From NCBI RefSeq assembly GCF_038593855.1, contig NZ_CP151996.1:1426001-1490000 (forward strand): a DNA stretch of 64,000 bases, in the 5' to 3' direction. Position numbers and translations under genes: made by a program. The DNA comes from Lysinibacillus sp. FSL M8-0337. GTDB lineage: Bacteria > Bacillota > Bacilli > Bacillales_A > Planococcaceae. Each line of letters starts with the position of its first letter. Within the stretch, counting starts at the first letter, position 1. Positions 1-64,000 of this stretch are shown one piece after another. The notes under the pieces are model-generated. The model saw nothing but the letters and a program-made list of their open reading frames with translations. It made no database searches and had not been told where the DNA came from.

Positions 1-2
1 CG

Positions 3-62
3 AATATAGAAGAGTCAATTGCAGTCAGCTATAAAGAAATCTTGTTAATTAAAAACAAATAG
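3..62 (+). CDS. possible C-terminal end of a gene entering from the left
   Basis: An open frame runs from the window edge to a TAG at 60-62 and encodes about 19 residues ending in KEILLIKNK. It has no start inside the window and could be the tail of a plus-strand gene, but there is too little sequence to name it or to exclude chance. Confidence 0.3.
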   Translation, partial: NIEESIAVSYKEILLIKNK

Positions 63-188
63 CTCTTTACTGGTTACAAGGCCTTTTTCAAAATGGATAT
101 TTCAAAAAAGTTGACCTTTTCTTTAATGACCATGAGCTTACAAAATTCACTTTGAAACCTATGTTTATTGAATGCAGTACAAATATGC

Positions 189-515
189 CTACTTTAATAA
201 CAGTGGGTGGATAGAAATCAGATGATTGCTTATTAGCTGTTCAGTGAGCATTTCTTGCATTTCAGTAAATATTATGGTGTCCTTTATTAGAATTTGCATC
301 TCAGTATACTTATACTGACATTGAAATTCTCGAATATACTGCGTTATAATCGGCAAATTATCGTTATTTTTGATTTCTACTTCCACAAAAAAAGGCAAAG
401 TTAATTGAGGTGGTGAAAAACAACCGCGGCGAATCCAAATAGCTTCATTTACATAATAACGAATTGGCAATTGGCGATCACTTGCTATAAATAAGTCCAT
501 TAAGTTCTCCTTCAA
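189..515 (-). CDS. conserved hypothetical protein, 108 aa
   Basis: I do not recognise this family. The ATG at 515 is preceded by AAGGAG at six bases, which supports a real gene. The protein has no signal peptide or membrane segment and looks like a small soluble alpha/beta protein. It is read towards the window edge and stands apart from its neighbours. Confidence 0.55.
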   Translation of the reverse strand: MKENLMDLFIASDRQLPIRYYVNEAIWIRRGCFSPPQLTLPFFVEVEIKNNDNLPIITQYIREFQCQYKYTEMQILIKDTIIFTEMQEMLTEQLISNHLISIHPLLLK

Positions 516-658
516 AATGTCTAAGAATTATAATAATTATAGCTTTTTTAGTTGAAATTGTCTTGAAAGAGCCTTTAGATCAAGCATCGAGTGTGCCAAA
601 TGCTAGTCTTTTTTGTAGTGGCATCAAGGGTCTGACCAATTCCACGGAAAACAACAAA

Positions 659-692
659 AAAGTAAGCAAATGATGCACTTGCTTACTTTTTT
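659..692 (-). terminator. rho-independent terminator of the yitT-type gene
   Basis: AAAAGTAAGCAA and TTGCTTACTTTT form a stem around a nine-base loop, with a T run on the minus strand just after the membrane-protein stop at 695. Confidence 0.75.
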
Positions 693-694
693 GA

Positions 695-1555
695 TTAGTG
701 AATATCACGTTTTTTGAAATTGCCACCGCGCACTTCTGAAACATCAGAAATGACGACAAACGCACTGCTATCAATATCTTTAATAATGGATACCAATTTA
801 TTTTCTTCCATACGGTTAATGACACAGTTTAATATTTCAGTTGGTTCGTTTGAAAATCCGCCGCGCCCTTGTGTATAAGTAACACCACGTCCTAAACGAG
901 CTTGAATGGCGTCCCCAATTTCCTCAGATTTTGCACTGACAACACGGACGTCTTTGGATTTTTCTAAACCAACTTGAATAATATCAATCACGTTTTTCGC
1001 AATATAGTACGTTAAAGCGGAATATAAAGCACTCTCTAATCCGAAAATAAAGCTTGCCCCTAAGAAAATAAAGGCATTAATAAATAATATAATATCTCCG
1101 ACTGAAAACGGTATTTTACGTGATAGTAGCACGGCTAATACTTCAGAGCCATCTAAAGCACCACCATTACGTAAAACAATTCCTATCCCAATTCCAAGTA
1201 ACATACCACCAGATAAAACGATTAATAAAGGATCATTTGGTCCTAAAATGGTTTTAACATCATGTAAAAGTACTGTGGAAATCGATAACGCAGCAATCCC
1301 AGCACAACTCATTAATGCAAATGTTTTTCCTACTTGTTTGTAGCCGATGTAGATAAACGGAATATTTAATACAAAGAGTAGCACGCCTAATGGAACTTCA
1401 AATAAATGGGCACCCATAATACTAAGACCTGTAACGCCACCATCAATTACATTGTTTGGTATTAATACAGCTTCAAGTCCGTATGCAGCGATAATCGCCC
1501 CTATAATAATCATGATAAATTTTCGTATATTTTCAAGTGACTTGCTTTTTTTCAT
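695..1555 (-). CDS. YitT family membrane protein (DUF161 + DUF2179)
   Basis: The first 200 residues hold about five to six hydrophobic segments typical of the YitT/DUF161 family. The last 80 residues form the soluble DUF2179 domain, with the GRGVTYTQGRGGF stretch and the VSEVRGGNFKK end typical of the family. The length, 286 aa, is normal. The family is widespread in Bacillus with several paralogues per genome, and its transport substrate is unknown. GGAGAAG lies just upstream of the ATG. The gene has its own terminator and follows, in the same direction, the small regulator at 1599-2138. Confidence 0.9.
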   Translation of the reverse strand: MKKSKSLENIRKFIMIIIGAIIAAYGLEAVLIPNNVIDGGVTGLSIMGAHLFEVPLGVLLFVLNIPFIYIGYKQVGKTFALMSCAGIAALSISTVLLHDVKTILGPNDPLLIVLSGGMLLGIGIGIVLRNGGALDGSEVLAVLLSRKIPFSVGDIILFINAFIFLGASFIFGLESALYSALTYYIAKNVIDIIQVGLEKSKDVRVVSAKSEEIGDAIQARLGRGVTYTQGRGGFSNEPTEILNCVINRMEENKLVSIIKDIDSSAFVVISDVSEVRGGNFKKRDIH

Positions 1556-1598
1556 AAATCTTCTCCATTTCCTTACAAATTAAATCCTGTTTTGTTAC

Positions 1599-2138
1599 TT
1601 ACGATTTTGGAATAATATTTACTGCGATTGTTTTTGTTTCCGTTGCATTGCTGGAATCGGACATATTATAGTATTTCGTTAATAAGTCGTTCAAATCATT
1701 TTGAAAGTGGTTAAACTGTTCTTTCGTTAAGGATAAGTCAAGTAATGAAAAAGTTGCAGAATCTACGATATGTTCATCTTCTTCACATAAGTTTAAATAA
1801 TTTTGATACTGGGACAGTAGAGCTAATTGATAGTATGAAATATAGTTGAGTTTTTGCTTTTTCGTGAGTATTGACCAATCCTCCTTACTTATTTTTGCAG
1901 CATCTTCATTTAATGCATAAAATTTTTCCGTTACAGAACGTACTTTTCGCTCCTTCACAATTTTAATTATGCTTTCATCCACTAATATTTGAATGTGGCG
2001 ATATAAGGTAGCTTGCGGTACATCTTTAATAACAGAAATCATCTCTAACGTACTTAAGCCTTCGTCTGTATTATGCATTAGCGCTTGTAAAATTTTCATT
2101 CTCACAGGATGCATTAAAACCTCTGCTTTATTACGCAT
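1599..2138 (-). CDS. winged-helix (ArsR-like) transcriptional regulator
   Basis: Residues 1-85 form a winged helix-turn-helix of the ArsR-like type: VLMHPVRMKILQAL, then a recognition helix around VPQATLYRHIQIL, then a wing. The remaining 95 residues are helical and may serve in dimerisation or sensing. There is no cysteine metal site of the classical ArsR kind. I chose the ATG at 2138 because AGGAGG sits seven bases upstream; the longer frame to 2189 only adds a hydrophobic stretch that contains this ribosome site. It lies directly upstream of the YitT gene in the same direction and may regulate it or the divergent gene at 2531. Confidence 0.8.
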   Translation of the reverse strand: MRNKAEVLMHPVRMKILQALMHNTDEGLSTLEMISVIKDVPQATLYRHIQILVDESIIKIVKERKVRSVTEKFYALNEDAAKISKEDWSILTKKQKLNYISYYQLALLSQYQNYLNLCEEDEHIVDSATFSLLDLSLTKEQFNHFQNDLNDLLTKYYNMSDSSNATETKTIAVNIIPKS

Positions 2139-2530
2139 CAACGAGCCTCCTAATTGAAGAAAAAATGATATGTAGACAAGAAAAAACAAATGTTATCAAT
2201 TTGAGAACATTATCAAAAAATATATTATATTTTTACCCAAATGTACAGTAAAATGCTACCGGAATTTTTAAATCATTATGTATGCTATGGTACATGTCAC
2301 TCATATTTGATATAACACACTTGCATAAAAAATTAATGCAAAATAGGAGACGCGACAAATCAGAACTCCTTCAATTCAATCAAGGGTATACTATTTCTTT
2401 GACAATTATAAAGGAAGTTAAGCTATCGAAATCTTTTTAACTTAGTGGTGTAGTGCTACTAGAACTTTTGTATACTTTTTCCGTCTAATATTAAAATTAA
2501 CATATTTGAGGAGGGGAGGAGGGATAATAG
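2139..2530. other. intergenic region between divergent genes
   Basis: This stretch must hold the promoters for the regulator (minus) and for the 147-aa membrane protein (plus). I see only AT-rich sequence and the strong GGAGG run at 2510-2521, and no clear operator palindrome. Confidence 0.4.
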
Positions 2531-2974
2531 TTGGTTAGTACGTCTGTATTAAAAAAATTGGTTGTGCCAATGGTGTATGTAGCCGAATGGATTTTGTTCT
2601 TTTATGTTTTTCTCTGCATTGGTGCTTTCAATCTGGTGAATTTCACAAATGTTATTGCTGTAGATATGGCTTGGGAGGAACCCACTAACTTAACAGCGTC
2701 CTTCGTAAACTCATTGTTGCGAGTGTTGGGTATAGGCTTGATTTGTTTCTTATACATCAAGTTTTTAGCAGGCAATAGAGCTTATAAACGCTTCAAAGAA
2801 GTGGTGTGGGGCGTTTTATTCGCTATAAATACAGTAAGTTGTGTGATTTGTGGGAGCATCGTTTATGGATTTAATTTCATTCATGCTGATGGAATGTTAC
2901 TGTTAATAACTGCTTTTGTTAGTGCACTTTTAACAATTCAAATTATAATGAAACAGGATTTTGAAGTGAGATAA
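2531..2974 (+). CDS. small membrane protein, four predicted TM segments
   Basis: This is a 147-aa protein with hydrophobic segments at roughly residues 13-35, 60-78, 90-112 and 122-142, ending in a charged tail. I chose the TTG start because a long GAGGAGGGGAGGAGG ribosome site lies just upstream; no ATG follows until well into the first membrane segment. The layout resembles small DUF2975-like membrane proteins, but the match is not firm. It is transcribed away from the winged-helix regulator. Confidence 0.6.
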   Translation: MVSTSVLKKLVVPMVYVAEWILFFYVFLCIGAFNLVNFTNVIAVDMAWEEPTNLTASFVNSLLRVLGIGLICFLYIKFLAGNRAYKRFKEVVWGVLFAINTVSCVICGSIVYGFNFIHADGMLLLITAFVSALLTIQIIMKQDFEVR

Positions 2975-3320
2975 AAAATTTTATTTTAGGTTGGTCATAA
3001 CAACACTAATCGTTTACAAACTAATGAGCATATGGATACTCACACCATGTATTAGAGTACCATTTAAAGATCAAAGTAGATTCTTATCTAGTGGGAATTT
3101 TGCTCATAGTTAGCATCGAATAATACATTGGTAAACTTTTATTATATAAAAATAGTAATAATAACCATAAAAGTATATAGTAATAAAAGATATTGAATTA
3201 TAGTTAATTTTGAAGTATCTAATTTAATAAACTTTTTTTGATAATTTATGAAACATTTTCTGTAGAAAAAGCGTATAAATATTAGTAACAACAATCTGTT
3301 AAATTAAGGAGAAATAAAGT
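2975..3320. other. AT-rich intergenic region
   Basis: No open frame, hairpin or tRNA-like structure is visible. The region presumably carries the promoter for the secreted repeat protein, whose ribosome site AAGGAG is at 3306-3311. Confidence 0.4.
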
Positions 3321-4475
3321 ATGAAAAAACCATTTAAAAAAACTTGGATGATTGCTTCAGCATTTACACTAGGGATGGCTGTCCTGACACCACTTCAAGC
3401 GGGAGCTACAACATTAGAAACAAAGGATAGTAATATTAATGTTCAAATAGAACAAAAAATATCTGGAACTATTAAAGAAGTCTTCGGTGATGGCATGAAC
3501 TTGAAAGGAATAGATGGTAAAAATTACTTTATTAGTTTTAGTAAATTTTCTAATGAACAAATTGAAAAAATGAACTTAGTAGTAGGACAAGAAATTTCTA
3601 TAGAAGGTAAAGTAGTAGATGATTATTCAGACTTTTATACATTTGAAGTGTATAAAAAAGACCTTCCTAAAGAGGTAACTAAGGAAGATTTAGGGAAATT
3701 AGAAAAGTTATTTAACGAAATAAAGAAGTTAGAAAAAGAAGCGTCAGATGATGTTGATAAAGAAGTAACCGAAGAAGAGCTTGAAAAGAAATATGAAGAA
3801 ATCGAAAAAGTTTATGAGGAAATGTATAAAATTACAAAACCTTATATATTAGCTAATTGGCAGCCAGAGACTTTTGAACAATATTTAGAAGGCTTTGGGT
3901 TTAGTGAGGGAAATATAGCTATTAAAGACAATGATAAAAAACAGCTTCAAGCGATTTATGAAGAGTGGGTAAAGCTTGAAAAAAGTGGTGATGAAGAAAA
4001 AGCTAATGTAAAATATGAAGAGTTGTATACAATCCTTCAACCATATCTTGATGAATTATACCCACCACAAACGTTTGAAGAATACATGGAAGGAATGGAA
4101 TTAGACATTCCTGCTGAAACGATGGCGAAGTTAAAAATGTTATATGAAGATGCTCAAAAAGCTGAAAATGATGAGAATATGGAGTTGTCTGAAACGGTAT
4201 GGAATCAATTCCATGATCTTCTTAGTCAATTCATCGAGCCGTTAACATTTGAAGAATACATGTCTGATTATGACTTCGAAGTTAGTAAAGAAGATAAAGA
4301 GCAATTAAAAAAGCTGTATGAAGAAGCCTTGAAACTTGATAATGAAAAGGCTGACGAAAAATGGGAAGCGTTTTACAACATTCTAGAACCTTATTTTGCT
4401 TTAAATAAAGAAATTCTATTCTTCGCTTCTAAACTAACAATAAACAATCAAGATTATCTTCCACAATCAGAATAA
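3321..4475 (+). CDS. secreted protein with OB-like domain and tandem acidic helical repeats
   Basis: An N-terminal signal peptide ends near the AGATT at residue 30. Residues 35-110 look like a small beta (OB-like) domain. The rest is built of about four repeats of 58-66 residues, each starting with a form of TFEEYMEG (near residues 183, 250 and 308; the first copy is diverged) followed by two charged helices rich in E and K. The repeat part is strongly acidic and probably a helical bundle array. No cell-wall anchor or SLH domain is seen, so it is probably released or bound to another wall component. I do not know a named family for the repeat. Confidence 0.75.
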   Translation: MKKPFKKTWMIASAFTLGMAVLTPLQAGATTLETKDSNINVQIEQKISGTIKEVFGDGMNLKGIDGKNYFISFSKFSNEQIEKMNLVVGQEISIEGKVVDDYSDFYTFEVYKKDLPKEVTKEDLGKLEKLFNEIKKLEKEASDDVDKEVTEEELEKKYEEIEKVYEEMYKITKPYILANWQPETFEQYLEGFGFSEGNIAIKDNDKKQLQAIYEEWVKLEKSGDEEKANVKYEELYTILQPYLDELYPPQTFEEYMEGMELDIPAETMAKLKMLYEDAQKAENDENMELSETVWNQFHDLLSQFIEPLTFEEYMSDYDFEVSKEDKEQLKKLYEEALKLDNEKADEKWEAFYNILEPYFALNKEILFFASKLTINNQDYLPQSE

Positions 4476-4498
4476 TCGTAACCATAAAAAATAATTCA

Positions 4499-4545
4499 GC
4501 CATCTGCTAGTAATCGACAATCGATAATAGCAGATGGCCTTTAAA
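4499..4545. terminator. bidirectional terminator hairpin
   Basis: GCCATCTGCTA at 4499-4509 and TAGCAGATGGC at 4528-4538 form a perfect 11-bp stem. It can end both the plus-strand secreted protein gene and the minus-strand transporter gene whose true stop is at 4559. Confidence 0.8.
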
Positions 4546-4558
4546 TTTTCTATAAGAT

Positions 4559-4714
4559 TTATAGTAAAAACATTGCCACAATGGTCGTTACAATAAGACC
4601 GATCGCTACAGGCAATAAATTGCGCCTTGCAAGCTCAAATGGACTTACATTGCAAATCGCAGCTGCTGGAATGAGCGCCCATGGAATAAGTGTACCGCCA
4701 CCAATAAAAGACAT
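4559..4714 (-). pseudogene. interrupted transporter, C-terminal part (third piece)
   Basis: The minus strand reads GGGTLIPWALIPAAA and then a final hydrophobic segment ending in VAMFLL and a TAA at 4559. This is the missing end of the transporter whose middle and N-terminal parts lie at 10449-11249 and 15296-15838. The 16-bp sequence AGTGTACCGCCACCAA at 4689-4704 is repeated at 10471-10486; joining there gives WVGGGTLIPWALIP in frame. By itself it can encode only a 51-residue peptide from the ATG at 4714, which is borrowed from the inserted element. Confidence 0.85.
4689..4704. repeat. attachment site (left end) of the 5.8-kb element
   Basis: AGTGTACCGCCACCAA is identical to 10471-10486. The probable crossover dinucleotide is GT at 4692-4693. 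The inner arm 4694-4716 is an imperfect inverted copy (19 of 23 bases) of the inner arm 10451-10473 at the other end, as expected for the two halves of an attP site. Confidence 0.85.
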
Positions 4715-4715
4715 A

Positions 4716-6143
4716 TTATTTAGCTGTAACAATGGTTATTTCTCTAGCTTGTTTACTGCTCCTATAATCATCCTTTGTATCAACGACTATTTGTTCGAAG
4801 ATGGTGGTCATTAATTGTTTGCGTTCGGTATCATCGGCATTGATCCATAGGGTATCAATATTGCGAATAATCGCCCGGATTTCCTCATGATGGCGATCGT
4901 CCAGCAGCTGTATCTTTTTTAAACTTGCTTGAATTTCTTTTTCTTTGTTACGCAATTTTTCGCTGTCTCGAATTAACTCATCAATACCAATAATATCATG
5001 TTCAAACATCGTTTTTTTCTTGTGTAAAAGCTTTTGCACAACAGCTAATTCCTGTTGTAATGCAGTCAATTGTGCCGCTGGAAAGGTAGCATCCCCCTCA
5101 TTACTTGTAAAATGGCCACCGACCAAGTCATCCCATTGTGCAAAAATTGCTTGCACTAAATTACTTTCTAAAATCATATGACTAGTACAAGCTTTACCAG
5201 CTTTCTTACCAGAACATCGATATGTTTTTTTCTTGCCCGCTTTATGACCAGCCATCGAATGCCCACAGCGTGCACATTTTAAAAGTGAAGAAAAATAGTA
5301 ATTACTCGTTTCACGCTTGCCACCTAATGTTCTACGCTTATCTAACAAATCTTGAAGTGCCCAAAATTCATCGCGATCAATAATACGCTTATGATTACCT
5401 TCAAATAACACCCGTTCACGAGGTGGTTTTTTTATATCTTTCGGATTTAAGCTAAACATTAAATAACCTGCGTATGTTGGATTATTGGCAATATCTCGCA
5501 CACTATCGACATGCCATTGCCCGCCCTTTCGAGTAGGGACGCCTTTACTCGTTAATTGCTTGGCAATCGTGTAAAATCCCAATGTTTTTGCTAATGTAAA
5601 TATATTCCTAACAATTTGTGCCTCATCTTCATCCATTATTAATGCACCATTTTCTACTTGATAGCCATAGGGAGGGGTGCCACCTTTCCAGTAGCCCAAC
5701 TTCACTTTCTTTTCCATGCCTAAACGCACCCGTTCAGCGGTATTTTCCCGCTCCCATTGCGCAATCGCCGCTACCAACGTAATAAACAAGCGTCCCATCG
5801 CATTAGTCGTGTCGTACACTTCCGTAGCCGATTTAAATTTACATTCATATTGGTCCAATTCAGCCAAAATCGTATGTAAATCAGGCACAGAGCGAGTTAG
5901 ACGATCCAACTTATAGACAAGTAAAACATCAATGCCCCCTTGTTGAATGCGCTGTAACATTGCTTGAAAATGGGGGCGATTTAAATCTTTAGCAGAATAG
6001 CCATCATCGACGTAAGGCGCCTCAACAATTTCCCAACCTTGTGACACACAATAAGCCTCTAACTTTTCAATTTGTGCAGCAATCGAAAACCCATGCTTCG
6101 CCTGTTCGTCGGTGCTAACGCGAACGTAGATAACGCATTTCAT
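4716..6143 (-). CDS. large serine recombinase (integrase), 475 aa
   Basis: The N-terminal resolvase domain has the YVRVSTDEQ motif with the nucleophile Ser10, and the LLVYKLDRLTRS motif with the arginines of the active site. It is followed by the recombinase domain (PPYGYQVENG onwards), a zinc ribbon (CARCGH, then paired cysteines near CSGKKAGKACTS) and a C-terminal coiled coil near residues 360-425. This order is that of phage-type large serine integrases. Its stop lies 12 bp from the left attachment core, which places it as the enzyme of the 5.8-kb element. It would integrate and, with a directionality factor, excise the element. Confidence 0.95.
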   Translation of the reverse strand: MKCVIYVRVSTDEQAKHGFSIAAQIEKLEAYCVSQGWEIVEAPYVDDGYSAKDLNRPHFQAMLQRIQQGGIDVLLVYKLDRLTRSVPDLHTILAELDQYECKFKSATEVYDTTNAMGRLFITLVAAIAQWERENTAERVRLGMEKKVKLGYWKGGTPPYGYQVENGALIMDEDEAQIVRNIFTLAKTLGFYTIAKQLTSKGVPTRKGGQWHVDSVRDIANNPTYAGYLMFSLNPKDIKKPPRERVLFEGNHKRIIDRDEFWALQDLLDKRRTLGGKRETSNYYFSSLLKCARCGHSMAGHKAGKKKTYRCSGKKAGKACTSHMILESNLVQAIFAQWDDLVGGHFTSNEGDATFPAAQLTALQQELAVVQKLLHKKKTMFEHDIIGIDELIRDSEKLRNKEKEIQASLKKIQLLDDRHHEEIRAIIRNIDTLWINADDTERKQLMTTIFEQIVVDTKDDYRSSKQAREITIVTAK

Positions 6144-6431
6144 CGCTATGTCACTCCTACACTTAGCGTTACTATTTCTAAGAACGAATAACTACACAGA
6201 TACTAAAATGCCTGTAACGAAAGAGCATTTATATAACATAATTTATTACGAGCATCCTTTGTTTAAGACTATACTTTATCTGTTAATGTCACAAATATTC
6301 TGAAACGATGTGGGACAATAAGTACCATGATACAGAAACAAGAATGGTTTATCTTAATGGAAGGTTGTCATAATGAAAGTGGGATTTGAGTCAATGTACA
6401 TAACAGAAGACTGATTGAAGGTTTAAATTAA

Positions 6432-7037
6432 TTAGTTTCTCCAGATATTTTCGAATGTTTGTGCTTCGAGTTGAAGTGCTTGAAGGATTTTAAGGTTTGC
6501 TTGCGTTGCTACATGTAATTTAGCTGTTTTCACGTTTAACACAGCAAATACAATGTTTGGTGGATAAGGGTCTTTCGATTGTGCTTCTAACATTAACGTT
6601 AGGATTGGTTGAATGTTGCGTTCAGTAATTTTTTCCGTATTCCCTTTAAAAAATAATTTGATTAAGTGGGGTACGCCGTCAATCACTAAACCGAGTTCGG
6701 GAGATGAACGGACTACTAAGCCATTAGTTGATGTCCACATGGATTTAGGTGGATCAAACCATTCAATTTTCTTGTTCCGTGTAAATTTTTTAAATGCCTT
6801 TATTGCTTCAGTATAGGAATTGATTTTGCGTTCATGGACTTCAGTTAGTAATGAATCTAATTGATTGAGAGATTGATTTTGCTCATAGCACAATTTTATA
6901 CGTTCTCGTAACTGCTTCCAATGATCTTTTACTGGATGATACTCTCCTTGATTTTTAATGTCATTAATTTTGTTGATCTTTGCCAGCATGGTCTGCCTAA
7001 CGGTGAAATCGATAAACTGTGTTAAACCAACAGACAT
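6432..7037 (-). CDS. hypothetical protein, cargo of the 5.8-kb element
   Basis: I do not recognise this 201-aa protein. It is soluble, basic and helical in its first half (residues 1-90), with a predicted alpha/beta second half containing a GLVVRSSPELGLVIDG stretch. No catalytic motif is evident. The ATG at 7037 has no good ribosome site; a CTG at 7067 in the same frame directly follows GGAAGGTGA and could be the true start, adding ten residues. It lies between the recombinase and a tiny plus-strand gene. The 288 bases between it and the recombinase show nothing recognisable. Confidence 0.6.
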   Translation of the reverse strand: MSVGLTQFIDFTVRQTMLAKINKINDIKNQGEYHPVKDHWKQLRERIKLCYEQNQSLNQLDSLLTEVHERKINSYTEAIKAFKKFTRNKKIEWFDPPKSMWTSTNGLVVRSSPELGLVIDGVPHLIKLFFKGNTEKITERNIQPILTLMLEAQSKDPYPPNIVFAVLNVKTAKLHVATQANLKILQALQLEAQTFENIWRN

Positions 7038-7214
7038 TTGCTCTTTTTCTGTTGTTTTAATTTTCAGTCACCTTCCTTTCTACAATCATTTTAACAGAAA
7101 GGTTAATGAAGGGGGATATTATTTTAGATTTAGTAAGTGTTCAAACATCATATATTTGTTTTAAAGCAAGTGACAAGCCCATTCGACATATTCTGATAAA
7201 AAGGAGTGTGTGGA

Positions 7215-7364
7215 ATGACGGCAGTCAAAATGACAGAAGAAAAGGTACGAAAATTATTGCCGATTATTGAAAGTATTTTGTCACGGGAATACGGAAGAAA
7301 GGTAACACTAAAGGATTTAACAGTGGGGGGTATTACAGTTTATAAAAATGATTGCGCGAAATAG
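7215..7364 (+). CDS. small hypothetical protein, 49 aa
   Basis: The ATG at 7215 follows AAGGAG (7201-7206) by eight bases and opens a 49-codon frame ending in TAG. The protein is charged, with one helix (KVRKLLPIIESILSREYG) followed by a short beta part. It is too small for a functional guess. Small element-encoded proteins near serine recombinases are sometimes excision factors, but nothing specific supports that here. Confidence 0.5.
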   Translation: MTAVKMTEEKVRKLLPIIESILSREYGRKVTLKDLTVGGITVYKNDCAK

Positions 7365-7577
7365 AGTAGTCACAAGATTTATGGGATAAGCTAATACCAA
7401 CTTCGACACGATTTGATTGCCACTTCCCACTCGCTGTAAAAAGGGTTTAAGTTATGAAAGAACGTTTCTTGCCTTTTAGAGGAGTGAAAGGCAATCGGAA
7501 ATTATGCTAAATATATGTCTTCTTGCTACAATTATTTAAATTATTCTTATCTAAAAAGCACCACTTTTGTTATATTT

Positions 7578-7606
7578 TTGACATCATCCATTTCTATTGA
7601 TAAAAT
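7578..7606 (+). promoter_or_regulatory. sigma-A type promoter for the secreted protein gene
   Basis: TTGACA at 7578-7583 and TAAAAT at 7601-7606 are separated by 17 bases, with AGGAGG and the ATG at 7661 about 50 bases further on. Confidence 0.6.
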
Positions 7607-7660
7607 ATTACGATATTAGTAGATAAAGTAAGTATTATAAAACAGAGTAGGAGGAGCATA

Positions 7661-8394
7661 ATGAAAAAATTATTTATTGTGTTATTAGCAGCGGTGGTAT
7701 TTGCGATTGTGAATCCAACAAAATCAGAGGCTATTAGGTATGATGGCGCAGAAGTATATAAAGATCAAACGGGGAAAATGACGTTTACCAAAGACATTAA
7801 GATTTATAAGAAAAATGAAGACGGTACATTTGATTCGTTAGTGGTGAAACGCAATAATTATTTTAGAACGTATGAAATTGAAAAATATGATGGTAAAACC
7901 TTTTATCAAATGGGGCCATATCGAGTACAAGCAACTAATCTAGTAGTTTTTAGAGAAATACCGATGAAAATTCGTGCATCTTTCTATCCAAATGTAACGT
8001 ATATTAATATTAATCGTAACAGTGGCCAGTATGGGAAACTCTTTACGGAATGGCGTGATACTTCCATCACGGATATGAATGGTGATCAATTGTTGAGATA
8101 TTGCAGGGACACTGTAAATGGGTTAAAGTGCGAAGAGCATTATCCAGGTTCAGATATGAAGGTAGCTGATACAATATTTAAAAAACCGGTGTCCGTTATG
8201 AAGTAACAGAAGACTCCGAAGCGAAAACCTATCCACTAATAGGCTCGAAAACAGAAAAAATGATGCCAAAAGGAAGCATGGTTTATTCAGTAAGTGATTC
8301 CATTAATGCTTACCTATGTGTAAAAGAAGACTTGGAAGCAAAAGATGAACAATGTACGTGGCTTCCTATTGGAATTTTAAAACCGATTTATTAA
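7661..8394 (+). pseudogene. secreted protein gene with a frameshift in an A-run
   Basis: A good ribosome site (AGGAGGAG) and a signal peptide (MKKLFIVLLAAVVFAI, cleavage near SEA) start the gene. The first frame stops at 8206 after 181 codons. Immediately after the run of six A at about 8180 the next frame stays open for another 65 codons to TAA at 8394, encoding a sensible continuation (TGVRYEVTEDSEAKT). One more A would join both parts into a protein of about 244 aa. No known family is recognised; the C-terminal part has a Cys pair (YLCVKEDLEAKDEQCTW). The cause is either a true mutation, length variation in the A run, or a base-calling error. Confidence 0.65.
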
Positions 8395-8434
8395 CGTGCT
8401 GACATAGTGAGAAAATGCATATTTGTATCGTTTT

Positions 8435-8474
8435 AAAGCCCAGGTACTCGATTGTTGAGCCTGGGCTTTATTGT
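8435..8474. terminator. terminator between convergent genes
   Basis: AAAGCCCAGG (8435-8444) and CCTGGGCTTT (8460-8469) form a 10-bp stem that can serve both strands. Confidence 0.8.
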
Positions 8475-8478
8475 TAGC

Positions 8479-8673
8479 TTATTCTTTTTTTTTCGTTTTA
8501 ATTTGATAAGTAATACCAAACACTATGTTAAAAATTAAACAAAAATTTAACGGATTTAATAAAGCCCAAAGTAAACTTGATTCTAATGCTAAAAGCAATA
8601 AAATCCACAAAATCAAGCAGACATAATAGGCCAATATCATGGGCAAACAAAAAACTTTATCTAAATCCAGCAT
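8479..8673 (-). CDS. small membrane protein, possible partner or immunity protein
   Basis: This is a 64-aa protein with two predicted membrane segments (about residues 10-30 and 36-56) and a basic tail ending in KTKKKE. AGGAGG lies seven bases before the ATG at 8673. It starts only 18 bases after the stop of the secreted hydrophobic protein gene, so both are one transcript. The same pair layout occurs at 20274-21137. A role in protecting the producer from a toxic secreted partner is plausible but unproven. Confidence 0.6.
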   Translation of the reverse strand: MLDLDKVFCLPMILAYYVCLILWILLLLALESSLLWALLNPLNFCLIFNIVFGITYQIKTKKKE

Positions 8674-8691
8674 ACAATTTCCTCCTATATA

Positions 8692-9234
8692 CTAATCAAA
8701 ACAAGAGGACGCTGCACCTGACATTGCTCCGCCTGCTGCACCTATAATAGCTCCTCCAGCAGCACCTACCGCATTTCCGATAACAGGAAGAACGGATCCG
8801 ACACCAGCTCCTACCCCTAAGCCACTTAATGCACCAAGATAATACCCGCCAAGAACACCTAGTGTACATTTCCATTTAGAACGAGCTAATCTAGTTGTAT
8901 GAACCGGTTGTTCATCGTTATGTAATTCTATAATCAGTCCATTAGCAACTGATTTATAAATTAAATGCACCTCATTACCATGACTATCTATCGCTTGAGT
9001 TGGCAGTATTTCTGTATAATCACCTTTTGTAACAATTATATTTCCAACTTCATCATTTTCAATTTTTGCGTCTTCATTTAACAAATCTAAACGCATGGTA
9101 CTTTCATTTAAAATGGTAATGGCAAAATCGCTATTCTGTTCAGCTGCAGAAACAGTGGATGCAGGTAAGCCAATATTTGCCGTGAAAAAGAATAAGAGAA
9201 CCAAACAAGTCAGCATAAAAAATAATTTCCTCAT
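8692..9234 (-). CDS. secreted protein with glycine-rich hydrophobic C-terminus, bacteriocin-like
   Basis: I chose the ATG at 9234 because GGAGGAGG lies about ten bases upstream; the longer frame to 9423 adds an unlikely leader. The 180-aa protein has a signal peptide (residues 1-30, ending in VSAA), a polar middle part, and a last 55 residues made of glycine-zipper-like hydrophobic sequence (GLGVGAGVGSV, GAAGGAIIGAAGGAMSG) ending in ASSCFD. A cysteine lies before the hydrophobic part and another near the end, so a disulfide is possible. This design is seen in pore-forming peptides and some bacteriocins; the family itself is not recognised. Confidence 0.65.
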   Translation of the reverse strand: MRKLFFMLTCLVLLFFFTANIGLPASTVSAAEQNSDFAITILNESTMRLDLLNEDAKIENDEVGNIIVTKGDYTEILPTQAIDSHGNEVHLIYKSVANGLIIELHNDEQPVHTTRLARSKWKCTLGVLGGYYLGALSGLGVGAGVGSVLPVIGNAVGAAGGAIIGAAGGAMSGAASSCFD

Positions 9235-9693
9235 TTGTATAACGCCTCCTCCAATATTCTGATTATTCTTATATTTTAAATAAAAAACATAAAACTGAAA
9301 ATATAATACACAAAATTGTAACAAAAAAATTTGTTTGGATTTCAATGAGAAAACTTTAATCGCGATACATATTTTTAAATAGCATGATACAGATTGTTTA
9401 AATAATAAAAGGGTATTGTTCATTAAATTGTGTAATTAATATAAACACAAAAATATTTGAACTATGCAAAGCGATTAATGAACATGGTGTTGCGTTTCTG
9501 CTCGTCCTTCAAAATCCAAAAAAAATGAGCATAATCGTAGCAATAATAAGCGCTACATATAGTGAAATGGCGATGAACATAAATAAATTATCGCTGCATA
9601 AAATTTTAGTTATACGTAAACAATACGTATAAATTCATTGACTCCTTTCTTTTTAATACGTATAATACACGTATAGCGGAAAGGGGTTAAAAA
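9235..9693. other. intergenic region with the hicAB control region
   Basis: The left part is AT-rich with no visible gene. The right part (9612-9676) holds the hicAB promoter and its repeated palindromes, listed separately. Confidence 0.5.
9612..9676 (+). promoter_or_regulatory. hicAB promoter with repeated TACGTA operator palindromes
   Basis: A near-consensus sigma-A promoter is present: TTGACT at 9638-9643, a 17-base spacer, TATAAT at 9661-9666. Copies of TACGTA lie at 9613-9618, 9624-9629 and 9657-9662, with CACGTA at 9669. The first two precede the -35 box and the others cover the -10 box. HicB-type antitoxins usually bind palindromes in their own promoter, so this is the likely autoregulatory operator. 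Confidence 0.7.
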
Positions 9694-9867
9694 ATGAAAA
9701 AGAGAGAGTTAGAGAAACGCTTCTCGGCTAAAGGGTGGGAATTTTTGACCCATGGTGGTAAACATGATATATGGGTGTCACCAACAGGCAAGAAAGAACA
9801 AATCCCTAGACATAGAGAAGTTGATGAAGGTTTAGCAAAAGGGCTCATTAGAAAGCACAACCTGTAA
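9694..9867 (+). CDS. hicA: HicA-type mRNA interferase toxin
   Basis: This 57-aa protein has the HicA double-stranded-RNA-binding fold signature: a basic N-terminus, GWEFLTHGGKHDIWVSP with the catalytic histidine His24, and a C-terminal helix ending in IRKHNL. The family cleaves mRNA independently of or near ribosomes. The start follows GGGG and lies just after the promoter. HicB begins 50 bases downstream. Small size and position inside the element suggest an addiction module that discourages loss of the element. Confidence 0.9.
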   Translation: MKKRELEKRFSAKGWEFLTHGGKHDIWVSPTGKKEQIPRHREVDEGLAKGLIRKHNL

Positions 9868-9917
9868 AAGGGTTGGCTTTCAAGCCCAATAAAAATAGAA
9901 ACGAAAGAAGGTAGAAA

Positions 9918-10301
9918 ATGAAAAATGTTGTAGTTTATCCTGTGGTTATTTCACCCCTATCAGCAGACGGTTTTCACTTAGTGACAATTCCTGATATTGA
10001 CGGGATTACCCAAGGGGAAACTATTGCTGAAGCTATTGAGTATGCAAGGGATTATATAGGTAATGCTATAGCTTTTGCTGATGAACCAATAAATAAACCG
10101 AATACGGTTTCTTTTACACCAAAAGAAAATGATATTGTAACACTTGTAGATGTTGATATAGAGGCACATAAGAAAGCTTTAGATTTAACGCCAGTTAAAA
10201 AAACGTTAACTATTCCTAGCTATTTAAATGATTTAGGTATGAAACAAGGTATAAACTTTTCCCAAACTTTAACGGATGCTTTAAAAGACAAATTACTATA
10301 A
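9918..10301 (+). CDS. hicB: HicB-type antitoxin
   Basis: The protein has 127 aa. The N-terminal half is the HicB partial RNase-H-like fold (YPVVISPLSADGFHLVTIPDIDG, then a helix EAIEYARDYIG). The C-terminal 40 residues look like a ribbon-helix-helix DNA-binding domain (KKTLTIPSYLNDLGMKQGIN). It neutralises HicA and should repress the promoter at 9638-9666. The ribosome site is AAGAAGG before the ATG at 9918. Confidence 0.9.
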   Translation: MKNVVVYPVVISPLSADGFHLVTIPDIDGITQGETIAEAIEYARDYIGNAIAFADEPINKPNTVSFTPKENDIVTLVDVDIEAHKKALDLTPVKKTLTIPSYLNDLGMKQGINFSQTLTDALKDKLL

Positions 10302-10359
10302 TAAATATATAAATTAGCATAATAAATTTACGAATAATTTAACTCTCTCTTTTTATTTT

Positions 10360-10392
10360 CGGCTTGATCATTTCAAGCCGTTTTTTTATTTT
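10360..10392 (+). terminator. terminator of hicAB
   Basis: CGGCTTGA (10360-10367) pairs with TCAAGCCG (10373-10380), followed by a run of seven T. Confidence 0.85.
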
Positions 10393-10448
10393 TTTCGAAT
10401 TCTTTTCGTTTTGCTTTAAATTGATACCTTGTATTAGAAGTCCCTTTT

Positions 10449-11249
10449 TTATATGTCTTCCATTGGTGACAGTGTACCGCCACCAACCCAAATGCCCGTG
10501 ATTTGTCCGAGTGCGGTTAGGGTTGCTGTACCTCCTCCAATCGCATTGCCGAATAAGCTACCTATTGAACCAGCTAGCGAAATGCCAGAGAATCCAGAGC
10601 CGTCTAAACCTGTAATGGCACCTACGACTGCAAGGGTCACGACCGCAATTTCTTTCGTTAATGGTACAACTGCGGCTAAGCCGACACCAAGATCATTGAC
10701 AATGCCATGAGAAGCGGAAGGGAGGTAGTCACCAATAATTTGGGTAAATCCGGAGTCACCAAGATAGAAGAAAGCTGCAATGGGGATAACGGGTCCAAAT
10801 ACTTTAAATCCAAATTGGAATCCTTGAATTAAATAATTTGTTGATTTCTCAAATCCTTGTTTTTTATGTGCAACAAGACAGAGCACTAACAATATAAAGA
10901 CAGCCGTTCCACCAATTAGAGCAGTAGCGTCACCGCCTTGCAGTTTTAATACTGACATGGCAATAACATCGAGCAAAAAGGTAAATGGAATAAGTATCGC
11001 AAAAAATCGTTTTTGTCCGCGGGTAAGCAAATGTTCATCTTTCAGCTGTTCTATAACATCATTCGATTCAGATGAAGTTGTTAACTGAAGAGTGCCTCGC
11101 TTCATATCACGTTTTAATAAGATAAAAGCAGCTATCGTCGTCACAAGGCCCATCGTCATAACAAGCGGAATACTGGCTGAAACGACATCCCCTACTGGAA
11201 TACCCGCAGCATCTGCAGTCAACTTTGGAGCGCCTTGAATCACAATATC
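10449..11249 (-). pseudogene. interrupted transporter, middle part (second piece)
   Basis: The minus-strand frame reads SDIVIQGAPKLTADAAG onwards through at least six hydrophobic segments to ITGIWVGGGTL, after which the frame leaves the host gene and stops (SPMEDI). The upstream end meets the N-terminal part through TCTAGTGA, shared by both junctions (11248-11255 and 15348-15355), and the downstream end meets the C-terminal part through the 16-bp core. The hydrophobic profile, central hydrophilic loop (around SSESNDVIEQLKDE) and glycine-rich GGGT hairpin suggest a member of the ion-transporter superfamily (organic acid or Na+/H+ type). The substrate cannot be named. As it stands, this piece alone should not be functional. 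Confidence 0.85.
10471..10486. repeat. attachment site (right end) of the 5.8-kb element
   Basis: This 16-bp core is identical to 4689-4704. The crossover dinucleotide is probably GT at 10474-10475, and the inner arm runs leftwards from 10473. Confidence 0.85.
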
Positions 11250-11255
11250 ACTAGA
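11248..11255. repeat. attachment site (left end) of the 4.1-kb element
   Basis: TCACTAGA is repeated at 15348-15355. Beyond it, the inner arms carry TTCTAA (11266-11271) and its inverted copy TTAGAA (15330-15335), equidistant from an AC dinucleotide at 11250-11251 and 15350-15351. Confidence 0.75.
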
Positions 11256-11694
11256 AAACGTTTCTTTCTAAGCTTTATAAGTAAGGGGCTTTGTCACTTA
11301 GAACATTAATACAAACATCTAGTCTACAATCAACGTCAACTATTAATACATATTAAAAAATTTCATATAAAATTATAACTTTTCTGTAATAAAGCGTATG
11401 TGTTCAACTTAGGTTTAAAGAAAGCTATCCTTCTTTAGTAGTAAAAAGATAAGGGGGCACTAAAATACCAAACTTTTATTATATATACAAATTATGTATA
11501 ATTTGGTATTATAATAGTAATTATAAAAGGTATCATGCCAATTTTGGATAAATATAAATTACATATGGTACTAGTATTTCGTGATAACGGAAGGGTAGGT
11601 GATCCAATAATTGTAGGATACTTTTATGAAGTATTATAGCGCATATTTGATTTTGTACTTGGAGTAAAAATTATATCAGAAAGAAGGAATATCA
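11256..11694. other. intergenic region at the left end of the 4.1-kb element
   Basis: It contains a 9-bp inverted repeat, AATACCAAA at 11464-11472 and TTTGGTATT at 11502-11510, upstream of the PPC-protein gene. It may be an operator or a structured leader. No gene is seen. Confidence 0.4.
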
Positions 11695-13305
11695 ATGAAA
11701 ATGAGACGCTCTTTAATCTCTTGCCTAACTGTTACCATGCTGTTTAGCGTTGGTTCAGTATCATATGCTTCAAACGATGCTCTATTATCTAATGCAGAAG
11801 GAAGCGAGCATGCAAGCAAAGAAGTTACTCTTTCGAACGACACTGACCAAACTTTAGAAAATGGGCTAAATGGTATAGATAGTACTGGTATTGATTTAAG
11901 TAATGTTGTTGATAGCACTTTTCAAGAGAAAGATGTAATGGCATTAGACAACGAATTATCAATAGAAGCAACTAATGTTGCTCCTGTTACAAAATCAACA
12001 ATGAGTCGCCATGCAGCTCCAAATGATTATGTTCTGTCAAAGTCTTTTTTAGAAAACATTAACGCTGTTAAGGGTATAACTACTTTCAGTGGTGGAAACG
12101 AGATTAAAAACAACGATACTACAGGCACGAGTCGTGCTGTTGGCAACAATTCTCCTGATAAAGCTATATTCTTAGATGAAACATACTATGACCAACCTTT
12201 GAACGACAACATTATCGGGGACGGAGTACCAAATTGGTATTATGTTTATGCACCAACTACTTCTAAGATTAACTTTTACTTATCACAGGCTACAAACCAA
12301 GATTCTGATGTATATGTTTATAGTCTAAATCAATCTACAGGTGTACTTTCTTTGGTAGATTATTCGATAAATGATGGGCAATTGTCCGAATCAATCGGTT
12401 ATATGGCGGAAGCAGGTTATTATTTCTTCCGTATAGAGCCAAATGGCACAACGAATAGTAATAATTATACTTTTTTAACAAATGTGAATAATACTTATGA
12501 CCAGTATGAGAAAAACGACAGCCCAAATGACAACTTATCACTTTTCACTGGTAAAATGGATGTTAATGCAAATATTGACTTTATGTTTGACTCTGATTGG
12601 TACTTATTTAAGCCATCAAGCGCAGGCAAACATTATGTTAGTTTAAATAATGTACCGTCCGACGCTCAATATGCTTTTTACATTTATAACGAAAATTTGG
12701 GTAGTATGGGTAGTTTTTTAAGTAGCGGTAACGAATCTAGATGGTTAGAATTAGAATCGAATAAGAGTTACTACATAAGAGTAGAATCCTATGATGGTAA
12801 ATATACTCCGCAATCACCATACAATGTTACTGTAGTAAAAGCACCTCCCACACCTCCGTCTATTACAGCAGGCACCTATGATGTTTATGTAAACGGACAA
12901 GCAATCAATCTTAGTTGGGAATATCAATATGCTTCAAAGCCTTATAACGGATATTACTCAAGAAATGAAAGTACTATGTTAAACAGAAACGGTACTTCAA
13001 CAATTGGTAATGTATACAAAGGCACATTTAGAGGTTTCAACAAAACCATTCAAAATGCTCTGTTAATAGAAGCGAATTACGTTGGGTTTTACGATTACAT
13101 GTATAGATTTGGCAATACTACTGCTCCATCAGGCGAGCCTACCAGAAATCAGTGGCATTATTCGGATGGGGTGTATGCCAATATCGGCACTTTTATCTAC
13201 AATATCGATACGGGTAAAATTGAAGATAATCTAGGTAGTTACCCGTATTCATATCGTGGGGAAGATTGGAACTTCAAAGCAACTGAACAAATAAAAAGTC
13301 GTTAA
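11695..13305 (+). CDS. secreted protein with two PPC-like beta-sandwich domains
   Basis: A signal peptide of about 26 residues ends near SYAS. Residues 150-270 and 270-385 are two bacterial pre-peptidase C-terminal (PPC)-like domains: each has a D-x-D-W/N-W-Y strand (VPNWYYVYAP; FDSDWYLFKP), then glycine turns and a YYFFRIEP or YYIRVES strand. A PTPPS linker leads to a C-terminal region of about 150 residues rich in aromatic residues and Asn. No protease or anchoring motif is seen. PPC domains usually sit beside secreted peptidases, so a stand-alone pair suggests binding or adhesion. It is the main cargo of the 4.1-kb element. Confidence 0.75.
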   Translation: MKMRRSLISCLTVTMLFSVGSVSYASNDALLSNAEGSEHASKEVTLSNDTDQTLENGLNGIDSTGIDLSNVVDSTFQEKDVMALDNELSIEATNVAPVTKSTMSRHAAPNDYVLSKSFLENINAVKGITTFSGGNEIKNNDTTGTSRAVGNNSPDKAIFLDETYYDQPLNDNIIGDGVPNWYYVYAPTTSKINFYLSQATNQDSDVYVYSLNQSTGVLSLVDYSINDGQLSESIGYMAEAGYYFFRIEPNGTTNSNNYTFLTNVNNTYDQYEKNDSPNDNLSLFTGKMDVNANIDFMFDSDWYLFKPSSAGKHYVSLNNVPSDAQYAFYIYNENLGSMGSFLSSGNESRWLELESNKSYYIRVESYDGKYTPQSPYNVTVVKAPPTPPSITAGTYDVYVNGQAINLSWEYQYASKPYNGYYSRNESTMLNRNGTSTIGNVYKGTFRGFNKTIQNALLIEANYVGFYDYMYRFGNTTAPSGEPTRNQWHYSDGVYANIGTFIYNIDTGKIEDNLGSYPYSYRGEDWNFKATEQIKSR

Positions 13306-13633
13306 GCTTCTATTTATGACGAATCGTACTTATTAATAGAGGTATGCAACAGCATGTTTTTTTAGTCTTTAGCATTTATTAAAATCCCACATCATTTAAG
13401 AAGCTGTAATCTTAATTGGTTTGGGATTTTTAAATTTATATATAAATTCTAATATTTTGAGGAAGCGAGGTTTGATTTTACATATAATAGTGCGTTTCGA
13501 TTTGTTTTACAAACAGTATCGCCGATTTTGGTAATAGGACAAAGTTTAGATACATAAAATTCATTGTATGAAATTTGATATCTAAAAATTTGGATTTTAT
13601 TTATCTCTTTTGTATTTAAAAGGAGTGATGAAA
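13306..13633. other. intergenic region with a terminator
   Basis: AAAATCCCA (13381-13389) and TGGGATTTT (13422-13430) form a likely terminator for the PPC-protein gene. The rest is AT-rich and holds no convincing gene; the antisense frame at 13449-13655 has no ribosome site. Confidence 0.5.
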
Positions 13634-13744
13634 ATGAAAAACAACAAAGAAACAAGAGTTCCTAAAATAACTATCAATAAATCAAAGAAGCCAAATTATA
13701 AAGCAGTAGCACAAGCATTAATTAAATATGCATCAAAAAAATAA
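13634..13744 (+). CDS. 36-residue basic protein, candidate recombination directionality factor
   Basis: AGGAG at 13621-13625 lies eight bases before the ATG at 13634. The protein is very basic, with KITINKSKKP followed by a helix (YKAVAQALIKYASKK). It converges on the serine recombinase with 11 bases between the stops. Small basic proteins next to large serine recombinases include the SPbeta factor SprB, which turns integration into excision; the assignment here rests on size, charge and position only. Confidence 0.6.
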   Translation: MKNNKETRVPKITINKSKKPNYKAVAQALIKYASKK

Positions 13745-13775
13745 GACACGATCTCTTAAAGGGAGGTGTCTTTTT
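13743..13775 (+). terminator. terminator of the small basic protein gene
   Basis: AAGACAC (13743-13749) pairs with GTGTCTT (13766-13772), followed by T5. It overlaps the 3' end of the convergent recombinase gene. Confidence 0.75.
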
Positions 13776-15276
13776 CTATTATTTCAATTGAAAATTTATC
13801 ATCAGTATTGATTAAAACAACTTTTTCAAAGAGTAGTCTAAATAGTCTGTTTTGTTCTTCCGTTTCAATATTTTCTACTGTTTGTAAAAAATCTAAAGCT
13901 TTTTTCTTTAAATCAACACTACTTTTCTCACTCACTGTTTTTAGTTTTTTATTACTATCTACAAGTAAACTTTTTAATTCCTGCAATTCATTTTCTAATT
14001 GTGGCATTATATTCACATATTTAGTTTCCTTTAGTATACCTTTAATCAAATACATATCAGTATTTTTGATTTCTTCTTCTTTTTCTTTTATCTTCTTATT
14101 AAATAGTTTTATTTCTTGCAAAATAGAAAGCTTTGTATCATTTCTATTATCTATTGAGGTATTTAAAAGTTCTTCTCCAATAATCTCTTTATAATTATTA
14201 ATTGCTTTATAGAAATGGGGTAATAAAAAATTTAAACTCACAGATTTATGAGGACATTTATACTCAAAGTTCTCTCCATATGAATTTTTACAATTACTAA
14301 TTTGATAAGATATGACACCTTCTTTATTTACATATGATTTATGGATTGGTAAACGATGGCCACAAATACCACAATACATTAACCTGTCTAAAGGTGTATT
14401 TATTTTAGTGTAACGTATGCCTTGTGTATTTCTTGAACGAGAAGCTATTTTCTTTTTAATTTTTTGATATTCTTCTATAGTCATCAAAGGTTCGTGTGTA
14501 TCACGTATAATAACGTCTTCACCAAACATTTTACTATTATAATGTGATTCTCCTAAATATACTTTATTATCAAAGAGTCGAGTAATTGTAGTAGCAGCTT
14601 TGAATTTTTTTCCTTGCTTTGTAGTATATCCTCTTAAATTTAATTCGATTATCACTTCTTTAATTGTATAACCCTCAATAATCTTTTCGACAATCAATCT
14701 AAACGCTTTACTTTCAATGGGGTGTGGTATTAAATTATTTCTTTCTTTTATATAACCAAATGGAATCTTATTTACATATGAGCCATTTTTAGCTGTTTGA
14801 AGTTTCGTTTGATTCATACGGTGGGCATAGTTATGTAATTCGTGTTCGTTAACTGCACCACGCACAATATTAGCCAAGAATTGAGTTCTATCATTAGGGT
14901 TTATAATGCCTTCTCTATCAGAAAAAATCACTATGTCAGTGCCTTTTAAGTCCTCATATACATTTGTCTGTTCATATACAGTTCTATATAGTCGAGATTC
15001 TTCTAAAACCACAATCGTATCGTGTACGCCTTGTAAGCAAGCATTTAACATTTTTCTATATTCTATACGGTCTAGTTTAGTCGATTTAGCAACGAAATCA
15101 TTATAAATTACATAATCATCAATTTTGTTATTTTTACAAAATTCTAATAATCGTTGCATATTTGATTCTAAAGTCTCTTCTTCAGTTTTCCCTTTTTTCT
15201 TTTTAGACTTTCTTAAATACAAGGCTTTAGGCTTATTAGATTGAAGTATGTCACATTTTTCAACTGGTCTATACAC
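13756..15276 (-). CDS. large serine recombinase of the 4.1-kb element, 506 aa
   Basis: The resolvase domain carries the catalytic serine in ALYLRKSKKKKGK (Ser24) and the VLEESRLYR active-site arginine region. The recombinase domain starts near PFGYIKERNN, and the zinc ribbon has MYCGICGHRLP with later cysteines (NCKNSYGENFEYKCPH). A long Lys/Glu-rich coiled coil follows (about 390-450). The sequence is only distantly related to the enzyme at 4716-6143. The GTG start follows GGGAGG by eight bases and comes only 19 bases after the stop of the truncated transporter N-terminal frame, so it should be transcribed from the transporter promoter. Confidence 0.93.
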   Translation of the reverse strand: MYRPVEKCDILQSNKPKALYLRKSKKKKGKTEEETLESNMQRLLEFCKNNKIDDYVIYNDFVAKSTKLDRIEYRKMLNACLQGVHDTIVVLEESRLYRTVYEQTNVYEDLKGTDIVIFSDREGIINPNDRTQFLANIVRGAVNEHELHNYAHRMNQTKLQTAKNGSYVNKIPFGYIKERNNLIPHPIESKAFRLIVEKIIEGYTIKEVIIELNLRGYTTKQGKKFKAATTITRLFDNKVYLGESHYNSKMFGEDVIIRDTHEPLMTIEEYQKIKKKIASRSRNTQGIRYTKINTPLDRLMYCGICGHRLPIHKSYVNKEGVISYQISNCKNSYGENFEYKCPHKSVSLNFLLPHFYKAINNYKEIIGEELLNTSIDNRNDTKLSILQEIKLFNKKIKEKEEEIKNTDMYLIKGILKETKYVNIMPQLENELQELKSLLVDSNKKLKTVSEKSSVDLKKKALDFLQTVENIETEEQNRLFRLLFEKVVLINTDDKFSIEIIEKDTSL

Positions 15277-15295
15277 AAATAAACCTCCCGTTATT

Positions 15296-15838
15296 CTATA
15301 ATATGGCGTTATTATTCGAATTTAACCATTTAGAATAATGTGCTTTTTCACTAGATAAAGCAATTCCGTGACCAAATAAGTTCATTGCCATGGCAACGCC
15401 CAACGCTGGTAAACCCGCTCGAATGGCTACAGGTAGTAGCACTGCTCCTAATAATGCTACAGCAGGAGAGGGCCAGAAAAACCAAGAAATAATCATCATT
15501 AATATACCAATCGTCCAATAGGCGAGTGTCGGTGTTTTAATAATTTTTGTAAATGGTGCAACCATGACCTCATTAATACCAGAAGTTATTAACACACGAC
15601 TCATCGCAACAATAATGGAGATAATCAAAATGGTCGATAACAGCTCTGTAATCGCATAAATAAAGCTGTTAAAAACCCCGCTAATAGACGAAGTGAGATC
15701 ACCTGTAGCGACAATCGCAAGTAGGAAAATGCCAAGAATACAAATGAGGGTAGTATCCCGACGTTTCACCATAAAGCCAATAATTAGAACAATAAAAACA
15801 ACATAAATCCAATGGAGAGAAGTAAGTTCAATCCCCAT
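15296..15838 (-). pseudogene. interrupted transporter, N-terminal part (first piece)
   Basis: GAGGGGG precedes the ATG at 15838. The frame encodes four to five hydrophobic segments and ends host-like at GHGIALSS, after which 17 element-encoded residues (EKAHYSKWLN...) lead to TAG. The second piece begins SSDIVIQG at 11255. Joined over both elements the gene is 163 + 260 + 42 codons, about 465 aa, the size of a full ion-transporter-superfamily permease. The family includes organic-anion and Na+/H+ carriers; which substrate is moved cannot be told. Its promoter drives the recombinase gene that follows. Confidence 0.85.
15348..15355. repeat. attachment site (right end) of the 4.1-kb element
   Basis: TCACTAGA matches 11248-11255. 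The inverted TTAGAA arm lies at 15330-15335, inside the element. Confidence 0.75.
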
Positions 15839-16394
15839 ATAGTTTCCCCCTCAAAATAGGTCTAATTATAGAATATGAGAGGAATTTTAGATGGTGATTA
15901 GTTTCGGAAATAAAAGGTGGGAGTCATGTGATAAAAATACACAGTAGGTTCATGTCATGAGAATTATATATAAACTAGAAAATTTAACTAATTATTTCCG
16001 TCAAATTTATAATAATGCCATTAGTCATTGGATTGTAATTGAACGTCTTGCTTTAAAACAAATGTTTTCATTACTCATTGTAATAAACTAAATTAGTTGA
16101 ACTTGAAAATTCTTCATAATATACTGCCGATACATTTCTGACAAATATGTTTCCAATGTCCGGTGGCATTTGGGAAGGGAAATAATACGGTGAACTCATA
16201 AGTAAATGAGGTCCTGGAGAGTAGAAAAGCTTTGGGGGCACTCCTTTTTTTGTAATTCATGAAAGCTGATGTGGGCGTTGTGATATGTGAACACCAATTA
16301 TTCTATAGTACGCATCATCAATATCTTGATAACTTTGCTAATTGTAAATGTTACACCTTTTAGTAAACTTTAGTAGAAATACTAAGCAAAATAA
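15839..16394. other. long region without recognised genes
   Basis: The part next to 15839 must hold the transporter promoter. The rest is AT-rich with short, broken frames. The GC-richer stretch near 16160-16250 could be a gene remnant, but no product is recognised. Confidence 0.35.
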
Positions 16395-16438
16395 AAAAAT
16401 GTACACTATTAAAATTAAATTTAGTCATGTACATTTTT
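16395..16438 (-). terminator. likely terminator of the GH18-SLH gene
   Basis: AAAAATGTACA (16395-16405) and TGTACATTTTT (16428-16438) form an 11-bp stem. On the minus strand it lies downstream of the stop at 16580. Confidence 0.55.
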
Positions 16439-16579
16439 ATTATATGTGTAATATGATAGACAAGCTATGATGTAAGAAACCATAATTACTTGTCTTTCAT
16501 TTTAAAGATTAGTTTAAAGGTTTTGCATTGAATCGTTTTATAACTGCTTGTTTTGTTTATACAACTATTGCGAAAGGAC

Positions 16580-18190
16580 TTATTTTTTTACTGCATTCTT
16601 TTCTAAATCTGCACTTGCACGGTTTACCATCGCCGCCATTTGACCTCTCGTGACATGATCAAATGGATAAAATCCTCCATCTTCTTTTCCCTTAATAATC
16701 CCTTTACTACTTAATTTTAAAATATCTGCATATGCCCAAAAATCTTTTGGAACATCATAAAAACTGGACTCATCCGTAGGTAATGGATAATTTAATACTC
16801 TCGATAATATACCTGCTAATTGTGCTCTTGTGATATTGGCATTTGGATCGAAAATGTTTTCATTTGTGCCATTCACAATATGATACTTATAGGCAATTTC
16901 TATAGGACGTTTTGCCCAATGATTTGCTGGCACATCCTTGAAATAATTAGGTACAGTTTCGTTTGTTGTGTCTAAACCGATGGCATTAATAAGGATAACA
17001 GTAGCCTGAGCTCTTGTTAAATTACCATTTGGATCGTAAGTGTATTCGTTTTTGCCGTTAATCCAGCCTTTTCGGTAAAGGGCCATAACATCCTGTTCTG
17101 CCCAATGATTTTCCGTATCTATAAAGTTATGTTCCCCATTCGCCCAAGAAGAATAAAATTTCCAAATACCATTATCCGCTTGAGTTAACTCCCAGCTACC
17201 TGTTCCTCTTAAATTATATTTCTCTACAAGTCTTAACTTATATTTTAAAGATAAATCATTTTCGTACCATATCGTGTAATTTCCTGGTACTAGCTTTTTA
17301 CCACCGATATAAGTAGGAGAGTCACTGCTTTTTACTGTAAATTTGGCAAATGCTGATTTTGAAGTATTATCAAAATAAAATTTTCCATTATGGCTATTCA
17401 CAATAGATTTTACGGCATTATTAGCAATGCCTTCGCCTCCTATTTCCACATCATCCTTCCAAATTCGTCCATAAAAAGGGAGGCCTAATACTATTTTATT
17501 TGGATTAATCCCTTTATCTAATAAATATTTAATCGAATTTTCAACAAATGATAAACTTGCGACAGGACCAACTGAACCACCATTATAGCTTTCATCATAC
17601 GCCATCAGCATTAAATAATCGCTATACTCACTTAGTTTCGTGTAATCATAAGAACCATGCCACCCAGTTGTCCACCCATATGGATTTGCAGCAACTGCTA
17701 TGGATAATGTTTTATTATTAGGCATTTTTTCACGTAATAATCGGATGAAATCTGTAAACTCTTCTTTATTTGTATAGTTTAAATTTTCTATATCAATATC
17801 AACGCCATCTAAATTATTTTTCACAACAGAATTGACGATTTGAGTAGACAATATTTCTCGGTTTGTCATTGCGATTTGTGCCAATTTACGGTCCCAATGA
17901 TTAGAAATGAAAGGCACAACTTTTAATCCTCTATTATGCATTGCATCGACTAAACTTTTATCAATCGTAGCACTTAAACTACCATCTGCATTTAAATTAA
18001 AAAAGTTAGGTGTTGCCGTATTTAACGCACCTTGAGTCATATCTATATTTTTTATGAAAGAGCTTGTATTTCCGCTATATAAATATGACATATGTATATC
18101 ACTCGCTGAGGCGTTAGCACTAAACGGAGTAACTAATAAAGTAGTGAGCATAGCTGGTATTATCAAATATTTTTTTAATAGATTTTTCAT
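16580..18190 (-). CDS. S-layer-anchored glycoside hydrolase family 18 protein
   Basis: A signal peptide (residues 1-28) is followed by a GH18 TIM barrel (about 30-355). The active-site motif is DGVDIDIE, with Asp128, Asp131, Asp133 and the acid Glu135; MLMAYDES and the late Trp (GTGSWELT) also fit. Three SLH domains (about 360-530; TRAQATVILINA, TRAQLAGILSRV, TRGQMAAMVNRA) bind secondary wall polymer. Members of this subgroup (YaaH/YdhD-like) act on peptidoglycan or chitin-like glycans, often in spores; a wall-remodelling role is the best guess here. AAGGAAG precedes the ATG. Confidence 0.92.
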   Translation of the reverse strand: MKNLLKKYLIIPAMLTTLLVTPFSANASASDIHMSYLYSGNTSSFIKNIDMTQGALNTATPNFFNLNADGSLSATIDKSLVDAMHNRGLKVVPFISNHWDRKLAQIAMTNREILSTQIVNSVVKNNLDGVDIDIENLNYTNKEEFTDFIRLLREKMPNNKTLSIAVAANPYGWTTGWHGSYDYTKLSEYSDYLMLMAYDESYNGGSVGPVASLSFVENSIKYLLDKGINPNKIVLGLPFYGRIWKDDVEIGGEGIANNAVKSIVNSHNGKFYFDNTSKSAFAKFTVKSSDSPTYIGGKKLVPGNYTIWYENDLSLKYKLRLVEKYNLRGTGSWELTQADNGIWKFYSSWANGEHNFIDTENHWAEQDVMALYRKGWINGKNEYTYDPNGNLTRAQATVILINAIGLDTTNETVPNYFKDVPANHWAKRPIEIAYKYHIVNGTNENIFDPNANITRAQLAGILSRVLNYPLPTDESSFYDVPKDFWAYADILKLSSKGIIKGKEDGGFYPFDHVTRGQMAAMVNRASADLEKNAVKK

Positions 18191-18825
18191 TACTTTCTTC
18201 CTTTGTAATAGATTTTATCCACTTTATTATCTATTACTTTAGTAAACGTAATCAATTATTAAAATATGGTATCATTGAGTTGTTTTGTAAATTTATGATA
18301 TTAAGGGTTTAATATAATCGAAGTTTAGCACTCAAGACATGGAAATGTAAGTATTGCATTGTCCTTTCGGAAAATTTAGAAGACAGATTATTTAATGACA
18401 AATCAAGGGGTCAATTAGTCAAGTTATTTAGTAGTTTTATGTAAAATTTTCAGGAATACCTGTTAAAAAATTGTAATGATTTAATTCTTCAATTCACTTT
18501 TGTTCTGAATTATACTTAGTATAAAAGGTTTATTTATTCTTATTATCCAAGTTTTGGACTAAGTGGATCGTATACTACCATCCAAAGATGCAAGGGGTAT
18601 CTCTTAAAGGGGTTGTTACTTTATATCAATCAAAACTAATTAATAAATTGAAATAGATAGGGATATTAAAATATTTCTAGATTACCATAATGATTAAGCT
18701 AACTGACGCTATTTATATGGTTTGTACTTAATATCAAGTTCCAGAAATGACAACAGTAAGTTGGAAATTTTAATTCATAGTTACAACGAAAAATAGTATA
18801 GAAATAATATTTGGAGGACTTTATT
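18191..18825. other. 635-bp region between divergent surface-protein genes
   Basis: No gene is seen. It must contain promoters for the GH18-SLH gene (minus) and the PepSY-SLH gene (plus), but I cannot pick a clear one. Confidence 0.35.
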
Positions 18826-19887
18826 TTGAAAAATATTCAAACCGTACTTGTTTTATTTTTTACTTTGTTTTGTCTTATTGGCATTGTAAAAGAGAAGGCT
18901 TCTGCTTCTACGCTGAACATTACACTAGAAACAGCAAAAGAAATGGCTATTAAGAAATTTGGGGGGCAGGTAATTGAAGCGAGTTTTGATAATGATGAAT
19001 CCCATTTCGAAATCACTGTTTTAACGAATACAGAAAAAGTTGAAATGGATGTTGATGCTAATACAGGTGAGATACGGGTTACAGAACGTGAGGTTAATAA
19101 TTACTTTATAGATGTAGACGTCAATGATCCTAATAATTTGCCTATTTATTGGGCTAGAAAAATGGGTTTAATAAATGGTTATAAAGACGGGACTTTTAGA
19201 CCGAATAATATGGTGACAGAAAGACAGTTCGCAAAAATACTGGTGAATTATTTTAAGCTAGATAATAAGAGCAATGGTAACATTTCAGAAACGGAAATAA
19301 ATTATAATATATTAGCTAAATATGGGGTTCCATTAAACGGATATAACGATACTAAGTTGAAAGATATGGCTGTGAATAGAGGTGTTGTTGCTCAAGCAAT
19401 TGCTTATTTAGCCAATGGAAGTAATAATTTGAATGAATCTATCCAATATTTATTACAAAATAAAATAACGACAGGGCAAAATAATGAATATCAAAATATC
19501 AATATACAAAAATATTTTGGCTCAGAAAATGTGTTGACTAGAAAGCAATTGGTAACGTTTTTTTATAGATTAAATTACGCTAATATTACTAATGTTTCAT
19601 CTGTTGCTTTAAATGTTTATACACTCAATTCAACGAGTGATACAATGTTAGATATAAACGATACTATACCTTCAAAACCTTCATCAGCTCAATTCATATC
19701 TCAAGACAAGGCAATTGCAATAGCAAAGGAAAAGGTTTCAGGTAATGTTACAAAGATTGAGTTGGACTATGATGATGGAATTGCTATTTATGAGATAGAA
19801 ATACAAAATGGTCGTATAGAATACGATATTGAGATAGATGCAATAACAGGTACTATTCTAAACCTTCAAAGTGACTATGATGATTAA
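18826..19887 (+). CDS. secreted PepSY-SLH-PepSY protein
   Basis: I prefer the TTG at 18826, eight bases after GGAGG, over the upstream TTG at 18811 that contains this site. A signal peptide (KNIQTVLVLFFTLFCLIG) is followed by a PepSY domain (about 27-85; ITLETAKEMAIKKFGGQVIEA), an SLH repeat (WARKMGLINGYKDGTFRPNN), two weaker SLH-like repeats to about residue 250, and a second PepSY domain at the end (ISQDKAIAIAKEKVSG ... EIDAITGTIL). PepSY domains are found in inhibitors of secreted peptidases; SLH repeats attach the protein to the wall. The order PepSY-SLH-PepSY is uncommon. Confidence 0.85.
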   Translation: MKNIQTVLVLFFTLFCLIGIVKEKASASTLNITLETAKEMAIKKFGGQVIEASFDNDESHFEITVLTNTEKVEMDVDANTGEIRVTEREVNNYFIDVDVNDPNNLPIYWARKMGLINGYKDGTFRPNNMVTERQFAKILVNYFKLDNKSNGNISETEINYNILAKYGVPLNGYNDTKLKDMAVNRGVVAQAIAYLANGSNNLNESIQYLLQNKITTGQNNEYQNINIQKYFGSENVLTRKQLVTFFYRLNYANITNVSSVALNVYTLNSTSDTMLDINDTIPSKPSSAQFISQDKAIAIAKEKVSGNVTKIELDYDDGIAIYEIEIQNGRIEYDIEIDAITGTILNLQSDYDD

Positions 19888-20273
19888 ATTTCGTCATAAC
19901 TGCTTCTAATCTTTAAAAGTTTAATTGGATAAGTAGTAAGAAGAGCACTACCAATACAAGAAGTGCTCTCTAATAAGAGTGACCTCAAATGTAACTGATT
20001 TGGGGTCAATTTCTTTCATAATTATTTTTTAGTCATTTTTATAGCTTTATTTTTTAGTATTCTAAAAAGTTATTACAGTTTTCCAAATAATAAAATATAA
20101 CAAGTTATTTAAAGTTAACAACACTCGAGTTTAGGTCACCTTACAGTGATAATCTTTTTAATTATGGGATAAATTTATTTCACTGAATTTTCAACCAATT
20201 TAACTTTTCCCATGTTGTACTCCATTTTATAATAATTACAAAATATTTATTTACATGAATGGAGGAATTAAAA
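19888..20273. other. intergenic region with two hairpins
   Basis: AGAGCAC/GTGCTCT (19942-19969) is a short hairpin. TGACCTCAAAT (19980-19990) and ATTTGGGGTCA (19998-20008), followed by ATTTCTTT, form the better terminator for the PepSY gene. The rest is AT-rich upstream sequence of the decayed gene at 20274. Confidence 0.6.
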
Positions 20274-20947
20274 TTGCGTAAAATATTCATTTTAGCATTA
20301 TTAACAATTTTTTTGCTTCCTACTGTAAATCCAGCAGCGTCTCAAAGTTATGGACCTTCTGTAATAGAAAAGGATAGCATAGAGGACTTTAAAGATTATA
20401 CTTTTGAAGATATTCTATCGTTAAAGCCTTTTGTCCATGTCGAAGATGGTTTTTTCGTCCTTAATGAAAACGGTGCAAGTGAAGCTGGAATTGATTCTAT
20501 ATTAATTAAAGGCCAACAAGAGTATTTTATTTTTTTAAATCAGCAGGTTAAATAAAATGCAATTAGTGTAGCATCAGATTTAACTATCCAGAGACTATTA
20601 AATAATAATAAAAATCAAAACAATACATTTATACGATTTTCAAGGTGTAGAGGTGTAACTACATCGACTGAATATTTCTGGAGGGGTTATAAAACAAAGT
20701 TAGATAGTTGTGATACGGCTAAAGTGAGTTCTGATGCAGGTACAATTGCAGCAGGTGGCCGATAACGACAACAAGTCTTACTGCTCTTGGGGTTTGGTTC
20801 CCTTCTTTGCTTGCTGTTGGTGCTATTTCTGGACTGACGTCCGGATACTTTTGGCTACTTTCGGAGCGTTTAAATGCTAATAATAAAGGTAGCTATGTTA
20901 TTGTAGATATGGCTTGGGCAACAATTTATAATATTACGTCTCAATAA
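20274..20947 (+). pseudogene. decayed secreted protein gene, bacteriocin-like
   Basis: GGAGG is eight bases before a TTG at 20274 that opens a signal peptide (ILALLTIFLLPTVNPAA). The frame meets an in-frame TAA at 20553-20555, then continues in the same frame for 69 codons (FSRCRGVTTSTEYFWRGYKT ... LDSCDTAKVSSDAG) to a stop at about 20765. A shift there joins to a hydrophobic segment (LTALGVWFPSLLAVGAISGL) and NNKGSYVIVDMAWATIYN ending at a TAA just before 20950. The joined reading resembles exported proteins with two cysteines, a hydrophobic hairpin and an aromatic C-terminus. One stop and one shift make it inactive, or else two sequencing errors are present. Confidence 0.6.
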
Positions 20948-20972
20948 TAAGGAAATGAGGCGGGGTGTTATA

Positions 20973-21137
20973 ATGAAAAAACATTATCTATTTATATTTA
21001 TTTTCATTCCTATATTTATATTAAATATATATTTCGGATATTTAGCAATTTGGAAGAATCAGAATGAATGGGTGCCAATTACAAACTTTTTAGCACTGAT
21101 TGTTTTATTCGTTGTTGTATATTTAAATAGAAAATAG
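20973..21137 (+). CDS. small membrane protein, possible partner or immunity protein
   Basis: The 54-aa protein from the ATG at 20973 has two membrane segments (HYLFIFIFIPIFILNIYFGY and NFLALIVLFVVVYL) and a basic end (NRK). A GAGGCGGGG site precedes it. It begins about 25 bases after the decayed secreted gene, the same arrangement as 8692-9234 with 8479-8673. Confidence 0.55.
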   Translation: MKKHYLFIFIFIPIFILNIYFGYLAIWKNQNEWVPITNFLALIVLFVVVYLNRK

Positions 21138-21141
21138 TAAA

Positions 21142-21182
21142 CGGTTGCCAACAGGAACATCATTGGCTACCGTTTTATTTTA
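21142..21182 (+). terminator. terminator
   Basis: AAACGGTTGCCAA and TTGGCTACCGTTT form a stem with one T-T mismatch, followed by TATTTTATT. A closely similar hairpin lies at 41951-41990. Confidence 0.7.
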
Positions 21183-21347
21183 TTAAAATTCCCCTTTTAA
21201 ATTTACCTAACAGAAACAGATTACTGACTTGCAGCGCTATTTAAAGATCATTCATTTGGTCAAGCGTGGGAACCAGATGAGGAAGAGTTTCTGTTGCAAG
21301 AAGAATAGTAAGTTATGAGTGTTTAAAACGTAATCACTATATATTGA

Positions 21348-21380
21348 ATAGACAAAGTCGAATAAATCGACTTTGTCTAT
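21348..21380. terminator. 14-bp inverted repeat at the end of the oxidase operon
   Basis: ATAGACAAAGTCGA (21348-21361) and TCGACTTTGTCTAT (21367-21380) form a perfect stem with a five-base loop, 24 bases after the operon stop on the minus strand. Confidence 0.65.
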
Positions 21381-21403
21381 GGTGTTCCTTGCGGTCGATA
21401 CTT

Positions 21404-22444
21404 CTATTTCAACGAAGACTCTATTCGCTCCTCTGTTCGTGGATGTTCATCGAGATAAGGTGATAAATAGGCTTCTCTCAATTCATGACGCATCCAGCCC
21501 ATTATACCAATAACAAACATGAAGACCAAAATAGAGGCTAGAAAAGAATTAGCAGAATCCTTATAGCCTGCTGCATAGAGTAACATACAAAGGATGACTG
21601 TTAAGACAATAGAAATAATAAGTAAAGAAGTTAACAATAAATCTTCTCCTAAATAAAGCATACGAATATTCGTATTAAAAGAAAATAATAATAAAAAACC
21701 AGTTACTAACTGTGTAATTGTAATCCAAAAGCCTACTTTGGCACCAAAAAGTTTTAATGCTTGTTCATGTTGCTCTAATTTCTTCTGCTTTCGTTTCAAA
21801 TAAGCAAAATAGACAAACATATAAAATCCACCTGTTGCTAAACTCGCTAACATAAAATGGAGGTAACGTTGCCAAATTTGAGGGTAGTAAAATAAGCTTT
21901 CAAAAAAACCATTTGCTTCTCCCCAACGATCGGGATATAGCATGGAAGTGACATTGACAATAAAAATAAGAGGGACAAAAAACAGAATTAACATGGCTAA
22001 TAGGCCAATACTTAAATGCAATAATTTTTTTGTTTGGAATTTAATCCAAGTGAACTTATAAATGTATAACAAAAGGAATGCAGCAATGAGTAAAATTAAT
22101 AAACTCATCCAAGCCTTCCCTATTAAGATTGTGGAAGAATAAAAATATTGTGTATATAAGACACTTACAATTAATAAAGGACCAACACCTAACACAACTG
22201 CAATACTCTTATGTATTGAAGCATGAAAAGAACAAATTTGTGCCATTTTATCAAATAAACTATTTTTTTTCATCATCCCCGTAATTTCCAGCCCCACAGC
22301 ACCTGCAGTCAATGAAATAGTAAAATTCACAAAAATAATATGAAGAATAAATGTTAAGACAATCAAAATTTCTAGTAAACCAATGGGTGCAGGAATCGGT
22401 AAAGGGTTATCAGAAGAAATTAATGCAAAAACTAGATGGTTCAT
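21404..22444 (-). CDS. cytochrome bd-superfamily oxidase, second membrane subunit
   Basis: The 346-aa protein has about nine hydrophobic segments. It overlaps the upstream subunit gene by four bases (ATGA), so translation is coupled. It resembles a CydA-related partner more than CydB: it has early histidines (FILHIIFVNF, SFHASIHKS) and a later WQRYLHFMLA histidine that could ligate heme. In the relatives of cytochrome bd that carry a c-heme domain, the catalytic subunit is paired with such a CydA-like second subunit. No soluble domain is present. The electron acceptor is inferred, not proven. Confidence 0.7.
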   Translation of the reverse strand: MNHLVFALISSDNPLPIPAPIGLLEILIVLTFILHIIFVNFTISLTAGAVGLEITGMMKKNSLFDKMAQICSFHASIHKSIAVVLGVGPLLIVSVLYTQYFYSSTILIGKAWMSLLILLIAAFLLLYIYKFTWIKFQTKKLLHLSIGLLAMLILFFVPLIFIVNVTSMLYPDRWGEANGFFESLFYYPQIWQRYLHFMLASLATGGFYMFVYFAYLKRKQKKLEQHEQALKLFGAKVGFWITITQLVTGFLLLFSFNTNIRMLYLGEDLLLTSLLIISIVLTVILCMLLYAAGYKDSANSFLASILVFMFVIGIMGWMRHELREAYLSPYLDEHPRTEERIESSLK

Positions 22445-23769
22445 TTTGGGGTCACCTCTTTATCATTTTCCAATTCTGTTACAATATAAGTAGCTAATGC
22501 TTCAATTTCTTCTTCTGTCCCCATAAATGGTGGCATTGCTACTTGTGCATAATGCATATTAGGAATAAAGGACATAATGGCTTGCTTATCCCAACCTTTC
22601 ATTCTAGTAGCTAATGCTCGTGTATCTCGCCATCCATCAATCGTATGACAAGTAATACATTGACCAACGAAAACGTCTCGGCCAGCTTCAACCATATTGT
22701 TGTTAGTTACTTCTTTTTCTTTTGCCCATGTTGCATTTGCTAGATAACCTTCTTTTTTCAGTGTTTCTTCATCTTTTGCTAACATTCCGTTTGCGTACAT
22801 ATAATTATAAATAATGTAAGGCTTTCTAACGCTCTCTCTTACAACTTCAAATTCCCCAATAAATCCGATTGAAGAAAACATGACTGCAATTGATAGCATC
22901 CACGGAACGTTTTTTGGACTTTTAACGAGCCATACTAAGAAAATAAGAAGGATACTAAAACCTAAAATATTGAGACTTTTGAAAATGACCTCAGACATGC
23001 CTGTCGACCAAACAATCATGTTATAGGCTTCAGTTGGGATGGCCCATAAATACCATAATCCCGTTATAAAAGTGAGTGGTAAGGCGATAGCACCCCCAAA
23101 TGCAAACACTCGAAAGACTTCTGTTCGTAACGCTTTATCTTTAATGCGCCAACGAATGAAAAATGATACTAATGAGATAGCTAGCATAATTGCTAAAAAC
23201 ATCCGGAATCCGAGTGAAGGGAAGTAAGTTGGGTTGAGAAAGGCATTCCAAAATGAAAATGTGTCAATCCAACGTCCCGGCGTTAATTTTGCGGCTAAGA
23301 CACCTGTAATGATTACCATTGTTACCCATGAAGCAATACTAAGTGCGACCCCCAACATAATATGCTTTCGCTTACGTTCTCCCTCTTTCCATTTATCCCA
23401 AGTATAGTAATAGATGATAAGAATAATCACTTCCGAGATAAATGCGCCCCATTCCACAACCCATGCCCAAAAGAAAATACGTAGTAAAGAAGAAATGGAG
23501 TCCGGTTGTATGACGGTTGTTGAGAACCAAATCCCTACTCCAGTCATTGCTCCCATAGTTGTAGTAATGATTAATACCCATTTCAACATTGTTTTTGCTA
23601 CTTGATCTAATGCTTCGTTCTTTCTTTTCATGGCTCTATACTCAGTAGATACAACTAAAACAGAGGTTCCAATTGCCACGCCATGGCTAATAATTACATG
23701 AATAATGGCAATAAGAGCAATGACAGTGCCGTTCCCAAACCAAGTATAATCGACCGATGGAAAATTCAT
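22441..23769 (-). CDS. cytochrome bd-type oxidase subunit I with fused C-terminal cytochrome c
   Basis: The first 330 residues have eight or nine membrane segments with conserved histidines (IIHVIISHGVAIG near residue 23) and a GWYLW-like stretch (ITGLWYLWAIP) as in the CydA superfamily. After residue 340 there is a soluble domain with a CITCH heme-c site (Cys371, Cys374, His375) and a distal methionine region (VAMPPFMGTEEE). This puts it with bd-family oxidases that probably take electrons from cytochrome c or a related donor, not directly from quinol through a Q-loop. The gene lies first in a two-gene operon. Confidence 0.78.
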   Translation of the reverse strand: MNFPSVDYTWFGNGTVIALIAIIHVIISHGVAIGTSVLVVSTEYRAMKRKNEALDQVAKTMLKWVLIITTTMGAMTGVGIWFSTTVIQPDSISSLLRIFFWAWVVEWGAFISEVIILIIYYYTWDKWKEGERKRKHIMLGVALSIASWVTMVIITGVLAAKLTPGRWIDTFSFWNAFLNPTYFPSLGFRMFLAIMLAISLVSFFIRWRIKDKALRTEVFRVFAFGGAIALPLTFITGLWYLWAIPTEAYNMIVWSTGMSEVIFKSLNILGFSILLIFLVWLVKSPKNVPWMLSIAVMFSSIGFIGEFEVVRESVRKPYIIYNYMYANGMLAKDEETLKKEGYLANATWAKEKEVTNNNMVEAGRDVFVGQCITCHTIDGWRDTRALATRMKGWDKQAIMSFIPNMHYAQVAMPPFMGTEEEIEALATYIVTELENDKEVTPK

Positions 23770-24098
23770 AGTTACGCTTCCTTTCTGTTTTTAATGACAT
23801 TCAACGCATATCATACTAAATAGATTTGAAACGCAGATGAGTAATATGTGAAATCCAAAGCAACTAAACTTCATTAGTTTGTCAAAATAGTATGTATAAC
23901 GTAGAAAAGGTTTGTCCGATTTCTCTTGATTTCACGCAATAGATGCTATTTTTTGAGAGCAAATATCGACTTTAAATGAAATTTACTTTTTTGTTACTAA
24001 AATTCATTAGAATTTCTCAATTGTTTTTTATAATGATGGTAATCAAAGCATCAGTTTAAAATACTGGAATCGTTTTACGTATAAATGGGGGGAAGGGT
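23770..24098. other. intergenic region between divergent genes
   Basis: Promoters for the oxidase operon (minus) and the methyltransferase (plus) must be here. I see no clear regulatory palindrome. Confidence 0.35.
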
Positions 24099-24692
24099 AT
24101 GAGCATGGGGCGTGAACAAGAGAGTCCACCACTATATGTGTATGGAACGGAAGCGAATCGATTTATTAAGTCTTCTGTACATTATTTCCCTAAGCATGCC
24201 AAAATTGCTGCGTATGAAGAAAATGAGGGGGCGAATGCAGTATTTTTAGCAAAACTAGGATATAAGGTAACGGTTTATAATTCTACTTCGCAAGGACTAG
24301 CTAAAGTTCAATTACTGGCAAATATGAATGGCGTAACGATCGACACAAAAAGGGTAGAATTAATAGAAAACAAACTACCTAAAGAAAACTATGATGGCGC
24401 AATAATGGTTTTTGGGCATTTTCCTCATAGCTTACAATTAGTAGTGCTTGATAAAATTATGAACTCTTTAAAACTAAACGGTGTATTTATGTTTGAGGTA
24501 TATGAATACGCACAGCTTTTATACAATACGGGGGGACCAAAAGATATGTCTCATTTATATAACGCGGAGAATATTTTAAGATGGGCTCGTCGTTATAAAT
24601 TAAAACATTACTTTACGGGGGAAGTAGAACAATATGATACGTCGATTCAAACAAGTACGCGCCGTGTCATACAAGTAATAGTAGAAAAATAA
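24099..24692 (+). CDS. class I SAM-dependent methyltransferase (TehB-like)
   Basis: The 197-aa protein has the Rossmann methyltransferase pattern: motif I is the variant AAYEENEGANAVFLAKLGYKV (residues 33-53; the usual first glycine is replaced), acidic motif II follows strand 2 in altered form (TVYNSTSQGLAKVQ), and motif IV is YDGAIMVFGHFPH. It resembles TehB or small-molecule methyltransferases of Bacillus. The substrate is unknown. GGGGGGAAGGG precedes the ATG. Confidence 0.82.
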   Translation: MSMGREQESPPLYVYGTEANRFIKSSVHYFPKHAKIAAYEENEGANAVFLAKLGYKVTVYNSTSQGLAKVQLLANMNGVTIDTKRVELIENKLPKENYDGAIMVFGHFPHSLQLVVLDKIMNSLKLNGVFMFEVYEYAQLLYNTGGPKDMSHLYNAENILRWARRYKLKHYFTGEVEQYDTSIQTSTRRVIQVIVEK

Positions 24693-24772
24693 TCAATAAT
24701 CTGTATGGTATATGAGAAGAAAAAGACAAATGACATACGAGAAATAACTTGTACTTTCTTTTTCTATAGATC

Positions 24773-24946
24773 GAGGCTGGGACAAAATGAATAAGTTTGA
24801 AGAAACAGAGAAATAGTGTTCGTGTATTTTGCTTTTGCAAAAAATCTAATGAAAAACTAGTTGTCGGTAACGGAGCCTTTGGCGAACATCAACGACATAG
24901 CAAAAAAGTGTTAGATTGATTGCGGTCAATCTAACACTTTTTCTCT
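24773..24946. repeat. dispersed intergenic repeat, copy 1, with terminator
   Basis: GAGGCTGGGACAAAA (24773-24787) is followed by a block from TTGCTTTTGCAAAAA (about 24829) to TCTCT (24946). The block ends in a 17-bp perfect stem, AAAAAGTGTTAGATTGA (24903-24919) with TCAATCTAACACTTTTT (24926-24942). A related copy in opposite orientation lies at 61525-61692. Both copies separate convergent genes and act as bidirectional terminators. Confidence 0.75.
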
Positions 24947-24965
24947 GTTGTTGTATGACAGCTCA

Positions 24966-26381
24966 CTAAGCAAGTGATTGTGCCACTGCTACAAACCTTT
25001 TTAGCCCTTCTTTTAATTGTTTTTCATTTGCGTAAGAATAGCTTAAACGAATCCAAGATGATAATTGTTTTAATGGATCACAAACTTGTCCTGGCACAAA
25101 GGAAATATTTTGTTCGAAACTTTTGCTTAACAATAATTCAGTTGGAAAATTATTTGGGAGCTGTACCCATAAATTCAAACCGCCTTTTGGACTAGTCCAT
25201 TGCCAACCTGTTATGGCTAGCTCTTCCTCCATGATTTCCTTTCGAATTTGAAGTGCAATTCGAATTTTCTCCAAGTGTTGCTGCAATCTTAGTGATGAAA
25301 AGTAATGGAGAAAAATTTTTTGATTGAGCAGTGGTGAGCCATTATCCGCTAATGATTTCGCTGTTAGCAGTGCGTTCATTAATGATGATTGACAAATAAC
25401 AGTCGCAATTCTTAAACCAGGTGAAATATATTTGCAAAAGCTGCGGATATAAATGACTGTCCCAGCACTATCATAGGTGTAAATTGGTGGTGGAGGGGGT
25501 TCATCAAAATATATGTCATGATAAGCATCGTCTTCGATTAATAACAGTCGATATTGTTCAGCTAATTCTACTAATTTTTTTCGTTGCTCAACAGGAACAG
25601 TATAACCAGTCGGATTATGAAATGTCGGATTCAGATAAAATATTCGTGGTTTGTATTGTTGAATATATAATTCAAGTTGTTGTAAATCATACCCTTCTGG
25701 CTGAATATCAACCGTAACAATCTGGGCTCCCTGTGCTTTAAAAATATCAATCGCAGCACTATAGCTTGGACGTTCAAATAAAACGACGTCTCGAGGCTTA
25801 ATAAAAGTTTGGGCTATAAGGTGAATCGCTTGCTGTGAGCCAGAAGTAATGAGTAACTCATCTGCACTAATATGTGTTTTATATTGGTTGATAAAATACT
25901 GTGTGAGTGTTTCACGTAGTTCTAAATCACCTTGCACAGTTGAGTAAGTTGCAAGTACTTTTGGATAAAGATCAAACACTTTCTTCACGTAATCTGAAAA
26001 ATAATGATTAGGTAAAAGATTGGGATCAATTAACGCCTGCGAGAATTGGTAGGAAACAGCTGACTGATGAATTTCAGATAAATGATTTTTTTGTAAGTAT
26101 GCAGAAACAATTGGATTGTTCTGATTTAGATTTTCAAGATGTTTTGTTTCGATTGATTGGACAAAATAGCCTGCTTTATCTTTTACATAAACTTTGTCAT
26201 GCTTTTTTAATAATTGATAGGCTTTTAATACCGTTAATCGATGAACATTCATTTCAGAAGCTAATTGGCGGACGGAGGGAATCTTTTCATGTTCTTTCCA
26301 TTCGTTGCGTTCTATACGGTGTAGTACATAATCATATACTTTCTTAAAAGTAAAAACTTTATGTTCAATCGTTTTGTCCAC
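24966..26381 (-). CDS. MocR-type regulator (GntR helix-turn-helix fused to aminotransferase)
   Basis: Residues 1-75 are a GntR winged helix (KIPSVRQLASEMNVHRLTVLKAYQLL). Residues 110-465 are a class I aminotransferase fold with LLITSGSQQAIHLIAQ, the NPTFHNPTGYTV loop, EDDAYHDIYFD, and the pyridoxal lysine in RSFCKYISPGLRIA (the usual S is a C). MocR proteins are pyridoxal-phosphate-responsive regulators that usually control a divergent gene. Here that gene is the EamA-type exporter at 26494, with direct repeats in the shared region. Confidence 0.92.
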   Translation of the reverse strand: MDKTIEHKVFTFKKVYDYVLHRIERNEWKEHEKIPSVRQLASEMNVHRLTVLKAYQLLKKHDKVYVKDKAGYFVQSIETKHLENLNQNNPIVSAYLQKNHLSEIHQSAVSYQFSQALIDPNLLPNHYFSDYVKKVFDLYPKVLATYSTVQGDLELRETLTQYFINQYKTHISADELLITSGSQQAIHLIAQTFIKPRDVVLFERPSYSAAIDIFKAQGAQIVTVDIQPEGYDLQQLELYIQQYKPRIFYLNPTFHNPTGYTVPVEQRKKLVELAEQYRLLLIEDDAYHDIYFDEPPPPPIYTYDSAGTVIYIRSFCKYISPGLRIATVICQSSLMNALLTAKSLADNGSPLLNQKIFLHYFSSLRLQQHLEKIRIALQIRKEIMEEELAITGWQWTSPKGGLNLWVQLPNNFPTELLLSKSFEQNISFVPGQVCDPLKQLSSWIRLSYSYANEKQLKEGLKRFVAVAQSLA

Positions 26382-26424
26382 GTCGATTCCTCCTATTCAA
26401 AAAGATTGTACCACGAACGATGTT

Positions 26425-26454
26425 AATCTGTTCTATCTTTCTCAATCTGTTCTA
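26425..26454. promoter_or_regulatory. direct repeats, probable MocR operator
   Basis: AATCTGTTCTA occurs at 26425-26435 and again at 26444-26454, 19 bases apart, in the gap between the MocR gene and the divergent exporter gene. MocR regulators commonly bind direct repeats placed on one face of the helix. Confidence 0.65.
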
Positions 26455-26493
26455 CGCTCCTTCTTTTATGATAGAAAAAAGGAGGAGATATAT

Positions 26494-27414
26494 ATGGTGA
26501 TGATTAATTATATTTTTATGTGTTTGATTTTTGGTACGACTTTTTTAGCAATTAAAATGGGTGTTGATGCAGGGGTACCTCCATTTTTATCAGCTGGGCT
26601 TCGTTTTTTCATTGCTGGGTTGCTGCTATTTAGTTTTATGGTTTGGAGAGAAAAAACGACAATACAGTTATTATGGCGGAAAGAGATGTTTTTTACAGGG
26701 GTATGTTTAACTTTTGGAACGTTTGCCGCATTATACTGGGCAGAACAGTATGTGACATCAGGAATTGCCGCTGTCTTATCTGCAACGGGCCCGATGATAA
26801 TTATCGTTATTCAAACATTAGTATTGAAACAACAAGGAAATCGACAAGCATTGATAGGTTGTGCTGTCGGGGTTATTGGTGTCACACTGTTGATTATACC
26901 TAGTTTTTCGATTGAAATAAGTACCTTCTGGATGGTTGGTTGTTTCGCCATCATAGTAGGTGAGCTATTTTATGCAATTGGAACGATTTATACGAAACAT
27001 GTTATCCAAAAATTTGAAACGACATCACCAATTGCCTTAAATGCAGTGCAAATGATGTACGGCGGGATATTATTGATTATTTTATCGTTTTTTACCGAGA
27101 ACATTCAGTTTGACAATCTGTTAAGCTTCGCTTCAATGGGCTCCCTTCTTTATTTAATTATTGTAGGCTCAATGATTGGGCATAGCATTTATTATTGGCT
27201 TGTTTCACGGACAAATCCAATATTTCCTTCTACATGGCTGTATATTTCTCCCTTAATCGCTGTAGTATTAGGCGTTATTTTTTATCAAGAATATCTATCT
27301 TGGTTAACTGGCATAGGTACTTTGACGATTATTGTTGGAACGGTTCTAGTCAATTACGAAACATTGAAGAAGTTACTCTGGCAGAAAGCGACTGTGCAGC
27401 ATGTTAAAAATTAA
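26494..27414 (+). CDS. EamA/DMT family transporter
   Basis: I chose the ATG at 26494, six bases after AGGAGGAG. The upstream frame to 26374 overlaps the MocR start and the operator. The 306-aa protein has ten hydrophobic segments in two EamA repeats, with the typical start FGTTFLAIKMGVDAGVPPFLSAGLRFFIAG and second-repeat end TWLYISPLIAVVLGVIFYQE. EamA proteins export amino acids and other metabolites. Control by the divergent MocR protein suggests a substrate linked to pyridoxal or amino acid metabolism, which is inference. Confidence 0.92.
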   Translation: MVMINYIFMCLIFGTTFLAIKMGVDAGVPPFLSAGLRFFIAGLLLFSFMVWREKTTIQLLWRKEMFFTGVCLTFGTFAALYWAEQYVTSGIAAVLSATGPMIIIVIQTLVLKQQGNRQALIGCAVGVIGVTLLIIPSFSIEISTFWMVGCFAIIVGELFYAIGTIYTKHVIQKFETTSPIALNAVQMMYGGILLIILSFFTENIQFDNLLSFASMGSLLYLIIVGSMIGHSIYYWLVSRTNPIFPSTWLYISPLIAVVLGVIFYQEYLSWLTGIGTLTIIVGTVLVNYETLKKLLWQKATVQHVKN

Positions 27415-27488
27415 AAGGTTTTGGATGAACATGATTTTGTAATGTAAGAAAATCGTTTAAAAAAATCTAATTTTCAAGGGGCTAAGTT

Positions 27489-27731
27489 ATGGAAGTTTCT
27501 AGGGAAATAGCGGTTTTGGCCTTGGCGAAAATATTAGCGAATACATTACAGCTCCAACCACAAACTACAAGTTCATTTACAGATGTAGATAGTAGTCATT
27601 GGAGTGCAGGGTATATTGGGGCACTAGAACGAGCAGGGATTGCATTGGGTAATAATGGTAAGTTCCGACCTGAAGCTTCTGTGACACGAGCACAATTAGC
27701 AGCTTTTTTATATCGAGCGATGCAGCAATAA
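27489..27731 (+). pseudogene. orphan SLH fragment, 80 aa
   Basis: The reading frame holds the end of one SLH repeat (VSREIAVLALAKILANTLQL) and one complete SLH repeat (FTDVDSSHWSAGYIGALERAGIALG ... TRAQLAAFLYRAM). It has no signal peptide, so the product could not reach the wall. It is best read as the surviving C-terminal end of a lost surface protein. The start codon has no convincing ribosome site. Confidence 0.65.
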
Positions 27732-27740
27732 ATCTTTTAA

Positions 27741-27775
27741 GGGCGTGAAGCATTTCCAGTGCTTTACGCCCTTTG
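27741..27775 (+). terminator. terminator after the SLH fragment
   Basis: GGGCGTGAAGCA (27741-27752) pairs with TGCTTTACGCCC (27760-27771) with one G-U pair, then TTTG. Confidence 0.75.
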
Positions 27776-27943
27776 AGTATTTCTGTTTGTGGGAGAGGGC
27801 TAGTAATAAGTTTAGCGTTTTAAAGTATGGAAAGAAGCAACATATTGTTACTTTATATGACTTGCATACGAAATTAGTGATGTTGCTTTTGGAAACGAAA
27901 TCGAAAGTTTTTCTAATGCTCCTTTAATATGGTAAACTTTTAG

Positions 27944-27972
27944 TTGACTATATACCCCTATGGGTATATAGT
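27944..27972 (+). promoter_or_regulatory. CsoR/CstR-type operator inside a sigma-A promoter
   Basis: ACTATATACCC (27947-27957) and GGGTATATAGT (27962-27972) are perfect 11-bp arms around CTAT. The sequence TATACCCCTATGGGTATA has the G/C-tract plus A/T-flank form of CsoR/CstR operators. It lies between and over TTGACT (-35, 27944-27949) and TATAGT (-10, 27967-27972), which are 17 bases apart, so a bound repressor would block polymerase. The gene controlled is the CoA-disulfide reductase-rhodanese. Confidence 0.82.
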
Positions 27973-28030
27973 GTATTGTGAAAGTGCTAATCAATTTATT
28001 TTATTCTACATATTTTTGGAGGGGATTTTG

Positions 28031-29722
28031 ATGAAGAAGATTATTATTATTGGTGGAGTTGCTGGAGGCGCTTCTGCTGCGGCGAGAATTAGACGGTTAG
28101 ACGAGCAAGCTGAAATTATCATGTTTGAAAAAGGACCTCATGTATCGTTTTCAAATTGTTCTTTACCATTTTATTTAAGCGGTGTTGTGGAAGATAGTAA
28201 GCGTTTATTAATGATGACACCAGAGTCCTTTGAATCAAAATATAAAATTGATGCACGTGTAAATAGTGAAGTGATTGCGATTAATCGTCATGAAAAGTCA
28301 GTAACGATTAGAAGTACACAAACAGGAGAGCTATCAACAGAAGTATATGATGAATTAATTTTATCTCCAGGAGCTAGCCCGATTGTTCCAAATCTTCAAG
28401 GTACGGATTTACCACATGTGTTCACTGTGCGAAATGTAGTAGATATTGAACAATTACAACAAGCAATTGTTCAAAAAGATGCTCAAAATATCGCAGTTAT
28501 TGGAGGCGGATTTATTGGTGTAGAGGTAGCTGAAAATCTCCGCTTAGCTGGACGCGGTGTTACTTTAGTGGAATTTGCCCCACAAATTTTAACACCATTT
28601 GATGAAGATATGGTTCAAATTTTACACAAAGAGTTATTAGATCATGGTGTGAACTTAATTGTAGGGGATGGCTTAGCAGAAATTACGACAGACTCTATTA
28701 CATTAAATTCAGGAAAAACAATGGATGCTGACATTGTTGTTTTAGCGATTGGCGTTCGTCCAGAAACAACATTAGCAGTAGAGGCAGGACTAGAGATTGG
28801 TGCAACTGGTGCCATTAAAGTAAATCAAAATTATCAAACGAATGACCCGAGCATTTATGCTATTGGAGATGCCATTGAAGTGTACCATCGCTTGATGAAT
28901 AAACAGACTCGTTTAGCATTAGCTGGTCCTGCACAAAAGCAAGCTCGTGCAGCTGCGGATCATATATATGGAATTACTTCGGCTAATAAAGGTGTTATAG
29001 GCTCATCGAGTATTCAAGTTTTTGATTATGCGGCAGCAGCAACAGGATTAAATGAGCGTACAGCAAAGCAAATAGGGTTACCGGTTGATGCCGTGTATAT
29101 CATTGCGCCAGATAAAGTTGGGCTGATGCCTACAAGTAATCCACTTCATTTTAAATTAATTTATGAAGTACCAACCGGACGAATTGTTGGTGCACAGGCG
29201 ATTGGTAAGGGGAATGCAGATAAACGAATCGATGTCATTGCGACGTTAATGACAATGAATGGGACAATTGAGGATTTAAAAGAGCTAGAGCTTTCATATT
29301 CACCAATGTTTTCAACTGCAAAAGATGTTGTTAATTTAGCGGCTCTTGTCGCAACAAATATTATGGCAGGCCGTTTCAAGCAAGTGCGTGTCAGTGAAGT
29401 ACGCCAATTAGTCGAGTCGGATGCAGTCATCATTGATGTACGTGAGCCTAATGAATTTGCAAATGGCGCAATCAAGGGTGCAAAAAACATTCCATTAAGT
29501 CAATTACGTGAGCGTATGCATGAAATTCCAAAGGACGTACCTGTCTATGTCCATTGTCGTTCTGCACAACGTAGTTACAATGCGGTAATGGTGCTAGAGC
29601 ATAATGGTTATGATCAAGTTTACAATATCTCGGGCTCATTTTTAGGAATTAGCTTGTATGAGTATTTTAAAGATCAACAACTAAACCGTGAGCCAATTGT
29701 TACACAATATAATTTTAAATAA
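28031..29722 (+). CDS. cdr: CoA-disulfide reductase with C-terminal rhodanese domain
   Basis: The ATG at 28031 follows GGAGGGG. Residues 1-445 form an FAD/NAD(P)H pyridine-nucleotide disulfide reductase: GGVAGGASAAARIRR, the single active cysteine Cys43 in SFSNCSLPFYLSG, the NAD motif IGGGFIGVEVAENL, and IYAIGDAIEV. The last 100 residues are a rhodanese domain with VHCRSAQRS (Cys509). Such CoADR-RHD enzymes reduce CoA disulfides, persulfides or polysulfide and take part in sulfide/persulfide handling. The CstR-like operator upstream fits induction by reactive sulfur. The length, 563 aa, is normal. Confidence 0.93.
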   Translation: MKKIIIIGGVAGGASAAARIRRLDEQAEIIMFEKGPHVSFSNCSLPFYLSGVVEDSKRLLMMTPESFESKYKIDARVNSEVIAINRHEKSVTIRSTQTGELSTEVYDELILSPGASPIVPNLQGTDLPHVFTVRNVVDIEQLQQAIVQKDAQNIAVIGGGFIGVEVAENLRLAGRGVTLVEFAPQILTPFDEDMVQILHKELLDHGVNLIVGDGLAEITTDSITLNSGKTMDADIVVLAIGVRPETTLAVEAGLEIGATGAIKVNQNYQTNDPSIYAIGDAIEVYHRLMNKQTRLALAGPAQKQARAAADHIYGITSANKGVIGSSSIQVFDYAAAATGLNERTAKQIGLPVDAVYIIAPDKVGLMPTSNPLHFKLIYEVPTGRIVGAQAIGKGNADKRIDVIATLMTMNGTIEDLKELELSYSPMFSTAKDVVNLAALVATNIMAGRFKQVRVSEVRQLVESDAVIIDVREPNEFANGAIKGAKNIPLSQLRERMHEIPKDVPVYVHCRSAQRSYNAVMVLEHNGYDQVYNISGSFLGISLYEYFKDQQLNREPIVTQYNFK

Positions 29723-29801
29723 TAGTTGTAGAAGTAAGGCATAGGGCTTTGCGAAACATTGGACGACACTTTGATTGTGCAGCTGGATAAAAAAACTACT
29801 T

Positions 29802-30250
29802 ACTATCGGGACTGACCCCTGTATATAAGACAGCAATCAAAAAATCATACCCAACCAGTTGTCGGCATTGAACCGGCGGCTGGTTGTTTCGTTTGAATTC
29901 GGTTATAGTTAGAATAATTTATATAGTCTTTGACAGTTTGTTCTACGATGGCCGTCGTAGTATTTCGCAAATTGTCTAAGTAGAACGTTTCAGACTTTAA
30001 TAAAGAATGAAACAATTCGATTGAGGTATTATCAGCGGGCGTTCCTTTACGGGATATGCTCATGGTAATGCCTTTTGCTTTTACAGCTTATTGATAGTGA
30101 TAAGATGTATATACCGCGTCTTGGTCACTTTGCAATGTATACCCTTCAGGCAAATGATTGAGTTGGGCTAACGTATGCAGAATAAATCCATTTTCTGGCA
30201 ATGATTTCGCTATTATATAAATCCTGAATACTTGAAAGATACAACTGTTT
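29802..30250 (-). pseudogene. IS3-family (IS150-like) transposase remnant
   Basis: The minus strand at 29845-30063 encodes MSISRKGTPADNTSIELFHS and the following KSETFYLDNLRNTTTAIVEQ typical of the end of IS3 OrfB. Upstream, the frames encode YLSSIQDLYNSEIIA and HTLAQLNHLPEG, separated by shifts and a stop. The sequence near 29802-29829 (GGACTGACCCCTGT) looks like the IS end. The first part of the transposase and OrfA are missing, so the copy is dead. Confidence 0.85.
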
Positions 30251-30313
30251 CTGAACAAATGGCAAGTAAGTAATAACGGTTTTAGAGGTATGAAAAAGCA
30301 AAGTATTTATATA

Positions 30314-30373
30314 TTGACAAGTTAATTTATGCATAATATCATTTATACATAATGATAATGATTATCATTATCA
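30314..30373 (+). promoter_or_regulatory. Fur-controlled promoter of the isdC-like operon
   Basis: TTGACA at 30314-30319 and TATCAT at 30337-30342 are 17 bases apart. TGATAATGATTATCATTATCA at 30353-30373 is a near-perfect Fur box lying just downstream of the start region. Iron limitation should therefore turn this promoter on. Confidence 0.85.
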
Positions 30374-30474
30374 TTGAAAATATATCGAACACGCAGAATA
30401 ATAAAGGGGTATTTTTTAATATCCCTTTTTATTCACAAGGTGTTGATAATTACTAATTACAAGGGGGTTTTACT

Positions 30475-31125
30475 ATCAAAAAGTTATTTTTAGTGTCCAT
30501 GTTAGTAGCCTTGTTTGGATTTTTAATTACACCAACTAACGATGTATCTGCTGCACTTGTAGACGGGAAATACACAATCAACTATCAAGTGAATAAACCG
30601 AATTCTTCATCTGCTTCCATCGCAAATGATTATTTTTTGAAGCCTGGTACACTTATTGTGAAAAATGGCTCTCAGGTATTACAGCTGAAGATGAAAAAAA
30701 GTTCGTGGATAACGAAATTTGAATCTAGTACAGGCGGTAATAAAGTAATTAGCGAAAATAAGGCAGAGGATACACGTATCGTTGAATTTGCACTTCCTTC
30801 CTATACAACGCCGACGCCTATTACGATGAAGGTCGATATTGATGACTTAAATTATCATCATGAATACACAGTAGATTTTGTATGGGATGCATCTTCATTG
30901 AAAAACGAAGATGGTAGTGCGGTGGCAAGTGCTGTGGTACAAAATAGTAACAACAAGGATACAACAAATAATAGTGGTGTAATAAATACTTCGTCATCTC
31001 AAGAAAGGGTGACAAATCCTCAAACAAATGATATTTTTCCATTTAGCATACTATTGTTTTTCTGTTTAAGTGGAATTCTATTATTTAATTTAAGGAAACG
31101 ATCGAAGGAAGAAAAAATCATTTGA
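30475..31125 (+). CDS. isdC: IsdC-like NEAT heme-binding wall protein with NPQTN sorting signal
   Basis: The frame gives a good signal peptide only if it starts at the ATC codon at 30475: KKLFLVSMLVALFGFLI, with GGGGG seven bases upstream. The first standard start in frame, GTG at 30493, would cut the basic end off. One NEAT domain follows (about 27-145) with the heme-ligand pair YHHEY in VDIDDLNYHHEYTV and the SSWITKF lip. The C-terminus is TNPQTNDIFPF, a hydrophobic segment, then KRSKEEK, a class B sortase signal. IsdC passes heme through the wall to IsdE. No sortase gene is in the window. Confidence 0.88.
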   Translation: MKKLFLVSMLVALFGFLITPTNDVSAALVDGKYTINYQVNKPNSSSASIANDYFLKPGTLIVKNGSQVLQLKMKKSSWITKFESSTGGNKVISENKAEDTRIVEFALPSYTTPTPITMKVDIDDLNYHHEYTVDFVWDASSLKNEDGSAVASAVVQNSNNKDTTNNSGVINTSSSQERVTNPQTNDIFPFSILLFFCLSGILLFNLRKRSKEEKII

Positions 31126-31198
31126 TGTATTGCAAAGCACCCTACTCTACTCATTTTAAGTAGGGTAGGGTGCTTTTTAAAAGGAGTGAATAGGCATA

Positions 31199-32131
31199 GT
31201 GAAGATAAAAAATACGAAAGCATTTCATCGAATGCTATATATAGTAGGGCTTTTTAGTATGATAATAATTCTTTCAGCATGTATTACTTCAACTACGGAA
31301 AAGAAAAATCAAGCAGAAGAAGAGAATAACGAAAGCAATACAGTCGTTCAAGATGAAAATCAAAATCGAATTATTCCAACGACAGTTGCAGTCACACATA
31401 TATTAGATGCACTGAATCTAGAGGCAATTGCGGTTCCTACAACTATGTATGATTTGCCAGAACGATATAAGGGATTACCGGAAATTGGTAATCCAATGTC
31501 GCCGGATATGGAAATTGTAAAATCTCTGAATCCAACAGAGGTATTTTCTGTAACAACATTGGAAGCAGATTTAAAAAATACATTTGAGGAAGTCGGTATT
31601 AATGCTTCATATGTCAATTTACAAAGTATCGATAATATGAAAGCGGCTATTTTAGAAATTGGTAAAAAATATGACCGTACTGCAGAAGCAACTAAGCTAG
31701 TGTCGCAGCTTGAAGGAAAGATTTCAGCCCTTCGAATGAAAGTAGAATTAAACGAATCACCTAAAGTTTTAATTTTGCTAGGAATACCAGGGAGCTATTT
31801 GGTAGCAACAGAAAATTCTTATATTGGGGACTTAGTGAGAATGGCTGGGGGTCAAAATGTCATGAGTGGTCAAGAGCCCGAGTTTTTACCATCCAATACG
31901 GAATTTTTACAACAAAGCAATCCAGATATTATTTTACGTCTGGCACATGGGATACCCGACCAAGTAGTGGAAATGTTTAATGAGGAATTTGCAACGAATG
32001 ATATTTGGAAGCATTTTGACGCTGTGAAAAATGGCAGGGTGTATGATCTAGAGGAGCCTGTATTTGGAACAACTGCAACGCTTGCAGTGCCTCAAGCACT
32101 AGAAGAACTAATTGACATTATGTATCCGTAA
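31199..32131 (+). CDS. isdE: IsdE-like heme ABC transporter substrate-binding lipoprotein
   Basis: A GTG start and basic N-terminus lead to a lipobox (IILSACITS). The mature 280 residues are a class III periplasmic-binding fold (DUF/FecB type): RIIPTTVAVTHILDALNLEAIAVP at the start, EIGNPMSPDMEIVKSLNPTE, and LVRMAGGQNVMSGQ. This is the family of heme and siderophore receptors. It is located between the NEAT wall protein and the permease, as in isd operons. An operon of isdC, isdE and isdF is likely. Confidence 0.88.
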   Translation: MKIKNTKAFHRMLYIVGLFSMIIILSACITSTTEKKNQAEEENNESNTVVQDENQNRIIPTTVAVTHILDALNLEAIAVPTTMYDLPERYKGLPEIGNPMSPDMEIVKSLNPTEVFSVTTLEADLKNTFEEVGINASYVNLQSIDNMKAAILEIGKKYDRTAEATKLVSQLEGKISALRMKVELNESPKVLILLGIPGSYLVATENSYIGDLVRMAGGQNVMSGQEPEFLPSNTEFLQQSNPDIILRLAHGIPDQVVEMFNEEFATNDIWKHFDAVKNGRVYDLEEPVFGTTATLAVPQALEELIDIMYP

Positions 32132-32152
32132 TGGGAAATGTAGAGGGCTCAG

Positions 32153-33121
32153 ATGAATAAAAAAATTAGTAGTTTTATAATTGTAAGTACTTTACTTTTA
32201 GTCGTGATTATCTATTCGGCGATTACAGGCTCTATCAAAATGAATATGCTGGAATTTATTAGAGCTTTTTTGGGTGAAGAAAATCCAGATTACACAGTTA
32301 TTAAAGATTTACGCTTCCCAAGGATCATCGTCGCATTATTTGCAGGTGCGGCATTATCAGTTGCAGGCGTATTATTACAGGCGGTTATGCGTAATCCATT
32401 AGCGGATGCAGGTGTAATTGGCATTTCAGCAGGCGCATCATTTGTCCAATTATTAGTCATTACATTATTTCCAATGCTGTTTTTCTTTACGCCATTCTTG
32501 GCTTTTTTGGGAGGAGCATTTGCTTGTTTTTTAGTATTTACGTTGTCATGGAAGTCGGGCTTAAATCCTTTGAAAATTATTTTAGTAGGTATTGCGATTA
32601 ATGCGATGTTTACTGGTCTAACCGAAGCATTTGTTACACTATGTAGCTATATGAATATTATGGTTGGTGGTATAGGGGGCTCTAATTTGTCCATGCGTAC
32701 TTGGAGTAATGTAAGTCTAATAACATTTTACGGTGCAATCGGTTTAATTATTTCTCTCCTTTTAGCTTCTTGGTGCAATTTATTGACTTTGCAAGACAAA
32801 ACGGCAAAGAGTTTAGGCTTTAATGTAACACGTGCACGACTAATTATTGCAGCAACAGCCGTATTACTAGCAGCGATTTCAACTGCTACAGCAGGCGTTA
32901 TTGCATTTGTCGGGTTATTAATACCCCATATTTCAAGAAGATTAGTAGGCTCAGACCATAAATGGTTAATTCCATTTTCAGCACTAGCGGGTGCCTTGCT
33001 GATTTTGACAGCCGATACGCTAGGTAGAATTTTAGTTGCGCCATTAGAAATTCCAGCATCAACAATAATGGCTATCATCGGTGGGCCATTTTTAATCTTT
33101 TTAATTCGCAAAGATAAGTAA
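32153..33121 (+). CDS. isdF: IsdF-like heme ABC transporter permease (FecCD family)
   Basis: The 322-aa protein has about nine membrane segments and the FecCD signatures: LRFPRIIVALFAGAALSVAG near the N-terminus, QAVMRNPLADAGVIGISAGA, and the ATPase-docking segment with GVIAFVGLLIPHISRRLVG. The gene follows isdE by about 20 bases. No ATPase gene follows; the ATPase at 39103 may serve both importers. Confidence 0.9.
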   Translation: MNKKISSFIIVSTLLLVVIIYSAITGSIKMNMLEFIRAFLGEENPDYTVIKDLRFPRIIVALFAGAALSVAGVLLQAVMRNPLADAGVIGISAGASFVQLLVITLFPMLFFFTPFLAFLGGAFACFLVFTLSWKSGLNPLKIILVGIAINAMFTGLTEAFVTLCSYMNIMVGGIGGSNLSMRTWSNVSLITFYGAIGLIISLLLASWCNLLTLQDKTAKSLGFNVTRARLIIAATAVLLAAISTATAGVIAFVGLLIPHISRRLVGSDHKWLIPFSALAGALLILTADTLGRILVAPLEIPASTIMAIIGGPFLIFLIRKDK

Positions 33122-33174
33122 AAGGAGATGAGTCAATAACATTTTTTAGCATCTCGCAACGTATTTTAACTTTC

Positions 33175-33231
33175 TTGACAATAATAATGGGCGGGATATA
33201 ATTAAAATTGAATGATAATCGTTATCAATTG
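33175..33231 (+). promoter_or_regulatory. Fur-controlled promoter upstream of the NEAT-SLH gene
   Basis: TTGACA (33175-33180) and TATAAT (33197-33202) are 16 bases apart. TGATAATCGTTATCA (33213-33227) is a Fur box just downstream. Confidence 0.8.
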
Positions 33232-33250
33232 AAGAAAGTTATTTATATAA

Positions 33251-33281
33251 AAACATCCATGTCTGAATCGATGTTTTTCTT
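33251..33281 (+). terminator. hairpin between the promoter and the NEAT-SLH gene
   Basis: AAACATC (33251-33257) pairs with GATGTTT (33270-33276), followed by TTCTTTT. It would end a transcript from the promoter at 33175 about 70 bases after its start, unless it is passed by antitermination. Confidence 0.6.
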
Positions 33282-33294
33282 TTGATTATAATTG

Positions 33295-33311
33295 AGAATG
33301 ATTGTCATTCT
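33295..33311. promoter_or_regulatory. second Fur box before the NEAT-SLH gene
   Basis: AGAATGATTGTCATTCT is a perfect palindrome of the Fur-box type about 115 bases before the GTG start. A second, hairpin-independent promoter may lie here. Confidence 0.75.
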
Positions 33312-33427
33312 GGTTTAGGGATAGTACTAGTGAAAACTTTTAAAATAAAAAGGGGGTAGAAAAAGGTATTTAGATATTCTGAATTTCTTGTCATTTAAAC
33401 GAATTAAATTTTCAGGAGGTCAGAGCA

Positions 33428-36370
33428 GTGAAAAAAATTTTACAATATGTAGCAATGGTAGTGCTGATGCTAGGTGCCATATTACCGAGCTTTGGCATGG
33501 AAGTACAGGCAAAGGAGAGTACCGATGCTAGTTGTACAATTGATTATTCAGCAAGTCTTAATGTTCGGGATGAAACTCAAACAAAAGATTCAGTAATGAA
33601 TGGCTATATTTTAAAGGAAGTTACGATTCAACAACAAAAAGATGATCCATATAGGGTCGCAATTACGGTGCCGAAAAACTTTGTAGAATGGTATAAAGGT
33701 TTTAAAGTGAAGTCAGGTGGCGAATTAAAAGCAGCTATTGAAACAACGAAAGACAAGGCGGGCAATGAAATATACACATTCGTCATCGACAGACACGATG
33801 AATCAATTGAGGCGTGGGTTCATGTTCACGTTCCGGCTTTCAATTACAATAATAAAAAGTATACTGTTTACCTAGAATTCTCGAATGTTACAGAGACTAA
33901 GCGCGTTTGTGAAGAAGTACCAAAGAAACCAGAAACACAAGAACAAAATAAAGATGAAGCGAATACAGGAAAAGTTCCATCCACTGGTGGTACAGCAGTA
34001 GAAGACAAGGGCGGAATGGCTAATCAAGAAAAAGGGAATTCAAAAGGAAATACCAACGGCAATGAATCAGGTTCTGGGCAGAACGATACAAATTCAAATC
34101 CCGCTGGCAATAACAATTCTAACACTGAAAAAGCTGAACAATCAACTAATAGCGGCACATTGGTTGACGGAACTACAGGAAACTTTAATCAAGAGGGAGT
34201 AGTTCAATTTGATTTTCCACAAAATGCACAAGAAATAAAGACATTCCTACAAACAGCTAAAACAGTATTTGAAGACAATAAATATAAAGTTACTCTATCG
34301 TTAAATATACAAAATAAATTACAAGAATTTATTGTAAAACAAAATGGAAGAGAACTTGCGAAATGGTCTAACAAAATGGCTTCACTAGTACCTGTTGCAA
34401 TGAACAAAACAGCATCACTCTCATTTGAAGCGAACACTCTAGATAACCTTGTTTTTGAAGCGGTGACAGCTGATAAAAAAATTTCAACAAATGTAATCGC
34501 AACAACGAAGGACGGAGCACCAGTTTCAAAAATTACTAATCCTATAACATTGCCGATTACTGGTGGGGGTACGAGTGGTGGTCCAACGCAATCAACAAAT
34601 GGGCTGTATACAGCGGACTATACGTTTATTAGGGGTTCGGGTTCTGGTACTTCAATGATGGACCAATATGTAATTAAACCAGCGTACGTTGTGAGAAATG
34701 GTTCCTCCTATCAAGTACAATTAACGTTAAAAAATAGTTCATGGATTACTGGGTTTACAGTGAACGGTGTAACACCAACTACCATTAGCGACGTCAATGA
34801 TGTGCGAGTTGTTCAATTTTCATTACCAAGTTTAGCTGAGCGTCATAATGCATGGGTAAAAGTAGATATTGACGATCTAAACTATCATCATAACTACAAT
34901 ATCTTTTTACAATTTAATGAAGCTTCATTGTCTAAAATAAGTGATAGTACAACATTCCCAATTACAAGTGGCCCAGTTAATAGCGGCTCAACACCGAATA
35001 AAGGTTTGCCGAATAATGGAACGAAGATTGAAGGAACTACAGGGGAATTTATGCAGGAGGGAGCAGTACGTTTTGAATTTGCACAGAATGCAAAAGAGAT
35101 CGCTGCATTCCTTCAAAAAGCAAAGACAGTATTTGAAGATAACAAATATAAAGTTACGCTTTCATTAAATTCTGGGAAAAATTTACGGCAATTTATTGTG
35201 AAACAAAATGATAAAGAAATTGCCAAATGGTCTAACACAGTTGCAACTTTAGCATCTGTTGCACAGGTAAAAACAGCAGCACTTTCGTTTGAAGTTGAAA
35301 CACTAGATAATCTTGTTTTTGAAGCAGTAACGACTGATAAGACCATTTCTACAAATGTAACAGCTACTACGACTACACCTACACCGATAACAAATGAAAA
35401 GATTACTCGTCAGCCAATTACGTATAAAATGGAAGCTGATCCAAATGGTAAAATACCTGAATTTATTACAAACTATTTAGCACCATACTTTACGAAGGCA
35501 GAATTAGTTACAATTGATGGTAAACGTTATATTGAAATGACACTAATAGGTAAGGCGTATGGCTTTGAAACCATTGCTTATATTGATGCAGATGGTAAGA
35601 AACAAAATATTGAGATAATTAGTTCTAAAGGTGAAAAATTAGATCAAGTACGCGTTATACGTCTACCATTCGTTAAAGATCGCAATGGCGTTACAAAAAT
35701 ATTTGTTGATTCAGGCAGCTTAGGTTATGGGGCATATACATTATTCTTTACGTTTAATGTACCAGCTGTAGACGAAGAAACAAAAATCGAAGAAGAAGAT
35801 AAAAATAACGCTAATAACGTTGTTAAAAATCCTTTTACAGATATCGAGACTGTCTTTAGTAAGGATGAAATATTAGCTTTATACGCTGCTGGCATTACAA
35901 CTGGAACAACAGCTACAACATTTAGTCCAAATCGAAATATAACGCGTGCTCAATTTGCAGTGATGATGGCTCGAGCGCTTAAGCTTCACTCAAATAAAGA
36001 AACTGCCTTTACGGATGTTAAAGGTAAGTGGTATCAAAAAGAAGTACAAGCACTTGCGGAGGTCGGCATTGTGAAAGGTGTTAATGCAACAACATTTAAT
36101 CCAAATGCAAACATTACCCGTCAGCAAGCTGCGGCAATGATCATGCGTATGCTTGAATACAAAGGCTATAAAGCAACAGTTGCTGCAAATGCTTTATCAT
36201 TTAAGGATGCTAATGAAGTATTTGACTACGCAAAGCAAGCCGTATCAGAATTACAAGCACAGGACATTATGACAGGATCGAAAGGCTACTTATACCCACA
36301 AAGCAATTTAACACGTGCTCAAATGGCGAAGATTTTAAAACGATCATTGCAATTAGTAAATTTAATTTAA
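33428..36370 (+). CDS. 980-residue NEAT-SLH surface heme protein with duplicated accessory module
   Basis: A signal peptide is followed by NEAT domain 1 (about 33-160; heme pair in FNYNNKKYTVYLEF), a Glu/Asn/Gly-rich linker (about 170-240), accessory module A (about 245-357), NEAT domain 2 (about 391-505; DDLNYHHNYNIFLQF), accessory module B (about 530-645), a diverged third NEAT-like domain (about 657-780; SLGYGAYTLFFTF, with spacing YxxY in place of YxxxY), and three SLH repeats (about 800-975). Modules A and B are close copies at DNA level too. The layout extends that of Bacillus NEAT-SLH proteins such as BslK, which take heme from host hemoproteins. GGAGG precedes the GTG start. Confidence 0.92.
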   Translation: MKKILQYVAMVVLMLGAILPSFGMEVQAKESTDASCTIDYSASLNVRDETQTKDSVMNGYILKEVTIQQQKDDPYRVAITVPKNFVEWYKGFKVKSGGELKAAIETTKDKAGNEIYTFVIDRHDESIEAWVHVHVPAFNYNNKKYTVYLEFSNVTETKRVCEEVPKKPETQEQNKDEANTGKVPSTGGTAVEDKGGMANQEKGNSKGNTNGNESGSGQNDTNSNPAGNNNSNTEKAEQSTNSGTLVDGTTGNFNQEGVVQFDFPQNAQEIKTFLQTAKTVFEDNKYKVTLSLNIQNKLQEFIVKQNGRELAKWSNKMASLVPVAMNKTASLSFEANTLDNLVFEAVTADKKISTNVIATTKDGAPVSKITNPITLPITGGGTSGGPTQSTNGLYTADYTFIRGSGSGTSMMDQYVIKPAYVVRNGSSYQVQLTLKNSSWITGFTVNGVTPTTISDVNDVRVVQFSLPSLAERHNAWVKVDIDDLNYHHNYNIFLQFNEASLSKISDSTTFPITSGPVNSGSTPNKGLPNNGTKIEGTTGEFMQEGAVRFEFAQNAKEIAAFLQKAKTVFEDNKYKVTLSLNSGKNLRQFIVKQNDKEIAKWSNTVATLASVAQVKTAALSFEVETLDNLVFEAVTTDKTISTNVTATTTTPTPITNEKITRQPITYKMEADPNGKIPEFITNYLAPYFTKAELVTIDGKRYIEMTLIGKAYGFETIAYIDADGKKQNIEIISSKGEKLDQVRVIRLPFVKDRNGVTKIFVDSGSLGYGAYTLFFTFNVPAVDEETKIEEEDKNNANNVVKNPFTDIETVFSKDEILALYAAGITTGTTATTFSPNRNITRAQFAVMMARALKLHSNKETAFTDVKGKWYQKEVQALAEVGIVKGVNATTFNPNANITRQQAAAMIMRMLEYKGYKATVAANALSFKDANEVFDYAKQAVSELQAQDIMTGSKGYLYPQSNLTRAQMAKILKRSLQLVNLI

Positions 36371-36481
36371 TTCATTCAAAAATAAAGTAAGTTGCTAATA
36401 CTATCCCTTAAACGCTGATTAAAAGTGGATGAGGTGATAGCTCGAGTCATTCCGACAAACCTGTTGCCTCATCCAAAAGTG

Positions 36482-36525
36482 AAAAAATGCAATTCAAGTT
36501 AAATTCGAATTGCATTTTTTTACAC
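36482..36525. terminator. bidirectional terminator
   Basis: AAAAAATGCAATTC (36482-36495) and GAATTGCATTTTTT (36507-36520) form a perfect 14-bp stem between the convergent NEAT-SLH and isdG genes. Confidence 0.9.
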
Positions 36526-36558
36526 TTTTTAATGATTCGTTGGAACATCTTCAAAAGT

Positions 36559-36885
36559 TTATTTTACTAAAGAAGCAGCAATTTCGGAAATAACAATTCG
36601 GTTACTTATGATTGGAGATGACTCGCTGTTTTCTTTGTTAGCAATCCTTTCACGGCGGTGTAATTTTATAAAGTCATCAGATTCGCGCCATGCTTCAAAT
36701 TGCTCGATTGTATCCCAAAACATCATTACATTCATTTCATCGTGATTTTCTGGTTCTGAGCAAATGTTCACTTCAACTTTATGAAATCCTTCCCAGTTCA
36801 ATAAAGTTTTATCAGTTGTAAATAGTGGTGCCATTTTATGAGCAAAACCTTTTTTTACTAAAAAACGGTTAGTAACTGTAATCAT
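36559..36885 (-). CDS. isdG: heme-degrading monooxygenase IsdG
   Basis: The 108-aa protein is an ABM-fold monooxygenase. It has the IsdG/IsdI catalytic set: an Asn near the start (ITVTNRF, Asn6), a Trp in the MMFWDTIEQFEAW stretch, and the heme-ligand His in FIKLHRRE. The family opens heme to release iron in the cytoplasm. AAGGAG precedes the ATG. It is divergent from the second heme/iron importer and shares Fur-box sequences with it. Confidence 0.93.
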   Translation of the reverse strand: MITVTNRFLVKKGFAHKMAPLFTTDKTLLNWEGFHKVEVNICSEPENHDEMNVMMFWDTIEQFEAWRESDDFIKLHRRERIANKENSESSPIISNRIVISEIAASLVK

Positions 36886-36916
36886 ATTTATTGACTCCTT
36901 TATGTCATTTTTAATT

Positions 36917-36938
36917 GATATTGATTCTCATTATCAAT
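36917..36938. promoter_or_regulatory. Fur box before isdG
   Basis: GATATTGATTCTCATTATCAAT matches the alternating Fur hexamers (TGATTCTCATTATCA core). It lies about 35 bases upstream of the isdG start. Confidence 0.75.
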
Positions 36939-37001
36939 TAAAACATGCATTAATTGGATATGCAATTAAAAATTAAAAAAATAAAACAATAAAAACGTTT
37001 G

Positions 37002-37061
37002 TTGACAATTATTATTATTTAAAATAGAATCATTAACAATCGAATGAGAATGATTATCAAT
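37002..37061 (+). promoter_or_regulatory. Fur-controlled promoter of the second heme/iron importer
   Basis: TTGACA (37002-37007) and TAGAAT (37025-37030) are 17 bases apart, followed by TGAGAATGATTATCAAT (37045-37061), a strong Fur box. Confidence 0.82.
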
Positions 37062-37095
37062 TAAGCTTAAAAATAAAAGAAAGGATGATAGTAAA

Positions 37096-38067
37096 ATGAA
37101 AAAGTTTACATTTCTATTAATTTGTGCGTTAGCTTTATCATTAGCAGCATGTGGTGAGAAAAGCACAACAGAGGATGTTAATGCTTCAGCAGACAAAGTA
37201 GAAACTGAGCAACAAGTACAATCGTCAGGAGCGATAACACTAATTGATGACTTAGGAAATAAGCATGAGTTTGAAGCAACGCCTAATTCGGTTGCAACGT
37301 TACATAGCGGAGTAATGGATATTTTGTTAGCGTTAGGAGCAAATGTTACGGGGCGACCAACGATTTCTTATGATATAGGAGCAGATGTAGCAGCTATACA
37401 AGAAATAGGCAACCCGCATGAACCGTCGTTTGAGAAAATTGCTGCATTGAATGCGGAGGTGCTTATTGTGCCACAAAGCTTTCAGCAGTTTGCTACAACG
37501 GTAGAAGCAACAGGTACGAAAGTTGTCTATTCAACGATGAATTCGGTTGATGATATAAAAGATACGATTGAAAAGTATGGAATGTTATTTAATAACACAA
37601 CAGCAGCAGAAAAATTAGTCGCTCAAATTGATGAGAAAATTGCAGAAAGCGCTGCACAATCAAAGTTAGATGCTCTTATCGTTTATGGAGCACCAGGTAC
37701 ATATTTAGCCGCGCTTGATAATTCGTTATATGGTGACATTTTAAATAAAGCGGGTGGAAAAAATATCGCAGCTGATTTACCAGCGACAGATAAATATCCT
37801 ACTTACGCGAATTTAAGTGTTGAGAAAATCGTGGAGCGTAATCCAAAAGTAATCATGCTGATTACACACGCGAATCCTGCTTCAGTAAAAGAAGGTTTTG
37901 AAAAACAATTAAAAGAAAATGCAGCGTGGAAAAATTTAGATGCAGTAAAGAATAATCAAATCATCATTTTACCATCAGAAGTATTTGACAACCCTGGCAC
38001 AGAAGTCATTGAAGCCATTGATTATATGCGTGGCGTTTTAAAGACAGCTGAAGAAGCGGTTAAATAA
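37096..38067 (+). CDS. heme/siderophore ABC transporter substrate-binding lipoprotein
   Basis: The signal peptide ends in a lipobox (LSLAACGEK). The remaining part is a FecB-type binding fold of normal length (323 aa): VATLHSGVMDILLALGANVTGRP, EIGNPHEPSFEKIAALNAEVLIV and DILNKAGGKNIA. It is the first gene of a complete importer operon (37096-39891) and related to the isdE-like protein. The position in the heme locus favours heme, but a siderophore is possible. Confidence 0.9.
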   Translation: MKKFTFLLICALALSLAACGEKSTTEDVNASADKVETEQQVQSSGAITLIDDLGNKHEFEATPNSVATLHSGVMDILLALGANVTGRPTISYDIGADVAAIQEIGNPHEPSFEKIAALNAEVLIVPQSFQQFATTVEATGTKVVYSTMNSVDDIKDTIEKYGMLFNNTTAAEKLVAQIDEKIAESAAQSKLDALIVYGAPGTYLAALDNSLYGDILNKAGGKNIAADLPATDKYPTYANLSVEKIVERNPKVIMLITHANPASVKEGFEKQLKENAAWKNLDAVKNNQIIILPSEVFDNPGTEVIEAIDYMRGVLKTAEEAVK

Positions 38068-38090
38068 TCTTTTATAGTGGGGAAATAACG

Positions 38091-39116
38091 ATGATAGAAG
38101 AGGAAAAATATGCACACCCTCTTGCTAGAAAACGAAGAATGGTGCTGATGGTGTTACCAATATTGTTAGTTATCGTAAGTGTCAGTAGTCTTATGTTAGG
38201 CCAAGTTTCGTTTTCAGTAAGTGAAGTGTTTAGTGGGATTTTTAGTTCAGAAGATACAATGGCACGACGAATCGTATGGGAAATTCGGATGCCACGTATA
38301 CTGACGGGTATTATTATTGGCGTTTGTTTAGCTATTGCAGGTTCGATTTTACAAGGTGTCATGCAAAATCCATTAGCTGATCCAGGAGTTATTGGTATTA
38401 CTTCTGGCGCTGGCATTATGGCAGTAGCAATTATGGTTGTCTTTCCAGGCTATATTATCTATTTACCTATTGCCGCTTTTGTAGGTGCATTTGTAGCCGC
38501 AATGATAGTCTATTCGTTATCGGTGAAAAAAGGTGGTACATCCCCAATGCGTATTATTTTAGTAGGGGTAGCCATTAATGCACTATGTGGTGCGGGGACA
38601 AATGCACTGATGATTCTGTATAGTGATCGTGTGCAATCTGTATTGCCATGGTTGTCAGGCGGTTTAATTGGTGTTGGTTGGGTACAGTTTAATATGATTA
38701 TTTACTACGTCATTGTAGCAATTTTCTTATCCATTGTAGCGATCAAACATATTCGCATCATGCGTCTGGGAGATGAAATGGCAAGCCTTTTAGGACACAA
38801 TGTGGAACGCAGTCGATTTTTTTTAATTGTGTTGAGTACGTTATTAGCAGGAATTGCTGTAAGCGTTGCTGGATTAGTTGGATTTGTTGGCTTAGTTGTA
38901 CCGCATATTTTACGTTTAATTATCGGTGGAGATCATAAGTATTTAATACCTGCATCAGCATTGGCTGGAGGCTTACTAGTTGTCTTCGCCGATACAATTG
39001 CGAGAACAATATTTGATCCGATTGAGGTTCCTGTTGGCATTTTACTAGCATTCATCGGAGGACCGTATTTCCTCTATTTAATTCATAGAAAGGGGAATTC
39101 CATTGCTACGAACTGA
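38091..39116 (+). CDS. FecCD-family ABC transporter permease
   Basis: The 341-aa protein has about nine membrane segments and FecCD motifs: WEIRMPRILTGIIIGVCLAIAG, GVMQNPLADPGVIGITSGAG and VAGLVGFVGLVVPHILRLI. It lies 23 bases after the binding-protein gene and overlaps the ATPase gene by 14 bases. Confidence 0.92.
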   Translation: MIEEEKYAHPLARKRRMVLMVLPILLVIVSVSSLMLGQVSFSVSEVFSGIFSSEDTMARRIVWEIRMPRILTGIIIGVCLAIAGSILQGVMQNPLADPGVIGITSGAGIMAVAIMVVFPGYIIYLPIAAFVGAFVAAMIVYSLSVKKGGTSPMRIILVGVAINALCGAGTNALMILYSDRVQSVLPWLSGGLIGVGWVQFNMIIYYVIVAIFLSIVAIKHIRIMRLGDEMASLLGHNVERSRFFLIVLSTLLAGIAVSVAGLVGFVGLVVPHILRLIIGGDHKYLIPASALAGGLLVVFADTIARTIFDPIEVPVGILLAFIGGPYFLYLIHRKGNSIATN

Positions 39117-39891
39117 GCACATTCATTATCAACATGAGTTCACCAATTTTCAGTTAGATGATATTAACTTGAAAATCAATGAAGGGGAAGTTATTAGTTT
39201 AATAGGACCAAATGGCTCGGGAAAATCAACATTATTACGTGTAATATCACGTCTTTTAAAACCGAATAGTGGTACTGTATATTTAAATGAGCAAAACATT
39301 CATGAAATGAAGTCTAAAGAAGTGGCTAAAACATTAACGATGCTTCCACAAATGAATAGTCATCAATTAGATTTAACTGTGCGTGAGCTAGTAGAGTTTG
39401 GGCGTCATCCGCATAGCGGAGGGAAAGCGGTCCTGACAAAAAAGGATATAGAAATTGTCGATTGGGCAATTGACGTAACTGGCTTGAAACACTTGCAAAA
39501 TCGAGTATTACCATCGATGTCTGGAGGAGAACGCCAACGCGCTTGGATTGCAATGACTGTCGCACAGCATCCCAAAGTGTTGTTGCTCGATGAACCAACA
39601 ACATACCTTGATATTGCGCACCAATTAGAAGTGATGGAGCTCGTAAAAGAGTTAAATCATAAATACAAGATGACAGTGATTATGGTGTTACATGATATTA
39701 ACCAAGCTGCACAAAATAGCGAACGTCTAATTGTACTAAAGAAAGGGAAAATACACTATGATGGTTCTCCACATTGTGTGGTATGTAAAGAAATGTTCCA
39801 ATCAATTTTTGAAATTGATGCTGAAATTTATATGCAAGGTGGCAATCCAATCTTTACCCCTATAAAATTGTGCGCAAGTCCTTGTAAATAA
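39103..39891 (+). CDS. iron/heme ABC transporter ATP-binding protein
   Basis: The protein has a Walker A (GPNGSGKSTLL), Q-loop (LPQMNS), signature (SMSGGERQRAW) and Walker B (VLLLDEPTTYLD), then the switch histidine (VLHDINQA). This is the FhuC/FepC type (262 aa). The TTG start overlaps the permease end. Residues at the C-terminus hold three cysteines (HCVVCKE, CASPCK), which is unusual and could bind metal. Being the only importer ATPase in the locus, it may also power the IsdE/IsdF pair. Confidence 0.92.
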   Translation: MLRTEHIHYQHEFTNFQLDDINLKINEGEVISLIGPNGSGKSTLLRVISRLLKPNSGTVYLNEQNIHEMKSKEVAKTLTMLPQMNSHQLDLTVRELVEFGRHPHSGGKAVLTKKDIEIVDWAIDVTGLKHLQNRVLPSMSGGERQRAWIAMTVAQHPKVLLLDEPTTYLDIAHQLEVMELVKELNHKYKMTVIMVLHDINQAAQNSERLIVLKKGKIHYDGSPHCVVCKEMFQSIFEIDAEIYMQGGNPIFTPIKLCASPCK

Positions 39892-40049
39892 TGTTAGCTT
39901 CGGCGGTCACAGGAAGTTTGTTAAAAACCCTTTTTTTGCAATGGCAACTGCAAGTAAATGAAAGCAAACGCTATTACGTTTAATTAATAAAGATGGAAAA
40001 AATCAAGCATAAAAATTAACATAAAATAATGAACAAAGGGGTTTACATA

Positions 40050-40951
40050 ATGATTGGTATAATTTATTACGCTTATGGGGCACCGAAATCTTTAGACGAT
40101 GTTACACCTTACTTTTCGCATATTATGAAAGGCAAAACGCCACCACCACAAGTGATTGCAAACGTTACGGCACAATTTAAAAAATTAGGTGGTGTAGATC
40201 CATTAGCCGCAAATACCGGCCGTATCGCAAAAGGGTTGGAACATGCTTTACAAAAGCGCTTATCACAGACTGTAAAAGTTTATAACGCCTATAAACATAC
40301 TGAACCCTATATTCCAAATGTTATTGATACAATGCTAAAAGATGGCATCACAACTTTCATTACGCTACCTGTCAATCCGATTATGTCTTCAGGTGCTAGC
40401 GCGTTTCATGATGAAGTAAAATCGTTATTAGAAGGGCATAATGTGACTGTTATTCCTGCGAAAAATTGGCATCTAAATGCGGAATTACTTGCTGTATATC
40501 AAGATCGCATCAGACGTGCTTACGAATGGATGCCTGCAGAAAAACGAGCGCAGACGCATGTTTTATATACTGTGCATAGTCAGCCTATTGATCCTGAACG
40601 AAATGAAAGTTACGTTCGCCAGTTTACCGAATTAGCCGAAGCTGTGATAACTGGCACATTACTTATCGTAGCGGTCATGGCAAAGGAGACTGGCTTGGTC
40701 CAAATGTAAAGGATAGCATTTATACACTGCATGGCGAAGGAGCTCAAGGCTTCGTCACATGTGAGCTTCTTTCATTATCAGCGGATATTGAGTCCTATTT
40801 TGAAATCGGAAGTGATTGTCAACGAGTATGTGAAGAACTTCAAGTGGAGTTTGCCCAAGCGGAGTTTCCAGGTGATAGCTACGATACGATTCAAGCTTTA
40901 GCAGTCATTGTCGAATCATTTATACCAGCAGAATCACAGCTTCGTTCATAA
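40050..40951 (+). pseudogene. hemH: ferrochelatase-like gene with a frameshift
   Basis: AAAGGGG precedes the ATG at 40050. The first frame (IGIIYYAYGAPKSLDDVTPYF, TRGxxx-like region, and HVLYTVHSQPID) is class I ferrochelatase and runs to about 40645 before leaving register and stopping at 40709. The second frame continues the family sequence (TYRSGHGKGDWLGPNVKDS ... ALAVIVESF) to TAA at 40951. One base is missing near 40645. The joined protein would have about 300 aa, the usual size. In this locus it might handle iron insertion or removal from porphyrin; as sequenced it is broken. Confidence 0.82.
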
Positions 40952-41302
40952 GCTCAGTTGGATTGAAGTGAAAGTAAACGATTCATTTATTTCGCTTTAG
41001 GGGACCAAGCTTCCTTGAGTATGTAATGCTTAGAAGTAATTATCGTGATTAAAGAGCCCTACTACGTGATTATGAGTAAATGCCTTTGACACTCATCTAT
41101 CATCCAAGTGGGCTTTTTCTTGTTTACTATTAACAATAGTCAATATAAATATGTACTGAATAAATATTTATATTGAGGCATTAATATAAAATCTATTGTT
41201 GAAAGGTGTTGATTCTTCGTACTAACATCCTGTAAAACATCAATCAATATTGATAATCTATCAAAAAAGTGAGAACTAACATTGTTTTAGTAGTGTAAAC
41301 AC
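40952..41302. other. intergenic region with a palindrome and a weak terminator
   Basis: A probable terminator lies near 41057-41121 (AGCCCTACT with AGTGGGCT). CAATATAAATAT (41141-41152) and ATATTTATATTG (41164-41175) form a perfect 12-bp inverted repeat. TGATAATCTATCA (41251-41263) is a weak Fur-box-like site before the next gene. Confidence 0.5.
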
Positions 41303-41935
41303 ATGAATTGGAAATACCCATTATCAGCATTAGCCATTTCGGCGTTATTAGTCGGCTGTAATCAGTCGGATAACGCAAATAAATCGGCTTCTAATGATAT
41401 TGTAGAAACAAAAGAAGAAGCGATTATAAAGGACGAGCTCAATCGTCAAATAACAGTACCAATGAATCCTGCGCGTGTTGTAGTAGGAGGCATTTTACCC
41501 TATTTCTCAACTTGGTATATTGCCACGAATTCGACACAAGAAATTGTTGGTATGCATCCAAATTCATATAATGCAGCATCGCATTCCATCTTAAAAGACA
41601 TTTCACCTGATATTATCTATATTACTAATTTTACTGAAACACAGCCAAAAGACTTGTTCAATAATTCAATTCAAGGCCAAGATTGGAGTCAGTTAAAAGC
41701 AGTACAAAACAAACAAGTGTACAAAGTGCCACTAGGTATTTATCGCTGGTATCCACCAAATGGAGATGCACCTCTTATGTTAAAATGGATGGCACAGCAC
41801 AATCATCCAGAAATTTTCAATTATAATATGACTGAAGAAATTCAACATTACTACACTAAATTCTACAATTATGATGTAACTGAAGAACAAGTACACGATA
41901 TTTTAAATCCTTCTTCTGAAGCGGCAAGATATTAA
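41303..41935 (+). pseudogene. siderophore-binding lipoprotein with a large internal deletion
   Basis: The signal peptide has a lipobox (ALLVGCNQS). The N-terminal lobe begins normally (RQITVPMNPARVVVGGILPY ... GMHPNSYNAASHSILKD), then jumps directly to the C-terminal lobe (SPDIIYITNFTETQ ... [20 protein letters not shown]). About 130 residues, the rest of lobe 1 and the linker helix, are missing in frame; normal proteins of this family have about 340 aa. It has no permease or ATPase beside it and a poor ribosome site. It is probably non-functional. Confidence 0.75.
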
Positions 41936-41950
41936 TAGATACTGAATATA

Positions 41951-41993
41951 AAAAAACGGTTGCCAGTGGAAAAATCCTTGGCTACCGATTTTT
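41951..41993 (+). terminator. terminator
   Basis: AAAACGGTTGCCA and TTGGCTACCGATTTTTTT form a stem like that at 21142-21182. Confidence 0.7.
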
Positions 41994-42022
41994 TTGCGTT
42001 TCTTTTAGTGTTAAATTGAGCC

Positions 42023-43171
42023 TTATGATGATGCATTAGGAGGCGTTTCACCATCGTTCATAGCTGGGTCGATTTTTTTCTTATTTTTTGATCTTTTGAA
42101 CATCGCTATCAATAGCAAGATGATGGGTAGAAAAATAGAAAAAACAGCGATAGCAAGTGGCCATGTTTGTTGGTTGTATTTATCGGAATGAATAATATTT
42201 GCATGAACAATTTGAGAGAGTGCTATTGAGATCATGCCAAGTGGCAAAATTAATGGTCGATGATCTTTTAGTTTCAGTATTTGGCTAATCCCAATTAAAG
42301 AAGCATAATAATACATAAACGCTCGTACAAATATTGTGACCATCCACATAAAAGCCATAATAATTTCAATACGTTGCAAAAATTTTCCTACAGAAATTTT
42401 TTGTGCCAATGTATAACTAGGGAATGTTCGAATAGTGGTATTGGTAACGCCTAATACAAGTATTGATAAAGCTATAAAGACAGTAATAATAAATCCTCCA
42501 ACTAATGTGCCTATATAAAATCCTTTTTTACCTGATTGTAGGTTATTGATAACCGAAGGGAAAATCATTAATAGCACGATTAATGGAAAAGAAAATAGCC
42601 CCATAAAATGTATAATGCTATAGATAAATGGTTGAAGGGAAACTTCAAAAACTGGTTGCACATGTTTTATTTCTATTTGGGGTGAAACAAAGAACAAAAA
42701 AATAATAAATAACAATAAAAAGGCAGGAAATAGAATCTCTAAAGTACGTGCAAATACTTCAATCCCTTGATATGCAGCAAATAAAATAATACAGCAAAAA
42801 AGTATGGAAAAAACAACTGGAGGTGTTTCAGGCATCACCTCTGTTTGTAGGAAATTACCAATGAAATATAGTAACTCACCGGATGACAAAAGTGTTAACA
42901 GAACAAATCCGATAGAAACAACTTTGCCGATAAATTTTCCTAGAAATTTTTCAGTTACTTTTACAAGAGAAAGTTCCGCCATTTTATTTGATAACATAAT
43001 AAATAGCTTTATTAAAAGTAAACTTAATAGAGTGCCGATTATTGCTACAATCCAAGCATCTTGCTGTACTTCTAAGGCAATACTTGCAGGTATTATTAGT
43101 ACTCCTGTTCCTGCTGTATAAAGTATAACAATGATTGTGAATTGACGGGAGCTTATCAATTGTTTTTTCAT
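42023..43171 (-). CDS. GerA-family germinant receptor, B subunit (permease-like)
   Basis: The 382-aa protein has ten predicted membrane segments of the APC-type spore permease family (SSRQFTIIVILYTAGTGVLIIPASI, LFSFPLIVLLMIFPSV). It ends in a charged cytoplasmic tail. B subunits bind the germinant in the spore inner membrane. It is the last gene of the operon A-C-D-B. Confidence 0.93.
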   Translation of the reverse strand: MKKQLISSRQFTIIVILYTAGTGVLIIPASIALEVQQDAWIVAIIGTLLSLLLIKLFIMLSNKMAELSLVKVTEKFLGKFIGKVVSIGFVLLTLLSSGELLYFIGNFLQTEVMPETPPVVFSILFCCIILFAAYQGIEVFARTLEILFPAFLLLFIIFLFFVSPQIEIKHVQPVFEVSLQPFIYSIIHFMGLFSFPLIVLLMIFPSVINNLQSGKKGFYIGTLVGGFIITVFIALSILVLGVTNTTIRTFPSYTLAQKISVGKFLQRIEIIMAFMWMVTIFVRAFMYYYASLIGISQILKLKDHRPLILPLGMISIALSQIVHANIIHSDKYNQQTWPLAIAVFSIFLPIILLLIAMFKRSKNKKKIDPAMNDGETPPNASS

Positions 43172-43187
43172 AATAGCCTCTTATTTG

Positions 43188-43427
43188 TTATTTTTTATTT
43201 AGTAATGCTTCTTTTAGAAAGTCACTAATTGGATGAAAAATATACATAATTGGGTCCAGTGGGCTAGACTTTATAGCATTATAACTTATAGCAATGTTTA
43301 AGGATGTCCCTATGACTAAAAGAATGGAGAATGTCCAAATTAGCTTTTTTCCTTCCTTTTTTAATTTAGGACGTTCGACCAAAACAATAGCAAGAGCAAT
43401 CGCTAATATGCCTAGAGCAATGAACAT
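43188..43427 (-). CDS. GerA-family receptor, small D subunit
   Basis: The 79-aa protein has two membrane segments (about 1-18 and 30-50) and no other domain. It lies between the C and B genes. Small two-segment D subunits are known beside several Bacillus germinant receptors and change their sensitivity. The assignment relies on size, topology and position. Confidence 0.75.
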   Translation of the reverse strand: MFIALGILAIALAIVLVERPKLKKEGKKLIWTFSILLVIGTSLNIAISYNAIKSSPLDPIMYIFHPISDFLKEALLNKK

Positions 43428-43435
43428 AGTGTTTT

Positions 43436-44623
43436 TTACTCCTTTAATTTTGAATTTTGCATCGTTCCTGAACCGTGTGTATTGACGTTTACCTTGACAT
43501 TTACTTCAACATTTGGATAAATGGTATGCCAATCTCCTTTTATCTTTTTCCATTTTTTAGGGTCAGCGCGATGGATCGCTTCACCAAAACCGAGAACATC
43601 TGCGTTATATTTTTCTTGGAGAACATGCAGCGATTCATCAATATTCTTTTCGATAGATAACTCGGTTTGACGATTAATCCAATCAATCGTGGTCAAATCT
43701 GTTAAATTAATGTCACATTTCACTTCTGCAACATTTTGGACAATGTCGATGTTAACGTTGATGGTAGGTGAACCGTTCTTTATTAATCCCTTTGTTGTTG
43801 TTTTGGATTGCGTAATTTCAGTTGTTAACACACCTTCAGAAGGGCATGCAATAATTTCAATAGTTGATTTTATATTATCGTTTAAGTAATTAAAACTTTT
43901 ACTGTCGTACTCATCCATATAACCGATTAATTTATCTTCTTTAAAAATGGCAAGGCCAGTAAACTTAAGTTTTACAGGTGTTTCAATTCTTTCTACGTTT
44001 GTTTGGTCAATGCCTAAACTTTTATCCCCTTGAATTTCAATAGCTGATAGAACAAAATATTGATTTCCTACTCCTAATTTTGTTACTAAGTCTTCAACAT
44101 CGACTTCTAAAGTAGAGCCCCATGCATCTTGCGTAATTGTAAGCGAATTTAACATCTTTTTTGCTGGTATTTTTTCTATTGGGGTTAAGACATTTAAAAT
44201 ATCTTTGGCCATAGCTTGCTGCGAAACGATAATCGTAAAATCGTTTCTTATCTCCTGATCTCTTGCTAGAAAATCAATAGAATCTCGTATACCGTCTACA
44301 GCTAAGTCCTCTCCAAGCACAACTAATTGTATATGCGCAAAATATAATTTTCTTGGAGACAAGGCTAATATTTTTCGAATGGCTTCAAAGACAGTTTTTC
44401 CTTTTGCATGATAAGTAACTACGGGTGCTTGTCTAGATGACGACTGTTTTGAAGAGATTTGACTAGGATCTATTACTTGTACAGAAATGGCATATTCATC
44501 ATCAATAAAGTCTATACCTAGAGCAGCAACAAGTGCCAAGTCATTTAATTCACGTTTACTCCAACAACCACTAAGAATTGAAATTAGAAAGATTAATGAA
44601 ATCATTAGTATGGTCTTCTTCAT
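43436..44623 (-). CDS. GerA-family germinant receptor, C subunit lipoprotein
   Basis: A signal peptide and lipobox (LISILSGCWSKREL) start the 395-aa protein. The family signature follows: LNDLALVAALGIDF, AIRKILALSPRKLYFAHIQLVVLGE, and the C-terminal domain ending with VNVKVNTHGSGT. C subunits form the outer lipoprotein part of the receptor. The gene lies 28 bases after the A subunit gene. Confidence 0.93.
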   Translation of the reverse strand: MKKTILMISLIFLISILSGCWSKRELNDLALVAALGIDFIDDEYAISVQVIDPSQISSKQSSSRQAPVVTYHAKGKTVFEAIRKILALSPRKLYFAHIQLVVLGEDLAVDGIRDSIDFLARDQEIRNDFTIIVSQQAMAKDILNVLTPIEKIPAKKMLNSLTITQDAWGSTLEVDVEDLVTKLGVGNQYFVLSAIEIQGDKSLGIDQTNVERIETPVKLKFTGLAIFKEDKLIGYMDEYDSKSFNYLNDNIKSTIEIIACPSEGVLTTEITQSKTTTKGLIKNGSPTINVNIDIVQNVAEVKCDINLTDLTTIDWINRQTELSIEKNIDESLHVLQEKYNADVLGFGEAIHRADPKKWKKIKGDWHTIYPNVEVNVKVNVNTHGSGTMQNSKLKE

Positions 44624-44651
44624 TAGGTACCCTCATTTAACCAAATAGTGA

Positions 44652-46175
44652 TTAGCGATTTTTGCGTCCTCTTACATTATTAATTTGACTAATTAGTCGC
44701 GGACGTGTTAGTAAAGAACCACGCGGTAAAACAATTAAAGCATCTTTTTGATCCTTCGGTATTAAAGGGGCATATGGGCTCATATATGGAACGCCAAAAG
44801 AACGTAAGCTACATAAATGAATGATTAATAGCATAATTCCAATAAATATGCCAAACAACCCGAACATCGCTGCCAAGCCCATTAATGGGAAGCGTAAAAT
44901 ACGAATTGAATTGGAAAGGCCATATGCTGGGAACAGAAAACTACAAATGGCTGTTAAAGCAACAATAATGACCATTGCTGCGGATACAATGCCTGCCTCA
45001 ACGGCTGCTTGTCCAATAATAAGTGTGCCAACTATCGAGATGGCTGATCCAATCATTCTCGGCATCCTCAAACCAGCTTCTCTTAAAACTTCAAATGCGA
45101 TTTCCATAATTAAAGCTTCAACAAAAGCAGGGAATGGAACGCCTTCTCGCTGCGCATAAATACTAATTAGTAGTGATGTTGGCAGCATTTCTTGATGAAA
45201 GGTCGTTAAAGAAATATAAAGTGATGGAGCAACCAATGCCAAACTAATCCCTATAAATCGAATAAGACGGATGAAGGAACTAACAAATGCGCTCTGATAA
45301 TAATCTTCTGCTGATTGTAAAAAGGAAGTGAATAAGGCAGGTACAATTAAAACAAAAGGTGTACCATCCACTAGAATCGCAATCTTTCCTTCTAATAATT
45401 CTGCAGCTATAACATCTGGTCTTTCGGAATTGTAGATGGTAGGAAATAAAGTAAACTTTGTATCCTGAATTAATTGTTCAATGTAACCACTCTCTAAAAT
45501 ACCATCAATATTAATCTCATCTAATCGATGCAGTACTTCCTTCACTATTTTTTCATTGGCTATGCCGTTTATATACATAACGGCGATTTCGGTTTGTGTA
45601 ACCTCACCTATCACTCTTGATTTTATCCATAGATTAGGGCTTTTTATTTTCCGTCGAATTAAAGCTGTATTCGTTCGTAAAGTTTCAGTGAATGATTCTC
45701 TAGGCCCCCTAATAACAGCTTCTGTAACGGGCTCTGTTATCGCCCTATCTTTGACCCGTTTAGTACTTGTTGAAATACCGATAGCAAGCCCATCTATTAA
45801 TAAAATAGTTTCGCCACTTAAAATAGCATTTAACAATGATGAAAGGTCCGCAATATCTTTTATACTGCCAACAGTTATGCAATAAGCTTTTAATCGAATC
45901 GCAATTTCTTGCAAAGTAGTTTCAGATGTCGCTTCAAAATTAGAAATAATAGATTCTAAAACAAAGTCGTTAATCGAAGTATTATCTGCTAGACCATCCG
46001 TATACATAATAGCGATTGGTATCTCCAACGGTTTGCCAACCAAAAATTCACGGATAATAATATCATTGCTATTACCTAGTGAGTTTTGAATGGTCTTAAT
46101 ATTTTCTAGGAGAGATGTAGAAAGAGATGTAATCGTTTTATTTTCTAAGAGATTATCATTTTCGGCATTACTCAC
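44652..46175 (-). CDS. GerA-family germinant receptor, A subunit
   Basis: I chose the GTG at 46175, seven bases after AAAGGAGG; a longer frame to 46217 contains this site. The 507-aa protein has an N-terminal soluble domain (to about 230), with family motifs REFLVGKPLEIPIAIMYTDG and EPVTEAVIRGPRESFTETLRTN, then four to six membrane segments, and PLIPKDQKDALIVLPRGSLLTRPR near the end. It is the first gene of the operon. Confidence 0.94.
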   Translation of the reverse strand: MSNAENDNLLENKTITSLSTSLLENIKTIQNSLGNSNDIIIREFLVGKPLEIPIAIMYTDGLADNTSINDFVLESIISNFEATSETTLQEIAIRLKAYCITVGSIKDIADLSSLLNAILSGETILLIDGLAIGISTSTKRVKDRAITEPVTEAVIRGPRESFTETLRTNTALIRRKIKSPNLWIKSRVIGEVTQTEIAVMYINGIANEKIVKEVLHRLDEINIDGILESGYIEQLIQDTKFTLFPTIYNSERPDVIAAELLEGKIAILVDGTPFVLIVPALFTSFLQSAEDYYQSAFVSSFIRLIRFIGISLALVAPSLYISLTTFHQEMLPTSLLISIYAQREGVPFPAFVEALIMEIAFEVLREAGLRMPRMIGSAISIVGTLIIGQAAVEAGIVSAAMVIIVALTAICSFLFPAYGLSNSIRILRFPLMGLAAMFGLFGIFIGIMLLIIHLCSLRSFGVPYMSPYAPLIPKDQKDALIVLPRGSLLTRPRLISQINNVRGRKNR

Positions 46176-46206
46176 TACAGTGTCCTCCTTTAGTTTTCTA
46201 TTTAAT

Positions 46207-46237
46207 AGAATATGCAAATGATAGCGTGTTTATACCA
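46207..46237 (-). promoter_or_regulatory. candidate sigma-G promoter of the germinant receptor operon
   Basis: On the minus strand GGTATAA and CATATTCTA are about 16 bases apart, close to forespore sigma-G boxes. It lies 32 bases before the start of the A subunit. The match is by eye. Confidence 0.4.
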
Positions 46238-46295
46238 AATAATAGAATTGCTGTTTCATAAATTATCTAAAATAAATGAAATGAATAGAAATAAA

Positions 46296-46324
46296 AAAAC
46301 AGACATATGATGATTGTCTGTTTT
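46296..46324 (-). terminator. terminator of the 149-aa protein gene
   Basis: AAAACAGACA (46296-46305) and TGTCTGTTTT (46315-46324) form a 10-bp stem. Confidence 0.75.
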
Positions 46325-46329
46325 GAAAT

Positions 46330-46779
46330 CTATTTTTCGCTTGTCCAAATGCTAGGTTGTTCGAAGGAGACAATATCTACTATATGGTCTAGACAAACAA
46401 TCTGATAGTGGATTAATTCTTTATAAGAATATATTTCCTGTGCAATCGTTGTTTGACATACAAAATCTAAATAGGCGGATTTTGTAAAGATGCGTATGGC
46501 ATGTCCTCGAAATTCATCTTCGTTATTGACAAAGTGGAATGACTCATCAAAAACAGTGTACGCTACATACGAATCGAATTCGATATGGATTTGTGGTAAT
46601 GTCTTATCCATTTCAATGGGATAGGCATCATGTAATTGATATTCATGAATGTTGACATCCTCGCTTTTTGAACTGATGGAAGCTCTATTAATCGAAATCC
46701 TTAAAGAGTTTGTTCCAGGCTCTGTTATCTTATCTAAAAATAAATAACCTTCTCGCTGCATTAAATCCTCATAGTTCAT
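46330..46779 (-). CDS. hypothetical protein, 149 aa
   Basis: I do not recognise this soluble, acidic protein. It appears beta-rich, with alternating strands such as IHIEFDSYVAYTVFDESFHF. AAGGGTG precedes the ATG at 46779. It is transcribed towards the germinant receptor operon but has its own terminator. Confidence 0.6.
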   Translation of the reverse strand: MNYEDLMQREGYLFLDKITEPGTNSLRISINRASISSKSEDVNIHEYQLHDAYPIEMDKTLPQIHIEFDSYVAYTVFDESFHFVNNEDEFRGHAIRIFTKSAYLDFVCQTTIAQEIYSYKELIHYQIVCLDHIVDIVSFEQPSIWTSEK

Positions 46780-46899
46780 AAATACACCCTTCCATATTTA
46801 TATAAGATTTTTGGTTATTTTATAATATTAAATTTTGAAAGTCAAAAATAAAAGCACATTCTAAAGAATAAAAATTTATCGTTTTACGATAAAAAATAA

Positions 46900-46929
46900 T
46901 TGACTTAGGTTAAATAATTCGTTTATGAT
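46900..46929 (+). promoter_or_regulatory. candidate sigma-A promoter
   Basis: TTGACT (46900-46905) and TATGAT (46924-46929) are 18 bases apart, upstream of the 70-aa membrane protein. Confidence 0.5.
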
Positions 46930-47005
46930 AGCAACAGGGTAGCAAGAGATTTGGTGGCTAAATTAAAACACTGAATCAAAAATATTTATATGGAGGGACA
47001 AAGAA

Positions 47006-47218
47006 ATGAAGAAATATCTGTTAGCTTCAACACCAATTGTTTTAGGAGTCATCAGCTTTTTAATCTTTATGATAAAGGGGAGTAGTGTTGCACCTGATGG
47101 TACATTAGAGGAACCGTTCTTTTTAATTCCAATAGGATTTTTGTTGTTATTTATTGGTTGTATTTGTGTAGTAGGGGTAGTATTGTTGTCGTTAATCCAA
47201 AAAACAAGACATGTTTGA
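47006..47218 (+). CDS. small membrane protein (DUF3955-like), 70 aa
   Basis: Two membrane segments (about 5-25 and 38-62) are separated by a short outer loop (GSSVAPDGTLEEP), typical of DUF3955 proteins of unknown function. TGGAGGG precedes the ATG. Confidence 0.65.
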   Translation: MKKYLLASTPIVLGVISFLIFMIKGSSVAPDGTLEEPFFLIPIGFLLLFIGCICVVGVVLLSLIQKTRHV

Positions 47219-47231
47219 GTATGAATTCATT

Positions 47232-47260
47232 AAAAACCCTGTTTTATTGCAGGGTTTTTT
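47232..47260 (+). terminator. terminator
   Basis: AAAAACCCTG pairs with CAGGGTTTTT around an eight-base loop. Confidence 0.85.
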
Positions 47261-47411
47261 GTATGGTGTAAAAAATAGAATAAGAGGGTAGTTAATCAGG
47301 TAAAGGTTATTTATGGCGTTAACCTATCTACGTACAATTTATGGTAATATTAGGTATAGACCTATTTGTAGAGAAATGCCTGAAATGACAATGATTAAGG
47401 AGCAAAATGAA

Positions 47412-48542
47412 ATGGTTATAAAAAAGAGTGCGCTCATTTGGCTATCCCCTTTGTTTTTTTTAGCTGCTTGTAGTGATAATGACGATGTAAATACGAAAGA
47501 AGAAAAAATGTATATTTCTTCAATTCAAAAAAAGGAAATTTATGAAATTCAACAGCCTGCCAAACAGAACGTTTCAAGAGGGCTAATTGTTAGTCACATG
47601 AACAATTCAATAAATATCAATGAAATCGAAAAAGGACTCATGAATTTATCAGTTGACCATTTTTCGCCAAATAGTTTTTATATGCAAGAAGGACAATATT
47701 TAGATAAAACTATTATAAATCAATGGTTAGCTAGAAAAACGGAAGAAGGTTTAGGGTTAAATCCAGCTATCAAAAATAGTACGGGTAATGTTTTAGAAGA
47801 TGAAAAAGAGAATCCGCTCATCTTATCACATGTGTTAGAGCAAAATTTTATTAACAAAAAAAGTGGGAAAATCGAAGGAATGTCTTTAGCTATATCGTTA
47901 AATGAATTTTATGATATTCGCGTGTCTGATGATAAAGGCTTGATTTATACAGGGCAAGTGAAAGTAGATAATAATGATGATGATGTGAATGATGTTGCTA
48001 AGTATGGTAAAGAAATGGCTGAAAGAATTATAAAAGATATAAGGAAAAATGCAACAATACCTAATGTTCCAATCTATTTAACGTTGTATCAAGAGTCCAA
48101 TAAAAACGATATTATTCCAGGTGTGTTTTTAGCTGATACTTATATTGCAGAAGGGAAGGAGAAAATAGATAAATGGAATGACATTGATAAAAAAGACTAT
48201 ACGTTTCCTTCTGATGCCTTATATAGTTTGGATCAAGATACATATAATCAATTATTGAAGTTTAAGGAAGATATACAACAGAATTTCAAACATTTAAATC
48301 CTAAAATAATTGGAAAGTTGCGATATGAAAATGGTAAGTTAGCTGATATAAAAATAGAGGTACATGCCCCTCTAATAAACGATACAGAACTGATTGGGCT
48401 TTTACAGTTTATAGGGACAAAACTAAACACTATTTTATTTGACTATGTGCCCGTGACGATTCGTATTATCGATCAAAAAGAAGATGTCGGCATTGTTCTA
48501 TGGGATCCAAAAGAAAAACAAATATTTGCTACCCCGATTTAG
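47412..48542 (+). CDS. camS: CamS-type sex pheromone lipoprotein
   Basis: I chose the ATG at 47412: AAGGAG lies eight bases upstream, and only this start gives a lipoprotein signal peptide (VIKKSALIWLSPLFFLAACS). The 376-aa protein matches the CamS/YerH family: RGLIVSHMNNSININEIEKGLM, then FMQEGQYL-type and GLGLNPA segments, and a second half with NVPIYLTLYQESNKNDIIPGV. The signal peptide of such proteins gives rise to cAM373-like pheromone peptides in enterococci and staphylococci. In Bacillaceae its role is unclear. Confidence 0.88.
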   Translation: MVIKKSALIWLSPLFFLAACSDNDDVNTKEEKMYISSIQKKEIYEIQQPAKQNVSRGLIVSHMNNSININEIEKGLMNLSVDHFSPNSFYMQEGQYLDKTIINQWLARKTEEGLGLNPAIKNSTGNVLEDEKENPLILSHVLEQNFINKKSGKIEGMSLAISLNEFYDIRVSDDKGLIYTGQVKVDNNDDDVNDVAKYGKEMAERIIKDIRKNATIPNVPIYLTLYQESNKNDIIPGVFLADTYIAEGKEKIDKWNDIDKKDYTFPSDALYSLDQDTYNQLLKFKEDIQQNFKHLNPKIIGKLRYENGKLADIKIEVHAPLINDTELIGLLQFIGTKLNTILFDYVPVTIRIIDQKEDVGIVLWDPKEKQIFATPI

Positions 48543-48547
48543 TTTTA

Positions 48548-48577
48548 GTGACAGGCACCCAAACAATTCTGATAATT
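48548..48577. repeat. 30-bp dispersed repeat, copy 1
   Basis: It begins GTGACAGGCACCC and ends AAACAATTCTGATAATT. The copy at 63256-63285 differs at two positions. The GTGACAGGCAC core is like that of Bacillaceae REP-type repeats. Confidence 0.75.
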
Positions 48578-48647
48578 ATTCGTATCGAAAAGTAGTAGTT
48601 ATTTAAATAGGAAGAAACTCTATATTGAAGGATGGCATTTAGACAAC

Positions 48648-48938
48648 ATGGATAAGCAATTAGTGGAATGGATTATACGCTTTCAAAGGGATCAAGATAT
48701 TGAAGCATTGGCACATTTAAAAAGCTATTGTTACAACATAATTGAGACTTTGATTGGAGAATTTACAGCGAAATACGGTGAAGAGGCAGGAGCGTTATTA
48801 CGCTTAAAATGGGATAAACGCTTTTCTTTTATTTTTACAAAGTATCAGGTGCATGTAGGGTTACCTTTAGATACATTTGTCCAAAATACGTATCGTTTTT
48901 ATTTCATACAAGTGTTAAAAAAAGCGGGTTATTTGTAG
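48648..48938 (+). CDS. hypothetical protein, 96 aa
   Basis: A soluble helical protein rich in aromatic residues, with no known motif. Its length and helix pattern (WIIRFQRDQDIEALAHLKSY ... FTKYQVHVGLPLDTFVQNTY) are weakly reminiscent of a sigma-factor region 2, but this is not secure. GAAGGATGG precedes the ATG. Confidence 0.6.
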   Translation: MDKQLVEWIIRFQRDQDIEALAHLKSYCYNIIETLIGEFTAKYGEEAGALLRLKWDKRFSFIFTKYQVHVGLPLDTFVQNTYRFYFIQVLKKAGYL

Positions 48939-48945
48939 CAAGGAA

Positions 48946-48982
48946 AATCCCTTGATTTGTCACTAAGCAAATCAAGGGATTG
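48946..48982. terminator. bidirectional terminator
   Basis: AATCCCTTGATTTG (48946-48959) and CAAATCAAGGGATT (48968-48981) form a perfect 14-bp stem between convergent genes. Confidence 0.85.
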
Positions 48983-48987
48983 TTGTT

Positions 48988-50034
48988 TTATTGAAATAGT
49001 AAATCTTCTGCTAGATGTGTAAAGATTTCGCCAATCACTGTTTCTTCATCGTATATGGAGGAGCCTGTATTTTCTTCAGGCTGGGCGAAAGGAATATGGG
49101 CAATCACTTCAGTTTGGAGTAATTTTGCCAATTGTTCGGCTCCACCTTGTCCAAATAGATAGTTTTTTTGACCATCTGCCCCTTCAAAATAAGCCATGTT
49201 TTCAACTACACCAAGAATAGAATGTTTCGTATGTTGAGCCATTAAGCCTGCACGGGATGCGACGTGAGAAGCAGCCAAATGCGGTGTCGTTACGATAATT
49301 TCTTGTGCTTGTGGAATCATCGCCGCCATATCAATCGCCACATCCCCAGTTCCTGGTGGTAAATCAATTAGCAGAAAATCCAACTCTCCCCATAAAGTGT
49401 TGACAAGGAAATTGCGCATCCATTTGTTGAGCATTGGTCCACGCCACATAACAGGTTGGTTCCCATTGGTGAAAAAGCCCATTGACATCAATTTAACCCC
49501 ATGACTTTCAACTGGAATCGCAATTTGGTCAAGCATGGTAGGTTTTTGCTCAATGTTCATCATAGCAGGGATACTAAAGCCATAAATATCAGCATCTAGT
49601 ATGCCTACACGTTTGCCAAGACGGGCAAGAGCGACTGCTAAATTAATGGTCACTGTCGACTTCCCAACGCCGCCTTTACCACTTGTGATGGCAATAAACT
49701 GCACTCCTGAATGAAGATGCAACATGTTTGGCATTCCTTGTTCGTTGACATTCTTCGCTTGTAGAGAGGTCGATAGTGTACGTCGTTCCTGTTCAGTCAT
49801 CGCGCCAAAGGTAATAGCAACACTGGAGGCACCAATCGCTTGTAGTGCCTCCTCCACATCTTGCTGGATTTTCGCTTTTAACGGACAGCCTGATATAGTT
49901 AACATAATATCCAGTGATAGATGGGTGCCGCTTATGTGAATATTGCGTACCATATTTAATGTGACAATACTCTGATGAAGCTCAGGATCTTGAACTTGTT
50001 GTAATGCGTTGATAACATCTTCTTGTACTAACAT
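48988..50034 (-). CDS. Mrp/NBP35-type P-loop ATPase
   Basis: An N-terminal MIP18/DUF59 domain (about 1-90; VINALQQVQDPELHQSIVTLN) is followed by an Mrp ATPase with the deviant Walker A (ITSGKGGVGKSTVTINLA) and FLLIDLPPGTGD. There is no clear CxxC Fe-S site at the end. Mrp proteins carry Fe-S clusters to target enzymes; SalA of Bacillus belongs to the same family and acts as a regulator. Placed third in the formate dehydrogenase operon, it is likely to help insert Fe-S clusters in this Fe-S-rich enzyme. AAGGTGG precedes the ATG. Confidence 0.88.
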   Translation of the reverse strand: MLVQEDVINALQQVQDPELHQSIVTLNMVRNIHISGTHLSLDIMLTISGCPLKAKIQQDVEEALQAIGASSVAITFGAMTEQERRTLSTSLQAKNVNEQGMPNMLHLHSGVQFIAITSGKGGVGKSTVTINLAVALARLGKRVGILDADIYGFSIPAMMNIEQKPTMLDQIAIPVESHGVKLMSMGFFTNGNQPVMWRGPMLNKWMRNFLVNTLWGELDFLLIDLPPGTGDVAIDMAAMIPQAQEIIVTTPHLAASHVASRAGLMAQHTKHSILGVVENMAYFEGADGQKNYLFGQGGAEQLAKLLQTEVIAHIPFAQPEENTGSSIYDEETVIGEIFTHLAEDLLFQ

Positions 50035-50046
50035 ATTCGAACCACC

Positions 50047-50526
50047 TTATTCTTTTAACCCTTTGCCAAGTCCCTTTAAGAAATGCACACCAAAATTAAG
50101 TGCGCGATTGACATCTGGATCATTTAACATTTTGACTAGTTTAAAGGCACTAACTTTGTCATCGGATTCAAGTGCTTTGTTAGCTTCCTCTACACCTGAA
50201 TTTAAGCCTTCAATCAGCTTAGTCGTTGTTTCAGGATTTAGCTCTGTCAATGCTCCCGCAACACCCATTAAATTATTAATGATATTGGTTACAGGCTTTC
50301 GTGTTAATTGTCCAAGTGCAACATGAGCCACTTCTTCTTTAGCTTCTAGTAGTTTCATTGCAGCTTCTAGTGCACCGATATCATTTAATTCAGCTATAAT
50401 ATGCAATACTTGTTGGACCGCTTCTTCTTGCTCAGAAAGTAGTTGTTTAAGATTATCTAATTTTTGTTCTTTGAGCTGTTCGTCTGTTACTTGTTGTTTT
50501 TTTATGCTTGTAATGGGTTCAGCCAT
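50047..50526 (-). CDS. DUF1641 protein associated with formate dehydrogenase
   Basis: The 159-aa helical protein has the DUF1641 pattern (NDIGALEAAMKLLEAKEEVAHVAL, PVTNIINNLMGVAGALTELNPE). DUF1641 genes follow fdhF in Bacilli and are taken as a small accessory subunit. It starts four bases after the fdhF stop, so the genes are co-translated. Confidence 0.88.
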   Translation of the reverse strand: MAEPITSIKKQQVTDEQLKEQKLDNLKQLLSEQEEAVQQVLHIIAELNDIGALEAAMKLLEAKEEVAHVALGQLTRKPVTNIINNLMGVAGALTELNPETTTKLIEGLNSGVEEANKALESDDKVSAFKLVKMLNDPDVNRALNFGVHFLKGLGKGLKE

Positions 50527-50530
50527 GTTC

Positions 50531-53467
50531 TCACTCTCTTTCGTTTAGGGTTGTTAAGTGAACGTAGCCAGGACGATTCCATTTTCGTTGTACCTCTACA
50601 CCATTTTGAGGATGACGCTTTTTATAGCGCGGGTTAGTGCGCGGCAGCGGCGTCTTGCCTTTTGCTTTTAGCACCTCTACTCGAACTTTTGTTTGTTTGT
50701 ACGCGGGTGTTGATGTATTAATATCTGCTGCAGGACCAGTTAAGAAGTTAATAGCTGAATCTTTGCTAACAGAGTTCATAGGTAAAAATAATTCATTCCC
50801 TTGCACGCGATCTGTTACTAATGCATTGAGCTTTAATGCGCCATATGGAGATACTAAACGGAGTAGGGCGCCATCTTCAATGCCTCGTTCTTTCGCCAAT
50901 TGTGGTGATACTTCAACGAAAATTTCTGGTACCTTTGATTGGATACCTTTCGATTTATTTGTTAGATTTCCTTCGTGGAAGTGCTCAAGCATACGACCGT
51001 TATTAATATGACAATCGTATTGTGCCTCAAATTCAACTGGTTGCACCCAATCATGTAAAGCAAAACGAGCTTTTTTATCTGGGAAGTTAAAACCATCTTC
51101 ATATAATAATGGTGTATCTTTTCCATCATGACTACCCCAACAGAAGCTACCCCAGCCTTCTAAGACATCATAGTTGGCTTGTGAGAATAGTGGAGACAAA
51201 CTCGCCATTTCATCGAAAATTTCACTTGGATGATTATACTGCCAATCTGCTCCTAATCGACGTGCAACTGCTTGGAGGATTTCCCAATCAGCTTTCGACT
51301 CACCGAGTGTTGGCAAAACTTGATAGAGACGCTGAACGCGACGTTCTGTATTCGTGAATGTGCCTTCTTTTTCAAGCGAAGGGGCTGCTGGTAAAATCAC
51401 ATCTGCATATTGGGCAGTACGTGATAGGAAGCAATCTTGGACAACAAAAAATTCTATTTGTGAAAGTACCTCATCTACATGGTTAGCATTACAGTCAACA
51501 AGTGCCATATCCTCGCCCACTAAATACATCGCTTTCATTTTACCTTCCATAATAGCATCTAACATTTGCATATTATTTCGACCTGGTTGAGATTGAATAG
51601 GGACACCATAAGCTTTTTCGAATTTTGCTCTTGCTTCATCATCGGTCACTTTTTGGTAGCCTGGCAATAGATTTGGTAATGTCCCCATATCACAGGCACC
51701 TTGAACATTATTGTGACCGCGTAGCGGGTAAGCCCCAGCCCCAGGACGACGATAGTTACCCGTTGCTAATAGTAAATTCGAAATAGCGGCTGATGTATAA
51801 GAGCCTCCCGTATTTTGCGTGACACCCATACCCCAAAGAACACAAGTGCCATCTGCATCACGAATCATTTCAGCCACTTCAATCAATGTTTCCTTGCTAA
51901 TTCCGGTCATATTTTGAGCGTAATCAAGTGTATAGGTTGCAAGCACTTGTTTAAAATCTTCAAAATGCAGGACATTGTCTTGAATAAAGGCTTCATCATG
52001 CCATCCTTGATCGATGATATATTTGGTAACCGCCATAATCCACACTTGGTCAGTACCTTGTTTTGGACGCATAAAGATGTCTGAACGCTCAGCCATTTCA
52101 TGTTTACGAATATCGGCAACGATTAATTTTTGACCATGTAATTTGTGTGCACGTTTCACACGTGTTGCTAAAACAGGATGGCCTTCAGCTGGGTTAGCAC
52201 CAACAATAATGACAAGGCCTGCTTTAGCAATATCTTGAATCGTACCAGCGTCACCGCCTAAACCTACTGTACGTAATAAACCGTCTGTAGCTGGAGACTG
52301 ACAATAACGGGAGCAATTATCGACGTCATTTGTGGCAAATAATTGACGCGCCATTTTTTGTATTAAGTAATTTTCTTCATTTGTAATTTTAGAAGAAGAG
52401 ATAAAACCGACAGAACCAGGACCATATTGTTGTTGAATACCACCGAGTTTTGTGGCAATTAAATCCAACGCTTCATCCCAAGAAGATTCAACAAACTCAT
52501 TATTTTTACGAATAAGTGGTTTTGTAATACGTTCTTCCGAATTGATGAAATCCCAACCGAATTTTCCTTTTACACATGTAGAGATTGCATTGACCGGACC
52601 ATCTGAAGGTTGTACTTTTAAAATTTTGCGGTCTTTTGTCCAAACTTCGAATGAACAACCTACACCGCAGAAAGTACAAACTGTTTTTGTTTTTTTCGTG
52701 CGCTTACTACGCATGGCTGCTTCCACTTCAGAAACGGCAAAAATACCGCTATATCCTGGTTCAACTTCTTTAATCAAACGAATCATTGGATCTAACATAT
52801 CTTGTTTCAAACCCGTCATAAATCCAGCCTCTCCAAGCATGGACTTTTCCATTAAGGCATTACAAGGACAAACGGTAACACATTGACCGCAGCTTACACA
52901 GGAAGAATCATTAATGGCAACACCTTTATCCCAAATAACACGTGGTCTTTCTGCTTCCCAATCGAGGGATAATGTTTCGTTTACCTGTAAATTTTGACAA
53001 ACTTCTACACATTGCCCACATGCAATACATTGGTTCGGATCATAGCGGTAAAAAGGGTGTGACATGTCTACTTCATGTGGTTCAACTTTCGGTTTGTACG
53101 GATATTTTTGATGCTCGATTTCCATTAATTCGGCTGTATTGTGTAATGTACAATTTCCGTTGTTATTATCACACACTGTACAGTACAGTAAATGGTTTTC
53201 GAGTAGACGGTCCATCGCTTCTGTTTGTGCCGCTTTTGCTTTGTCAGAAGCTAATAACACATTCATGCCATCAATTGCCTTAGTGGAGCAAGAACGAACT
53301 AATTGGCCATTCACCTCCACGATACATGTATCACATGTTTCGATTGGGTCTACAGCGGGCACATGACAAATCTGTGGATGAGGAATGTCATGTTGGTTAA
53401 TCGTATCAAGAATCGTAGCTCCTTCTTTGACATCATACGGTACCCCATTAATATGAATTTGAGTCAA
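50531..53467 (-). CDS. fdhF: formate dehydrogenase alpha subunit (molybdenum, Cys type)
   Basis: I chose the TTG at 53467, eight bases after AAAGGAGG; the frame upstream contains this site. The 978-aa protein has an N-terminal [2Fe-2S] ferredoxin domain (CDTCIVEVNGQ), a His-Cys cluster region (YCTVCDNNNGNCTLH), two [4Fe-4S] sites (CIACGQCVEVCQN and CVSCGQCVTVCPC), a further CTFCGVGC site, and the molybdopterin oxidoreductase domains with the metal-ligand cysteine in DNCSRYCQSP in place of selenocysteine. It is of the NAD-dependent, soluble FdhF/YjgC type. The locus also holds FdhD and all cofactor genes. Confidence 0.95.
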   Translation of the reverse strand: MTQIHINGVPYDVKEGATILDTINQHDIPHPQICHVPAVDPIETCDTCIVEVNGQLVRSCSTKAIDGMNVLLASDKAKAAQTEAMDRLLENHLLYCTVCDNNNGNCTLHNTAELMEIEHQKYPYKPKVEPHEVDMSHPFYRYDPNQCIACGQCVEVCQNLQVNETLSLDWEAERPRVIWDKGVAINDSSCVSCGQCVTVCPCNALMEKSMLGEAGFMTGLKQDMLDPMIRLIKEVEPGYSGIFAVSEVEAAMRSKRTKKTKTVCTFCGVGCSFEVWTKDRKILKVQPSDGPVNAISTCVKGKFGWDFINSEERITKPLIRKNNEFVESSWDEALDLIATKLGGIQQQYGPGSVGFISSSKITNEENYLIQKMARQLFATNDVDNCSRYCQSPATDGLLRTVGLGGDAGTIQDIAKAGLVIIVGANPAEGHPVLATRVKRAHKLHGQKLIVADIRKHEMAERSDIFMRPKQGTDQVWIMAVTKYIIDQGWHDEAFIQDNVLHFEDFKQVLATYTLDYAQNMTGISKETLIEVAEMIRDADGTCVLWGMGVTQNTGGSYTSAAISNLLLATGNYRRPGAGAYPLRGHNNVQGACDMGTLPNLLPGYQKVTDDEARAKFEKAYGVPIQSQPGRNNMQMLDAIMEGKMKAMYLVGEDMALVDCNANHVDEVLSQIEFFVVQDCFLSRTAQYADVILPAAPSLEKEGTFTNTERRVQRLYQVLPTLGESKADWEILQAVARRLGADWQYNHPSEIFDEMASLSPLFSQANYDVLEGWGSFCWGSHDGKDTPLLYEDGFNFPDKKARFALHDWVQPVEFEAQYDCHINNGRMLEHFHEGNLTNKSKGIQSKVPEIFVEVSPQLAKERGIEDGALLRLVSPYGALKLNALVTDRVQGNELFLPMNSVSKDSAINFLTGPAADINTSTPAYKQTKVRVEVLKAKGKTPLPRTNPRYKKRHPQNGVEVQRKWNRPGYVHLTTLNERE

Positions 53468-53631
53468 GATAACTTCCTCCTTTTGCACTTTGAGACTCTT
53501 TAGACAACTTGTTACGGCTTAAGACAAAAAGGGAATGACGAATTGAGTTGATGATTGAATTGATTGTCTTGTTATCATTGTAATTCCCACTCGGTCTTTA
53601 ATCTACCTAGAAATAGTTAAATGTCTAGTTC

Positions 53632-53643
53632 ATAACAAGTTAT
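53632..53643. promoter_or_regulatory. ATAAC-N2-GTTAT palindrome before fdhF
   Basis: ATAACAAGTTAT has the same arms as ATAACTCGTTAT before modA (63197-63208). A shared regulator is possible. Confidence 0.5.
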
Positions 53644-53644
53644 C

Positions 53645-53720
53645 CATGTCTTGGTTCATGAAAATAAAAAAATCCACCATGAAATTACATGTCCAAGACA
53701 TGCTAATCATTCATGGTGGA
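53645..53720. promoter_or_regulatory. interleaved inverted repeats, possible attenuator or RNA switch
   Basis: Pair A: CATGTCTTGG (53645-53654) with CCAAGACATG (53693-53702). Pair B: TCCACCATGAA (53673-53683) with TTCATGGTGGA (53710-53720). Each pair is perfect, but they overlap in order, so an RNA can form a pseudoknot or choose between two stems. It lies in the probable leader of fdhF. Confidence 0.55.
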
Positions 53721-53909
53721 TAAAATTCTTAGCAGGTCTTGCTAAAAACTCAATCTACTTTTATGTTTAATAACAATAGAATTTAACTATTAAAACCACT
53801 TTCCAACATCGTGAGATAGGGATCAAAATAGATAAACTCCATTTGGAATAACAATAATTATAGCCTTTTTCTACAAAATGAACAATATTTATCATAAAAA
53901 ATTATTAGA

Positions 53910-53924
53910 TGATAATGGTTATCA
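53910..53924. promoter_or_regulatory. Fur-box-like palindrome
   Basis: TGATAATGGTTATCA has the same arms as the Fur box at 33213-33227. It precedes the DUF2294-fdhD operon by 115 bases. Confidence 0.55.
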
Positions 53925-54039
53925 AAAAGTATTTTCTCTTTTAATTTTTTTCAAGTTGCTATATCATTAACAAACTGTAAGGGTGACCGTCATATCAAAT
54001 TGACTAAAAAAGTTTTATTACGATGGGAGAATCGTTGCT

Positions 54040-54387
54040 ATGTCTAAAAAAATACATGAATTTAATGATATGATACGTAAATTAAGAAAAGAAGTATTTG
54101 GTAAAGGGCCAGAGCGTATTCATACAGTTTTTGTCGAGAATATGGCTGTATCTACTTTGTATGGAAATATAACACCAACGGAAAAATTTATTGCCAGTAC
54201 ACCAGAAGGGCTAAAAATGGTGCATGCTGCAAGGACAACTATGATTCAAGATTTATATGCCCAATCACCACCAGAGGGTATGGAAGAATTGATGGGCAGC
54301 AAATTGCTCCACTTATTTTCAGATATTAAAATTGAAGAGGATTTTGCAATTTCCGTCTTCGTTTTTGAAAAGAATATCAGTGTTTAA
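54040..54387 (+). CDS. DUF2294 family protein
   Basis: The 115-aa protein matches DUF2294: KGPERIHTVFVENMAVSTLYGNITPTEKFIA and an acidic end. The family is found beside formate dehydrogenase and carbon-metabolism genes; its biochemical role is not known. It lies 12 bases upstream of fdhD, so the two form an operon. Confidence 0.85.
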   Translation: MSKKIHEFNDMIRKLRKEVFGKGPERIHTVFVENMAVSTLYGNITPTEKFIASTPEGLKMVHAARTTMIQDLYAQSPPEGMEELMGSKLLHLFSDIKIEEDFAISVFVFEKNISV

Positions 54388-54399
54388 AGGGGATGCCTT

Positions 54400-55218
54400 A
54401 TGGAACGAGCAATCACAAGGAAAATTATGCGCGTTGAAGGACAGCAAGTAAAAGAAATAGATGATGTAATCGTCACAGAATACGCTGTAACTGTCAAAAT
54501 CAATCAGCAAGAATTTGTCACGATGGTATGTTCACCAGAGTATGTGGAAGATATGGTTATTGGCTACTTAGCTTCCGAACGAGTTATTCGTAGCTTTGAT
54601 GATATTGAGGAAATTTGGCACCAAGAAAAAGAAGGCTTTGTGCATATTAAAACAAAACATGTTAATCCCTATTACCAGCAGACGCAAAACAAACGCTATA
54701 TTACCTCTTGTTGTGGTATGAGTCGACAAGGATTTGTTTTTACGAATGATGCATTAGTGGCGAAAAAAATGGACGATGTGCATGTGCAAATCACAACCGA
54801 GGATTGCTTCCGTTTAATGCATGATATGCAGGAAGGTGCAGACATTTTTAAGCAAACGGGTGGTGTGCACAATGCTGCACTATGTAATGTCAATGGCATT
54901 ATCTTAAGTCGCATGGATATTGGGCGTCATAATGCATTAGATAAAATTTACGGCTATTGTCTGCGCAACAATATCAGTATGCAAGATAAAATTATCGTCT
55001 TTAGTGGACGACTATCGTCAGAAATTTTACTAAAGGTCTCAAAAATAGGCTGTGAAATCGTGCTATCTAAATCAGCACCAACTGAGTTGGCATTGCAATT
55101 AGCCGAGCAGCTTGGCATTACAACGGTAGGTTTTATCCGACAACAAGCTCTGAATATTTATACACAGCCACAACGCATCCTACTACCAGCCCAGAATGCA
55201 CGGAAAGAAGGAGATTAA
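54400..55218 (+). CDS. fdhD: FdhD sulfurtransferase for formate dehydrogenase
   Basis: The 272-aa protein has the FdhD signatures TEYAVTVKINQQEF, MVIGYLASERVI, a cysteine pair in TSCCGMSRQG, and GGVHNAALCN with DIGRHNALDKIYGY. FdhD passes sulfur from a cysteine desulfurase to the molybdenum cofactor of formate dehydrogenase. Its stop codon touches the moaA start codon. Confidence 0.95.
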   Translation: MERAITRKIMRVEGQQVKEIDDVIVTEYAVTVKINQQEFVTMVCSPEYVEDMVIGYLASERVIRSFDDIEEIWHQEKEGFVHIKTKHVNPYYQQTQNKRYITSCCGMSRQGFVFTNDALVAKKMDDVHVQITTEDCFRLMHDMQEGADIFKQTGGVHNAALCNVNGIILSRMDIGRHNALDKIYGYCLRNNISMQDKIIVFSGRLSSEILLKVSKIGCEIVLSKSAPTELALQLAEQLGITTVGFIRQQALNIYTQPQRILLPAQNARKEGD

Positions 55219-56235
55219 ATGCCGGCTCTACAAGACCAATTCAATAGACCTTTAAGAGACTTAAGAATATCTGTAACAGATCGCTGTAATTTCCGTTGTC
55301 GCTATTGTATGCCAGCTGAAGTATTTGGTCCAGATTATGCATTTTTACCGTCTAATAAAATATTAACTTTTGATGAGATTGAACGATTAGTAAAAATATT
55401 TGCGTCATTCAATGTGAAAAAAATACGAATTACAGGTGGAGAGCCCTTGCTTCGTCGTGATTTACCAGCATTAATTGCACGCATTCACCGCATTGAAGGT
55501 GTAGAAGATATTGCTTTAACAACAAATGGCACTTTATTAAAAAAATATGCACCAGCATTGGCTCAAGCAGGCTTAACTCGCGTTTCAGTTAGTCTAGATT
55601 CATTGAATGATGAACGGTTTTTGGAGATGAACGGACGTCGAGGTAAGGTATTAACGGTGTTAGAGGGCATTGAAAAGGCTGCGGAAGCAGGTTTACAAGT
55701 GAAAATTAATATGGTTGTGCAAAAAGGAAAGAATGACCAGGATATTGTTACAATGGCACAATATTTTAAAGAAAAACAGCATATTTTACGTTTTATTGAA
55801 TATATGGATGTAGGCAATTCGAATGGTTGGAACTTACAGGATGTTGTGTCGAAGCAGGATATTATTGCGAGAGTCCATCAATTTTCTCCGTTACAGCAAG
55901 TAGCACCTAATTACAAAGGGGAAGTGGCATCACGTTATCAATATCAAGATGCACAAGGGGAAATAGGGGTGATTTCATCCGTTACAGATTCCTTCTGTTC
56001 CAATTGTTCACGTGCTCGTCTTTCGGCAGAAGGTACCTTATATACTTGTTTATTTGCAACAGAGGGAACAGATTTAAGAGAGCTGTTACGATCAGGACAA
56101 GATGATGCCGCTATCCGCGAGTGCATATCGAAGGTATGGGAAACAAGAGACGATCGTTACTCAGATGAACGCAATGAACAAACGATAACAACAAGGAAAA
56201 ATACAAAAATTGAAATGTCTCATATTGGGGGGTAG
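55219..56235 (+). CDS. moaA: GTP 3',8-cyclase MoaA
   Basis: A radical-SAM cluster motif CNFRCRYC (Cys23, Cys27, Cys30) near the start, the [12 protein letters not shown] strand, and a second [4Fe-4S] site at the C-terminus ([10 protein letters not shown], later TLYTCLF) are present. The protein ends in the GG dipeptide typical of MoaA. It makes 3',8-cyclo-GTP in the first step of molybdopterin synthesis, with MoaC completing it. The length, 338 aa, is normal. Confidence 0.96.
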
Positions 56236-56282
56236 TGCAAAAAAACAGAAAAAATCGGCAAAGTGATGCCGAATTTTTCTGT

Positions 56283-56765
56283 TTATTTATGCACAAAAGT
56301 GCCGCTTTTTCCACCCGTTTTTTCAACAAGATAGGTATCTTTAATGACCATCGTTTTATCAACTGCTTTACACATATCATAAAAAGTTAAGGCAGCGATC
56401 GTCACGGCTGTGAGGGCTTCCATTTCAACACCCGTTTTCCCACTGCATTTGACAGTAGCTTGAATATGCAGCTCATAGCCCTTCTCCACTTTTTCATAGT
56501 TAAATTGGAAATCCGTGCCTTGTAGCATGATGGGATGGCACATGGGAATAAGATCAGCGGTCTTTTTAGCCCCCATAATCCCTGCAATTTGGGCAACTTG
56601 TGTAGGATCGCCTTTTTTAATGCCACCTTGTTGGATGGCTTCATAGACAGTATCGGATAACGTGATTGTGCTACGCGCAATGGCCGTTCGTGTTGTGATT
56701 TCTTTTTCTGAAATATCAACCATTTTAGGGCGACCTTCTTCGTTCCAGTGTGTAAAATTATTCAT
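56283..56765 (-). CDS. moaC: cyclic pyranopterin monophosphate synthase MoaC
   Basis: The ATG at 56765 is preceded by AAGGAG at eight bases; a longer frame to 56843 runs into mobA. The 160-aa protein has [36 protein letters not shown] with the catalytic residues, and [24 protein letters not shown]. The start overlaps the mobA end by eight bases. Convergent to moaA. Confidence 0.96.
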
Positions 56766-57348
56766 TATTAGACTCCTTTTTCCTTGTTTGAGACCAGTCT
56801 TGTTGTGCATTAATATTGATAAATGTTGTGTCATCGTCATCAAAGGGGACGTAACAAACTCGCAGTTGCTCTAACAGTACTTTCATACTTCGTTTGTTTT
56901 GTTTCGTTAATTGTTGTGCTTTAGGTAAAGCTGTACGTCGAAATAATGCAGCTAATGGCTGATGTTTTTGCGCCTGCATAGGAACGATTGCATCATAATC
57001 GTCACTTATTCGACCGACCATTTTTTTGATAAAATCAGCATTCATATAAGGCATATCGCTAGCCACGACAAAAAACCATGCCACATCAGGGTAGGCTGTC
57101 ATGATATGATGTAAAGCAAAAAGTGGTCCTTGATGTAGCTGTTTGTCGATAATCCATTGGACGTTTTCCTGCTCAAACTGATGTTGTAACTGTGCGTTTG
57201 TAGCGATAATAATAGGGGATAGCTGATTTTTTTGTAAAGCGATGAGACTATGCTTGTATAAAGGCTGCCCAGCAAACAGCTCGAACATTTTAGGTTTACC
57301 ATATCGAGAGGATTGACCACCTGCTAATATAATACCAGCAATTTTCAT
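56758..57348 (-). CDS. mobA: molybdenum cofactor guanylyltransferase MobA
   Basis: The N-terminal nucleotide-binding motif is [17 protein letters not shown], followed by [11 protein letters not shown]. MobA joins GMP to molybdopterin, needed for the bis-MGD of formate dehydrogenase. 196 aa is typical. It overlaps moaB by four bases upstream and moaC by eight bases downstream. Confidence 0.95.
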
Positions 57349-57839
57349 AGACGATTCAACTCACCAACAAAATGTTGAACAGTGGGTACTATAAGTTTCG
57401 TCATAGCTAGTGATACCGCATTTGTGGAACCAGGTAAAACATAGATGGCTGTTTGTTGAATACTCCCAGCAGTGGCACGACTAAACATTGCCCTTGGGCC
57501 AATTTCGTCATAGCTAAGTGTTCGAAATAACTCACCAAATCCCATCATTTCCTTTTCGAAAAGAGGCAAAATGGTATCGTAAGTTTGGTCTCTTGGTGTA
57601 AAGCCTGTTCCGCCCGTTACGATAATGGTATTGATGGATGGGTCACTGGACCATTGTTTCACATAACGAGCGATATCCCGTGGTTCATCCTTTGTGAGTT
57701 GGTAGTCCACTACTTCGAAAGTTGCTTCTTGAAGTAAAGTTTGAATACGCTGTCCAGCGTGATCATTTGCCTTTGTGCGTGTGTCACTGACAGTTAAAAG
57801 AGCAACTTGAATGGGTTGCTGATGATATGTGGGATGCAC
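57345..57839 (-). CDS. moaB: molybdopterin adenylyltransferase-like MoaB/MogA
   Basis: I chose the GTG at 57839, eight bases after AAGGAGG; the ATG at 57857 lies before this site. The 164-aa protein has VALLTVSDTRTKANDHAG, IIVTGGTGFTPRDQTYD and RALFSRAT-like SRATAGS. The family adenylates molybdopterin or acts beside MoeA. It is first in the minus-strand operon moaB-mobA-moaC. Confidence 0.94.
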   Translation of the reverse strand: MHPTYHQQPIQVALLTVSDTRTKANDHAGQRIQTLLQEATFEVVDYQLTKDEPRDIARYVKQWSSDPSINTIIVTGGTGFTPRDQTYDTILPLFEKEMMGFGELFRTLSYDEIGPRAMFSRATAGSIQQTAIYVLPGSTNAVSLAMTKLIVPTVQHFVGELNRL

Positions 57840-57939
57840 AGTAAAGACCTCCTTCAAAATTACTAAAAAACATTGCTTTTATTATAATGCTATAAATAAA
57901 AAGGTCAAACGATATTCATAGAAAGAAAGGCTCATATGT

Positions 57940-58956
57940 ATGCAAAATAGATATTCGAGACAACAATTATTTACCCCTATCGGACAATCTGGGCAAGTAT
58001 CGATCCAACAAAAACATGCCCTTATAATAGGTGTCGGTGCATTGGGGAGTGCTAGTGCCGAAGCGCTTGTACGTGCTGGTATCGGCAAGTTAACACTGAT
58101 TGATCGTGATTATGTAGAGTGGAGTAATTTACAAAGGCAACAATTATATACAGAGCAAGATGCCCAAGAAAAAATGCCAAAAGTTATCGCAGCTAAAAAA
58201 CGTCTGCAAGAAATTAACACAGAGGTTGAAATCAATGTTGCCATTATGGATGCATGTATAGAGACTTTGCTACCATTGCTAAAAGATGTAGATGTAATGG
58301 TTGATGCGACTGATAATTTTGATGTGCGTTTTCTAATGAATGACCTTGCACAAAAGTATCGAATTCCGTGGGTGTACGGCTCTTGTGTCGGTAGTTATGG
58401 CGCAACCTATACGATTGTGCCAGGCAAAACACCTTGTTTGCACTGCTTATTAAAAGCAATACCCCAAACAGGGATAACTTGTGATACGGTAGGTATTATT
58501 AGCCCAACGGTTCAAATCGTTGCCGCATATCAAGTGGCTGAAGTATTAAAACTGCTTGTTGGAGATGACAAAGCGCTACGAAAAAGCTATTTAACATTTG
58601 ATGTTTGGCAAAATCAACACTATGAAATCAATGTCGATAAAATGAGACAGGCTGATTGTCCATCTTGCGGCAATGCGCCAACATATCCTTATTTATCCTA
58701 TGAAAATCAAACGAAATTACAAATACTTTGTGGACGGGACGCTGTGCAAATTCGCCCACCAAAGCCCATTTACTATCAGTTCGAGCAGTTGGCACATCAG
58801 CTTCGTTCCTATGGTGAAATTCAGATGAATCCTTATTTGCTTTCTTGTCAAGCGGACGATTATCGAATCGTTATTTTTCAAGATGGGCGAGTTGTGATTC
58901 ATGGTATACAAGATATACAAAAAGCTAAAACGATTTACTATCGGTTATTAGGTTAA
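57940..58956 (+). CDS. moeB: MoeB/ThiF-type adenylyltransferase
   Basis: The 338-aa protein has the E1-like ATP site (IIGVGALGSASAEALVRAGIG), DRDYVEWSNLQRQQLY, and a zinc site with paired cysteines (ADCPSCGNAP). The catalytic cysteine is in TGITCDTVGI. It adenylates the C-terminal glycine of MoaD (61219-61452). A C-terminal extension of about 90 residues (after 250) lacks the rhodanese cysteine. It is divergent from moaB. Confidence 0.94.
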   Translation: MQNRYSRQQLFTPIGQSGQVSIQQKHALIIGVGALGSASAEALVRAGIGKLTLIDRDYVEWSNLQRQQLYTEQDAQEKMPKVIAAKKRLQEINTEVEINVAIMDACIETLLPLLKDVDVMVDATDNFDVRFLMNDLAQKYRIPWVYGSCVGSYGATYTIVPGKTPCLHCLLKAIPQTGITCDTVGIISPTVQIVAAYQVAEVLKLLVGDDKALRKSYLTFDVWQNQHYEINVDKMRQADCPSCGNAPTYPYLSYENQTKLQILCGRDAVQIRPPKPIYYQFEQLAHQLRSYGEIQMNPYLLSCQADDYRIVIFQDGRVVIHGIQDIQKAKTIYYRLLG

Positions 58957-58969
58957 AGGAGTGTACTAA

Positions 58970-60259
58970 ATGCTAGAAAAAAGACAACCAATTCCTGTGG
59001 CAGAAGCTGTTCATCGTGTAATGGACTATGCCTTTCAAGCACAAAATGAGCTCGTGCCATTAACACAAGCTCATGGTCGCTTTATAGCGGAAGCGATTCG
59101 AGCCGACCAAGATGTACCCGCTTTTGATCGTTCACCGTATGATGGTTATGCTATTCGTTCTATTGATAGTCAAGGAGCTTGTTCACAAAAGCCAGTTCGA
59201 TTTCAGGTCGTTGGCGAGATTGGTGCAGGCTATGTCTATGATGGTGTAGTGGAGGAAAGACAAGCTGTTCGCATTATGACAGGAGCCCCTATACCACAAG
59301 GCTGTGATGTGGTGGTAATGCTTGAGTTAACCAATACTTTTGAAGAAAATCATCAAAAGTATATGTCGATTAAACGTTCTTTTGAAGCGGGGACTAATAT
59401 TTCCTATAAGGGGGAAGAGGTACACCAGGGTACAATCCTTATTGACAAAGGTCAATATATTAACCCTGGTGTAATGGCTTTGCTCGCTACGTTTGGCTAC
59501 GAGCAAGTACCGGTTTATCGTAAAATGGTCATTGGCGTGATAGCCACGGGTAGCGAATTACTAGAGCCCGGTGAATGTTTACAACCAGGCAAAATTCGAA
59601 ATAGTAATGCCTATATGATGATGGCACAAATTGAACGTGCTGGTGCAGAAGTCAAATATTTTGGTAAGTTTAGCGATGATTTGGCGTTATGTATTAAAAT
59701 CGTGGAAAAAGCATTACAGGAAGTTGATATTTTAATTACAACGGGGGGCGTTTCCGTAGGTGATTATGATTATTTACCAGCCATTTATCAGGCGCTGGAG
59801 GCAAAGGTATTATTTAATAAAGTAGCAATGCGACCAGGCAGTGTAACAACAGTCGCAGCTCGCAATGATAAATTGTTGTTCGGCCTTTCAGGTAATCCTT
59901 CAGCCTGCTATGTTGGTTTTGAACTATTTGTACGTCCAATTATTCGCACTGCCTATCGTCATCCTCAACCTCACTTACGCAGAGAGCAGGCTATATTAGG
60001 AGCAGATTTTACAAAACCGAATCCCTTTACACGATTTGTGCGTGCGACAGCTTATTATGAAACAGGGCAGCTAGTCGCTGTGCCATCTGGTTTTGATAAA
60101 TCGAGTGCCGTTTCTTCGTTGGCGACAGCTAATGCTTTTATCGTTTTACCAGGTGGTTCTAGAGGTTATGAAAAAGGCATGTCCGTAGCAGTCTTATTGT
60201 TAGAAGATTTACAAGGAAGTGAATGGCCTTGGGACAACATCGAAAAATCTTACAGATAG
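58970..60259 (+). CDS. moeA: molybdopterin molybdenumtransferase MoeA
   Basis: The protein (429 aa) has the MoeA parts in order: DVPAFDRSPYDGYAIRS, GEEVHQGTILIDKGQ, GVIATGSELLEPG, ITTGGVSVGDYDYL and LFGLSGNPSACYV. It inserts molybdate into the adenylated cofactor. AAAGGAG precedes the ATG. It overlaps mobB by 37 bases. Confidence 0.96.
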   Translation: MLEKRQPIPVAEAVHRVMDYAFQAQNELVPLTQAHGRFIAEAIRADQDVPAFDRSPYDGYAIRSIDSQGACSQKPVRFQVVGEIGAGYVYDGVVEERQAVRIMTGAPIPQGCDVVVMLELTNTFEENHQKYMSIKRSFEAGTNISYKGEEVHQGTILIDKGQYINPGVMALLATFGYEQVPVYRKMVIGVIATGSELLEPGECLQPGKIRNSNAYMMMAQIERAGAEVKYFGKFSDDLALCIKIVEKALQEVDILITTGGVSVGDYDYLPAIYQALEAKVLFNKVAMRPGSVTTVAARNDKLLFGLSGNPSACYVGFELFVRPIIRTAYRHPQPHLRREQAILGADFTKPNPFTRFVRATAYYETGQLVAVPSGFDKSSAVSSLATANAFIVLPGGSRGYEKGMSVAVLLLEDLQGSEWPWDNIEKSYR

Positions 60260-60762
60260 TTGGCTATCAAAATAGTGGAAAGACAACATTGATAGAGCAA
60301 TTAATTAAACAAGCTTCACTGGAAGGGCTACGAGTAGGAACAATCAAGCATCACGGACATGGTGGTGTGCCAATGATCGAAACGTCCAAAGATAGTAGTC
60401 GGCATGAGCAGGCAGGTGCGATTGTTACTGCTGTGGAAGGGGAGGGTACTTTACGTATGAGTATTCACCAAAATAGCTGGCGATTAGCTGAAATTCTAGC
60501 AATCTATGCTTCCTTTTCGATGGATATCGTGCTGATTGAAGGATATAAACAGGAACATTATCCAAAAGTTGTACTACTCCGAACAGCACAGGACCAAGTG
60601 CTATTGCAGCAACTAACCAATATTATTTGTGTTATTTATTGGCCGAACTATCCACTGGATCCACCGTTAACAATCCCAGCGTATTCAATTTATGAAGAAA
60701 GAAAATATATGGAATTTTTGTTGAAAGAAATGAGGGAAGACTATGACGGTAGCGTTGTTTGA
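60223..60762 (+). CDS. mobB: MobB, molybdopterin-guanine dinucleotide GTPase
   Basis: A P-loop (IVGYQNSGKTTLIEQL) and TIKHHGHG with IVLIEGYK identify MobB (179 aa). It binds GTP and aids MobA. The start lies inside the end of moeA and the end overlaps moaE by 20 bases. Confidence 0.94.
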   Translation: MALGQHRKILQIVGYQNSGKTTLIEQLIKQASLEGLRVGTIKHHGHGGVPMIETSKDSSRHEQAGAIVTAVEGEGTLRMSIHQNSWRLAEILAIYASFSMDIVLIEGYKQEHYPKVVLLRTAQDQVLLQQLTNIICVIYWPNYPLDPPLTIPAYSIYEERKYMEFLLKEMREDYDGSVV

Positions 60763-61222
60763 AATTATCAATCAACCGATTGATGTTGAGCAAGTTAGAC
60801 AAAAAGTAATGAATCGAAATGCTGGTGCCATTACACTATTTATCGGCACAGTGCGTGAAATTACAAATGGCAAAAAAACATTGCATTTGGAATATCAAGC
60901 CTATCCCGCGATGGCGATAAAAATGTTTGAACAGATTGCAAAGGAAATACAAGAGCAGTGGCCAGAAGCGATAGTGGCTATTACCCATCGAGTAGGTCGC
61001 TTGGATATTTCAGACATAGCTGTTGTTATTGCTGTGTCATCGCCACATCGTAAAGTGGCGTATATGGCAAATGAATATGCGATTGATCGCATTAAACAAA
61101 TTGTTCCAATATGGAAAAAAGAGCATTGGGAGGACGGGACGGAATGGATTGGTGACCAATTAGAAAATATCCCCTATCCACAAGGAAAACCAGTTATTCG
61201 GAGGGAGGAAAGGAAAGCGTGA
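60743..61222 (+). CDS. moaE: molybdopterin synthase large subunit MoaE
   Basis: The 159-aa protein has AGAITLFIGTVREITNGK, HRVGRLDISDIAVVIAVSSPHR and WKKEHWEDG, with the active Lys in the last motif. With MoaD it converts precursor Z to molybdopterin. It overlaps moaD by four bases. Confidence 0.96.
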   Translation: MTVALFEIINQPIDVEQVRQKVMNRNAGAITLFIGTVREITNGKKTLHLEYQAYPAMAIKMFEQIAKEIQEQWPEAIVAITHRVGRLDISDIAVVIAVSSPHRKVAYMANEYAIDRIKQIVPIWKKEHWEDGTEWIGDQLENIPYPQGKPVIRREERKA

Positions 61223-61452
61223 TTAACATCTTATTATTTGCGCACTTACAGGAACTGGTTGGTGAATCACAACTCAAGGTAGAGCTGTCAGATGTCACGG
61301 TTGCTCAGTTAAAAGAGTGGCTAGAAAAGCAGTATCCGCAGCTATCATTACAACAAATAATGACAGCAGTAAATGAGGAATTTGCAACCGATATGACAAT
61401 CGTTAAATCGGGTGATACCATCGCCTTTATCCCACCTATTAGCGGGGGATGA
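61219..61452 (+). CDS. moaD: molybdopterin synthase sulfur carrier MoaD
   Basis: This is a 77-aa ubiquitin-like protein that ends in IPPISGG, the double glycine that takes the thiocarboxylate. The GTG start lies at the end of moaE, after GGAGGGAGG. It is the last gene of moeB-moeA-mobB-moaE-moaD. Confidence 0.95.
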   Translation: MINILLFAHLQELVGESQLKVELSDVTVAQLKEWLEKQYPQLSLQQIMTAVNEEFATDMTIVKSGDTIAFIPPISGG

Positions 61453-61524
61453 TAAAAGACTAAGTTATGAGTGTAGCGCTACGAGAGCATCGGCTGTAGC
61501 TTTCATCCAACGTACAATGAAAAA

Positions 61525-61692
61525 GAAGCTGGGGCAAAAGAGAAAAAGTGTTAGATTGAACCTGAAATCTAACACTTTTTTGCTATGCAATTGTTGTTCG
61601 CGTCTTACATTGTGTGCTGTTCTGAGCAGGATTTCCCGCTCCGCTGCCAAGTACTAGTGAACACTTCTATTTTTTATTTTTGCAAAAGCAAG
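61525..61692. repeat. dispersed intergenic repeat, copy 2, with terminator
   Basis: GAAGCTGGGGCAAAAG (61525-61540) leads into a hairpin AAAAAGTGTTAGATT (61543-61557) with AATCTAACACTTTTT (61566-61580), then a tail to TTTTTGCAAAAGCAAG (61692). In reverse complement this matches the block 24829-24946 in order and spacing. Confidence 0.75.
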
Positions 61693-61741
61693 AATAGCTA
61701 AGTTCTCCATATAGCGAAAATTTATTAACACCTTTCCTCTT

Positions 61742-62398
61742 TTATACTTTTAGTAAATGGATACTAAGAAGCATTAGAAAGGAAATAGCAATCATGCACA
61801 AAACCCATGTCCAAGCAAGCGTCATGTTACCCGAATCAAGTGCCATATAAATCGCTAGCGGTGTTGTTTGTGTTTTTCCGGGAATGTTCCCCGCAAACAT
61901 CAGGGTCGCCCCAAACTCGCCTAAAGCACGTGTAAAGCTTAAAATTCCACCAGATACAAGTGCCTTTAATGCGAGCGGAATAGACACAAAAACAAAAATT
62001 TGCCATTCATTCGCCCCATCAACACGTGCTGCATTTTCAATATCATTATCTATAGAGGCAAAGCCCGTTTTAGCGGATTGATACATTAATGGAAAGGCAA
62101 CAATCGTAGAAGCGATAACGGCAGCCCACCATGTGAACATGATTGGTTGATCAAAAAGCCACACAATAAGATTTCCTAATACACTATTTTTTCCAAAAAT
62201 AACGATGAGCAAAAAACCAACTACAGTAGGAGGTAATACTAAAGGTAAAAGCAAGATTGTTTCTAACAAGAGTTTACCTTTAAAATGGCGGGTTGCCATC
62301 CATTTACCCATTAAAATACCAACTATAATAGCAGTAATTCCAGCAACAAAGGCAATTTCAATGGAAAGCCTAAGAGGAGACCAAAAATCGGTACCCAT
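61742..62398 (-). CDS. modB: molybdate ABC transporter permease ModB
   Basis: The 218-aa protein has five membrane segments and the permease EAA-type motif (ENAARVDGANEWQIFVFVSIPLAL), with FWSPLRLSIEIAFVAG at the start. The ATG directly follows the modA stop. No ModC ATPase follows: the next genes are in the opposite direction. Confidence 0.93.
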   Translation of the reverse strand: MGTDFWSPLRLSIEIAFVAGITAIIVGILMGKWMATRHFKGKLLLETILLLPLVLPPTVVGFLLIVIFGKNSVLGNLIVWLFDQPIMFTWWAAVIASTIVAFPLMYQSAKTGFASIDNDIENAARVDGANEWQIFVFVSIPLALKALVSGGILSFTRALGEFGATLMFAGNIPGKTQTTPLAIYMALDSGNMTLAWTWVLCMIAISFLMLLSIHLLKV

Positions 62399-63181
62399 TT
62401 ATTGAGCTCCTTTAAAGCCATACTTTATAAAAACATTCATTGCCTCATCACTTTGTAAAAATTGATAAAAATCGTTTGCCTCTTGTCCATGCTTACTCGC
62501 TTTTAGGACGCCTACAGGATAAATAATCGGTGCATGGGTCGCATCATCGGCAGTTGCAACGACATCGACTTTATCGGAGACGAGGGCATCTGTTTTATAA
62601 ACGATTCCAGCATCTACATTTTCGCTTTCAGTATAAGTAAGTACTTGACGCACATCTTTTGTATATACCACTTTAGATGCAAGTGATTCCCAAAGCTGCA
62701 TGCTTTTTAACGTGTCGACGCCATACTGCCCAGCAGGGACTGTTTCCGGTGTGCCAAGCGCAATTTTTCCTGCTTGAAGTAAATCGTCAAAGGAATGGAT
62801 TTGCTTTTCGTTGTTTTTAGGAACGATTAAGACTAACTCATTAGCTAAAAGATCTGTTCCCTGTTGTTCAATCATTTCTTTTTTTACCAGGGCGTCGAAT
62901 TTATCTTCCGCTGCTGAAAAGAATAAATCCACCGGTGCACCTTGTAAAATTTGTTGTTGCAATGCACCAGAGCCGCCAAAGTTATAGAGGATTTTGACCG
63001 AATCGTGTTCTTTTTCATAAGTTGTTTTAAGTTCTTCTAAGGCATCCTGTAAACTAGCTGCCGCAGAAATCGTTAATTCAACAGGTTCGTTTGCAGTCCC
63101 TTCATTTTCTTGGTTACCACAAGCTACTAATAAACCCACTAGTAGAGCCAGTGCCGCAAATAAACGATAAAAGTTTTTCAC
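62399..63181 (-). CDS. modA: molybdate-binding lipoprotein ModA
   Basis: The GTG start, preceded by AAAAGGAG, leads to a lipobox (LVGLLVACGNQ). The binding-protein signatures are LTISAAASLQDALEELKTTY, NFGGSGALQQQILQGAPVDLFFSA, and a later DAGIVYKTDAL. These bind MoO4. 260 aa is normal. A TTATAAC-TC-GTTATAA palindrome lies just upstream. Confidence 0.95.
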   Translation of the reverse strand: MKNFYRLFAALALLVGLLVACGNQENEGTANEPVELTISAAASLQDALEELKTTYEKEHDSVKILYNFGGSGALQQQILQGAPVDLFFSAAEDKFDALVKKEMIEQQGTDLLANELVLIVPKNNEKQIHSFDDLLQAGKIALGTPETVPAGQYGVDTLKSMQLWESLASKVVYTKDVRQVLTYTESENVDAGIVYKTDALVSDKVDVVATADDATHAPIIYPVGVLKASKHGQEANDFYQFLQSDEAMNVFIKYGFKGAQ

Positions 63182-63194
63182 TATTTTACTCCTT

Positions 63195-63210
63195 TTATAA
63201 CTCGTTATAA
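63195..63210. promoter_or_regulatory. palindrome before modA
   Basis: TTATAACTCGTTATAA has perfect 7-bp arms around TC, 14 bases upstream of the modA start. Its inner part resembles ATAACAAGTTAT before fdhF. It may be an operator for a molybdate-responsive regulator. Confidence 0.5.
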
Positions 63211-63255
63211 CAAGACATAACTAATTATAATCAGTGCCAAGTAAAAAAGATAGTC

Positions 63256-63285
63256 GTGCCAGTCACCCAAACAATTCTGATAATT
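63256..63285. repeat. 30-bp dispersed repeat, copy 2
   Basis: It reads GTGCCAGTCACCC and then AAACAATTCTGATAATT, 28 of 30 bases identical to 48548-48577. Confidence 0.75.
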
Positions 63286-63286
63286 C

Positions 63287-63322
63287 AAAAACTCGTTCTG
63301 CATGTCAGAACGAGTTTTTTGA
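63287..63322 (-). terminator. terminator of the PTS IIC gene
   Basis: AAAAACTCGTTCTG (63287-63300) and CAGAACGAGTTTTT (63306-63319) form a perfect 14-bp stem. Confidence 0.85.
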
Positions 63323-63332
63323 AGTGATATGC

Positions 63333-64000
63333 TTACACTGCACCAAATAATTTTAAAATATTAATAATAATAATGCCTACGATGCCAAAGTCAGAATCAC
63401 CAAATGTTGTTCCTTCGTAGCCGATATCCCCCATAAAGATAAGCAAGATAGCTGGGATAAAGCTAATGATTATCCCGTTAGCAAATGCACCTGCCATGGA
63501 GCCAATACGACCACCCGTTGCATTACCGAAAACACCTGCCGCAGCACCTGTAAAGAAATGTGGCACTAGGCCAGGTACAATAACTTTAAGCCCAATCAGT
63601 GGGAGGGCAAACATGGACAATAAGCCAGCTAAAAAGCTAAAGAGGAAGCCGATAATAACGGCATTCGGTGCAAATGGGAAAATTGTCGGGCAATCTAAAG
63701 CAGGCTTAGCGTTTGGTACGAGTTTATCAGCAATCCCTTTAAATGCAGGAATAATTTCTGCAATCAGCATACGAACACCTGCAAGGATAATATAGACCCC
63801 CGCTGCAAAGGTAATCGCTTGGATAATCGCGAAAACAATGAAGTTCGATCCCCCGGATAATTGCGCTTCAATATAAGAACGGCCTGCGAATAAAGCGACA
63901 ACAATGAAAAATAAGCTCATTGTCAAGGAAATGGCAACAGATGTATCTCTTAAAAATCCAAGTGATTTAGGTACTGCAATCGCTTCAGTTGATTTGGCTT
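63333..64000 (-). CDS. ascorbate-type PTS IIC permease (UlaA/SgaT), partial
   Basis: The frame continues past the right edge of the window. The visible 220 residues hold several membrane segments and the typical UlaA end: CPTIFPFAPNAVIIGFLFSF, GLKVIVPGLVPHFFTGAAAG and VFGNATGGRIGSMAGAFANG. The family takes up L-ascorbate or related sugars with phosphorylation through IIA/IIB partners, which must lie outside the window. Confidence 0.88.
   Translation of the reverse strand, partial: AKSTEAIAVPKSLGFLRDTSVAISLTMSLFFIVVALFAGRSYIEAQLSGGSNFIVFAIIQAITFAAGVYIILAGVRMLIAEIIPAFKGIADKLVPNAKPALDCPTIFPFAPNAVIIGFLFSFLAGLLSMFALPLIGLKVIVPGLVPHFFTGAAAGVFGNATGGRIGSMAGAFANGIIISFIPAILLIFMGDIGYEGTTFGDSDFGIVGIIIINILKLFGAV

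Follow-up and report, generated by a model that had tools for sequence, protein, structure and literature searches.

The window examined here, a stretch of 64,000 nucleotides from Lysinibacillus sp. FSL M8-0337, contains a permease gene interrupted twice, by different elements that each encode a large serine recombinase (LSR). We consider it probable that these are two stacked sporulation-gene-intervening elements that cut a late mother-cell transporter gene, excise during sporulation, and thereby rebuild the gene in frame. Judged from sequence, our best reading is that they resemble skin, SPbeta, and gin and occupy a new target gene. The rebuilt gene has 465 codons, assembled from three minus-strand pieces, and the cuts lie at about codon 163 (element A) and about codon 421 (element B):

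15348..15838, minus strand: permease 5' piece, codons 1 to about 163 (open frame extends to 15296)
10471..11255, minus strand: permease middle piece, codons about 162 to about 421 (frame end at 10449)
4559..4704, minus strand: permease 3' piece, codons about 417 to 465 plus stop
11248..15347: element A, 4,100 bp (uncut site in genome G020 identical over 70 bp)
15348..15355: 8-bp core, 5'-piece side of element A (exact repeat)
11248..11255: 8-bp core, middle-piece side of element A (exact repeat)
4689..10470: element B, 5,782 bp (reconstructed attP dyad-symmetric at 19/25 positions)
10471..10486: 16-bp core, middle-piece side of element B (exact repeat)
4689..4704: 16-bp core, 3'-piece side of element B (exact repeat)

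The original prediction had taken three minus-strand frames for successive permease parts; the pieces and their order held, but the frames as listed overran each cut by a few codons of element DNA. The short shared sequences that it proposed at both ends of each cut are exact repeats, core A (TCACTAGA, at 11248 and 15348) and core B (AGTGTACCGCCACCAA, at 4689 and 10471), each with two copies only within the window and with core-to-core spans of 4,100 bp and 5,782 bp. Joining both core pairs leaves a frame that is uninterrupted over 465 codons and reads ...IALSSDIVIQG... and ...IWVGGGTLIPWALIP..., as had been proposed for the two joins. Both elements thus have the direct repeats at their ends and the restored frame upon joining that define an intervening element. 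Relatives do carry a continuous gene: the permease was found in 83 of 261 family genomes, uncut in 65, cut by inserts in 11, and decayed or incomplete in 7. The closest uncut relative (G020, protein 97% identical) matches both joins: its site A is identical over 70 bases, and its site B reads as expected.

Several trivial origins of this arrangement were ruled out: an assembly artifact, because the genome is one contig and identical cuts recur in other genomes; chance repeats, because each core is found just twice in the window; and transposon insertion, because an LSR is present in each element and the same site is used across many species. That A and B are two halves of one element was likewise rejected, as their LSRs are only about 21 to 23% identical and relatives of the two cut different codons. 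Structure prediction for the permease was uninformative (pLDDT of 39.8, with a model built from 21 close homologs), and searches of solved structures with the permease and with RdfB, a small protein of element B, were without result. The permease is an uncharacterized, predicted sigma-K-type transporter, with no substrate assigned.

The link to sporulation comes from the region upstream of the permease:

15869..15897, minus strand: predicted permease promoter of the sigma-K type, TCACC-N15-CATATTCTA (conserved upstream pattern)

This pattern is present in 28/28 permease upstream regions at positions −52 to −61 (shuffled sequences, 266/8,400) and in 21 of the 22 more distant orthologs (shuffled sequences, 134/6,600), while only 2 of 54 window open reading frames (ORFs) have it, one being the permease gene itself. 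It resembles the SigK promoter of bclA, published as CAC-N16-CATATGTTA (PMC4750369). All 83 permease-bearing genomes fall within the 197 of 261 genomes that have SpoIVA. The permease is accordingly listed here as a predicted late mother-cell, sigma-K-type sporulation gene.

Element A carries the following genes:

13756..15276, minus strand: LsrA, LSR, 506 amino acids (aa), Ser-24 in YLRKS (PF00239 and PF07508 above cutoff)
13634..13744, plus strand: candidate excision factor, 36 aa, putative function (homologs after LsrA elsewhere)
11695..13305, plus strand: cargo, 536 aa, no family match

Element B is the larger of the two:

4716..6143, minus strand: LsrB, LSR, 475 aa, Ser-10 in YVRVS (PF00239, PF07508, PF13408)
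6432..7037, minus strand: 201-aa protein upstream of LsrB, function unassigned (in 4/9 LsrB elements, one of the nine being partial)
7172..7195, plus strand: predicted mother-cell promoter of RdfB, GACAAG-N9-CATATTCTG (conserved −10 box)
7215..7364, plus strand: RdfB, candidate excision (directionality) factor, 49 aa, putative function (conserved in LsrB elements)
7661..8206, plus strand: cargo, 181 aa, no assigned function (shorter than a 244-aa homolog in genome G017)
8692..9423, minus strand: cargo, 243 aa, no assigned function (about 95% identical homolog in the G017 element)
9694..9867, plus strand: HicA-like toxin of a toxin-antitoxin pair, cargo (PF07927, phrog_353)
9918..10301, plus strand: HicB-like antitoxin, cargo (PF15919, phrog_497)

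Both recombinases have the three domains and the catalytic serine near the N terminus by which LSRs are recognized, in agreement with the claim that each element has its own enzyme. All three models (Resolvase, Recombinase, and zinc ribbon) match LsrB, the zinc ribbon above cutoff; the LsrA zinc ribbon falls below the Pfam cutoff (21.3 versus 25.3 bits), and S24 of LsrA is invariant in 23 aligned sequences. Neither protein is of the fdxN type, since the NCBIfam XisF equivalog model gave 165.7 and 69.2 bits for the two, well under its cutoff of 375. No consistent promoter motif was seen by eye before either recombinase gene. Among the nine proteins scanned from the two elements, we found integrase/invertase-type and toxin-antitoxin families only, with no structural or packaging genes and no relaxase or conjugation genes, in a scan that took in only a minority of the ORFs under about 50 aa. 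The absence of conjugation genes was as originally reported. The absence of phage genes holds for elements A and B but not for the insert that carries an LsrB ortholog in genome G312, which includes head and tail genes. The 243-aa cargo protein had no Pfam, NCBIfam, or PHROG match and one weak PADLOC match (E value = 0.00023).

Relatives of LsrA (58 to 59% identical) cut the same permease gene at about codons 164 to 166 in two of three other genera, Robertmurraya and Fictibacillus, and a 41- to 43-aa homolog of the 36-aa candidate occupies the same place after LsrA in all three. Counting against our main reading, the Virgibacillus relative (the third genus) does not adjoin the permease, no conserved promoter block was found for the 36-aa gene, and the symmetry of the element A attP is no better than that of shuffled sequences (1,269/2,000). 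The LsrA family was not found in viral contigs, and its small partner had no match in phage records.

The symmetry of the reconstructed attP of element B was equaled by 0/2,000 shuffles, and all nine LsrB orthologs (at least 54% identical) in the 261 genomes lie at the cut at about codon 421. Two of these, in G312 and G071, sit in inserts of about 45 kb that share many proteins, the G312 insert being the one with phage head and tail genes. Six viral contigs encode LsrB at 64% identity; three extend well past the recombinase, of which two run on into the permease 3' piece. The other, L193, has beyond LsrB, in place of the permease, DNA related to the opposite end of such elements, a layout that a free or circular form would be expected to show; its joined ends are symmetric at 15/25 positions, a value reached by 119/2,000 shuffles. 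An exact-pattern search of viral contigs for a free attP of element B found none. When core lengths in other genomes were compared in register, the shared exact run was 4 to 16 bases at codon-421 sites and just 2 bases at the Robertmurraya site, and no core was resolved at the codon-394 site of genome G320.

RdfB is encoded in 9/9 LsrB elements and in all six of the viral contigs, with dN/dS values of 0 to 0.04 in the countable pairs. In these 15 cases, a −10 box (CATANNNT) precedes the gene at −26 to −29; by chance this box is found in 377/7,500 shuffles (5%), and 5 of 54 window ORFs have it. The exact CATATTCTG is present in eight of the nine elements. Two observations count against our main reading: G071 and the six viral contigs lack the exact CATATTCTG and have other CATANNNT words instead, and no recognizable sigma-E or sigma-K −35 was found in the RdfB promoter. 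RdfB had no match in a fold search at an E value of 0.001, no match in phage records, and no Pfam family. Its conservation and its mother-cell-type −10 box are those expected of a predicted excision (directionality) factor.

The median dN/dS of the permease was 0.055 in 20 cut-cut pairs versus 0.053 in 149 uncut pairs, and the cut pieces thus keep values like those of uncut genes, with the qualification that pairwise dN/dS also covers time preceding the insertions. Genomes G000 and G017 are the only pair for which inheritance of element B seems likely; few permease changes separate them (2N/12S and 5N/11S, with 0N/1S in the 3' piece), and their differences in LsrB (8N/40S) and RdfB (0N/9S) are mostly silent. 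We sought evidence for simple inheritance of element B in all carriers and did not find it. The pair G023-G029 contradicts it: because silent-site divergence is greater for LsrB (0.569) than for the permease (0.256) and Mrp (0.141), elements were swapped or newly acquired there.

In the reading that we prefer, mother-cell production of RdfB would let LsrB and RdfB excise element B, and LsrA with its own small partner would excise element A in response to some trigger. Only a mother cell in which both elements had excised could make the transporter in full, and the spore would keep both elements because the mother cell is terminal. We put forward more tentatively, at somewhat less than even chances, the broader proposal that the permease is a docking gene for at least three LSR systems (at about codons 151, 164, and 421, with a possible fourth at about 394) and that two of these systems form a two-key lock in this strain, so that the transporter could be made only from a mother-cell chromosome that both elements had left. 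In the same proposal, the codon-421 system would carry a mother-cell-controlled excision factor of its own even in prophages, so that the sporulation program itself would open the lock.

The gene could instead be a plain hot spot, an attB for several phages and elements in a late sporulation gene that is harmless to interrupt, from which elements leave by chance or phage induction only while the cut gene is simply off. The same-site insert with phage genes in G312 and the related one in G071 fit such a view, as do the scatter of cut lineages over the permease tree with uncut sisters beside them and the seven decayed or incomplete copies, which indicate that the gene can be lost. We nevertheless regard it as unlikely, because it predicts neither the mother-cell-type −10 box in 15/15 cases before the RDF-like gene nor the strict conservation of that gene, and because, in G000 and G017, where element B seems to be an old insertion, the permease pieces have kept both their frame and their conservation. 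Improbable in our estimation is that one or both elements, A more likely, are domesticated remnants that no longer excise, with the permease dead in this strain. The shortened 181-aa cargo gene of element B and the small gene of element A, which lacks a conserved promoter, would suit remnants, and the thin 3'-piece data from G000 and G017 weigh little against them; both recombinases, however, are full-length and retain the catalytic serine, and the LsrB and RdfB differences in that pair are mostly silent.

Several recombinase families appear to share one target across several genera of Bacilli, a transporter with no assigned substrate in which two elements are stacked here, and this predicted sigma-K-type gene would be worth study in spore formation. 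The gene is available in natural replicates that are uncut, cut once (at one place or the other), or cut twice, and these could help to explain why mother-cell genes attract elements, whether stacked excisions follow an order, and whether the host benefits. Two LSR families become available as well, together with their natural att sites and with candidates for their directionality factors.

The likeness to skin and SPbeta that was first suggested is strengthened by the sigma-K-type promoter, the RDF-like gene with its mother-cell-type −10 box, and the LSR relatives at the same codons. The gin element in gerE of Bacillus cereus ATCC10987, for which excision has been demonstrated, is described as similarly having no phage genes, a serine recombinase with a separate factor (GirX), and a short shared core, and it likewise interrupts a mother-cell gene, a role that is predicted for the permease; it differs in being one element, in a regulator gene, with excision shown rather than predicted from sequence (PMC5595907). 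SPbeta in spsM of Bacillus subtilis shares with our elements a sigma-K-controlled target (here predicted), a 16-bp core as in element B, a recombinase gene directly before the 3' piece of the target gene, and, in SprB, a small RDF-like factor that resembles RdfB in its matching mother-cell −10 and poor −35 (PMC4191935). As reported there, SPbeta is an active phage and the single element in spsM, in contrast to the two different elements in one gene here, and SpsM production requires two excisions, of skin (for sigma-K) and of SPbeta (for spsM). In Clostridioides difficile, skin in sigK also combines an LSR with a small RDF, the 72-aa CD1234, whose control by sigma-E and SpoIIID restricts excision to the mother cell; mother-cell control of RdfB is a prediction, and the C. 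difficile target is a sigma factor with a single element (PMC5025042).

The intervening elements that we found described in spore formers are single in each case (in sigK, spsM, spoVFB, gerE, and yabG), and our literature search, which covered mostly freely available papers, found none in print with several elements in one spore-former gene. The original view that two elements in one gene are unusual is to be qualified by a precedent: among interrupted genes of heterocyst-forming cyanobacteria (nifD, nifH, and others), 10/87 are reported to have several elements, with a maximum of four, in one nifD (PMC4874684). Those elements, which use serine or tyrosine recombinases and are excised during differentiation, are like ours in being several per gene and differ in belonging to another phylum and another cell type (PMC4874684).

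We joined the three minus-strand frames at the cores of the two cuts and obtained 465 codons without a stop, which bears out the original prediction that they are successive parts of one permease gene. Cut A has the core TCACTAGA, with only two copies in the window, at 11248 and 15348; for cut B it is AGTGTACCGCCACCAA, again with only two, at 4689 and 10471. Searched against the window's genome (a single 4.56 Mb contig), the joined protein matched these three pieces only; among the homologues listed, its closest uncut relatives (protein records) were from Lysinibacillus. A search with the joined protein in the genome of the window and 150 relatives gave matches in 68 of these 151; a further search in 261 family genomes, the window's own among them, gave matches in 83. 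Relatives had been proposed as the place to look for an uninterrupted gene, and 65 of the 83 family genomes indeed had one match covering at least 462 of the 465 codons. The closest uncut relative, G020 (97% identity), equals the joined window over 70 bases at site A (codons ~163-164) and has the sequence expected from the join at site B (codon ~421). The remaining 18 genomes were divided as follows:

Cut by inserts, with readable pieces (n = 11): G000 (the window's own), G001, G016, G017, G023, G028, G029, G036, G071, G312, G320
Decayed or incomplete (n = 7): G006, G015, G018, G022, G024, G062, G319

The G028 pieces are spread over two contigs, and the incompleteness of G024 and G319 may come from contig breaks. 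Among the 11, the cut lies at codon ~421 in nine and at codon ~151 in G036 and G071; the cut at codon ~164 is found only in G000 and that at codon ~394 only in G320. G071, from a different genus, is likewise doubly cut (codons 151 and 421), and G015 and G018 of the second group have cuts near codon 151. In the permease tree, cut genomes adjoin uncut sisters (G001/G005, G016/G011, G028/G025), and the LsrB recombinases of G000, G017, G023 and G029 follow the order of their hosts.

Partial extra copies were also seen. Stretches from G301 (L167), G319 (L166, L164, L165) and G015 (L039) hold additional copies of permease codons 1 to ~150 with unrelated cargo in between, upstream of a complete copy in G301; no recombinase resembling LsrA or LsrB was found in the stretches examined, and these copies look like cassettes replacing the start of the gene up to codon ~151. 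In G012 (L041), G031 and G045 (L042), codons ~417-465 recur 0.9 to 1.6 kb after a complete permease, as though a codon-421 element had supplied its own 3' end. In G145, from another family, only a 3' fragment (codons 415-465; L051, 5004-5153) was found in the genome.

The large serine recombinases of element A (11248..15347; LsrA) and element B (4689..10470; LsrB) are only ~21-23% identical. LsrB has nine orthologues of at least 54% identity in the 261 genomes, and in all nine the recombinase gene abuts the permease 3' piece with its 3' end; the other 12 listed matches are at most 39% identical and include the two recombinases found at codon 151, in G036 and G071. A family search with LsrA gave two matches (E 1e-40), with none above 28% identity besides itself. 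Among LsrA homologues listed from elsewhere, 27 of 42 are 56-98% identical, some from Lysinibacillus and others from other Bacilli. We inspected LsrA-type loci in three named genomes. In Robertmurraya and Fictibacillus the same permease gene is cut at codon ~164-166 in identical orientation; its 3' part resumes 7.5 kb later in Robertmurraya and lies beyond the stretch examined in Fictibacillus. The Virgibacillus LsrA relative has no permease on its flanks. There (L171, 9870-12213) the small partner, HTH protein and 118-aa protein after LsrA form a tandem duplicate, which may be an assembly effect because one small frame reads X.

The codon-421 inserts of G312 and G071 are ~45 kb long and share many proteins; five scanned proteins of the G312 insert belong to phage portal, major head protein, head maturation protease, tape measure and head/tail structural families. 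The codon-151 elements of G036 (L037, 2454-12275) and G071 (L043) have several proteins in common, and that of G036 encodes a beta-propeller-like and a DUF4183 protein, which we presume to resemble spore-surface proteins. In element B, a frame of only 181 aa (7661-8206), against 244 aa for the G017 homologue, seems interrupted.

The permease dN/dS is the same irrespective of cuts, with medians of 0.055 for cut-cut (20 pairs), 0.053 for uncut (149 pairs) and 0.058 for mixed pairs (90 pairs; dS 0.05-1.6, 31 genomes, G041 left out for a register shift); this alone is no proof that the cut gene is used, because pre-insertion history is counted in. For the best pair, G000-G017, dS was 0.148 for LsrB, 0.139 for the 201-aa gene, 0.144 for the host gene Mrp and 0.077 for the permease, with scatter in short genes (the antitoxin-like HicB, 0.024; RdfB, 0.335). 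Since LsrB and the 201-aa gene are close to Mrp in dS, element B is probably as old as the G000-G017 split. For the permease of this pair, changes number 7N/23S over codons 1-151 plus 165-421, and the 3' piece has 0N/1S. LsrB of G023-G029 has diverged beyond host genes, so exchange or re-gain occurs too.

The attP of element B, rebuilt from both ends, is symmetric around a central AC dinucleotide, with agreement at 19 of 25 positions (reached by 0 of 2,000 shuffles); that of element A agrees at 12 of 25 (equalled by 1,269 of 2,000). Element B also encodes RdfB (7215..7364, plus strand; 49 residues), which we infer to be its excision (directionality) factor. RdfB is present in 9/9 LsrB elements (matches 55-100% identical), where its gene lies upstream of that for the recombinase and on the other strand, and among the element B genes tested only RdfB and the recombinase occur in all nine. 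It is found in 6/6 viral contigs with LsrB at 64% and is absent from six others, whose recombinases reach at most 36%. RdfB is under strong constraint (0N/9S for G000-G017, 3N/15S for G000-G023; G016 pairs saturated). The word CATANNNT lies 26-29 bases ahead of its start in 15/15 cases (shuffles, 377/7,500; window ORFs, 5/54). Exact CATATTCTG is found in 8/9 LsrB elements, nine bases after GACAAG in seven of these and GACGAG in one, with dissimilar sequence further upstream; G071 and the viral contigs have different CATANNNT words, with GACAAG not in place. We take GACAAG to resemble the SpoIIID box (GGACAAG); a literature search for that letter string found no paper. The layout matches those given for SPbeta sprB in the available text of PMC4191935 (perfect -10, poor -35) and for CD1234 of the C. 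difficile skin element in that of PMC5025042 (sigma-E and SpoIIID). In element A, a 36-residue gene adjoins LsrA and has 41- to 43-residue homologues at the same place in three genera; no promoter block conserved across these homologues was found.

Three of the six viral contigs with LsrB at 64% extend more than 100 bases beyond the recombinase. In two, the permease 3' piece follows; in the third, L193 (bases 5423-9422), the DNA encodes proteins matching parts near the opposite end of the G312 and G028 inserts. Such far-end DNA after the recombinase is expected if the element ends are joined, so L193 is possibly an excised circle or phage genome. Its junction is symmetric at 15/25 positions, which is suggestive only, because 119 of 2,000 shuffles reach as much.

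No Pfam or NCBIfam family scored above cut-off for the permease, and no solved structure of a relative was found. Of the 120 listed homologues, two are annotated as "TRAP-type C4-dicarboxylate transport system permease large subunit" and the others as "hypothetical protein," "membrane protein" or "transporter"; for three there is a precomputed PF06808 or PF03600 assignment. Upstream regions are dissimilar apart from one block immediately ahead of the start, which in the window is:

15897-15869: TCACC, 15 bases, CATATTCTA; predicted sigma-K-type block

The sigma-K-like pattern occurs in 28/28 aligned upstream regions. A strict version (AC, 15-18 bases, CATANNNT[AG], within 130 bases) was also found in 28/28, every time at -52 to -61 (shuffles, 266/8,400), and in 21 of 22 further orthologues hand-picked from other genera and families, G139 being the exception (shuffles, 134/6,600); in three of these 21 (G164, Fictibacillus, Robertmurraya) it lies at least 90 bases upstream. 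The strict version lies upstream of 2 of 54 window ORFs, namely the permease gene itself and that for a neighbouring 536-aa protein (16580-18190), the sole further case among ORFs of at least 120 aa. For comparison, a Bacillus thuringiensis SigK promoter is given as CAC-N16-CATATGTTA in the accessible part of PMC4750369. SpoIVA is present in 197 of 261 family genomes, all 83 permease genomes among them (listings compared by eye); by genus the figures are 7/7 versus 13/19 (chance, 0.034), so kinship accounts for part of this association.

We interpret elements A and B as two sporulation-gene-intervening elements, stacked in one transporter gene that is predicted to act late in the mother cell. 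The anatomy, recurrence, conservation and motif of the cut gene and its elements are observations; we infer that sigma-K would control the gene, that both elements would leave the mother-cell chromosome, and that a complete transporter would need both to do so. None of the papers listed by our literature searches reports this permease gene or, for a spore former, stacked elements. Elements of this class have been described in sigK, spsM, spoVFB, gerE and yabG, according to the text available from PMC10747680. A Lysinibacillus sphaericus element differs in its tyrosine recombinase and its target (PMC13239906, partial text). Production of B. subtilis SpsM already requires two excisions, yet in two genes (PMC4191935), and several elements per gene are already known in cyanobacteria (PMC4874684), as far as the portions consulted describe them.
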